Shown: in pieces, positions 1 to 34,690 of the stretch
Layout: each line of letters opens with the position of its first letter
How positions within the stretch are numbered: the stretch's first letter is position 1
Origin: Pyrobaculum sp. 3827-6
GTDB lineage: Archaea; Thermoproteota; Thermoprotei; Thermoproteales; Thermoproteaceae
Direction: 5' to 3'
Assembly: GCF_025641885.1 (NCBI RefSeq)
Contig: NZ_JAOTQN010000006.1
Coordinates: forward strand, 1 to 34,690
Length of the DNA: 34,690 bases
Notes under the pieces: model-generated
The model's input: only the letters and a program-made list of their open reading frames with translations
What the model was told of the DNA's origin: nothing
Database searches by the model: none
Position numbers and translations under genes: made by a program

Positions 1-1
1 C

Positions 2-3000
2 GTAGCCGCCACCGGCTACAACGTAGCCACCGGCATGATGATGACCTACCACATCTTGCACTGGCTCGGCGAGATAGCAGAGAGGTGGGTTCCGACGTTA
101 TTCTTCCTCGGCATGCTCCTCATGTTGCTACCCCGAGTGCGGGGGCTCGGGGCTCTGCTCTTCGGCGCTGGCCTCTTCCTCTACGTAGCCACCATCGCGG
201 GGGCGTACACCACCGCCCAGGGCATACCCCTTCTGCAGTGGATGGGCGCCACAAGCCAGTGGGCTAACAAGGCGCCGAAGCCAGAGCCGCAGATATACAC
301 GGCGCTGGCGGTGGAGGGTGACGGCATAGCTTTGCTGAGATACAACGCCACTGTGCGCCTCTCACAGGTGAGAGAGGCACTCATAGAGCTAAACAAATCG
401 GCGTACCCCGTCGTCCTCTTTAACAAAACCACGTTGAAGCAGGCCCTCGACTTCTTCTCATCGCTGGCGAAGAACGGAAGCGACTGGGTAGCCGCCGGCT
501 GGTGGACGCCCACGCTGGTGGGCGTCAAGAACTGGACCGGCCTCGGGCAGAACCGCACCTACATAGTCCACACGTGGCTTGACGTGCCGCGTAAGGTGGA
601 GACCCTCTACTGGTGCCCGGACTACTCCATGATCGAGCCCTACTACAGGGCGGCGGTGGGAAACGCCGTGTTGGGCAACGTGTCGGCTCAGGAGTGGATG
701 GACAGGATAAAGGAGGCCGAGTGCAAGTACTACAAGAAGCTGTTACCATGGGCTAAGATATACGCCGGGCCGCAGCCCTTCTGGAAGATGCTCACCGCAG
801 ACGTAAACATCACTGTGACATACAACAACAAAACCCTCCTCAACGAGACGAGAGCCGGCTACGTGGGGGTCTGGGGGTGGCTGGTGCCGCCCGCCTCGGA
901 GGTCTACAAGGGCGGCAACGTCACTGTGAAGAAGGGTGTGCTGAAGTACGACGTAGGCCTCAACTCCACCAACTACACAAAGCCCGTGGCGAGGCCGGCG
1001 GAGTCGAACTTCACCATTTTGGTGCCCAACGCCGGCAAGCCGCAGAGGGGCGGCTCGCAAGACTTCTACAAGTGGACTAGGGTCTGTGAGTGGTGTTGTG
1101 GCTGGACGTGTGACGCAAACGGCAACTGCTGGTGCACCCAGTGGTGCTCCACTTCGCGGGAGGAGTGGGAGGAGCCCCGCTACGAGAAGGTGCTGAAGCC
1201 GTCGGCCGCCTCCCTAACTGCGTTGTCCTACAGAAGGCCTTGGGTGCCGGAGAACCGAAGCGACGCCGTGCTGTCAATCCCATTCACCTATAGGGACTGG
1301 CGGGTTTGGGCTGAGGAGAAGTACGGCAACTGGAGCAACGGGGAACCGCCCAGCGGCGCCACCTGCCGGATTGAGAACAAACACGTCTACAAGCGGGTGG
1401 TGTTCTGGGACGTACAGCGAAACTTCGCCTATGTGTACGGCTTCGCGTGGCTTGGCGGAGTGGAGCTTTACGTAAACCCCCAGAGCGTCCAGCTACCAGA
1501 CACCTACGACGAGGCGCCTACAAGCGAAGACAGCGTCGAGCTAATCAACCTGCTGAGAGGCGCAGAGTACGACCAGGAGTGCTCCACCTTTATAGAGGCG
1601 GCCGACGAGCCGCGCTGGCGGCTGGTGCCTAAGGCCGCTGAGAACATGACCCGGGTGAACCGCGACCTTTTCTTCGCCCTGCTGGCCGCGGGCAACTACA
1701 GCAGGGCGTATCTAGACTTCCTCAAGTGGCTTGCTCCAAACGTCAGCGACATAGAGCCCACAGCCTCGGTCTGGCGCTACTACTACGGCGCCATAAAGCC
1801 GAGGCCACTCCACCCAATGCCAGAGACAGAGCCGAATGGATATGCGCCGTACAACTTCTACGCCGCGTGCGTCAGGTTCGACTGGAGGCCCGTAGGCGTG
1901 GACAACGTCAAGAAGGCCTACGGACGCGTCGTGCTGTATCCGGGCAACGCCACGTGGCTTCTCCACTACCCGATGGGAGACTCCAACACCACGCGTAAGC
2001 TCATCGGGGTGTGGATCCAGAGGTGGAGGTGGATTATGAACAACCCGCCCCCGCCGCCGCCGAGGGAGCTGGCGGCTCAGTGGCCAATCCCGTGGAATAA
2101 CACAGTGGCGCTTCCGTACGTGCCGGCGCAGACCCCGCCCATGCCTAAGCCTGACAAGAGGTGGGGTGTCTCTATCTGGGATGTTGGTTTTACGCTGAAC
2201 ATACCTTGGGCTTTCTCAGAGATTTGGGGGAGGCTCTTCGTGGCGCTTTTCGTGGTGGTGTTCGCCCCCGTCGTCGTGCTGGAGGTGCTCTCTGCTGTGT
2301 TTGGCTTTCCGTCGTTTGGGCAGTACCTCATGAGGCTGGCTATACACGTGGTGCAGGAGCTGGCCTTCTGGTTCCAAATCCGCCTTATGCTGAAGTCTAA
2401 GTGGTTCACCCGGCTGGCGAGGTTCATGGGCTCTCCGATAAAGAGAGCCTCGATAAGGCTAGTTAGGCGCCTGGCGCTGAAGGGGGCTGTCATTGCAAGG
2501 CGGTATAGGGATAGGGCTAGGGAGTACGTGGAGAGGCGCTTCGGCGTACACCCAGACGCAGTCAACGAGCAGGTGAGGAGGCGTATCGAGGAGGCGGTGT
2601 GGCGGAGGCTGAGGCAGGCCGAGGAGGCTCTTGTGAAGGGAGGCAGAAAAGCCGCCGAGGTTGCCAAAGAGGCGGCGAAGGCCACCTACGAGGCGGCTAA
2701 GGTGGGGTATAGAGTAGCCAAGACGGTGCACGAATACACGAAAGGAGACCTAATCCACTTACTGCGGAGGGTTTTCCCGAAGTTGGACTACGCTCTTGAC
2801 GTTGCTTTGGATGAAATCGCGAGGAGGTACCCACTGCTCTACTTCACTCTGCTTTGGCACATAGACGACAAGCCGAGGTGGGTGGCGTTGATTAACCCGG
2901 CGTATCTCAGAAGACTGTATCTAGAGGGCAGAATTACGCGGGAGAAGTACGAGGAGCTCATGGCCCTGAGGGAGTACATCCTGGCGAGGAGAGCCGCCGC

Positions 3001-6000
3001 TAAGGCCAGAGCAGTCGCCGAGCGTGTTGAGGAATTCGCAGTGGCGCAGAAGATGAGGGAGGTAGAGAAGGAGGCCGTCCAGCGCGCTAGACAAGCCTAC
3101 ATGGAGCTAATAAGAAAGCTAGCAATTAAGGACTGGGAGCGCGAAATCGCGAAGCGCGTAGAGGAGCTTCTCAAAGCCGGCGTGTCGAGGGAGGAGGCGG
3201 TGAGGGGAGCCGTCTCCGAGGTGGTTGGAGACGTGGAGAGGCTGGTGAGGGGTGTCTACGAGCCCCTCCTCGAGATGCACATGGGGGCCTTCTCCAAATT
3301 CGCCGCCTTCTTTAGACAAATCACGGGGGTGGAGCCTAAAACTGCGAGGGAGGCGGCTGAGCTGTTGGTTGGCGCCCGCGTCGAGGGCGAGAGGGTCGTG
3401 GTAGACCCCTCTCTCAGAGCTAGGTTCCTCAGACACGCTGAGCAGTTCTGGGCGTTGTGGGAGGAGTACTGGCTGTCGCGCCCGGTGCCCTACGACGCGA
3501 GGAAGTTCGCCAGGGCTGTGGCTGTGGACGAGATTAGGGCTTCGCTCCCCACTCTGAGGGCGGTGGCTGTTGCCAGGGCGGTGGCTATAGGCGCCGTCAA
3601 GCCTGAGGAGGCGGAGAAGATGCTCAAGCCTCCAGTGAAGGAGCTCACCCTCGGCGCCGAGGAGTACGTGGGTAGAGCGACGCCTCTGGAGAGGGGCGTG
3701 TCGGTAAAGCCCTATGTGTCGAGAGAGGGCTTGGCGGAGAGGCTGGCTCTGCTGAGGGCCGAGAGGATGGCCGAGTCGGCGTATAGAGAAGTCTACGTCG
3801 TCTCGGCTCTGACGCCCATGGCCGCAGAGCCCTGGGCTCTTAAGCTGTTGGAGAAGGCCGTCAAGGCTGTGAAGGAAGGCGATGAGAGGGCGAGGAGGGA
3901 GGTGCTTAGAGAGTCTTTCGAATACTTCCGCAGATTCGGAATGGAGCACTCATGGCTGGCGTACATGAGGCGGGTGTACGCGGTGGAGAAGCCGGAGGCT
4001 GTTAAGGTGCTGAAGGCATTTGAGAGAGCCGTGAGGACGGCTTTGTCTGGCGATAGGGAGGAGGCAGTTAGGCAGTTCAAAGCCGAGGTGGAGAGGCTGA
4101 AGGAGTTCTACACCGCCAGGGGTGGCGAATCCGCCGTAAGGACCATCGAGAAGCTAGAAAGAGAGTACGTCAGACTGTTGGAGAAGGTCAAGCCGGAGGT
4201 CCTTAGGGACCTGGCGCCTGTTGAGCACTCCGCCAGGGAGGCGGAGAGGCTGAGGGCAGTTCTGGAAAGGCTTTCTGACGTGAGGTCTGCGAGGGAGGGC
4301 TGGGAGTTGTTCAGAGAGGGTGACGTCGGCGCCGCTGGGCTGTCGCTACTCTACAGAGAGCTGGTGAGGAGGGTGGAGGAGGCCGCCGCCAGGCATAGAG
4401 CCGTGGTGGAGGCGGCTTCTGAGGCGCGGGAGGTGGTTAGGCAGTACGAGTCTCTTAGGTCTCTGCTTCGCAGATACGTGGAGGCCTCCCCCGCTGAGAG
4501 GGTGAGGCTTGAGCCTGCGCTGGTGCAGACGGCGGAGGCGCTGAGGAAGAGGGCTGAGGCCGTGTCTGGGCGGCTGGGCGTGGTCGAGCCTCCGCCCGAG
4601 TTTTATGTAAAACTTGCCGAGGCGTATGTACGGCTGTACCGCATGAGGGTTGTCGATAGAGAGGAGAGGCTGAGGGCGGCGGCGCAGATAGGAGAGGAGC
4701 TGAGAAAGACCTACTCGACGAGGCCTCTGGCTGAGTTCTGGATGCCGGACCCGCTTCTGTATGCGATCGCGGCGGAGCATAGAAGGCTTGTGGAGGAGCT
4801 GAGAGCCGCAAAGGCGGCTGGCGGTGGCGATGCGGTGAAGCGGATAGCCGCGGAGCTATCCGCCCTCGTCGAACTGGCCCACAGACACGCCTCGGCGAGA
4901 GAAATTGCGGAGGTGTTCAAGGCGGTGTACGCTGGGAAAGAGCCGTATGTGGTGGTGAGAGAGGCGCAGTACGACGTGGCTCTCCGCCTGTGGCAGACCG
5001 CTGAGAAGGCGGCGGCGCTGGAGAAGGTTAAGAGAGACGTCTCCAGAGAGCTTGAGCCTCTGAGGCGCGTTGAGGTTAGGTTGCCCGGCTACAGAGAGGC
5101 CTTGGAGAGAGTTCAGAGGCTTGTAGGCGAAGTCGAGGCGCTTGCTAGAGCCGGCAGGTACGTAGAGGCTGAGGGGCTTTTGAAGCAAGCACGCTCCGTA
5201 GCGGAGGCTCTAAACAGAGTGGAGAGGGCGGTTGGGGCTAGGCTGACGAAGATAGAGGCGCCTAGCGACGTCTCGCTCTACCTAGACGCGTGGACAGCCG
5301 TGAGGTTATCAACGGCGGCCTCTCTGCTGTATACAGAAGAGGAGAGGAGGGCGTTGACTAACGCCCTTAGAGAGCTGTACAGGGGAAGAGGGCGGGAGCT
5401 GGCGGAGGCGGTGGCGGCTGTCAGAAAGGAATACGAGCCCTACTTCACAACGGTGAAGTTGCTGGGTAGGGAGGTGGAGGTCCCGGTGTTTAGACAGCCT
5501 ACTGTGCCGGCTGAGGTCTTCGAGAGGGCTTTGGCTGTGGTGTTGCTGGCTGAGCTGGCTAGGCGCGAGAAGAGCGTGGCGGAGCACGTGGGCAAGAGGA
5601 TAGAGGCCATCGCAATAAACGCACTTACAGACCTCGGGCAGAGGGTGGGGGTAGAGGAGGCTAGGCGCATCTGGGGCAGGGCCATAAAGGAGGCTCGGGA
5701 GGCTCTACAGCCTCCCTTTGCGAAGCTGACCACCGGCGACGCCGACGTTTTGGCTCTCAGAAAGGCGGCCGAGGCCGTGCTTGAAGTAGCTGGGAGGCTG
5801 GGCGTAAGGACGAGGGCCGTGGAGGTGGCTGTCGAGCTTACGAAGCCCGGAGCCGCCGAGGCTGTTATCAGGTATTTCAAAACTCTAGAAGAATTTAGAA
5901 AGACGCAGGACAGGACTAGAGAGGAGGAGCTGAAGAGGCTCTACCAAGAGGCGCCTAATGCCATTTCGCTGTTGTTGAAAGACGGCGCCAAGCCTGGGGA

Positions 6001-9000
6001 GGAGGCTGTTAGGCTTGTTGAGACGTTTAGGAGGGAGGCTGTTGAAGCCGCGGCGGCTGAGTTGTCTAGACTGCGCGCGGAGCTTGAGAAGTACCTAGAC
6101 CCAGACTCGGCGAGGCTGTTGATTAAAATTGCCTCGATTTCGCCCTCCGCGGCAGAGGCGGCTCTGGCACTTCAGTCTGTAAGAGACGCCGTCAGCGGGG
6201 AGAAGGACCTTGAGAAAGCGAAGGCCAAATTAAAGGAGTACGTCAAGGCGCTTGAGGCCTATCCACGCCTGGTTGAATACCTAAAGGCCCCCTCGATAGG
6301 CGAGAGGGAGCTGGCCTACATGATATGGGCTTCTGAAAAGCTTAATCTCAAAAACGCCTCCGAGATGCTAAAGGCGTTGGGCAGGGCTTACGAGCTTTTC
6401 GACGCCTACGGCCGGGAGAGGCTTTTCAACACGCTGTACGACCAGCTTCTGCCTTACCTGGGCTGGGAGCCCGAGAGGGCTCTGCTTAGGGCCCCGCCGG
6501 CCGTCTACGTGGTGAATAGGCTTGGGGAGCTGGCGGGGAGGGTATTCGCCCGCTACCCGGTCTTCACAGAGCTGAAGGATGTTGTCGGCGACGTGGCTGT
6601 GCTGGCGGACGTGCCGCTGAGGGTGGGGATGCCGACGTACGTCTTCAGACGGCCGAGGGTTAGGCTGGTAGAGGAGGAGGTCAGCGGCAGACACTACCCA
6701 GACAGAGTAGCCCGCTTCATCGCCAGGTGGGACTGGGGCGGCGTGCGTGAAGGCATCCAGCGCTATATGCGTACTACCGAGGGCAGGAGGCACAGAGCGC
6801 TGGCCGAGCTTCTGGCCAGAGGCGGCGTCGCTCTCGCTCTTGAGGAGTCTGCACACGCGCTTAGGGGAAAGGCGCCCGACGTCGTGGTAACGGCTCTGCT
6901 CGCCAGGGCGGCTAGGGAGGAGGCGGCTCTGGCAAAAGCCGCCGAGAAGGTGGATAGAGAGAGGGCGAGGGTTGTGGCCGAGGGCGCGGCGAAGAAGTAC
7001 AGCAGATACGTAAAACAGCTGAGAGAGGCCCTGGCGCAGATAGACAGAGAGAAGGCGGAGGAGCTTCGGAGGTGGTTCGGGCCGGGTGCTCTGTCTTTGA
7101 CTAGATTGGATCCGGAGGAGGCTGTCAGTAGGTTGGTCAAGTGGGCCGCGCCTGAGAGGGTTTTGGCGTGGCTGATTGATCTTAAGCTGGAGGGCGTTGC
7201 AGATACTGTTGCGAAATCGATAGAGGCCTACCGCCTCTACAGGAGGTTTGAGCGTTGGATGGAGCCGAGGCGTACGTTTGTGAGGGAGGGCGGAGTTGTT
7301 TCAGTAGCCAGGGCACTTGACGTAGAGGCAAGATATCAGCCGTCTAGGCTAGAGGACGCTGTTGTGAGAAGCATTGGCAAATGGGCCTCTCAGCGTGTCA
7401 AGAGGCTTGAAGAGGAGGTTGGCAGAATAGCGTCTCAGCTGGCTAGGCACCACTCGGAGGGCCGTGTGGAGCTACCCAGCGCAGTAGCGCAGTGGCTGGC
7501 TGAGAGGGGCTACTACGACCTCGGCAGGTTGCTGAGGGAGGTTCAGCCAGCTGAGGAGGTGTATAGGCAGTACAGAGAGGCTGTTAGGGGCGTCGTTGAG
7601 GAGCTTAAGGCAGTGGCGAGGTTCTCCCCCGGCGCAAAACACGAGGTTGAGAGGGTGGCGAGGGAGTGGTACGGCGAGGGAGGCCTAAGGCGCTACGTGG
7701 CTGTGGTTGCGCTTCAAGAGCTGGCTCGGATCGAGCCGGCCCGCGCTAGGGAGGCCGCGCTGTATAGGCAACTGCCGGAGGAGCTTAGGCGTATGGCCGA
7801 GGCCGAGTTTGCAGACGTGGAGAGAGCCCTCGTTAGGGAGGGCTTCTACGACTCCGCGCTTAGGCCGGTGTGGAGGGCACTGTGGCTGAGGGCGAAGGAA
7901 GGTAGAGATCCGAGGGCCTACGCCGAGAGGCTGGTTGCGAGAATCGAGGCGCTGGCTGGTAGGGGCGACCTGCCTGACGAAGTGGCGGAGAGGGCTGTCT
8001 CGGCGTTGAGGGAGTTTGCTGAGACGTCTCTAGACGACCCGGCTCTCTACGAGAGGGCTGTGAGGGCTGGCGACGCCGTGGCTGATGTGGCGGCTCATCT
8101 GGTGAGGACAGGAGCCCTCGGCCTCGGCTACGGGGCGGCGGAGCTTCTGAAAGCCGCCGCAGAGGCTGTTAAACGCATAGCGCCTTCTAAAGAGCTCCTC
8201 CTAGAGGCGCTGTATAGGGCAATGGATAGAGACGTTGAGGAGGCTTTGAAGTCATACCGCCAGTATCTGGCGGAGGGCAGGATGCCCGTCCCGCGGGGCC
8301 TTGTCCAGGTCTACGTGACTAGGAGTAAAAAGATTGCAGACTTCCTGGCTAGGCGCCTGGCCGTTGAGGTGGGGGAGTACAAGCCAGACGTCTTGAGGAG
8401 GGGCCACGTCTACTACTTCCTCTACCACCCCGCGCTGAGGGAGGTGCTTGGGGAGGCGCTTGACCTGCTGGTGGCTAAGGTGGCTAGGTCGAGAGATCCC
8501 GTGGAGGTGAGGCTGGGCATCGCCCCGCCAGAATACGTCTTTGTAAACAAGGCGCTGGTGGCTCACGTAGGGGAGGGAGGGGTCTTTGCGTATCCCAACC
8601 GCTGGGTGGACGCCGTCTTCGGCGTGTTGAAGAGTGTGGCTGACAAGGGGGTGTCGGTCTGGGGCCAGCACGTGGACAGAGCAGTCAAAGACCACGGCCC
8701 GGCTCTCCACGCCTATCTGAAGGCCTTGGATAGAGACTACAGAAGGCTGTGGGCTATGTACGGCGACTACCAGAGAGCTCTCAGAACCTACCTAGCGTCG
8801 AGAGTTGCCGCTGTTATGTTCAGCCGGCTGGTGGAGGAGGCTAAAAAAGGCAGATACGAGGCGCTTTGGAGCTGGATGCCGGGGAGCTGGGGGGAGGGTA
8901 TCCTCCTCCACCTGGCGGAGAGGGCTGGGCTGTCGGTAACGCTGAGGGAGCTTGAGGATGCGCCTATTGTTGTGGATAGGGTGAAGAAGTGGCTTGAGTG

Positions 9001-11872
9001 GCTTCTGGCGGATAGGCTGGCGCCGCCGGGCGGCGTCGATATTGCCTTCTACGCCGCGGCCAAGCTGTACTCGGAGGTTAGGGGAGTCGACGTAAGGGAG
9101 GTGGAGAGGTATGCGCTGGAGAGGCTACGCTCAATACTGAGGGAGGAGGCCAAGACAGCCGCCGAGGAGCTTGAGAAAGCCATGAAACAGTGGGAGAAGC
9201 CGTCTGAAAAACCCGCTCTGAAGACGGCAGGGGAGGCCAAAGAGAGGGCGGCTGAGGGCGAGAAGCCGTCTGAAGAGGTTAAGGAGAAGCCGCCTCTCGG
9301 CTTTATCCCCGAGAGGTACAGAGGCGCTTCCGCCGTGTCTTGGCTTGCCTCGGTGAAGGGCCGTGTCGAGTTGGATGGGGAGGCTGCTGAGGCTGTTAAT
9401 AAAGCCGTGAAGAAGGCGCTGTCCAAGGTGAGGGCTAGGTATGTGGAGAGGTTGATGAAAAGGGGCGGCATGGCCCTCGTAGAGGCGGCTGAGTCTCTGG
9501 CGAGAGACGTCTACAGCTTGATATGGCACGCCGCCGACTCCCCGGAGGCTCTTCGCCACCTAGAGCTGTTACTCGACAGAGCCGAGGACGTGGTCCACGG
9601 CATGGAGCCTAGGAGCCCAGTGGAGGCAGACGCCGCTAGGGTGTTTGCAGACATACGCGAGAGGCTGGGGAGGATAAAGGCGGAGCTCGGCGAGGAGCTG
9701 GCTGAGGAGGCTTGGCGCTACGCGTATGCAGTCGGCAGAGAGGTGCTGAGAGCGTTGATTTCTGTGCATGAAGGCGCCCTCAGAGCCGTCGCCACGGTGG
9801 AGCAGGCTCTTAGGCTGGCCGCCTTCGCCGGGGCGGCGGCTGAGGCGGTATTCGCACTGCATCAGGGGCTGTACAGCGAGGCCGTGGTGTCTGCGGTTGC
9901 GGGGGCCATTGCGCTTGTTGAGGAGGGTAGGTTTGAGAAGGCGGTTGAGTACGTCAGAAAGGCCGCCGAGGCGGCTTACGAAGCTCTGCGGGAGTGGCTG
10001 GAGAGGGCTAAAATCGCGCTGGAGAGGCTTTACGAGCTGTTTGTAGAGGCTGTCGCTAGGGTAGTCGGCTGGATAGATGAGCACAGGGCTTGGCTGTTTC
10101 TGGCGGCGGCCGCAGCGGCCGGCATCATCACATGGGCCTTTGCGCATGATGTCTTAGGCTCTATTCAGCTGGGGAGGATGGCGGAGGCGGCTAGCATGGC
10201 GCCAATTTTTGGCATTATTAGGGGTGAACCACTTAAGCCGCTGAGAGTCTCAAGGGATGTCGTTGAGAGGTGGCTAAAGGAAGGAGAAGACGAATTAAAT
10301 AAAACTAGGAAGCTTTATGAAGATATAAATAAAGGTTCTGTTAACTATCAATTATTTAAGGAGCTGATAAATATAGAATCAAGAAAAGTTGCCGCTCTAT
10401 TGGTCACCCACATATTCCGTGATGTAGCTGAGGATCTAATACGTGGCACAAATGACTTAGAAACAAGTATTAATATATTAAAAGAAAAAATAAAACTATT
10501 GCAAAAACAACTTATTGAAATTAAAATAGAAGATAAACAACTGATGAATCTAATAAATGAAGTAATTAGCCAACTCGACATAAATGAAGTCAGAGCATTG
10601 GGATTGGCGACAGCCAATAAGAACGAGTTATTTTTATACGGAGACACTACAGTTGCTGAAAAGGCAGTGGCAATGTTGTATTCCCTTCAAAAAGCTGGCG
10701 CTTATGCAAAAGCTGTAGCAGGTGCCATGAGTCAGGGTAAAATAACTGACATGATTAGTGTAACGCCTAATTGGGCATATAACAAATATGCAAAGAATGC
10801 TCCAGTTGAAGAATTAAGGATAACAGGGAAATTAATAGCAAATTTTGCCACAAAGCAAATACAGTCAAAACTAGAAAGCATCCTCATGAATATAAATGTA
10901 AAAGATAAAAAATCCATAGAAAAAATCGAAAAAATCCTAGAGGAAGAACTTAGAAAAGTAGAAAAAATACCACAAGAATATGTCTTACCAACGCTTCTTG
11001 GGCTGTTGGCAACTGACTTAACTTTTGAAAAAAGAGGTAAAAAGATTAAAGTAACGACTACTCAATTAGGCCTAGCTGAATTTTTCGCTAAGCTTACAGA
11101 TTTTGCATATGTTAATGTACATACCAAACGCGGAACTAGAGTTATGTTACAAATAGCCGTAAGAGCAGATCCTCCCGATGAACTATTCGACGAATATGGC
11201 CGCACCTTGGAGTGGTTGAGTAAGGGTGGTTTTAATGAAATCAGGAACTTAGTGATACAGGGAGCTGGCATCAGCAAAGAAGCAAGTGGGAGGGGGGCGA
11301 GCGAGCTTCAGATAGATCCGCAAAAAATTGCTGACGAATTGATAAATGCATTGAAGTATCTTCTAAATAATGTAGAGACTTCTTCAAAGAATTTCGCTCA
11401 TATAGCGAAAGAAATCTCATTTGAATACACCTCTGTGGTGCGGTTTTTACTTTCGTGGCTTACGGCATATAGGTGGATAAATGAAGGAAAGTCAAGAGAA
11501 TTTACAGTCTTCTTAACGTCGGCTATATTAGGCGATGGAAGCATTAGTGGAAACGATGTAACATTAATAATAGGCGAATTCTCTTCTACTAAGACTCTAG
11601 GGTTAAGTCATATACATAAGGTAGCACTAGCCTTAGGAGTGCTTCAGAAAGCCGGTTACGCGCCTGAAAAGATTTTTGCAAAAGTTGAAGGAAAGAGAAT
11701 GTGGTTTGAACTTAAGTGGTCTGCGAAAAACGCTACACAGTTTATTTCAAAGTCTTTAATTGAGAACTACGCGCCAACGCTTGCTGGTGGAGGAGATGCG
11801 TTTAGGCTTAAGTTTATGAAGATGGCAGACATTATAAAGCGTAGTAGAGAAAAATATCCCTCCGACAACTAA
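2..11872 (+). CDS. Giant membrane-anchored protein, N-terminus off the window
   Basis: The frame is open from base 2, so the true start lies to the left; the first Met inside is at 35 (residue 1 here). Residues 19-33 and 38-58 are hydrophobic membrane segments. Residues about 59-720 form a predicted external domain with about twenty N-X-S/T sequons and a cysteine cluster near 350-376. A further membrane segment lies near 733-758. About 2,550 residues of Lys/Arg/Glu/Ala-rich helical sequence follow, probably cytoplasmic, with a Lys/Glu/Pro linker near 3050-3090. Another hydrophobic stretch lies at about 3352-3375. From about residue 3400 the DNA becomes AT-rich. The last 120 residues contain a segment (ILGDGSI near 3832) reminiscent of LAGLIDADG-type domains and PaREP2-like proteins. 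Function is unknown. The RVRGLGALL motif after the first hydrophobic stretch weakly recalls VirB6/CedA-like DNA-transfer membrane proteins, which is inference only. The single uninterrupted frame argues that the gene is functional. Confidence 0.85.
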   Translation, partial: VAATGYNVATGMMMTYHILHWLGEIAERWVPTLFFLGMLLMLLPRVRGLGALLFGAGLFLYVATIAGAYTTAQGIPLLQWMGATSQWANKAPKPEPQIYTALAVEGDGIALLRYNATVRLSQVREALIELNKSAYPVVLFNKTTLKQALDFFSSLAKNGSDWVAAGWWTPTLVGVKNWTGLGQNRTYIVHTWLDVPRKVETLYWCPDYSMIEPYYRAAVGNAVLGNVSAQEWMDRIKEAECKYYKKLLPWAKIYAGPQPFWKMLTADVNITVTYNNKTLLNETRAGYVGVWGWLVPPASEVYKGGNVTVKKGVLKYDVGLNSTNYTKPVARPAESNFTILVPNAGKPQRGGSQDFYKWTRVCEWCCGWTCDANGNCWCTQWCSTSREEWEEPRYEKVLKPSAASLTALSYRRPWVPENRSDAVLSIPFTYRDWRVWAEEKYGNWSNGEPPSGATCRIENKHVYKRVVFWDVQRNFAYVYGFAWLGGVELYVNPQSVQLPDTYDEAPTSEDSVELINLLRGAEYDQECSTFIEAADEPRWRLVPKAAENMTRVNRDLFFALLAAGNYSRAYLDFLKWLAPNVSDIEPTASVWRYYYGAIKPRPLHPMPETEPNGYAPYNFYAACVRFDWRPVGVDNVKKAYGRVVLYPGNATWLLHYPMGDSNTTRKLIGVWIQRWRWIMNNPPPPPPRELAAQWPIPWNNTVALPYVPAQTPPMPKPDKRWGVSIWDVGFTLNIPWAFSEIWGRLFVALFVVVFAPVVVLEVLSAVFGFPSFGQYLMRLAIHVVQELAFWFQIRLMLKSKWFTRLARFMGSPIKRASIRLVRRLALKGAVIARRYRDRAREYVERRFGVHPDAVNEQVRRRIEEAVWRRLRQAEEALVKGGRKAAEVAKEAAKATYEAAKVGYRVAKTVHEYTKGDLIHLLRRVFPKLDYALDVALDEIARRYPLLYFTLLWHIDDKPRWVALINPAYLRRLYLEGRITREKYEELMALREYILARRAAAKARAVAERVEEFAVAQKMREVEKEAVQRARQAYMELIRKLAIKDWEREIAKRVEELLKAGVSREEAVRGAVSEVVGDVERLVRGVYEPLLEMHMGAFSKFAAFFRQITGVEPKTAREAAELLVGARVEGERVVVDPSLRARFLRHAEQFWALWEEYWLSRPVPYDARKFARAVAVDEIRASLPTLRAVAVARAVAIGAVKPEEAEKMLKPPVKELTLGAEEYVGRATPLERGVSVKPYVSREGLAERLALLRAERMAESAYREVYVVSALTPMAAEPWALKLLEKAVKAVKEGDERARREVLRESFEYFRRFGMEHSWLAYMRRVYAVEKPEAVKVLKAFERAVRTALSGDREEAVRQFKAEVERLKEFYTARGGESAVRTIEKLEREYVRLLEKVKPEVLRDLAPVEHSAREAERLRAVLERLSDVRSAREGWELFREGDVGAAGLSLLYRELVRRVEEAAARHRAVVEAASEAREVVRQYESLRSLLRRYVEASPAERVRLEPALVQTAEALRKRAEAVSGRLGVVEPPPEFYVKLAEAYVRLYRMRVVDREERLRAAAQIGEELRKTYSTRPLAEFWMPDPLLYAIAAEHRRLVEELRAAKAAGGGDAVKRIAAELSALVELAHRHASAREIAEVFKAVYAGKEPYVVVREAQYDVALRLWQTAEKAAALEKVKRDVSRELEPLRRVEVRLPGYREALERVQRLVGEVEALARAGRYVEAEGLLKQARSVAEALNRVERAVGARLTKIEAPSDVSLYLDAWTAVRLSTAASLLYTEEERRALTNALRELYRGRGRELAEAVAAVRKEYEPYFTTVKLLGREVEVPVFRQPTVPAEVFERALAVVLLAELARREKSVAEHVGKRIEAIAINALTDLGQRVGVEEARRIWGRAIKEAREALQPPFAKLTTGDADVLALRKAAEAVLEVAGRLGVRTRAVEVAVELTKPGAAEAVIRYFKTLEEFRKTQDRTREEELKRLYQEAPNAISLLLKDGAKPGEEAVRLVETFRREAVEAAAAELSRLRAELEKYLDPDSARLLIKIASISPSAAEAALALQSVRDAVSGEKDLEKAKAKLKEYVKALEAYPRLVEYLKAPSIGERELAYMIWASEKLNLKNASEMLKALGRAYELFDAYGRERLFNTLYDQLLPYLGWEPERALLRAPPAVYVVNRLGELAGRVFARYPVFTELKDVVGDVAVLADVPLRVGMPTYVFRRPRVRLVEEEVSGRHYPDRVARFIARWDWGGVREGIQRYMRTTEGRRHRALAELLARGGVALALEESAHALRGKAPDVVVTALLARAAREEAALAKAAEKVDRERARVVAEGAAKKYSRYVKQLREALAQIDREKAEELRRWFGPGALSLTRLDPEEAVSRLVKWAAPERVLAWLIDLKLEGVADTVAKSIEAYRLYRRFERWMEPRRTFVREGGVVSVARALDVEARYQPSRLEDAVVRSIGKWASQRVKRLEEEVGRIASQLARHHSEGRVELPSAVAQWLAERGYYDLGRLLREVQPAEEVYRQYREAVRGVVEELKAVARFSPGAKHEVERVAREWYGEGGLRRYVAVVALQELARIEPARAREAALYRQLPEELRRMAEAEFADVERALVREGFYDSALRPVWRALWLRAKEGRDPRAYAERLVARIEALAGRGDLPDEVAERAVSALREFAETSLDDPALYERAVRAGDAVADVAAHLVRTGALGLGYGAAELLKAAAEAVKRIAPSKELLLEALYRAMDRDVEEALKSYRQYLAEGRMPVPRGLVQVYVTRSKKIADFLARRLAVEVGEYKPDVLRRGHVYYFLYHPALREVLGEALDLLVAKVARSRDPVEVRLGIAPPEYVFVNKALVAHVGEGGVFAYPNRWVDAVFGVLKSVADKGVSVWGQHVDRAVKDHGPALHAYLKALDRDYRRLWAMYGDYQRALRTYLASRVAAVMFSRLVEEAKKGRYEALWSWMPGSWGEGILLHLAERAGLSVTLRELEDAPIVVDRVKKWLEWLLADRLAPPGGVDIAFYAAAKLYSEVRGVDVREVERYALERLRSILREEAKTAAEELEKAMKQWEKPSEKPALKTAGEAKERAAEGEKPSEEVKEKPPLGFIPERYRGASAVSWLASVKGRVELDGEAAEAVNKAVKKALSKVRARYVERLMKRGGMALVEAAESLARDVYSLIWHAADSPEALRHLELLLDRAEDVVHGMEPRSPVEADAARVFADIRERLGRIKAELGEELAEEAWRYAYAVGREVLRALISVHEGALRAVATVEQALRLAAFAGAAAEAVFALHQGLYSEAVVSAVAGAIALVEEGRFEKAVEYVRKAAEAAYEALREWLERAKIALERLYELFVEAVARVVGWIDEHRAWLFLAAAAAAGIITWAFAHDVLGSIQLGRMAEAASMAPIFGIIRGEPLKPLRVSRDVVERWLKEGEDELNKTRKLYEDINKGSVNYQLFKELINIESRKVAALLVTHIFRDVAEDLIRGTNDLETSINILKEKIKLLQKQLIEIKIEDKQLMNLINEVISQLDINEVRALGLATANKNELFLYGDTTVAEKAVAMLYSLQKAGAYAKAVAGAMSQGKITDMISVTPNWAYNKYAKNAPVEELRITGKLIANFATKQIQSKLESILMNINVKDKKSIEKIEKILEEELRKVEKIPQEYVLPTLLGLLATDLTFEKRGKKIKVTTTQLGLAEFFAKLTDFAYVNVHTKRGTRVMLQIAVRADPPDELFDEYGRTLEWLSKGGFNEIRNLVIQGAGISKEASGRGASELQIDPQKIADELINALKYLLNNVETSSKNFAHIAKEISFEYTSVVRFLLSWLTAYRWINEGKSREFTVFLTSAILGDGSISGNDVTLIIGEFSSTKTLGLSHIHKVALALGVLQKAGYAPEKIFAKVEGKRMWFELKWSAKNATQFISKSLIENYAPTLAGGGDAFRLKFMKMADIIKRSREKYPSDN
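10230..11872 (+). other. AT-rich 3' segment of the giant gene
   Basis: The upstream 10 kb of the gene is strongly GC-rich. From about 10,230-10,290 the codons switch to A/T-ending ones (AAA, ATA, TTA, AAT) and stay so until the stop, apart from a short GC-rich patch near 11,287-11,320. The reading frame is not broken. This looks like an in-frame join to DNA of different origin that ends just before tRNA-Tyr. The breakpoint was placed by eye. Confidence 0.7.
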
Positions 11873-11888
11873 ACTTCTCGCACGAAAA

Positions 11889-11899
11889 GTTTTTAAAGA
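11889..11899 (+). promoter_or_regulatory. TATA box of tRNA-Tyr
   Basis: The sequence GTTTTTAAAGA is centred about 25 bases before the first base of the tRNA, the usual archaeal TATA spacing. It lies in the 47-base gap after the giant gene. Confidence 0.7.
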
Positions 11900-11919
11900 T
11901 AGGAAATTTATAGAACGAG

Positions 11920-12035
11920 CGGCCCGTGGCGTAGCGGTTAGCGCGCCCGGCTGTAGACAGCCCCTGGGGGCACAGATATAAAAGGCCCCCAGGACCTGTA
12001 ACGGGCGGTCCCGGGTTCGAATCCCGGCGGGCCGA
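11920..12035 (+). tRNA. tRNA-Tyr (GTA) with intron
   Basis: The acceptor strand CGGCCCG (11920-11926) pairs with CGGGCCG (12028-12034), followed by discriminator A at 12035. The D arm, T arm (CCGGG-TTCGAAT-CCCGG) and a 5-base variable loop all fit. T33 is followed by GTA at 11953-11955. C1-G72 and A73 are the archaeal tyrosine identity elements. The whole gene is 116 bases against a mature length of 73, so about 43 bases are intron. No CCA is encoded. Confidence 0.93.
11957..11999 (+). other. tRNA-Tyr intron, about 43 bases
   Basis: With canonical splicing after position 37, the intron is 11957-11999. A 9-bp internal hairpin is visible (11963-11971 with 11985-11993), and ACAG at 11957-11960 can pair with CTGT at 11996-11999. 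Canonical splicing leaves a G31-A39 mismatch. Moving the cut two bases (intron 11959-12001) restores a G31-C39 pair, so the exact ends are uncertain. I could not draw a perfect bulge-helix-bulge. Confidence 0.6.
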
Positions 12036-12257
12036 CTGACCGCGCCGGTTTTGGATCTTTAAATCCGACAGCGCTCTATCAGCGCGTAGCGCCGGCGCCC
12101 CGCCTACTGTCCCCAGACAGTCGGGCCTATTCGCGGGCGCGGCGTCCGCCATCACGTCGCGGGGTGGGGCCTCACAACCTCAGCGGACTCCCGCACGGCG
12201 AGAGGGGCGGCGCCCGCCCCCGCTTCATAAACCTCCGGCAGGTGTCTGAAAAAGTAT
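12036..12257. other. Gap after tRNA-Tyr, no intact gene
   Basis: GC-rich with no convincing ORF. On the minus strand a short reading frame from about 12,270 down to 12,150 (around ADEYFFRHLPEVYE) could be the frameshifted tail of the PaREP2b-like relic next door. A T-rich stretch just after the tRNA (12048-12060) may end its transcript. Confidence 0.4.
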
Positions 12258-13085
12258 TCATCGGCATGTGCCCAGCGCCCCGCACACCGGCTCGAGCCTC
12301 ATCAGCGCCTCCAATGTGCTTCCGGTGAGTTGTATCTGCCTCTCACCTCTCGTCCAAGACTCCACGCCGAGGGTCTTCAGCAAGGCGGTGGACCTCACGT
12401 AGTCCGCCTCGCGCCCTCCCTCGGCGCCGGCGTGTATGTTTACGTAGCCTTGAATCTCGCCGTCGCTCTTTTTGTAGAACCTCATCTCCTTCTCCACAGC
12501 AACTCCGCGGCCTTCCTCCACGACGGCCCTCATCCTCACGACCAGATGCTCCTTCCTCTCTCTGCGTTCTCTCCAGGCCTCCACCCCCTCTATACGTACC
12601 TTCAGCCTTCTGCCCTCTACCTCGACCTCCTTCTCTATTGGCGGCTTCGCAGAGCCCCACATCTCCCCCTCGCGGAAGTACTGCTCCAGCCGCCGGCGCG
12701 CCTCGACGCCCTTCCTTCCGGCCTCCTTGAGGAGCATTTCCTTTAGTCGCCGTTATCCGGACGAAGCCCCTCCCTCCGGCTCTCTAGCCGTGAAGTGTAT
12801 GAAGCACCACTCCCCCTCACAGATGTCCCTAAGGCCGAGCCCTCTCAGAAGCTCCACGGTATTCCTAAAGGACTGCGGATCGCTGGGCTGGTACTCCACC
12901 ACCACGGAGCCGTCTTTTATCAGCTTCACGGAGAACCTGACATCGCTCCACTCCGGTACTCCCCTTCCGAGCTTCGCGGCGAGGTGTCTGTACGTCTCCT
13001 CCCCGATGGCGCCGGCCTCTCTGCACTGCCTTAAGAACTCCGCCACCGCCCCTCCCTCACGAAGGGTATCCACCCCCTGGCCCAA
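12258..13085 (-). pseudogene. PaREP2b-like relic with in-frame stop
   Basis: Two minus-strand segments lie in the same frame: 13085-12753 (110 aa, with FSVKLIKDGSVVVEYQP and FIHFTAREPEGG) and 12737-12258 (159 aa). Only a TAA at 12753-12755 and five further codons (RRLKE) separate them. The motifs are those I associate with PaREP2-type repeat proteins, a family known for broken members. The first segment begins inside the end of the nucleotidyltransferase frame. The C-terminal end also looks truncated or frameshifted near 12,270. Function is unknown, and the copy is probably dead unless the stop is read through or the two halves act separately. The family name is from memory of motifs. Confidence 0.6.
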
Positions 13086-13384
13086 GCCGACAGCGCGCCG
13101 GCTTTGTTTATGACGATAAAGTACCCCCGCCTCTGCAACCTCTCTACGTCTATTCGCCTCAGATCAGTCGGCTCGAGGACTGCGACGTACTTGTCCGCTC
13201 TGGGTATGTTGTATATCGAGGTGTCGATGACGGCGTACCTGGCCTTCATCTTCCTCAACACGACCAGCACGTCGATGTCGCTGTCCTTCCTCTGCTCGCC
13301 CCTAGCATAAGAGCCGAAGAGCACCAGGGAGATCAGGTCGTCGCCGTAGACCTGCAGGAACGCGTCAACAAGCTCCCTCTCCAT
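13031..13384 (-). CDS. Minimal nucleotidyltransferase (MNT-type), C-terminus replaced
   Basis: A 117-residue protein with the polymerase-beta nucleotidyltransferase signature GSYARGEQRKDSDIDVLVV near residues 24-42 (the GS motif and the Asp pair that binds metal). Proteins of this type are often the nucleotidyltransferase half of MNT/HEPN toxin-antitoxin pairs, but no HEPN partner is next to it. The last 18 or so residues come from DNA that, in another frame, encodes the start of the PaREP2b-like relic, so the natural C-terminus is probably lost. Start ATG 13384 has a TATA box 27 bases upstream, consistent with a leaderless transcript. Activity is uncertain. Confidence 0.7.
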   Translation of the reverse strand: MERELVDAFLQVYGDDLISLVLFGSYARGEQRKDSDIDVLVVLRKMKARYAVIDTSIYNIPRADKYVAVLEPTDLRRIDVERLQRRGYFIVINKAGALSAWARGWIPFVREGRWRSS

Positions 13385-13405
13385 CGAGGTTAGTTCGCTC
13401 CCCTG

Positions 13406-13417
13406 CGTTATATCCTT
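13406..13417 (-). promoter_or_regulatory. TATA box of the nucleotidyltransferase gene
   Basis: On the minus strand the sequence AAGGATATAACG is centred about 27 bases before ATG 13384. Confidence 0.55.
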
Positions 13418-13634
13418 TGTGAGCGAGGGCGTTGCTTGCCGTATTTTCCTTTAAAGCCGTTCCTTCGCGACGGGCCTACTAACGGTTCCCTGTTAATTCG
13501 CCCTAGAGGGCTTTAACAACGGCTTTGTCTTCGGCGTGAAGAGCCTCCGTTGTCGCTTGTTCGACCTTTGGGGTTCAGACCTCTCGAGGCTACGGCACAG
13601 CTTGACTCGATTCGGGAAGCCCCCAACGCTGAGT
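13418..13634. other. Divergent intergenic region
   Basis: This gap separates the minus-strand nucleotidyltransferase from the plus-strand transporter. It holds only their promoters. No RNA gene, repeat or short gene was recognised. Confidence 0.4.
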
Positions 13635-13645
13635 AAAACTTAAAT
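13635..13645 (+). promoter_or_regulatory. TATA box deciding the transporter start
   Basis: AAAACTTAAAT overlaps the most upstream ATG (13644), so that ATG cannot be on the transcript. The box points to GTG 13668, about 28 bases downstream. Confidence 0.55.
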
Positions 13646-13667
13646 GCTATGCTCTTCGGCCTTGCCT

Positions 13668-14663
13668 GTGAACGTGAGAAGATTCGGCCCCGAATGGTTC
13701 GCCGTCGTTCTGGGCACGCTAGCGGTCTCCATGAACTCGCTGAGGCTCTCTGTCCTGTGCGACTGCCTAAGGTACGTTGGATGGCTTTTCTTCTACCTGG
13801 GTCTATTGGCCTTAGTCGTGTTGGGCTCGCTTTGGACCATCAGGCTATTCTCTAACCCCAGCGTGGTCAAGGAGGACTTCCTCAACGTCATAAGACTCTC
13901 CTTTGTTCCCGTGTTGCCGCTTTCGATTACCGTCTTGCTCACAATAAACTACCTCTACGACTTCGCGAGCTTTCCTGAGCCCTTGTATTACTGGCTGTAC
14001 TACGCTATCTACGTTTCCCAATTCGTCGCTTCCATCGCCTTAGGGGTCAGGTTGCTCCTTCTTGACGTAGACCCGAACTCGATCACTTACGCAATACTCA
14101 TCCCACCCGTCTCCGTATTGTCTATCTCCTTCCTAGGGATACCGCTTAGGGAATATTTCTTAACGGCTATAGCGACCGGCGTGGGCGTGTTGCTGTTCCT
14201 CTTCTTAGGATCCGTAGCCTTGACGCTCCACGTTAGGGAGGCCAAGACCTTGGCCAGGCTGTCCTCCTCTATAATGCCAGCCGGTGTTAGCAGTATAGTG
14301 GCTTTGTCCTTACTCGGTCTAGCCGGCGGGGGACTGTTAAGTGCCTCTAGCGCGAGGCTGATTGGGCTGACGCTCGTAGGCTTCGAGACGTGGAACTTCT
14401 TCGTTACCTTAGTCGTGGCGGGAGCCAGCTTCCATAGGCTCAGGAGGGAACCTCTGCTGTTGTGGGCGCTGACCTTCCCCGTCTCCGTATACTCTTCGGC
14501 GTCACTGGGACTGTATTACGCATACAGGCAACCCTTATTCCTGTGGCTGTCGTTCATGGCTTACGCTACTCTCCTGGTCTTCTGGGTCACCGCTACTACC
14601 CTCACCGTGGATCTCCTTGTAGCTCCCTCAGTACTCGCTCCGCCTTCTCGAGCCTCGGAATGA
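13668..14663 (+). CDS. TDT-family (TehA/Mae1/SLAC1-like) membrane transporter
   Basis: About 330 residues, almost wholly hydrophobic with around ten membrane segments. It opens with RRFGPEWFAVVLGTLAVS, the typical start of the tellurite-resistance/dicarboxylate transporter family, which moves C4-dicarboxylates, sulfite or other anions. The substrate cannot be told from sequence. The frame extends back to ATG 13644, but the TATA box there makes GTG 13668 (or 13674) the likely leaderless start. Its last 62 bases overlap the convergent PurM-PfkB chimera, and the final hydrophilic residues may be read from neighbouring DNA after a rearrangement. Confidence 0.78.
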   Translation: MNVRRFGPEWFAVVLGTLAVSMNSLRLSVLCDCLRYVGWLFFYLGLLALVVLGSLWTIRLFSNPSVVKEDFLNVIRLSFVPVLPLSITVLLTINYLYDFASFPEPLYYWLYYAIYVSQFVASIALGVRLLLLDVDPNSITYAILIPPVSVLSISFLGIPLREYFLTAIATGVGVLLFLFLGSVALTLHVREAKTLARLSSSIMPAGVSSIVALSLLGLAGGGLLSASSARLIGLTLVGFETWNFFVTLVVAGASFHRLRREPLLLWALTFPVSVYSSASLGLYYAYRQPLFLWLSFMAYATLLVFWVTATTLTVDLLVAPSVLAPPSRASE

Positions 14664-15315
14664 TTTCGTTGCCACTCCTGACGGTTACTACTAAAGCTGA
14701 GGAGAGGGAGGCGAGCTTCAAAGCCCTCCCAATGTCGTAGCCCTTCAGGTAAAGGGCGACGAACGTCCCAGCCATGGCGTCCCCCGCTCCCGCTGGATCC
14801 TCGACGACAACGTTGAATGCCTCCACACCGACCTTCTCCCCCTCCTTCACCGCCACAGCTCCCTTCGACCCCATTTTGTAAACGAGCGTCTTAACGCCCA
14901 GCTCCCTGTATTTCCTATAGGCCTCGTCCACATCTTTCACTCCCAGGATCAGGACTTCGGCCCTCTCGGCGGCTTCCTTAAGCCCCTTCATGACCCTCGA
15001 CACGAGCTCGTCGTTGGGCCTCTCGAGGGCGAGGTAGTCGACCGCGATTAATGGATTAGAGCCGACGCAGGCCAGGTCGTTAGTGTTCATCGCGAGGCAG
15101 TCCTGGGCCACGGGCTCGATTATCCCCGTCTGTAGGGCCAGGGGGATCTTCGTCGCAACCACGTCGACGTGGATCGAGAGGTAGTAGTCCCCGAGCTTGA
15201 CAGCGTTCGCGTAGTGCCCAACCCCGACCTCTCCGGCCTTGAAATAAGCTTTGGCGATCTCGTGGTACTGCCTGAGCTTGCCCAAGTCGACGCCGGACTT
15301 CGAGTAGTCGCTCAC
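14602..15315 (-). CDS. Chimera: PurM-like N-half fused to PfkB kinase C-half
   Basis: 237 residues. Residues 1-118 match the N-terminal domain of archaeal AIR synthase (PurM): SDYSKSGVD, YYLSIHVD, DCLAMNTNDLACVGSNPL. The family's glycine motif DGVGTK reads DVVATK (51-56). From about residue 119 the sequence becomes the C-terminal half of a PfkB-family sugar kinase: GVKTLVYKMGSKGAVAV and the active-site loop DPAGAGDAMAGTF (173-185). Each half lacks the rest of its fold, so neither activity is likely. The GTG start (15315) overlaps the stop of a 55-residue gene, implying translational coupling. The junction, near 14,955, is inside AERAEVLILG, where both families have similar sequence. Probably a relic from deletion between two genes. 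Confidence 0.8.
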   Translation of the reverse strand: MSDYSKSGVDLGKLRQYHEIAKAYFKAGEVGVGHYANAVKLGDYYLSIHVDVVATKIPLALQTGIIEPVAQDCLAMNTNDLACVGSNPLIAVDYLALERPNDELVSRVMKGLKEAAERAEVLILGVKDVDEAYRKYRELGVKTLVYKMGSKGAVAVKEGEKVGVEAFNVVVEDPAGAGDAMAGTFVALYLKGYDIGRALKLASLSSALVVTVRSGNEIIPRLEKAERVLRELQGDPR

Positions 15316-15479
15316 CAGAGGCCTCCCTCCGGCGACCAGCCCGCGCTTACCCCGAGCAGGCCCCTGGCCTCCCTGTTCTTGTAGGTGTACCTCACTACCT
15401 CGGCCTTCTCGGCTTGTTCCCTAATCGTGTTGCCTATGTCGCTCCTGTAGATCAGGGGGACCTTAACCCGTATAAACAT
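15312..15479 (-). CDS. Small 55-residue protein, unrecognised
   Basis: ATG 15479 to TGA 15312, with sequence starting MFIRVKVPLIYRSD and containing EKAEVVRYTYKNREARGLLG. It is leaderless by position: a TATA box is centred about 22 bases upstream. Its stop overlaps the GTG of the PurM-PfkB chimera (GTGA), so the two are translated as a unit. That pairing suggests it was once beside a purine gene, but I do not recognise the family. It may be intact or a C-terminal fragment. Confidence 0.5.
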   Translation of the reverse strand: MFIRVKVPLIYRSDIGNTIREQAEKAEVVRYTYKNREARGLLGVSAGWSPEGGLW

Positions 15480-15494
15480 GCATGAATCCCCGTC

Positions 15495-15505
15495 GCTTTA
15501 TATGC
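15495..15505 (-). promoter_or_regulatory. TATA box of the 55-aa gene
   Basis: The minus-strand sequence GCATATAAAGC lies about 22 bases before ATG 15479. It would drive the small gene and the PurM-PfkB chimera. Confidence 0.5.
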
Positions 15506-15554
15506 ATGGTGCAGCTTAAATATTGTCCAGTGAATTAACTGCTGAATAATTTGT

Positions 15555-15698
15555 ATGGACCCGGGCATGGTCGACGTGGGCAGGCTCGATAACGAGGCCA
15601 GGCGCAGGGTGTTGGGGTACGTGCTCTCCAGGGGCGTGAGGCCCAGGGATCTGGGCTTCGACAGTACATACGTCTATAAGGCCAGGACTGGTGGTTGA
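15555..15698 (+). pseudogene. Integrase N-terminal fragment (tentative)
   Basis: 47 codons with VDVGRLDNEARRRVLGYV and GVRPRDLGFDSTYVYKAR, a pattern I associate with the N-terminus of crenarchaeal tyrosine recombinases. It stops at TGA 15696, far short of the usual catalytic domain, and no catalytic residues follow in any frame. It is probably the remains of the integrase of a lost element. Identity rests on pattern memory only. Confidence 0.4.
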
Positions 15699-15862
15699 GA
15701 GGTACGAGCACTATGAGAATGAGGGTGAGGGGATTGTAAAAGACGTACCACAATTGTTCTCTTATTCGAGAACTCAACCTCGTAGACACCCTTCCCCGGT
15801 ATTGTGGAGGTAGTCGGCCCCCACTCCCCATTTTCCAAGAGTTCACCGGGGAAGGATGCCAT
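15674..15862 (-). CDS. Small 62-aa ORF, possibly truncated
   Basis: It starts at ATG 15862 with a TATA box (TTTAAGTTAAAGC, near 15,886) about 24 bases upstream, which supports real transcription. The first 43 residues look protein-like (GKGVYEVEFSNKRTIVVRLL). The last part, rich in His/Pro/Ser, overlaps the integrase fragment on the other strand and is likely read across a junction. No family was recognised. Confidence 0.35.
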   Translation of the reverse strand: MASFPGELLENGEWGPTTSTIPGKGVYEVEFSNKRTIVVRLLQSPHPHSHSARTSQPPVLAL

Positions 15863-15942
15863 TGAAAAAGAATAGATGCTTTAACTTAAAGACTTTTACC
15901 CCACCCCTAGAAGGGGCGAGGTTTGTCGTTCGTTTTAAAATC

Positions 15943-16026
15943 ATGTTTACCGCTAAGGTTACGATGCAGGGTGGTTACCCTTACGTTAAGATTCCTAAGG
16001 CTGTTAGAGAGGAAATTTATTTATAA
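15943..16026 (+). pseudogene. AbrB/SpoVT-type DNA-binding fragment
   Basis: 27 codons containing KVTMQGGYPYVKIPKAVREE, the swapped-hairpin DNA-binding start of AbrB-family antitoxins and regulators, which normally continues for 20-50 residues more. Here TAA follows directly, and it overlaps the ATG of the next ORF (TAATG). It is probably a remnant. Read as a tiny gene, it would be coupled to the FmdE gene. Confidence 0.5.
16016..16026 (+). promoter_or_regulatory. TATA box of the fmdE-like gene
   Basis: TTTATTTATAA is centred about 24 bases before ATG 16044, which favours that start over ATG 16026, which overlaps the box. Confidence 0.55.
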
Positions 16027-16043
16027 TGACTGACGGTTTTAAC

Positions 16044-16649
16044 ATGGGACAGAAAAGAATCCACGAAATACCTGAATGGGTATTTGAATTTCATGGGCAT
16101 AGATGTCCCATGATGCCATTAGGTTATTTAGCAGGCAAATATGCCTTGAAACTACTAGGAATAGAAAAGGAAAAAGATACGAATACTTACGTTTTCTCGG
16201 AAACTGGTGATGGGCATCATCAAGGATGTTTTGACGATGGAGTTCAGGCAGCAACTGGATGTACTTATGGTAAAGGAAATTACAAAAGACTTCAATACGG
16301 CAAGCTAGCTATAATTGTTTATAAACCAGATAAAGGAGCAGTTAGAATAAGACCTAAGCCAGAAATGCTTAATGAAATAAGCAAATTTGAATTTTTCAAA
16401 TATAGAAAATCTGAAATACCTGCATCTCAAATTCCTAGAGAAGTTTCTGACGAGGTTATAAATTACATACTTTCAAAAGACTTTGAAGAATTATTCTATT
16501 ATGAATTTCTCAAAGACTTTACATACAGTCCTCCAAAGAAGACAATGACAAGAATAATATGCGACGGCTGCGGAGAGCCAACGTATGAGAACTACATAAA
16601 AATCTTCAACGGTAAAAAGCTCTGTCCACGTTGTTATGAAGTGAAATAA
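16044..16649 (+). CDS. FmdE-family protein with C-terminal zinc ribbon
   Basis: 201 residues from ATG 16044 (207 from ATG 16026). The FmdE domain is marked by EFHGHRCPMMPLGYLAGKYA near the start, with conserved His and Cys that bind metal, and by ETGDGHHQGCFDDGVQAATG. A zinc ribbon (CDGCGEP ... CPRC) ends the protein. FmdE-like proteins occur outside formylmethanofuran dehydrogenase as stand-alone metal- or molybdenum-linked proteins of unclear role, and no other Fmd/Fwd subunit is present here. It lies 17 bases before a TauE/SafE-like permease gene with matching AT-rich codons, so the two probably form one transferred operon. Confidence 0.88.
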   Translation: MGQKRIHEIPEWVFEFHGHRCPMMPLGYLAGKYALKLLGIEKEKDTNTYVFSETGDGHHQGCFDDGVQAATGCTYGKGNYKRLQYGKLAIIVYKPDKGAVRIRPKPEMLNEISKFEFFKYRKSEIPASQIPREVSDEVINYILSKDFEELFYYEFLKDFTYSPPKKTMTRIICDGCGEPTYENYIKIFNGKKLCPRCYEVK

Positions 16650-16666
16650 ATAAAAGGTGAAAGTCC

Positions 16667-17422
16667 ATGGATTTAACTTTTATTATCATAATATTCACTT
16701 TGACCTGGATAATTTCTGCGTTATTTGCAGTAGCGGGTGTAGGTGCAGCTAACACATTAATTCCTATATATTACTCCTTGGGTATACCATTTTCAATAGC
16801 AGCTTCTGCTGGGCTTTTATTAAATGTAGTTTCATTGTCTTCTGCCACGATAAACAATGCAAAAAGGGGTAGAATATTATGGAAGTTAGGAACTATCTTT
16901 CTCATACCTGCAGTTATAATGGCTCCTGTAGGAGCATTTATAGGAATTCATGCTCCAAGGAAAATATTGCTTTGGATATTCGTGGCATTCTTAGGATATA
17001 CATTGTATAATTTGATAAGAGGAAGAACGAAAGAGGAAACAAACAAATTTTCTGGAAATACTAAAGGGTACATACTTGGTATAATAGTAGGAGCTATTGC
17101 TGGATTTCTTGGCGGTTTATTAGGCGTAGGAGGCGGAATGATAATTTTACCTGTTTTAGCTCTAATAGAAAAAGATTATAAGAAAGTTTCAGCTACTGCA
17201 GGCTATATAGCTTTATTTAGTTCTGCAAGTGGTCTTACTAGCTATCTGTTCTTATTACGAGAAATAAGTTATGAGCTATGGTTAGTAATATTAATAGGTG
17301 GAATTCTAGGAGGATTCAGCGGATCATATTTAATGAACAAGATGAATACTCTTTACATAAAATATACTATAATATCCATAATAACGTTCGTGCTAATAAA
17401 AATACTTATAGGAATCTTATAG
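16667..17422 (+). CDS. TauE/SafE-family anion permease
   Basis: 251 residues with about eight membrane segments in two related halves. Typical family glycines are seen in AGVGAANTLIPIYY and GFLGGLLGVGGGMIILPVL. The family exports or imports sulfite, sulfoacetate, taurine or similar sulfur-containing anions; the exact substrate is unknown. GGTGA lies about 10 bases before ATG 16667 and can act as a ribosome-binding site, as expected for the second gene of an operon with the FmdE-like gene. The AT-rich codon use differs sharply from the surrounding genome. Confidence 0.88.
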   Translation: MDLTFIIIIFTLTWIISALFAVAGVGAANTLIPIYYSLGIPFSIAASAGLLLNVVSLSSATINNAKRGRILWKLGTIFLIPAVIMAPVGAFIGIHAPRKILLWIFVAFLGYTLYNLIRGRTKEETNKFSGNTKGYILGIIVGAIAGFLGGLLGVGGGMIILPVLALIEKDYKKVSATAGYIALFSSASGLTSYLFLLREISYELWLVILIGGILGGFSGSYLMNKMNTLYIKYTIISIITFVLIKILIGIL

Positions 17423-17426
17423 GAAT

Positions 17427-17441
17427 AAAAAATTTAAATTA
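17427..17441 (+). promoter_or_regulatory. TATA box of the ccdA-like gene
   Basis: An A/T run around AATTTAAATTA is centred about 28 bases before ATG 17464. It is supplied by the AT-rich cassette. Confidence 0.5.
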
Positions 17442-17463
17442 TGAGAGGCATAATTAAGTTATT

Positions 17464-18429
17464 ATGAGACAGAGAAATGAAGAACTGAGTAGTAGGGTTC
17501 GTAGGGGCTACACGAAGCCCTACTACGGCCCCTATCAAGTACCTATATTGGGAACCCCCACGATGTTGGTTGGCTACGACATAGGGGGCAAACTGTACCT
17601 CAAAGGCCTTCTTCTGGGCGGCCTTCCGCCGCAGGGCTTCCTGGAGTTCCTGAGCCTATCCGGCTTCACGGCCCCTACGGAGACCGCCGAGATCCAGCAA
17701 TCGAGCACGCCGGTCGTAACAGCCGCCAAGGGCGGAGTACAGCCGTTGTTGGCTCTTCCGGTCGCCTTCGCGGTTGGGGCCGCCAGCATATTCTCCCCCT
17801 GCGTCCTCCCTGTCTTGACGGTTGGGGCTGTCGCCGTGGCCGCGCGCCGCAGCCTCTGGAAGGTCCTCGCCGGCATGGTCCTCTCGTTCAGCGCCTTCGG
17901 CGTCCTCGTATCGGCGTTGGGCCAGGCCGCATCGGGCTTTAGAGTTGCCCTGGAAGGCGCGGGAGGCGCCGTGTTGCTCATGTTGGGCCTTCTTCTGGTG
18001 GTTCCCCCGTTCGAGAGGAGGTTCGTGGTGGCTATGTCGGGCCTCCAGACCAAGGCCTCCAAGGCGGCTAGGGGGGCCGGCGACTTCGCGCTCGGCCTGT
18101 CGCTGGGGGCCGTCTGGACTCCGTGTATAGCGCCTTTCATGGGCCTAGCCGCGGTCTCGGCGCTTGTGTCCGGCAATTTCCTGGACGGCTTCGCCATAAT
18201 GCTGGCGTATGCGCTGGGGCTCGCGGTCGCGCTCTACGCGATACTTAAGGCCATATCTAGGTGGGGCAGGAAGGCCGCGGTGAGGTCTATGGGCTTGAGC
18301 AAGTGGGGCAGGAGGCTCGAGCTCATCGTAGGGATCGCCTCCATAGCGTTGGGGATCCTCTTGCTGGGCGAGGCCGCCGGTCTAGGTCTGTGGAGCGTGG
18401 TTTTCGGGAAGTTGCAGAGCCTTATCTAG
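17464..18429 (+). CDS. CcdA/DsbD-like thiol-transporting membrane protein
   Basis: 321 residues. From about residue 95 there are six or so membrane segments with the two family cysteine motifs: FSPCVLPVL (Cys113) and WTPCIAPFM (Cys221). Such proteins carry electrons across the membrane to reduce extracytoplasmic thiols, as in cytochrome c maturation. Residues 22-65 (YQVPILGTPTMLVG then LPPQGFLEFL) look like the second half of a thioredoxin fold with its cis-Pro loop, but the first half with the CxxC site is missing. The first ten or so codons come from the AT-rich cassette, so the gene seems to have been cut and given a new start. It is convergent with the disulfide oxidoreductase, whose last base is 18430. 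Confidence 0.85.
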   Translation: MRQRNEELSSRVRRGYTKPYYGPYQVPILGTPTMLVGYDIGGKLYLKGLLLGGLPPQGFLEFLSLSGFTAPTETAEIQQSSTPVVTAAKGGVQPLLALPVAFAVGAASIFSPCVLPVLTVGAVAVAARRSLWKVLAGMVLSFSAFGVLVSALGQAASGFRVALEGAGGAVLLMLGLLLVVPPFERRFVVAMSGLQTKASKAARGAGDFALGLSLGAVWTPCIAPFMGLAAVSALVSGNFLDGFAIMLAYALGLAVALYAILKAISRWGRKAAVRSMGLSKWGRRLELIVGIASIALGILLLGEAAGLGLWSVVFGKLQSLI

Positions 18430-19170
18430 TTACTGGACGCCTGCGTATTCCTTGACGCGTGCCAACAGCTCGTGTTCGGGCGGGACGCCCACGAACTCCA
18501 TATTGCCCATGGGATCGCCCTCTCGCATGAGTATGACCGCGGGCACGCCCGTCACTCCGTACTGGTCCGCTATGTCGGGGTTTTCATAGGCCTCGACCAT
18601 TATCGAGACGACCTTCCCCTTGCTCTCGTAGGCGAACATGTTGGCCAGCAGGACGGCGTATGGGCAGTAGGGACAGGACGGCGTAACGACGGTCATCACG
18701 TAGACCCTTTTCTGGGCCTTCTCGGCCAGCGCGGCCAGCTCGTTCTTGGTCCTAGCTCTTAAACCTGTACGTTTGGTCGAGAGCCTCACTATGGTCTCTA
18801 TAAAGGCCCTCACCTCCTCGCCTAGGGGCGCCCCCCAGTACTTTATGAAGCCGTCTCCGAAATATACGGCGGGTATCCTGGTGGGCTCGACTCCGAATTT
18901 AGCCGCGACATCTCGGTCCTTCACCACGTCGTACTTTTTAATTATCAGCTTCTCGGGCGGGGCGAGCTGGCCCAATAGATCGAGTAGCTCCTCGGTGGGG
19001 ACGCACCAGTTGGTCTCTCTCCCCCCGCAGTCGTTGCTGTGGAAGAAATTGACCTCGACAGGGGAATCCATCTGGGATAACGTCTCCTTTATTATCTCCT
19101 TCGTCTCCTCGTCGACCTCAATGTGAGGCACCTCGGCTGGTGCGGGTCCTATTGGCGTTGCTTCGGCCAT
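18430..19170 (-). CDS. Protein disulfide oxidoreductase (two thioredoxin folds)
   Basis: 246 residues. The C-terminal fold has the standard CPYC site (Cys166, Cys169) and cis-Pro loop GVPAVIL. The N-terminal fold has cis-Pro loop RIPAVYF but, in place of CxxC, two cysteines seven residues apart (Cys48, Cys56 in DCGGRETNWC). These thermophile proteins form, reduce and isomerise intracellular disulfides, which are abundant in Pyrobaculum. ATG 19170 is only 18 bases after the preceding small gene, so they share a transcript with the propeller-malate dehydrogenase fusion. Its neighbour CcdA could pass electrons to the same pathway. Confidence 0.88.
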   Translation of the reverse strand: MAEATPIGPAPAEVPHIEVDEETKEIIKETLSQMDSPVEVNFFHSNDCGGRETNWCVPTEELLDLLGQLAPPEKLIIKKYDVVKDRDVAAKFGVEPTRIPAVYFGDGFIKYWGAPLGEEVRAFIETIVRLSTKRTGLRARTKNELAALAEKAQKRVYVMTVVTPSCPYCPYAVLLANMFAYESKGKVVSIMVEAYENPDIADQYGVTGVPAVILMREGDPMGNMEFVGVPPEHELLARVKEYAGVQ

Positions 19171-19188
19171 GGACCCTCTATCCGTATG

Positions 19189-19606
19189 TCATTTTTTACT
19201 TTTTCGACCCTTCTTTCTACTCCTCTTGGGTTTGGACCTCTTCGACTTTCTCGACTTCCTCCGTCCTCTCCTCTTCTTCCGTTTGGGCTTAGCCTCGCTG
19301 GCCTCGTCGATTATCTTCTTTATGGAGTCCAAGATCTCCTTATACTTCGCCTCTAGAGTCTTGCCGATCGTCTGCGGATCGAGATCGCTCTCGTTGGTCC
19401 ACGCCGATATGTCGAGGAGGAGCCCTACGCCCTCCACGTAACGCCACGGGTCGTGCGTGGTCGTGCGTCGCCGTCCTTATCTCTCTGACGACGGCCCCCG
19501 ACAGCCTCTTGCTCACCGGTATGTGGGCATATAGATACCCCAGCTCCTTGTCGTGGACGAGTCTGAAAAACAGAGGGCCCTGGATCTCGACTATTACCTC
19601 GCTCAC
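19189..19606 (-). pseudogene. Basic-tailed small protein, frameshifted by 10-bp duplication
   Basis: The start ATG 19606 overlaps the stop of the upstream fusion gene. The N-terminal frame (SEVIVEIQGPLFFRLVHD ... VREIRTATHD) and the C-terminal frame (RYVEGVGLLLDISAWT ... ending in a Lys/Arg/Ser-rich tail) are in different frames. They meet at two exact tandem copies of GGTCGTGCGT (19449-19468). Removing one copy joins them as TATHDPWRYVEGVG and gives a single 135-residue protein. The family is unrecognised. The tail of about 30 basic residues suggests nucleic-acid binding. It could be a true mutation, a strain variant or a sequencing or assembly error. Confidence 0.7.
19449..19468. repeat. 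Tandem duplication of a 10-bp unit
   Basis: GGTCGTGCGT occurs twice with no spacer, at 19449-19458 and 19459-19468. Ten bases is not a multiple of three, so it shifts the frame of the gene that contains it. Confidence 0.95.
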
Positions 19607-20877
19607 CTATATTTGTCCGGCAACGAGTTTAATAGTTTGCGTATGGCCTCGACGCTTTGGGCGAACTTGACCTTCTCCTCAGCCCCCAGCTCGACCTCCA
19701 ACACCTTCACGGCCCCGCCTCTCCCCAGCACTATGGGGACCTCGACGGGCACATCCGTGACGCCGTACTCGCCTTTGAGGACCACGGAGGCTATCAAGGC
19801 CCTCCTCTCGTCCCTCTTGACAGCCTTGGCCATGAGGGCGACGCCCGCGCCCGGTCCCCAGTTGGAGGAGAAGCCTCTGAGCTCGGTTATTCTGGCGCCT
19901 GCCTTGACGGTCTCGTCGACGACCTCCTTGATCTCCTCGGGCTTGAGCAACTTGTCCAACGGCACGCCGTAGACGAAGCTCTTGCTGGGCACCGGGAACA
20001 TGCTCTCGCCGTGTTGCCCCAGCACTATCGGTATTATCGAGGCGGGGGATATGCCGAGCTTCTGGCCTGCATAGAACGCCAGCCTGCCGCCGCTGTACAG
20101 GAGGCGCTGGTAGTGCCCCTCGGCTCTGGACACCACATCTCCGTCTTTGGACATCTTCACGACGCCGCCTGGGCCGTAGACGTATGCGCTTCCCTCGTCG
20201 TCGAAGACAACGCCGTAGGGCCAGCCCTCTTCTCCAGGTCTCGCCTCCCTCACTGTGTTGAGGTTTTGGTCTAGGATTAAGACGATCCACACAGACCTGT
20301 TCCCCTCTGCCGCGCCGCCTACCGCCCAGACGTGGCCCGTGGCGGGGTTTACGCCTACGCCGCTCAGCGTCAAGTTGAAGTAGCGCTCCCCCAGAAGCGT
20401 AAGGTTTAGGCTCCGCTTATGTATAAACGACTGTAGGGGGCCCCGGCCGTGTTCGACGACTACGCCGACTACGTAGATGCGGCTTCCGTCGGTTGCGAGC
20501 CTGGTAATCTGTAGTAATGGATGTCCAGGCCCCCTCGGCGGGTTGACGCCTTCTGACGGCTCGATTTCGTCGACGCGCCGGAGCTCCGGGTCGTATACGG
20601 AGATTCGGAACCACCTGCCAAGGTACAGCCTCCCCCCTATCGCCACGCAGCTGTTGATGAGGTCCCCCGGCTCGGTGTAGGTTTTCACCAGCTGTCCGCT
20701 GGCTTTGTCGCGGACTTCGATGCGGATCGTGAGGCGCCACGTCTGCACGTCGTATGCGTGGCCAACGACGTAGAGGTGGGTATCGGTTGAGCATATGCTC
20801 ACCGCCTCGCCGGGCACAGACGCCGAGACCCACCCACCCCACGCCGACGCCGCGAGGGCTAGGACGAGTAGCCACAC
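19603..20877 (-). CDS. Fusion: secreted beta-propeller-like protein plus malate dehydrogenase C-half
   Basis: 424 residues. Residues 1-25 are a signal peptide or anchor (WLLVLALAASAWGGWV). Residues to about 265 carry repeated beta-strand units (THLYVVGHA, SRIYVVGVV, HVWAVGGAA, SAYVYGPGGV) like NHL/PQQ-type propellers. From about 266 the sequence is the C-terminal half of an LDH/MDH-family malate dehydrogenase: GQKLGISPASI, the catalytic-His motif VLGQHGESMFPV, NWGPGAGVALMAKAV, GEYGVTDV. The NAD-binding Rossmann domain is absent, so enzyme activity is very unlikely. The join lies near 20,065-20,090. The start is GTG 20877, with a TATA box about 23 bases upstream. The downstream overlap with the small gene shows that the latter originally followed mdh. 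Confidence 0.82.
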   Translation of the reverse strand: MWLLVLALAASAWGGWVSASVPGEAVSICSTDTHLYVVGHAYDVQTWRLTIRIEVRDKASGQLVKTYTEPGDLINSCVAIGGRLYLGRWFRISVYDPELRRVDEIEPSEGVNPPRGPGHPLLQITRLATDGSRIYVVGVVVEHGRGPLQSFIHKRSLNLTLLGERYFNLTLSGVGVNPATGHVWAVGGAAEGNRSVWIVLILDQNLNTVREARPGEEGWPYGVVFDDEGSAYVYGPGGVVKMSKDGDVVSRAEGHYQRLLYSGGRLAFYAGQKLGISPASIIPIVLGQHGESMFPVPSKSFVYGVPLDKLLKPEEIKEVVDETVKAGARITELRGFSSNWGPGAGVALMAKAVKRDERRALIASVVLKGEYGVTDVPVEVPIVLGRGGAVKVLEVELGAEEKVKFAQSVEAIRKLLNSLPDKYR

Positions 20878-20895
20878 AACCGCCCATGTGTTGAT

Positions 20896-20905
20896 GTATA
20901 AATAG
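20896..20905 (-). promoter_or_regulatory. TATA box of the propeller-MDH fusion gene
   Basis: The minus-strand sequence CTATTTATAC is centred about 23 bases before GTG 20877. Confidence 0.55.
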
Positions 20906-20938
20906 GTTGAAGACCGGGGGTTGCCCGCGGCGTGAAAG

Positions 20939-20948
20939 TTATTTAAGT
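20939..20948 (+). promoter_or_regulatory. TATA box of the HAD gene
   Basis: TTATTTAAGT is centred about 24 bases before GTG 20967, arguing against the earlier GTG at 20952. Confidence 0.55.
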
Positions 20949-20966
20949 TAGGTGGTGGTTGGGGGT

Positions 20967-21647
20967 GTGGGGGCTGTGGAGTTTAGGTCGGTGAGGGTCT
21001 TGGCTTTCGACGTGTACGGCACGTTGTTTGACCTCGGGTCTCTTGTGGAGGCGGCGAGGGGCGTCGCGCCAGATCCGGCGGGGTTTGTGGCTATGTGGCG
21101 GTCGAAGCAGTTGGAGTACGCCCTCCTGCTCTCCATGATGGGTAGGTATGAGAGGTTTCGGGTGGTGACTGAGAGGGCGCTTAGGTACGTCAACAGGAGG
21201 CTGGGGCTTGGGCTGGGGGAGGCGGAGGTGCAGAGGCTACTCGAGGCGTGGCTTAGGCTCAGGCCCCACCCGGACGTGCCGGGGGCTCTGGCCAGGCTCG
21301 CGTCTCGCTACACCGTGGTGGCCTTGACTAATGGCGACGTGGATATGGTGGACGAGTTGCTGAGAGGCGCAGGCGTCCGCCACCACTTCGCCGCGATTCT
21401 CTCAGCTGAGGAGGCCGGCGTCTTTAAGCCGAGCCCGCGGGTGTACGGCCTCGTGGCGAGGCTCGGGGTTCAGCTGGGGGAGGTCGCCCTCGTCTCCTCC
21501 AACCCCTGGGACGCCGCGGGGGCCGCCAACGCGGGGCTCAAGGCGGTCTATGTAAATCGACACGGCCTGCCGCCCGAGGAGCTGGACGCGGCTCCCCACC
21601 TGGTGGTGAGGGATTTGGAGGAGCTCGCCGCGGCCCTTCTGGGCTGA
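20967..21647 (+). CDS. HAD-superfamily hydrolase, haloacid dehalogenase-like
   Basis: About 226 residues. Motif I is VLAFDVYGTLFD, with the nucleophile Asp. Motif II is VVALTNGD. The Lys motif is GVFKPSPRVYGL, and motif III lies in ALVSSNPWDAAGAANAGL. The order and the cap domain fit the L-2-haloacid dehalogenase branch (type II). The true substrate may be a phosphate ester or another small molecule, since this branch is often annotated by similarity only. The frame can start at GTG 20952, but the TATA position favours GTG 20967 or 20976. It stands alone, divergent from the propeller gene and convergent with phoU. Confidence 0.88.
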   Translation: MGAVEFRSVRVLAFDVYGTLFDLGSLVEAARGVAPDPAGFVAMWRSKQLEYALLLSMMGRYERFRVVTERALRYVNRRLGLGLGEAEVQRLLEAWLRLRPHPDVPGALARLASRYTVVALTNGDVDMVDELLRGAGVRHHFAAILSAEEAGVFKPSPRVYGLVARLGVQLGEVALVSSNPWDAAGAANAGLKAVYVNRHGLPPEELDAAPHLVVRDLEELAAALLG

Positions 21648-21683
21648 CGCCGGCTACTGAGGGTGTAGGTGTATACTACTGTC

Positions 21684-22526
21684 TTACCTCTGCTGTTTGA
21701 TACGAGCCTCGGCTTCGCCGAGTGTGGGCTTTTTACCTGCAAGGTCGTATATGGCCATGTCTAGGTACACCTCGGCTGAGTTCTCCAGGTAGTCGACGAC
21801 CCTCACCGCGTGTAGCATGGCGATTTCAGACTTGGCCTTCTGCATGACGTGGAATCTCTTCGACGCCGCTGTGGAGAGGAATTTGGCGATGTGGTCCACC
21901 GTGCGCCGCTCGTGGATCTCTGCCAGCTCCCTGGCCGCCTCTAGCAAGGTTGCCCACATCTCCGGCTGGCTTTCGCTTAGGTAGAGCTCCCTTATGTGGT
22001 CAACCGCCCGTTCGTAGTACCTAGCCAGCTGGATGTAGAATGCGCACTTCGGCGTGGGCCACTTGGCGCAGAGCCTATTCACAGTCAGCCTCAACACGTC
22101 GCTTTCGTCGTCGGCGGCCTCCACCACACGTCTCGTCGCCGTGCCCCCCGCCAAGCCCTCGAGGAGGTAGAGGAGGACCTTCACCATCCTGTCTACAACC
22201 TCCCCCTTGTCGACGTACCTATCCACATACCTAATCTTTACAAGCCCGCCTCCGTCGACGACCTGGGCGTATACCTTCTCAGCCGCCTTCTCCACGTCCT
22301 GGCTTTTTGGTATTTCCAACTCGTCTAGCCCCGCTGCGTAGCCCGCCACGACGTAGTACGGCGCCGGGTTGTCGGCCGTGTAGTGCCTAAGGGCTGGGGG
22401 GACTACCCCAACGAAGTCGCCCTCCCAGAACACGAAGACCTCCCTAGTGTCGTACCGGGAGGCTACCTTCTTCGGCAGGTAGAGGAGGTAGGAACCCCTG
22501 AGCGAGATTAACCTACGGCGTTCCAT
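21684..22526 (-). CDS. AbrB-PhoU phosphate-uptake regulator
   Basis: 280 residues. The N-terminal 45 residues (ISLRGSYLLYLPKKVASRY) form an AbrB-like DNA-binding hairpin. The rest is PhoU-like helical sequence (ARYYERAVDHIRELY, HERRTVDHIAKFL). Archaeal proteins with this layout are thought to link Pst transport state to transcription. The gene is divergent from pstS, with about 140 bases between them, which strongly supports a phosphate role. ATG 22526 has TTTAAA about 21 bases upstream. Confidence 0.85.
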   Translation of the reverse strand: MERRRLISLRGSYLLYLPKKVASRYDTREVFVFWEGDFVGVVPPALRHYTADNPAPYYVVAGYAAGLDELEIPKSQDVEKAAEKVYAQVVDGGGLVKIRYVDRYVDKGEVVDRMVKVLLYLLEGLAGGTATRRVVEAADDESDVLRLTVNRLCAKWPTPKCAFYIQLARYYERAVDHIRELYLSESQPEMWATLLEAARELAEIHERRTVDHIAKFLSTAASKRFHVMQKAKSEIAMLHAVRVVDYLENSAEVYLDMAIYDLAGKKPTLGEAEARIKQQR

Positions 22527-22542
22527 GTAAAACAGTAGCCGT

Positions 22543-22568
22543 ATTTAAAGATATCATATATCCATATG
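22543..22568. promoter_or_regulatory. phoU promoter and AT-rich inverted repeat
   Basis: TATTTAAAG at 22542-22550 serves phoU on the minus strand. Beside it CATAT and ATATG (22555-22568) form a short inverted repeat that could be an operator. The operator role is inference. Confidence 0.4.
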
Positions 22569-22636
22569 AATGTTGTAAATGTGTGTGGGCTTATTTAGCT
22601 CCTGATCCACCTGGCCGACGCCGTGTTCATAGCACA

Positions 22637-22646
22637 AATCTTTATC
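22637..22646 (+). promoter_or_regulatory. pstS TATA box
   Basis: AATCTTTATC is centred about 26 bases before ATG 22668. The GTG at 22623 lies upstream of the box and so cannot be the start. Confidence 0.6.
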
Positions 22647-22667
22647 TGGGTTGACCTCCACGCGGCT

Positions 22668-23915
22668 ATGAATATGGATAGAAAACTCGTCGCCGTGGTT
22701 GCAGTCGCGGTGTTGGCTGTGGCGGCGGTGGGGGTGTGGCTGATGTCTAGTCCACAGATGGCCCCGAGCTCCACGGCAACGTCTTCCGCGACCCAGACCA
22801 CGGCTACAGCTTCTCAGTCGGCTACTTCCACAGCTACGTCTCATCCTGTGCTTTCCGGCACCGTGACTGGCGCTGGCGCCACGTTCCCCCTGCCCCAGAT
22901 ACAGAGGTGGTCCACCTTGTTTAGGGAGTATACCGGCGGCAAGGTTGTTGTCAACTACCAAGGGGTGGGGTCCGGCGCCGGCCAGTCGAAGTTTCTGAAC
23001 AGGGAGATTGACTTCGCCGGCTCCGACATACCGCTCACGCCGCAGAACTACGAGAAGCTGAAGGGCCTGGTCTACCAGTTTCCTGAAATTGCGGGCTCCA
23101 TCGTGGTTGCGTACAACGTGCCGGAGATCGCCTACTCCAAGACTGGGAAGTACCTGAACCTAACGGCGGAGGTGATCGCTAAGATATACATGGGGGAGGT
23201 GAAGCAGTGGTGTGATCCGAGTATAAAGGCCCTGAATCCTGCGCTGGCGGATAAGTTGCCGTGTAGAGACATCATCGCGGTCCACCGTAGCGACGGCTCG
23301 GGTACCACGGCCTACTTCACCCTGTGGCTTGCCAAGGCCTACGAGCCGTGGGGCGACGCCGTGGGCTGGGGCTTGACTGTCAAGTGGCCTGTTGACCAGA
23401 CGGGCCGCGGCGTAGGTGGCCAGGGCAACCCCGGCGTTGCGTCAGCTGTCGAGAAGACCGAGTACTCCGTTGGCTACATCGAGTACGCCTACTACGCACT
23501 TAACAAGAAGAAGTACGACGACATCGGAGGCATCGCCTACATAAGGAACGACAACGACGGCAAGTGGTATCTACCCCTGCCCGAGATGGTGCAGATGGGG
23601 CTCTCAGCCGGGCTGGAGAGGTATAGGCAGAAATACGGGGCGTACCCCAAGCCGGACGAGGACTGGAACGCAGTGATTCAGGAGCTGGCCAACCCGCCTA
23701 GAGGCTACCCCCTGTCGGCCCTGTCCTTCTTCATTGTCTGGAAGGACTACTCAGCCGCGGGGTACCCGGACGCCGCCGCCAAGGCCCAGCTGGTTAGGGA
23801 GTTCATGAGGTATGTGCTGACTACGGGTCAGCAGGCCGTCGTTGAGGGCTACATAGCTCTGCCCCAGGAGCTGGCTCAGATTGGCCTGAGCGCGGTCAGC
23901 CAAATCAAGCCTTAA
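22668..23915 (+). CDS. pstS: Phosphate ABC transporter binding protein
   Basis: 415 residues. A membrane anchor (KLVAVVAVAVLAVAAVGVW) is followed by a Ser/Thr/Ala-rich linker and then the phosphate-binding domain. Phosphate-contact motifs are visible: GAGATFPLPQIQRW, YQGVGSGAGQSKF, FAGSDIPL and VHRSDGSGTTAYF. The protein captures phosphate outside the cell for the PstCA permease. Start ATG 22668 (or 22674) is fixed by the TATA box. The gene leads the pst cluster and is divergent from a phoU-type regulator, so phosphate control is likely. Confidence 0.95.
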   Translation: MNMDRKLVAVVAVAVLAVAAVGVWLMSSPQMAPSSTATSSATQTTATASQSATSTATSHPVLSGTVTGAGATFPLPQIQRWSTLFREYTGGKVVVNYQGVGSGAGQSKFLNREIDFAGSDIPLTPQNYEKLKGLVYQFPEIAGSIVVAYNVPEIAYSKTGKYLNLTAEVIAKIYMGEVKQWCDPSIKALNPALADKLPCRDIIAVHRSDGSGTTAYFTLWLAKAYEPWGDAVGWGLTVKWPVDQTGRGVGGQGNPGVASAVEKTEYSVGYIEYAYYALNKKKYDDIGGIAYIRNDNDGKWYLPLPEMVQMGLSAGLERYRQKYGAYPKPDEDWNAVIQELANPPRGYPLSALSFFIVWKDYSAAGYPDAAAKAQLVREFMRYVLTTGQQAVVEGYIALPQELAQIGLSAVSQIKP

Positions 23916-23916
23916 A

Positions 23917-23930
23917 AACTGGCTTTTTTT
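23917..23930 (+). terminator. T-tract between pstS and pstC
   Basis: A run of seven T follows GGC right after the pstS stop. Such tracts slow or stop archaeal RNA polymerase, so part of the transcripts may end here, giving more PstS than permease. Inference from sequence only. Confidence 0.4.
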
Positions 23931-23937
23931 GAAATGC

Positions 23938-24876
23938 ATGCTGGGGCTCTTATTGCTACTTTTTTTGGGATTCTACGCGGTGAGCGCGGCGGCCCTCATA
24001 TTCCTCAAGTTTCGGTGGGGGATGAGGGTTGTGGGCCTGGCCGCGGTTTTGATTCTCGGCTCCATTGCGGTTATGTTCGCCGTATACTCAGCGCCTGCTC
24101 TGGCGAAGTACGGCCTCTCGCTGTTCACAACGGCGGAGTGGGATCCCGGCGCCGAGCGGTACGGCCTCCTCTCCGCCATAGTGGGAACGCTTATCTCGTC
24201 GGCGATCGCAATAACGGTGGCCATGCCCCTGGCCGTCAGCGCCGCCGTGGCCATAAACGAGTTTCTCCCCAGCCGGGTGAGGTGGGTCGTGGCCTCTCTT
24301 CTTGACCTCACTGCGGCTATGCCCACTGTGATATACGGGCTGTGGGGTAGGGATGTCCTGGGGCCGGCGCTCGCCGCCGGGCTGAATGCGCTGGGCCGCT
24401 GGCTCCTCGGCGTCGAGCCGGTGAGGGCCCCCCTCAACCTCTTGACGGCGGGGGTTCTTTTAGCAGTCATGATTACGCCGTACGCCGCGGCGATTATCAG
24501 AGAGGGGTACGTCCTCATCCCGAGGCAGATCGAGGAGGCGATATACGCCGTGGGGGCCACGCGGTTCGAGGCGGTGTTGATTAAGCTTAGATACATCAAG
24601 CAGTACGTGGCGGGGGGCTTCTTCCTCGCCTTGGGCCGCGCCATGGGGGAGACCGCCGCGGTGGCCATGGTTGTGGGGGGCAACTACGTAAGGCTGGTCC
24701 TCAACCCGGTTGACCCGGGCATCACCATCTCGTCTCTCATCGCTCTGCAGTTCCCCAACGCCGCCAACTACCTCTACATGACCCCGGTGCTGTACGCCGC
24801 CGCCTTGACGCTCGTCCTCATGGGCCTGGTCATAAACGGCGTCGCCCTCTACCTCCTGTACAGATGGCAGGTATGA
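23938..24876 (+). CDS. pstC: Phosphate ABC transporter permease PstC
   Basis: 312 residues with about six membrane segments. The permease EAA-type loop is seen as REGYVLIPRQIEEAIYAVGATRFEAV, and GRAMGETAAVAMVVG is typical of Pst permeases. It forms the membrane channel with PstA. The frame allows an earlier TTG at 23929, but ATG 23938 begins the hydrophobic segment directly and is preferred. It ends in an ATGA overlap with pstA. Confidence 0.92.
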   Translation: MLGLLLLLFLGFYAVSAAALIFLKFRWGMRVVGLAAVLILGSIAVMFAVYSAPALAKYGLSLFTTAEWDPGAERYGLLSAIVGTLISSAIAITVAMPLAVSAAVAINEFLPSRVRWVVASLLDLTAAMPTVIYGLWGRDVLGPALAAGLNALGRWLLGVEPVRAPLNLLTAGVLLAVMITPYAAAIIREGYVLIPRQIEEAIYAVGATRFEAVLIKLRYIKQYVAGGFFLALGRAMGETAAVAMVVGGNYVRLVLNPVDPGITISSLIALQFPNAANYLYMTPVLYAAALTLVLMGLVINGVALYLLYRWQV

Positions 24877-25793
24877 ACTGGCGTAGGGTTAAGAACTGGC
24901 TGGGGATCGGCGCCATCGTCGTGCTCTCCCTCTTCGCCGTGGCGCCTGTTCTGTTTGTGGTGGTTTCCATCTACGTGGCTGGCGCCGTCGCAATAGCCAG
25001 CCTGGGGGGCTTGGCTACTTTCCTAACGGCGGAGCCCCCCGACCCCTTCGCGACGAGTGGCGGCGTGGGGCCTCTATTAGCCGGCACCCTCTACATGACG
25101 GCGCTGGGGGCCGCCGCCGGAATACTGGTGGGCTTTCCCATAGGGATCTACATAGGCGAGTTCAAGAGGGATAAGCTGTCCCACGTGGCGAGGGGGGCGG
25201 TTAACATGTTGGTGGAGTTCCCCACAATCGCCATGGGTTTGTTTGTCTACGGGATGTTCAGCATGGTGAGGAGAGATGTGAACAGCTTGTTGGCCCCCCT
25301 CTCTAGAGATCTTTCAAGTGTCCTGGGGGGCTGGGTGACGTGGTTCGTGGGCCCCCTCGACTTCTACAACGCGTACATAGGCGCCGCCGCCCTGGCCATC
25401 GTCATGATTCCCTACGTGGCGCTCTTCACAGCGAGCGCATACGCCTCTATAGACCAGCCGCTGAGGGAGGCGGCGTACAGCCTGTCGGGGAGGGAGTACA
25501 AAGCCGTCTTCGCTGTGTTGAGGAAGGTGGTGTGGAGAGCCGTCTTGGCCTCCTTCCTCCTGGGCACCGCCAAGATAGCTGGAGAGACCGCGCCTCTGTT
25601 CTTCACCGCGCTTGGCAACCACTACTATGCCCCCTTCACGGGGCCTACGGGAGCCGTCACTCTGTGGATATACGAAGCGGCGCAGTCCAGCTACAAGGTG
25701 CAGGTGGACTCCGCCTACGGCGCCGCCGCGGTGCTCCTCACTGTGGTGCTGGCGCTCTTCATACTCGCCAAGTTGCTGGGGAGGGGGAGGTGA
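24873..25793 (+). CDS. pstA: Phosphate ABC transporter permease PstA
   Basis: 306 residues, about six membrane segments. The coupling loop YASIDQPLREAAYSLSGREYKAV and the motif GTAKIAGETAPLFFTALG are typical of PstA. ATG 24873 overlaps the pstC stop as ATGA, so the two permeases are translationally coupled; the earlier ATG 24864 is less likely. It partners PstC in the membrane. Confidence 0.92.
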   Translation: MNWRRVKNWLGIGAIVVLSLFAVAPVLFVVVSIYVAGAVAIASLGGLATFLTAEPPDPFATSGGVGPLLAGTLYMTALGAAAGILVGFPIGIYIGEFKRDKLSHVARGAVNMLVEFPTIAMGLFVYGMFSMVRRDVNSLLAPLSRDLSSVLGGWVTWFVGPLDFYNAYIGAAALAIVMIPYVALFTASAYASIDQPLREAAYSLSGREYKAVFAVLRKVVWRAVLASFLLGTAKIAGETAPLFFTALGNHYYAPFTGPTGAVTLWIYEAAQSSYKVQVDSAYGAAAVLLTVVLALFILAKLLGRGR

Positions 25794-25812
25794 GGCGAGG
25801 TATATGGAAAAT

Positions 25813-25821
25813 GGATATAAG
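25813..25821 (+). promoter_or_regulatory. TATA box for pstB
   Basis: GGATATAAG is centred about 25 bases before ATG 25842. It gives pstB its own leaderless promoter inside the pst cluster. Confidence 0.55.
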
Positions 25822-25841
25822 TAGCCACACACCCGGCCGCC

Positions 25842-26594
25842 ATGAGCAAAATCGAGATTAGGGACCTCTGGCTCTCCTTCGGGAAGGTCGCCGTCCTCCA
25901 GGGCGTCAACCTCTCCGTAGCCGAGAGGAAGATAACGGCGCTTATGGGCCCCTCGGGTAGCGGCAAGTCGACGATACTGCGGGTGCTCAACAGACTCATC
26001 GAGCTCATCCCGGAGGCTGTGGTGAAGGGCGACGTGTATTTAGATGGGCGGAGCATATTCTCCATGGACGTGGTGGAGCTTAGGAAGAGGGTTCAGATGA
26101 TTTTCCAGATACCAAACCCAATACCCAACCTCTCCATATTTGAAAACGTGGCTCTGGGCCTCAAGCTGAACAAACTGGTTCGCAACAGAAGTGAGCTGTA
26201 CAGCCGGGTCAAGACTGCCCTGGAGAGGGCCCAGCTGTGGGAGGAGGTAAAGGACAGGCTCAGCTCTCCCGCCGGTAAGCTGTCGGGGGGTCAGCAACAG
26301 AGGCTCTGCGTCGCCCGCGCCCTGGCCTTCGAGCCTGAGGTTCTGCTAGCCGACGAGCCCACGGCTAATCTCGACCCCGAAAACACGGCCAGGCTTGAGG
26401 AGCTGTTTCTCGACTTGAAGAAGGACGTGACCATTATCCTCGTGACGCACTTCCCGGGGCAGGCGGCTAGGATAAGCGACTACGTGGCGTTTCTCTACAA
26501 GGGACGCATCGTGGAGACGGGACCCACGAAGGAGGTTTTTACAAACCCCAAGCATGAATTAACAGAAAAATACGTCACAGGAAAACTATATTAA
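25842..26594 (+). CDS. pstB: Phosphate ABC transporter ATPase
   Basis: 250 residues. Walker A is GPSGSGKST (36-44), the signature is LSGGQ (147-151), Walker B is EVLLADEPT with Glu172, and the H-loop His is 203. The spacing and motifs fit PstB, which powers phosphate import through PstCA. It is separated from pstA by 48 bases that hold a TATA box, so it can be expressed from its own promoter as well as with the operon. Confidence 0.93.
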   Translation: MSKIEIRDLWLSFGKVAVLQGVNLSVAERKITALMGPSGSGKSTILRVLNRLIELIPEAVVKGDVYLDGRSIFSMDVVELRKRVQMIFQIPNPIPNLSIFENVALGLKLNKLVRNRSELYSRVKTALERAQLWEEVKDRLSSPAGKLSGGQQQRLCVARALAFEPEVLLADEPTANLDPENTARLEELFLDLKKDVTIILVTHFPGQAARISDYVAFLYKGRIVETGPTKEVFTNPKHELTEKYVTGKLY

Positions 26595-26699
26595 GAATTC
26601 AAATAATTATTCAAAGCGAAGACTTAATGAAAGTCTTAAAATATTTGTAGAGACAATTCTTTAGGTAAATCTATAATTATATATCATGTAATATAAAAA
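26595..26699. other. AT-rich spacer between pst and liv clusters
   Basis: Strongly A/T-rich, with T-runs that may end pst transcripts. No gene or clear hairpin terminator is seen. Confidence 0.4.
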
Positions 26700-26708
26700 C
26701 TTATATAG
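26700..26708 (+). promoter_or_regulatory. TATA box for the liv-type operon
   Basis: CTTATATAG is centred about 23 bases before ATG 26727. It is the only clear promoter for the five-gene ABC operon. Confidence 0.6.
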
Positions 26709-26726
26709 TTCTAAAGTCACTACGCT

Positions 26727-28154
26727 ATGGCCGGTTCTAAAACTCTCTGGGTGATAGCCTTAGCTGTTGCGGTGGTTGTGATAGGGGCGCTGGCATGGAT
26801 GGCAACGCAACCTTCAGCCCAGCCCACTGCCACCCCAAGCCCAATCCCCACCACATCGACCACCCAGCCGCCGTCTCCCACTCAGACGCCGCCGGCGACC
26901 ACCACCAGCACACCCACGGCTACGCAGCCAAAGCCAGCGGGTGAGTGCCCAGATGAGATAGTTATCGGCACTGCAATGCCTATCTCCGGCAGATACGCCG
27001 CCGAGGGGCAGTACTCTCTCTGGGGTGCCTTGGCCGTGGTTAATTGGATAAACGACAATGGTGGGATCGACTGTGGCGGTAAGAAGGTGAGGGTGAGGCT
27101 TCTCTATAGAGATAGCGAGTCTAAGCTAGAGCTGGCTCAAAGCATCACGGAGGCCTTGGTAACTCAGGACAAGGTGCACTTCCTCCTGAGCCCCTACGGC
27201 TCTGACCTCGCTCTGGGGGTGTCGCCCATAGCCGAGAAGTACGGCGTCTTGATGGCTGTGGTGGGCGCCTCTTCTGACCGCATATTCCAGCAGGGGTTTA
27301 AGTATGTGCTGGGCGTGGCGGCGCCAGCTAGTCAGTACATGGCCTCCGTGCTTGATATGGTGACTAATAAGGACCCCACTGTGAAGAAGGTGGCTATCCT
27401 CTATAGAAACAGCGAGTTTAATAGACAGGTGGCGGAGGGCGCCAAGGCTTATGCCGAGAAGCTGGGTCTGCAGGTGGTGAAGTACGAGGTCTACGACTCC
27501 TCGACGAATGACTTGACGCCGCAGATTCTTAAGGTTAAGCAGGCGGCCCCCGACATAATCCTCGTGGCCTCCCACTTCGCCGACGGCCAGCTGGCCGTCA
27601 GGCAACTAGCTGAGCAGAAGGTAGACGCCAAGCTCATCGCCCTGTCTGTGGCCCCCCTGGTGCCCGACTTCTATAAGACACTTAAGGAAAAGGCGGAGTG
27701 CATAGTTGGGCCCTCTCACTGGGAGCCCGGGGTGAGGTACAGCCCCGACGTGGCTAAGCAGAGGGGTGTGGAGTGGTTTGGGCCCACCAGGGAGGAGTTT
27801 ATTACATATTTCAAGAATGTGGCTAAGCAGATGGGCGGACAGGAGGTGGATCCTGGCTACCACGCCGCATGGGCCGCCGAGGGCGTCTTGACTATACTAT
27901 ACGGCGTGCAGAAAGCCGCGTCGGTGAATTCAGACAAGGTTCTAGCCGCTCTGCAGAACGCCAGGTTTATGACATTCTTCAGCGAGTTCAAGCTCGACCC
28001 TAAGACAAATCTCAACGTGGCCCACAGCATGGTGGTGATCCAGTGGCAAGGCGGCAACAGAGTGGTTGTCTGGCCGCCGGACGTTGCCGAGGGTAAGCTG
28101 GCGTACCCATCCCTTACCTGGGATCAGAAGGCGGCTGGCCAGACCTGTAAGTAG
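26727..28154 (+). CDS. Branched-chain amino-acid-type ABC binding protein
   Basis: 475 residues. A membrane anchor (LWVIALAVAVVVIGALAW) is followed by a Thr/Pro/Ser-rich linker (residues about 28-70), then a LivJ-like receptor domain with EIVIGTAMPISGRYAAEGQ, DNGGIDCGGKKVRVRLLYRD and DPGYHAAWAAEGVLTILYG. It binds the solute outside the membrane. Members bind leucine/isoleucine/valine, other amino acids, urea or amides, so the ligand is open. It is first in a tight operon with two permeases and two ATPases. Three Cys in the mature domain could form disulfides. Confidence 0.9.
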   Translation: MAGSKTLWVIALAVAVVVIGALAWMATQPSAQPTATPSPIPTTSTTQPPSPTQTPPATTTSTPTATQPKPAGECPDEIVIGTAMPISGRYAAEGQYSLWGALAVVNWINDNGGIDCGGKKVRVRLLYRDSESKLELAQSITEALVTQDKVHFLLSPYGSDLALGVSPIAEKYGVLMAVVGASSDRIFQQGFKYVLGVAAPASQYMASVLDMVTNKDPTVKKVAILYRNSEFNRQVAEGAKAYAEKLGLQVVKYEVYDSSTNDLTPQILKVKQAAPDIILVASHFADGQLAVRQLAEQKVDAKLIALSVAPLVPDFYKTLKEKAECIVGPSHWEPGVRYSPDVAKQRGVEWFGPTREEFITYFKNVAKQMGGQEVDPGYHAAWAAEGVLTILYGVQKAASVNSDKVLAALQNARFMTFFSEFKLDPKTNLNVAHSMVVIQWQGGNRVVVWPPDVAEGKLAYPSLTWDQKAAGQTCK

Positions 28155-28157
28155 GAG

Positions 28158-29030
28158 ATGGATATACTCCCCTTTTTCCTCACAGGGATCATAATCGGCT
28201 CTATCTACGGCCTGACCACCCTCGGCCTGAGCCTCATCTTCGGCGTGCTGAGGGTGGCCAACGTGGCCCACGGATCTTTTATAATGATTGGCGCCTACAT
28301 CGCCTACCTGGCATTCGTCTCGTGGGCTCTTCCGCCTTTTGGCTCTGCCCTAATTGCCCTCCTAGTGGGGCTGGCGGCCGGCTACCTTGTATACATAGGG
28401 GTCATTAAGCCGTTGGGCAAGGCCGAGCTGAACATATTAGTCGCCCTCTTCGCCCTCGGGGCGCTTCTGGCCGAGGTGGCTAGGCTCGTCTGGGGGCCCG
28501 ACTTTGTGGGTTATACGTGGAGCATCGGGTCGGTGGAGGTTGCCGGGCTCCAGATAGAGATTACGAAGCTGATCGGCGCCGTCCTCGCGTTGGCAATAGC
28601 CGTGGCTCTGGAGCTTCTGTTGAGGAAGACCTACTTCGGCAGGTCTATTAGGGCAGTGGTTCAGGACCCAGTGGGGGCGATGGTCGTCGGCGTCGACGTG
28701 CAGCGGGTCTTCTCCGCAAGCGCCGCCGTCGGTATAGGCGTCACGACCCTCGGCGGCGTGCTCCTCACCCTATTCATCCCGGTGGGCATCAACCCCTACA
28801 TGGGTGGCCCCTATACCCTAATCGGCTTCGTAATTGCGGTGCTGGGGGGGCTCGGGTCTATTATGGGTGCCTACCTAGCGGGCCTCCTATTCGGCGTGTT
28901 TGAGTCTGTGGGTTTCTACGTCTTCTCGGCTCTCGGCTTCGCCGAGCCTTCACAGATGGCGCTCTTCCTCGCCTTTGTCTTGCTACTGCTCGTCCTGCTG
29001 TTTAAGCCCACGGGGCTGTTTAGGCTATGA
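28158..29030 (+). CDS. livH: LivH-type ABC permease
   Basis: 290 residues, about eight membrane segments. It opens with FLTGIIIGSIYGLTTLGLSLIFGVLRVANVAHGSF, typical of LivH, and has the loop RAVVQDPVGAMVVGVDVQRV. It starts three bases after the binding-protein stop, with GGAG just upstream as ribosome-binding site. It forms the channel with the LivM-type permease. Confidence 0.92.
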   Translation: MDILPFFLTGIIIGSIYGLTTLGLSLIFGVLRVANVAHGSFIMIGAYIAYLAFVSWALPPFGSALIALLVGLAAGYLVYIGVIKPLGKAELNILVALFALGALLAEVARLVWGPDFVGYTWSIGSVEVAGLQIEITKLIGAVLALAIAVALELLLRKTYFGRSIRAVVQDPVGAMVVGVDVQRVFSASAAVGIGVTTLGGVLLTLFIPVGINPYMGGPYTLIGFVIAVLGGLGSIMGAYLAGLLFGVFESVGFYVFSALGFAEPSQMALFLAFVLLLLVLLFKPTGLFRL

Positions 29031-29989
29031 GGCCCTACATACCCCTGGGCATATACCTCGCCTTGATGGGGGCCGCCTTTGTCTTCCCGGAGTATTCAAA
29101 GCTGATTGCCTCCATCGCCTTTTTTATGGCGCTGGGCCAGGCGGTGAATATTTTTGTGGGTCTTACCGGATATGTTGATTTCGGCTACGCCGCCTTTCTT
29201 GCAATGGGTGCATACGGCGTGGGGATCACGGTGACGTACTGGCCTGGGCTGGGCGTCGCGGCGTTGCCTATCGGCCTCGCGCTGGGGGTTTTACTCGCGG
29301 CGGGTCTCGCATCGGTTGTGGGGGCAATAGCGCTGCGGCTTAGGGGTGCCTACTTCGCCATCGCTACGATTGGCGTAAACGAGGGGGTGAAGCACTTGAT
29401 CGTGGGGGCCAACATCTGGGGGGGCGGCGCCGGGCTGATACTAAGCGCCAACATGTTCAAGGCTTTTGGGAGGGACACGGCACTGTACATAGCTAACGTG
29501 GGATCGACCATATTGATATTAGTCACGGCTTTGATAGCGGTTGTCGCCATGTATGTCATACAGGCGAGCAGGGCTGGATACGCCCTCGCCGCGGTTAGAC
29601 AAGACGAGGACGCCGCCAAGGTGATGGGCATAAACCCAACGAAGTATAAGCTACTGGCGTTTCTAACCAGCGCGTCGCTGTCGGGCCTCCTCGGCGCCTC
29701 GTACTTCAGCCTTGGTAATATGCAGGTGTTCCCAGAAAACGTCTTTTTTGTTGAGTACATACTCGACGGGCTCGCGGTTATGTTTCTCGGAGGCGCCGGG
29801 ACCGTGACGGGGCCAATAGTAGGCGGGCTTATATACTTCGGCGTTAGGTACCTCATGGGCTTAGTGGCGCCGGGGACGCAGGCGCTTGTCACCTCGCTGA
29901 TAGTCTTCCTAGTGGTAATCCTGCTACCCAAGGGTGTGGTGGGTACGCTCAGAGAGAGGGTACCTATGCTTAGGTGGTGGCTACCATGA
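29027..29989 (+). CDS. livM: LivM-type ABC permease
   Basis: 320 residues, eight or so membrane segments. Family motifs are GLTGYVDFGYAAFLAMGAY, LRGAYFAIATIGVNEG and AVRQDEDAAKVMGINPTKYK. ATG 29027 overlaps the livH stop (ATGA), so the two are coupled. Confidence 0.92.
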   Translation: MRPYIPLGIYLALMGAAFVFPEYSKLIASIAFFMALGQAVNIFVGLTGYVDFGYAAFLAMGAYGVGITVTYWPGLGVAALPIGLALGVLLAAGLASVVGAIALRLRGAYFAIATIGVNEGVKHLIVGANIWGGGAGLILSANMFKAFGRDTALYIANVGSTILILVTALIAVVAMYVIQASRAGYALAAVRQDEDAAKVMGINPTKYKLLAFLTSASLSGLLGASYFSLGNMQVFPENVFFVEYILDGLAVMFLGGAGTVTGPIVGGLIYFGVRYLMGLVAPGTQALVTSLIVFLVVILLPKGVVGTLRERVPMLRWWLP

Positions 29990-30714
29990 CGTTGCTGAAG
30001 GTGGAGAACGTGGTGAAGAAATTCGGCGGCCTGCGGGCGCTGGACGGCGTTAGTTTTGAGCTCGGGAGGGGGGAGTTCGTGGCGGTGGTTGGGCCAAACG
30101 GCTCTGGCAAGACCACTCTCCTCAATGTGATAAACGGGGTGTACAAGCCCGATGAGGGGCGTGTGGTTTTTGAGGGCCGCGACGTGACGGACATGCCGCC
30201 TTACAAGCGGGCGAGGCTGGGCATCTCGCGGGCTTTTCAAGTGCCCAGGCCTTTTCCAGAGCTGACTGTTCTGGAGAACGTGGTGGTTGGGGCTATTTTC
30301 AACGGTGGGTATGGGAAGGAGGAGGCGGTGAGGGTGGCTGAAGAGGCCTTGAGATTTGTAAAGCTGTATGAGAAGAGGCACCAGCTGGCCGGCAAGCTTA
30401 CGTTCAACGAGTTGAGGCTTTTAGAGCTGGCCAGGGCTCTCGCGGGGAGGCCAAAGCTACTTCTGTTAGACGAGGTGATGGCGGGGCTTACGCCGACGGA
30501 GATAGACGAGATGGCCACTCTTCTGAGGAGGTTGTCTGAGGAGAGGGGTATATCGGCGATCTCCATGGTGGAGCACAGAATGAGGGCGGTGGCGCAGCTG
30601 GCGGACCGGGTAATCGTGATGCACCAAGGCAGGGTCATAGCGGAGGGGCCGCCTGAGAAGGCGCTCAGCGACCCCAGGGTAGTGGAGGTATATCTGGGGA
30701 AGCCATGGCGCTGA
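29986..30714 (+). CDS. livG: LivG-type ABC ATPase with atypical signature
   Basis: 242 residues. Walker A is GPNGSGKTT, Walker B is KLLLLDEVMAGL, and the LivG C-terminal feature IEHR/MVEHRMRAVAQLADRV is present as MVEHRMRAV. The usual LSGGQ signature is replaced by LTFNELRLLELARAL, a form I recall in a LivG subgroup, so it need not mean loss of activity. ATG 29986 overlaps the livM stop as ATGA; the upstream alternative start at 29974 is less likely. Confidence 0.9.
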   Translation: MTLLKVENVVKKFGGLRALDGVSFELGRGEFVAVVGPNGSGKTTLLNVINGVYKPDEGRVVFEGRDVTDMPPYKRARLGISRAFQVPRPFPELTVLENVVVGAIFNGGYGKEEAVRVAEEALRFVKLYEKRHQLAGKLTFNELRLLELARALAGRPKLLLLDEVMAGLTPTEIDEMATLLRRLSEERGISAISMVEHRMRAVAQLADRVIVMHQGRVIAEGPPEKALSDPRVVEVYLGKPWR

Positions 30715-31409
30715 GAGTTTCCCAGCTAGCCTCGGGCTACGGCAAGTTGCAGGTGCTCTTCGACGTCTCGTTTGAAGTGGGTAAGAACTCTGTGGTGTCA
30801 ATCCTGGGCCCCAACGGCGCTGGGAAGACCACGACGTTGCTGACAGTGATGGGGGTTGTGAAGCCGTGGGGCGGCAAGGTGGAGCTCGGAGGCGTCGACG
30901 TGACAAACGTGCCGCCTCACAAAAAGGTGGAGTTGGGAATCTCTCTGGTGCCCGAGGGGAGGAGGCTCTTCCCCGAGATGACCGTGGAGGAGAACCTCCT
31001 GATGGGGGCCTACACAAAGCGGGCGCGCGGCAAGCTGGCAGACAGCCTCGAATTTGTCTACTCGCTGTTCCCCCGGCTTAGGGAGAGGCGGAGGCAGAAG
31101 GCTGAGACGATGAGCGGCGGGGAGCAACAAATGTTGGCCATAGCCAGGGCCCTCATGTCTAGGCCGAGTGTCTTGCTTATAGACGAGCCCAGCGCCGGCC
31201 TCGCGCCGAAGGTGGTGTCCGACCTATTTCGCACCATCGGCCAGCTGAGGGGTGAGATGTCTGTGTTGCTGGTGGAGCAGAACGTCGCCGCCGCGCTGGA
31301 GATAAGCGACTACGCCTACGTGCTGGAAAACGGGAGAATTGTTCTTCAAGGCGCGCCGAGGGAGCTGGCGGAGAACGACCACGTCAAGAAGGCCTATCTA
31401 GGAGTCTAG
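30705..31409 (+). CDS. livF: LivF-type ABC ATPase
   Basis: 234 residues. Walker A is GPNGAGKTT, the signature is MSGGEQQMLAIARAL, Walker B is SVLLIDEPSAGLAP, and the H-loop is replaced by VEQN, as usual in LivF. It overlaps livG by 10 bases and ends the operon. It pairs with LivG to power the importer. Confidence 0.92.
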   Translation: MALRVSQLASGYGKLQVLFDVSFEVGKNSVVSILGPNGAGKTTTLLTVMGVVKPWGGKVELGGVDVTNVPPHKKVELGISLVPEGRRLFPEMTVEENLLMGAYTKRARGKLADSLEFVYSLFPRLRERRRQKAETMSGGEQQMLAIARALMSRPSVLLIDEPSAGLAPKVVSDLFRTIGQLRGEMSVLLVEQNVAAALEISDYAYVLENGRIVLQGAPRELAENDHVKKAYLGV

Positions 31410-31419
31410 TCGTTGAAGG

Positions 31420-31430
31420 TTTTTAAAAAC
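31420..31430 (+). promoter_or_regulatory. TATA box of the PaREP1 gene
   Basis: TTTTTAAAAAC is centred about 24 bases before GTG 31448. Confidence 0.6.
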
Positions 31431-31447
31431 AGAGGCCTCCCCGTCTA

Positions 31448-31939
31448 GTGACTTTGCTGGTACACCCCTGGAGGGATTTGGGGAGGTATGTGGAGATTAG
31501 GCTAGAGGAGGCGAGGTACGAGCTTGAGCTTGCCGAGAAGTTTACTAGAGAGGAGATGTATAGAAACGCGGCGGGCAAGGCGTTTCAGGCTTGGAAGTCG
31601 CTGATGGCGGCGCTGGCGGCGATTCACAGAGAGGTGTTGGCTAGGCACTACCCCGGAGTTGTCAAGACGCGCGACGGCAGGGCGGTGGCTAGGGTGGATT
31701 GGCTGATAGCCTACATGCCGTCTAGTAAACTGCGGGAGGTTGCCCAGAGGCTCAGAGATGTGGTCGACTTCGATGTGGTGTCTCTAACAGACCTCGCTTT
31801 GAACCTCCACGAATTTCAGTACAACGGCGTGGATAGAGAGGCTCTGCTCAGCAGATACACTTCCCTAGAGCTGGCGGTTGAAGATCTCAAACTTTTCGTG
31901 GCCAGGTGTAGAGAGGTGCTCCAGAGAGTTAAGTCGTAG
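31448..31939 (+). CDS. PaREP1-family protein
   Basis: 163 residues from a leaderless GTG. The helical PaREP1/HEPN-like pattern is seen: RLEEARYELELAEKF, YRNAAGKAFQAWKSLMAALAA and VDWLIAYMPSSKL. PaREP1 proteins are a repeated family of Pyrobaculum and relatives with a HEPN-like fold and no firm function. RNase motifs of the R-x4-6-H type were not clearly seen. It has its own promoter and looks intact. Confidence 0.85.
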   Translation: MTLLVHPWRDLGRYVEIRLEEARYELELAEKFTREEMYRNAAGKAFQAWKSLMAALAAIHREVLARHYPGVVKTRDGRAVARVDWLIAYMPSSKLREVAQRLRDVVDFDVVSLTDLALNLHEFQYNGVDREALLSRYTSLELAVEDLKLFVARCREVLQRVKS

Positions 31940-31970
31940 CGCCCCGCCGTAGCCTGCATATGGATAATTG

Positions 31971-31979
31971 ATTTATATT
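31971..31979 (+). promoter_or_regulatory. TATA box of the second phoU gene
   Basis: ATTTATATT is centred about 24 bases before GTG 31999. It overlaps the TTG at 31978, so that longer start is ruled out. Confidence 0.6.
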
Positions 31980-31998
31980 GGGTAGTACCCTAATCGGT

Positions 31999-32604
31999 GT
32001 GAGGAGGCTTCTTGACATTGCGGAGGGGGAGATTGCCCGGAAGATTAGAGAGGGCGCCGGGATGGCGGAGGAGGCGCTCTCCATGGCGCTGAGGGAAGAG
32101 CCCAATTCAGCCGTCATTAGAGAGCTGGCGTCGAGGATACACGACTTGCACCACGAGATTTCAGACCTCGTGATGGAGGCCGTGGCGAGGTACTCCCCAG
32201 TGGCGAGCGACCTTAGATTTCTCAAGGGCGCCCTCTTTGTGTCATATGACGTGTATAGAGTGGCTAGGTATTCGTACGACATCGCCGTCGTAGTTGAGAG
32301 GCTCGGATCTGGTTGCTGGTCTAAAAGAGTTGTCGAGGTGGGTGAGGTTGTGAAGAAGATGGTGGCCACCGCGGTCGAGGCGTTTCTAAAGAGGGACATC
32401 TCGGCACTGGCTGAGGTGGAGAGGCTGGACGACGATGTGGTCGACAGGGCATATGAAGAGTCCCTCATGGAGGTACTCAAAGGAGCCGACCGATGTAAGG
32501 TTATGGAAACCGTCGTGCTTAGGCTGTTGGAGAGGGCCTCCGACCACGCCGTGTATATCGCCAACCATGCGTATTACCTCGTGACGGGGCAGGTGAAGCG
32601 GTAG
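31999..32604 (+). CDS. PhoU-family protein
   Basis: About 201 residues, all helical, with the PhoU pattern (HHEISDLVMEAVARYSPVASDLR, YRVARYSYDIA, LLERASDHAVYIANHAYYLV). No DNA-binding domain is attached, unlike the larger PhoU next to pstS. PhoU proteins restrain Pst transport or signal its state. It lies 5.4 kb from pstB with the amino-acid operon between, and may work with the pst system or with another phosphate permease. GTG 31999 is fixed by the TATA box. Confidence 0.85.
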   Translation: MRRLLDIAEGEIARKIREGAGMAEEALSMALREEPNSAVIRELASRIHDLHHEISDLVMEAVARYSPVASDLRFLKGALFVSYDVYRVARYSYDIAVVVERLGSGCWSKRVVEVGEVVKKMVATAVEAFLKRDISALAEVERLDDDVVDRAYEESLMEVLKGADRCKVMETVVLRLLERASDHAVYIANHAYYLVTGQVKR

Positions 32605-33693
32605 CTACTTAATCCTCTTGTCTAGGAAGCTGTCTATCACCGCGGGGGTGGTCCTCTCCAACACCGCCTTCAAAAGCTTTGAGGCGTTGACGGCGTCCTC
32701 TACGTTGAGCACCTCTACAGGCGAGTGGATGTAGCGAGTGGGTATAGATATCGTCGCCGCCGGTATCCCCTCACGCCTAAACGCTATGGCCATGGCGTCG
32801 GTGGTGCCTCCGTATAGAACCTCCAGCTGGTACGGAACCCCTATCTCCTTGGCGATTTTCACAATGTGGTCCCTCAGCTGGGGGTGGGCTATAAAGAGCC
32901 CCCCGCGACCCCCGTCGAGGACTTTAATGGCGGGGCCCTTGCCGATCTTAGTGACGTGTAGCCTGTCCCCCACCCCCGGCACGTCCGCGGCTATAGTCGT
33001 GTCGAGCGCAATTGCGTAGTGGGGGTTTATCCTCTCAGCCGCAATCTGCGCCCCGCGGAGCCCAACCTCTTCTTGTACGGTGGCCACGGCGTATAGAGTC
33101 GTCGGCAATTCTTTCAACTGTCTCAAGGCGTACAGCATGACGGCTACGCCTACCCGGTCGTCGAAAGCCTTGCCGGTGACCACCTTGCCGTTCAGCACGG
33201 CGAACTCCCTGTCGAGCACAGCTACGGAGCCCACCTCCACGCCCAATTTCTCCACCTCCTCTCTGCTTGAAGCCCCAATGTCTATAAACAAGTCCTTGAT
33301 CTCAGGCGCCTCCCTCTCCTTGCCCGCCGGAGTGACGTGGGGAGGTGTGGAGCCCACGACGCCTCGGATCCACGTGCCGCGGGAAGTTTTGACCCACACC
33401 CTCTGGCCCACGAGAGTCACCTCGTTCCACCCCCCGACGGGTCTAAACCTGAGGAACCCCTCCTTGTCTATGTGGTCAACCACAAGGCCAATCTCGTCAA
33501 TGTGAGCCGCCACCATGGCGCGGCGCTCCGAGGCGCCGTGCTTGACACCAATCACGTTCCCCCACCGATCCACCACCACCTCGTCAACGTACGGCTCCAT
33601 TTCCCTAACCACCACCTCCCTCACCTCGTCTTCAAAGCCGGAGGGCCCCCTCGCCTCCGAAAGCCTTTTTAGGAGTTGGATGAACTCCTCCAT
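32605..33693 (-). CDS. M42-family metallo-aminopeptidase
   Basis: 362 residues. Two-zinc ligands of the M42 family are visible: His64 and Asp66 in AAHIDEIGL, Asp in GKAFDDRVGV, the Glu pair in VQEEVGLRGA, Asp in ALDTTIAAD, and His in IPTRYIHSPVEV. These enzymes form large tetrahedral shells that trim peptides in hyperthermophiles; they were formerly annotated as endoglucanase. ATG 33693 has a TATA box about 24 bases upstream. It is convergent with the second phoU gene, with no spacer. Confidence 0.93.
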   Translation of the reverse strand: MEEFIQLLKRLSEARGPSGFEDEVREVVVREMEPYVDEVVVDRWGNVIGVKHGASERRAMVAAHIDEIGLVVDHIDKEGFLRFRPVGGWNEVTLVGQRVWVKTSRGTWIRGVVGSTPPHVTPAGKEREAPEIKDLFIDIGASSREEVEKLGVEVGSVAVLDREFAVLNGKVVTGKAFDDRVGVAVMLYALRQLKELPTTLYAVATVQEEVGLRGAQIAAERINPHYAIALDTTIAADVPGVGDRLHVTKIGKGPAIKVLDGGRGGLFIAHPQLRDHIVKIAKEIGVPYQLEVLYGGTTDAMAIAFRREGIPAATISIPTRYIHSPVEVLNVEDAVNASKLLKAVLERTTPAVIDSFLDKRIK

Positions 33694-33713
33694 GGGTGCT
33701 AGGGATGGGGGTT

Positions 33714-33724
33714 CTTTAAAAAAG
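33714..33724 (-). promoter_or_regulatory. TATA box of the M42 peptidase gene
   Basis: The minus-strand sequence CTTTTTTAAAG is centred about 24 bases before ATG 33693. Confidence 0.6.
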
Positions 33725-33729
33725 TGACT

Positions 33730-34690
33730 TTACTTGCCTTTGAACTGCGGCTTCTTCTTCTGTAGGAAGGAGGATACGCCTTCTATGACGTCTTCTGTGC
33801 TGAATAGGAGGCCGAACTGGGCGGCCTCCAGCACCATGCCGACCCACTGCGGCGCCTCGATGCCGAAGTTAATCGCGTATTTAGCCATCGCCAGCGCCAG
33901 AGGCGGCTTCTCCGCCAGCTTATTTGCAAAGGCCCTCAGCTCCTGCTCAAGCTTGTCTGGAGGCACCACCTTGTGCACCAAGCCGAGCCTCTCCGCCTCA
34001 CGTGCCGGTATTCTGTCGCCGGTGAAGATGAGCTCCTTTGCCCTATCTCTCCCGATGTGCCTCGCCAATCTCTGCGTCCCGCCGGCGCCTGGTATGAAGC
34101 CTAGGTTTATCTCGGGCTGGCCAAGCTCGGCGGTTTCAGACGCTATTCTGAAGTCGCAAGCCATCGCCAGCTCCAGTCCCCCGCCCAGCGTGTAGCCGTT
34201 CAGCCCGCATATAACGGGCCTGTCGAGTAGCTCCAGCCTGTCGTACAACATCTGCAACTTCCTAGATATCTTGAAAATTGTTACAGGTGTCGCCCCCATG
34301 AATCCAGTTACGTCAGCCCCCGCGGAGAACGCCCTGCCCGCCCCCGTTATCACCACCACCCGCACCTTGTCGTAATCCATCTGCTCAATCTCGTCAAGCA
34401 CCTTCCAAAGCTCCTCAATCATCTGGGGGTTAATCGCGTTCAGCCTCTCCGGCCTGTTTAGTATAATCCAGGCAATGCCCGGCTCGTACCTCACCACGAG
34501 GGTCTCTAGTTTCTTCTCCTCAGCCTTGACATATGTATAGAACCCCTCACCGCTCTTCTTCCCAAGCTTCCCGCCGGTCACCAAACTCCTCAGCAACGGA
34601 TCGGGCTCGTACTCCTCAAACCCGGTCTTGCCCCTCCACTCTTCTAGGGCTTTTACTATGGTGTCTATGCCTAGTTCGTCTGCGTATTCC
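33730..34690 (-). CDS. 3-hydroxyacyl-CoA dehydrogenase/enoyl-CoA hydratase, C-terminal part
   Basis: The minus-strand frame is open to the right edge, so the 5' part lies outside. The first visible codons (EYADELGIDTIVKALEEW, then LGKKSGEGFYTY) are the C-terminal domain of 3-hydroxyacyl-CoA dehydrogenase. After a short linker comes a full enoyl-CoA hydratase domain with oxyanion-hole motifs GAGRAFSAGAD and GLNGYTLGGGLELAMACD and the catalytic region QPEINLGFIPGAGGTQRL. Such fusions are common in archaea and act in acyl-CoA beta-oxidation or in the crotonyl-CoA to acetoacetyl-CoA steps of carbon-fixation cycles. TTG 34594-34596 is an internal codon, not the start. Confidence 0.92.
   Translation of the reverse strand, partial: EYADELGIDTIVKALEEWRGKTGFEEYEPDPLLRSLVTGGKLGKKSGEGFYTYVKAEEKKLETLVVRYEPGIAWIILNRPERLNAINPQMIEELWKVLDEIEQMDYDKVRVVVITGAGRAFSAGADVTGFMGATPVTIFKISRKLQMLYDRLELLDRPVICGLNGYTLGGGLELAMACDFRIASETAELGQPEINLGFIPGAGGTQRLARHIGRDRAKELIFTGDRIPAREAERLGLVHKVVPPDKLEQELRAFANKLAEKPPLALAMAKYAINFGIEAPQWVGMVLEAAQFGLLFSTEDVIEGVSSFLQKKKPQFKGK

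Follow-up and report, generated by a model that had tools for sequence, protein, structure and literature searches.

A giant membrane protein linked to tedA in Pyrobaculum as a probable component of the Ted DNA-exchange apparatus

An 11.8-kb open frame at the beginning of a 34,690-nucleotide stretch of Pyrobaculum sp. 3827-6 (contig NZ_JAOTQN010000006.1; the whole stretch is referred to here as the window) is a genuine gene for a giant membrane protein. We consider it probable, at roughly 70%, that this protein is an integral-membrane component of the Ted DNA-exchange apparatus, which is related to type IV secretion systems (T4SS), and within that apparatus it is most likely a TraG-like component. 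Our analysis identified a conserved gene, its operon position in related genomes, signals of membrane topology, an N-terminal domain homologous to TedA, a C-terminal module modelled with a LAGLIDADG-type fold, and exchange of that module between copies. From these observations we infer that the protein belongs to the physical Ted complex, in which its ectodomain would act in mating contact and its end domain would process DNA.

The giant gene and the layout of its product

The frame ran without interruption through 3,956 codons, of about 4,100 in the whole gene, and its first ATG, at position 35, leaves 3,945 codons, which is the minimum length given in a preliminary description made from the DNA letters alone. 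Because contig C6 of this genome (G000) begins at the first base of the window, the gene is truncated at its 5' side and its true start lies outside the window. In alignment with a full-length ortholog, residue 1 of the window frame falls on residue 146; relatives thus carry about 145 further N-terminal residues, with three additional hydrophobic segments that are predicted membrane helices, so that two of the five N-terminal segments of full-length copies are retained here. Compared with the closest copies, dN/dS was 0.10 to 0.15 (0.21 at most) across the ectodomain and the 2,580-codon helical body, a measure that covers the frame as far as residue 3360; the C-terminal third evolves faster, at about 0.3. 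Intact copies of 4,433 to 4,642 codons were present in two species, and orthologous copies of 4,200 to 5,058 amino acids were found in the genus and family. The low dN/dS and the intact copies elsewhere indicate that the frame encodes a real protein and is not a chance opening, and the single frame of more than 11.8 kb that the preliminary description proposed is therefore upheld.

That description also raised the prospect that the frame might prove to be several separate proteins. In a Thermoproteus-like draft genome (G014), the corresponding region (L089:2232-13613) is read as consecutive open reading frames of 325, 2,337, and 1,122 amino acids, whose borders roughly match domain borders, and one copy in genome G004 is frameshifted. 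However, single intact frames of 4,372 to 5,058 amino acids occurred in complete one-contig chromosomes of several species, and the low dN/dS extended over both body and ectodomain, making several proteins or an assembly artefact a highly improbable explanation. The one-contig chromosome of G004 itself holds three intact copies (4,594 to 4,642 amino acids) beside the frameshifted one; the other giants measured 4,372 (G002), 4,857 and about 4,400 (G012), 5,058 (G010), and, from computed starts, 4,239 and 3,572 amino acids (G018).

The genome of the window carries further copies, with pieces of the family at contig ends (N-terminal pieces on C2, C1, and C3; C-terminal pieces on C3, C5, C2, and C1; a middle piece on C8), a typical assembly break on long repeats. 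Searches together with contig ends gave at least four N-termini and at least five C-termini. The paralogs are old (dS about 0.5 to 0.7), and some Pyrobaculum genomes have no giant gene. No giant N-terminus was found on plasmids in PLSDB or viruses in IMG/VR, and nothing in Pfam or NCBIfam matched the whole window protein above cut-off.

Features of the window discussed in the text (nucleotide positions, inclusive)
Feature	Positions	Strand	Basis
Giant Ted-linked protein gene, 5'-truncated	2..11872	+	Open frame, contig start, ortholog alignment, dN/dS
End of N-terminal VirB6/TedA-like membrane domain	2..199	+	Hydrophobic segments 74-130 and 143-199; hhalign to TedA
Ectodomain: 22 sequons, Cys-rich, long beta strands	209..2221	+	Sequon counts, AlphaFold2 model
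Transmembrane helix, out to in, followed by basic juxtamembrane stretch	2234..2290	+	Hydrophobicity, charge
Amphipathic helical body, ~2,600 residues, predicted cytoplasmic	2354..10081	+	Cys absent, sequons nearly absent
Ala-rich hydrophobic segment, conserved, preceding the C-terminal module; membrane or buried helix	10088..10144	+	
AT-rich C-terminal module	10169..11869	+	AlphaFold2 mean pLDDT 85; Foldseek
Similarity and G+C junction, C-terminal module exchange	10183..10213	+	Nucleotide similarity to sisters ends
LAGLIDADG motif 1, LLGLLATDLTF, Asp codon 11015 (Asp3672)	10994..11026	+	
LAGLIDADG motif 2, TSAILGDGSI, Asp codon 11534 (Asp3845)	11516..11545	+	
Inverted orphan fragment, in two frames, of the standard PaRep2b-containing end	12258..13053	-	tblastn, PaRep2b match

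Hydrophobic segments were located at residues 25-43, 48-66, 745-763, and 3363-3381, which bears out, with small corrections, the succession of membrane segments, ectodomain, helical stretch, and end domain drawn in the preliminary description. Residues 70 to 740 held 22 sequons, where about twenty had been claimed; shuffled sequences gave an expectation of 4.1 and in no case out of 500 as many as 22. One sequon occurred in the 2,580 residues that follow. The inner flank of the 745-763 helix (residues 765-860) was strongly basic, with 22% K+R and 6% D+E, and the body that follows is therefore predicted to be cytoplasmic. Residues 785-3360 were devoid of cysteine; prolines were spaced 20 residues apart (median), and hydrophobicity recurred with a period of about 3.7, suggesting that the body is built of short packed amphipathic helices and not of one coiled coil. 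Profile sequence searches of the PDB for relatives of the body, of either terminus, and of TedA returned chance matches only. Pairing of 200-residue profile windows gave no clear internal repeats, the best pairs, at 28% against at most 4% for reversed windows, being short or overlapping with the hydrophobic end. In the AlphaFold2 model the core of the ectodomain was predicted with confidence and contained very long beta strands; Foldseek found no significant match to this model, which included the N-terminus, among PDB or viral structures.

The C-terminal module was not enriched in sequons, with 2 where 3.2 were expected, and no membrane helix was predicted in those of its free-standing relatives that were checked. 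These observations suggest that the module is probably cytoplasmic. The segment at 3363-3381 may be buried or re-entrant, and could in principle place the C-terminus outside. The large, glycosylated, beta-rich ectodomain would suit one of the roles first suggested for the protein, a surface fibre or adhesin with no part in DNA transfer. However, the part predicted to lie outside amounts to only about 700 residues out of about 4,100, and most of the giant being predicted cytoplasmic leaves a plain surface fibre unsupported; the TedA-like membrane domain and the position in a tedC-tedA operon, described below, further make this explanation very unlikely.

Operon position and kinship with TedA

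Since the upstream flank of the window copy lies beyond the contig end, linkage to tedA and tedC was read from sister copies. Genes for TedC and TedA stood directly upstream of giants on two other contigs of the same genome (G000:C1 and C2) and in G004, G002, G010, G012, G018, and G014. At nine of 11 tedA loci the giant started 1 to 4 nucleotides inside the tedA stop codon; the remaining two had a 108-nucleotide gap (L088) or an inserted CRISPR array and a frameshifted giant (L041). Genome G010, which we take to be Pyrobaculum calidifontis, an assignment to which the published TedC signal cut AVA/QA at L046:3021-3482 also points, has the order tedC pilin gene (Pcal_0765), tedA (Pcal_0766), and giant gene, and the giant ATG and the tedA stop overlap by 4 nucleotides. 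No mention of Pcal_0767, the giant gene, was found in the literature searched. Some giant copies (for example, G004_a) have no adjacent tedA. Other upstream genes encode HerA-like, Rad51-like, and AAA ATPases, including HerA/TraG-like P-loop ATPases at L007:13867-15000 and L043:1-981, which are candidates for either TedB or HerA.

Two of these loci have features of their own. At L041:2566-3678 (G004:C1, ~277.6 kb), a CRISPR array with 17 exact copies of CCAGAAATCAAAAGATAGTTGAAA lies between tedA and the frameshifted giant; this locus is a decayed Ted copy. At L007:4396-5305, the tedA of the G000:C1 copy appears frameshifted into pieces of 84 and 234 amino acids.

The same gene order extended across the class, as a pilin gene, a gene for a TedA-like protein of 257 to 287 amino acids, and a gene for a large protein, the last two overlapping or a few nucleotides apart. 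At the order level, seven genomes had a strong TedA match and each of them also carried the giant N-terminus, whose profile recovered proteins of 840 to 1,431 amino acids across the class, encoded after tedA-like genes. These shorter relatives share the plan of the giant: four to six helices at the N-terminus are followed by one or two more further on and by a reduced tail, and sequons number six to 19. Their genes directly followed pilin-like and TedA-like genes at L092, L093, L094, L096, and L097, a TedA-like gene at L098, and a pilin-like gene directly at L084. This class-wide pattern suggests that the short form is the conserved third gene of a Ted-like operon and that the giant is an expansion within the Thermoproteaceae.

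Profile comparison aligned giant residues 8-241 with TedA residues 23-251 at 83%. With class relatives added, hhalign scored the giant N-terminus against TedA at 95 to 96% (P about 1e-8); the controls stayed far lower, reversed profiles at 0.2 to 0.6% and none of 11 unrelated membrane proteins above 0.6%. The single TedA-like protein at L092, a locus presumably from Thermofilum pendens, matched the giant N-terminus at 94.6%. The five hydrophobic segments of full-length copies fit the norm of five to seven for a VirB6/CedA/TedA-type domain. According to the main text of the paper describing Ted, TedA is itself VirB6/CedA-like, a link that needed HHpred (PMC9905601). The giant accordingly carries a second VirB6-like module. 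The kinship that the preliminary description thought worth checking was thus recovered for TedA but not for solved VirB6 structures, as an hmmsearch of the PDB with the N-terminal and TedA profiles gave no direct match to a solved bacterial VirB6, a comparison for which HMMER may be too weak. The tedA and tedC linkage and the N-terminal homology to TedA strongly support the suggestion, also made at the outset, that the protein is part of a DNA-transfer (Ced/Ted, VirB6-like) machine.

The exchanged C-terminal module

At the junction between body and end domain, G+C content changed from 0.61 to 0.37, and the end domain is AT-rich, as first described. The nearest relatives of the window module were at L052 and in a free-standing 560-residue protein at L048. 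In sister copies the module runs on for about 400 residues into PaRep2b (PF07775), which matched above cut-off in sister giants (E = 3e-105 in that of P. oguniense) and had no Pfam match in the window giant. Of the Pyrobaculum giants checked, only the window copy and that of P. calidifontis were without PaRep2b. The family occurs up to 35 times per genome, in giants and in free-standing genes, most copies being outside giants; in P. oguniense a free-standing gene encodes 1,194 residues that correspond to the final ~1,150 of the giant. The C-terminal modules are exchanged, and that of the window has been swapped for an AT-rich version.

Downstream of the giant gene, the inverted orphan fragment matched the C-termini of C3, L052, L053, and L054 at 62% identity by tblastn and PaRep2b at positions 12771-13049. 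An invertible C-terminal cassette was considered and rejected, as no long inverted repeats flank this fragment; PaRep2b showed no profile similarity that would make it a further LAGLIDADG copy. Adjoining the fragment is a small nucleotidyltransferase (MNT-like) open reading frame (13031-13384, minus strand), and at 14602-15315 (minus strand) a 237-residue open reading frame oddly combines an N-terminal AIR-synthase match with a C-terminal PfkB kinase match. In what is presumably the P. aerophilum genome, L100:4324-12681 holds a 2,785-residue open reading frame with the distal body and PaRep2b end and no N-terminal membrane part, whose last ~60 residues lie in a separate frame.

The last 567 residues of the window protein were modelled by AlphaFold2 as two alpha-beta-beta-alpha-beta-beta-alpha units, each with a LAGLIDADG helix. 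The best Foldseek matches in the PDB were I-OnuI (probability up to 1.00), WhiA, and I-Tsp061I, with probabilities mostly of 0.95 to 1.00 for I-OnuI and WhiA at E-values of 0.01 to 0.1; the Pfam family LAGLIDADG_3 fell below threshold (E = 0.003, 18.1 bits against a cut-off of 22.5). The Asp-Gly of motif 2 was invariant in 15 of 15 aligned copies, and wherever an aligned copy from Pyrobaculum or G018 covered a motif, the motif aspartate was present. We take the module to be a double LAGLIDADG fold. In P. calidifontis and G012, motif 2 was not recognisable and no LAGLIDADG similarity was detectable by profile in the C-termini, indicating that the module is not universal. WhiA is a LAGLIDADG-fold protein that can bind DNA without cutting it. 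The preliminary view that the layout matches no nameable family is therefore borne out in the ectodomain and body; the C-terminal end, in contrast, has a LAGLIDADG-type fold and, in sisters, continues into PaRep2b.

Two further explanations centre on the C-terminal module. The module might be a selfish LAGLIDADG/PaRep2b homing element with no part in transfer, leaving only the N-terminal part of the giant to work in Ted. The fold itself, the abundance of PaRep2b, with tens of copies in certain Pyrobaculum genomes, the faster evolution of the C-terminus, and the term putative transposon applied to PaRep2b in the P. oguniense paper (PMC3558965) are consistent with this explanation, which we nevertheless judge unlikely, as the module is in frame in nearly every Pyrobaculum giant and under purifying selection, and the age of the paralogs argues against recent insertion. 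The giant body might instead deliver the module as an exchangeable nuclease-like tip into neighbouring cells, in contact-dependent antagonism of the CDI/Rhs kind. Such a system could account for the abrupt C-terminal exchange with its jump in G+C, the free-standing and orphan modules in the same genome, and the endonuclease-like fold. However, the Pyrobaculum C-termini compared form one homologous family and not an assortment of toxins without common origin, and the regions downstream of the window copy and of the four free-standing modules showed no candidate immunity gene. The C-terminal end is also placed in the cytoplasm by the scarcity of sequons and by the basic inner flank, and tight linkage to tedA would be unexpected. 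Antagonism is therefore quite improbable.

Proposed role and relation to known systems

As a component of Ted, the giant may be arranged as follows. Its ~240-residue N-terminal VirB6/TedA-like module would sit beside TedA in the channel complex, and the N-glycosylated ectodomain would reach into the space under the S-layer, where it probably stabilises or gates cell-cell contact, as F-plasmid TraG does. The membrane helix would connect to a 2,600-residue helical cytoplasmic arm, whose C-terminal module probably binds, and possibly nicks, DNA for transfer or receipt and would bring it to the channel. We hypothesize that the LAGLIDADG end processes the transferred DNA. A bolder version, which we hold tentatively and regard as rather unlikely, is that the LAGLIDADG module is the missing DNA-processing nuclease of Ted, tethered by the arm and exchangeable, with the PaRep2b repeats as its spare parts. 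If so, a nuclease unrelated to bacterial relaxases would be built into an archaeal conjugation-like channel. More speculatively, the scattered occurrence of the gene and the age of its paralogs would fit a division of exchange into specificity classes.

Ced and Ted are presented, in the text of the papers describing them, as minimal T4SSs lacking a relaxase, VirB8, or an outer complex (PMC9905601, PMC11868833). The giant offers candidates both for the relaxase and for the mating-pair proteins absent from these descriptions, as a DNA-binding or nicking tip would fill the first gap and the ectodomain the second. It also gives PaRep2b, a repeated family of unknown function, a structural context. 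The proposal is directly testable in P. calidifontis, whose Ted pili have a solved structure.

In the Thermoproteales, Ted comprises TedC, a VirB2-like pilin, TedA, a VirB6-like channel, and TedB, a VirB4-like ATPase (Beltran et al. 2023, PMC9905601); the main text of that paper names these three together with HerA, ParA, and Rad50 genes, and a figure legend refers to "other genes" and Rad50 genes. The loci are the same as those described here, where the giant lies directly 3' of tedA with an N-terminal domain homologous to TedA. The giant protein is not mentioned in that main text (PMC9905601), and the gene seems not to have been described before.

We class the giant as a VirB6-like T4SS component, set apart from the following two bacterial families by description and not by sequence. 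F-plasmid TraG, a VirB6-VirB8-like protein that acts in mating-pair stabilisation and entry exclusion (PMC7555446), likewise has an N-terminal VirB6-like membrane domain and a large outside domain and is encoded in a transfer operon; the giant differs by an additional membrane helix and a cytoplasmic part of about 3,200 residues, and Foldseek found no VirB8 fold in its ectodomain. The extended VirB6-4 proteins of Rickettsiales, of 4,322 and 9,935 amino acids (PMC7648143), share with the giant a VirB6-like domain bearing a giant extension in a T4SS. These bacterial proteins have repeat extensions reported to be surface exposed, whereas the extension of the giant is non-repetitive, predicted to be cytoplasmic, and ends in a LAGLIDADG-like module.

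Among archaea, CedE, the second CedA paralog of Saccharolobus (PMC11868833), is, like the giant, a second VirB6/CedA-like protein in a DNA-exchange system, but it has only five membrane helices and neither an ectodomain nor a giant tail. CDI and Rhs toxins have unrelated C-termini, each with an immunity gene, whereas the giant C-termini form one family, with no immunity-like gene seen after the window copy or the free-standing modules. Finally, PaRep2b, a Pyrobaculum repeat family, has so far been known from repeated genes that stand alone, either of unknown function or taken for putative transposons; here it forms the final ~400 residues of the standard C-terminus, at the end of a Ted-linked giant protein.
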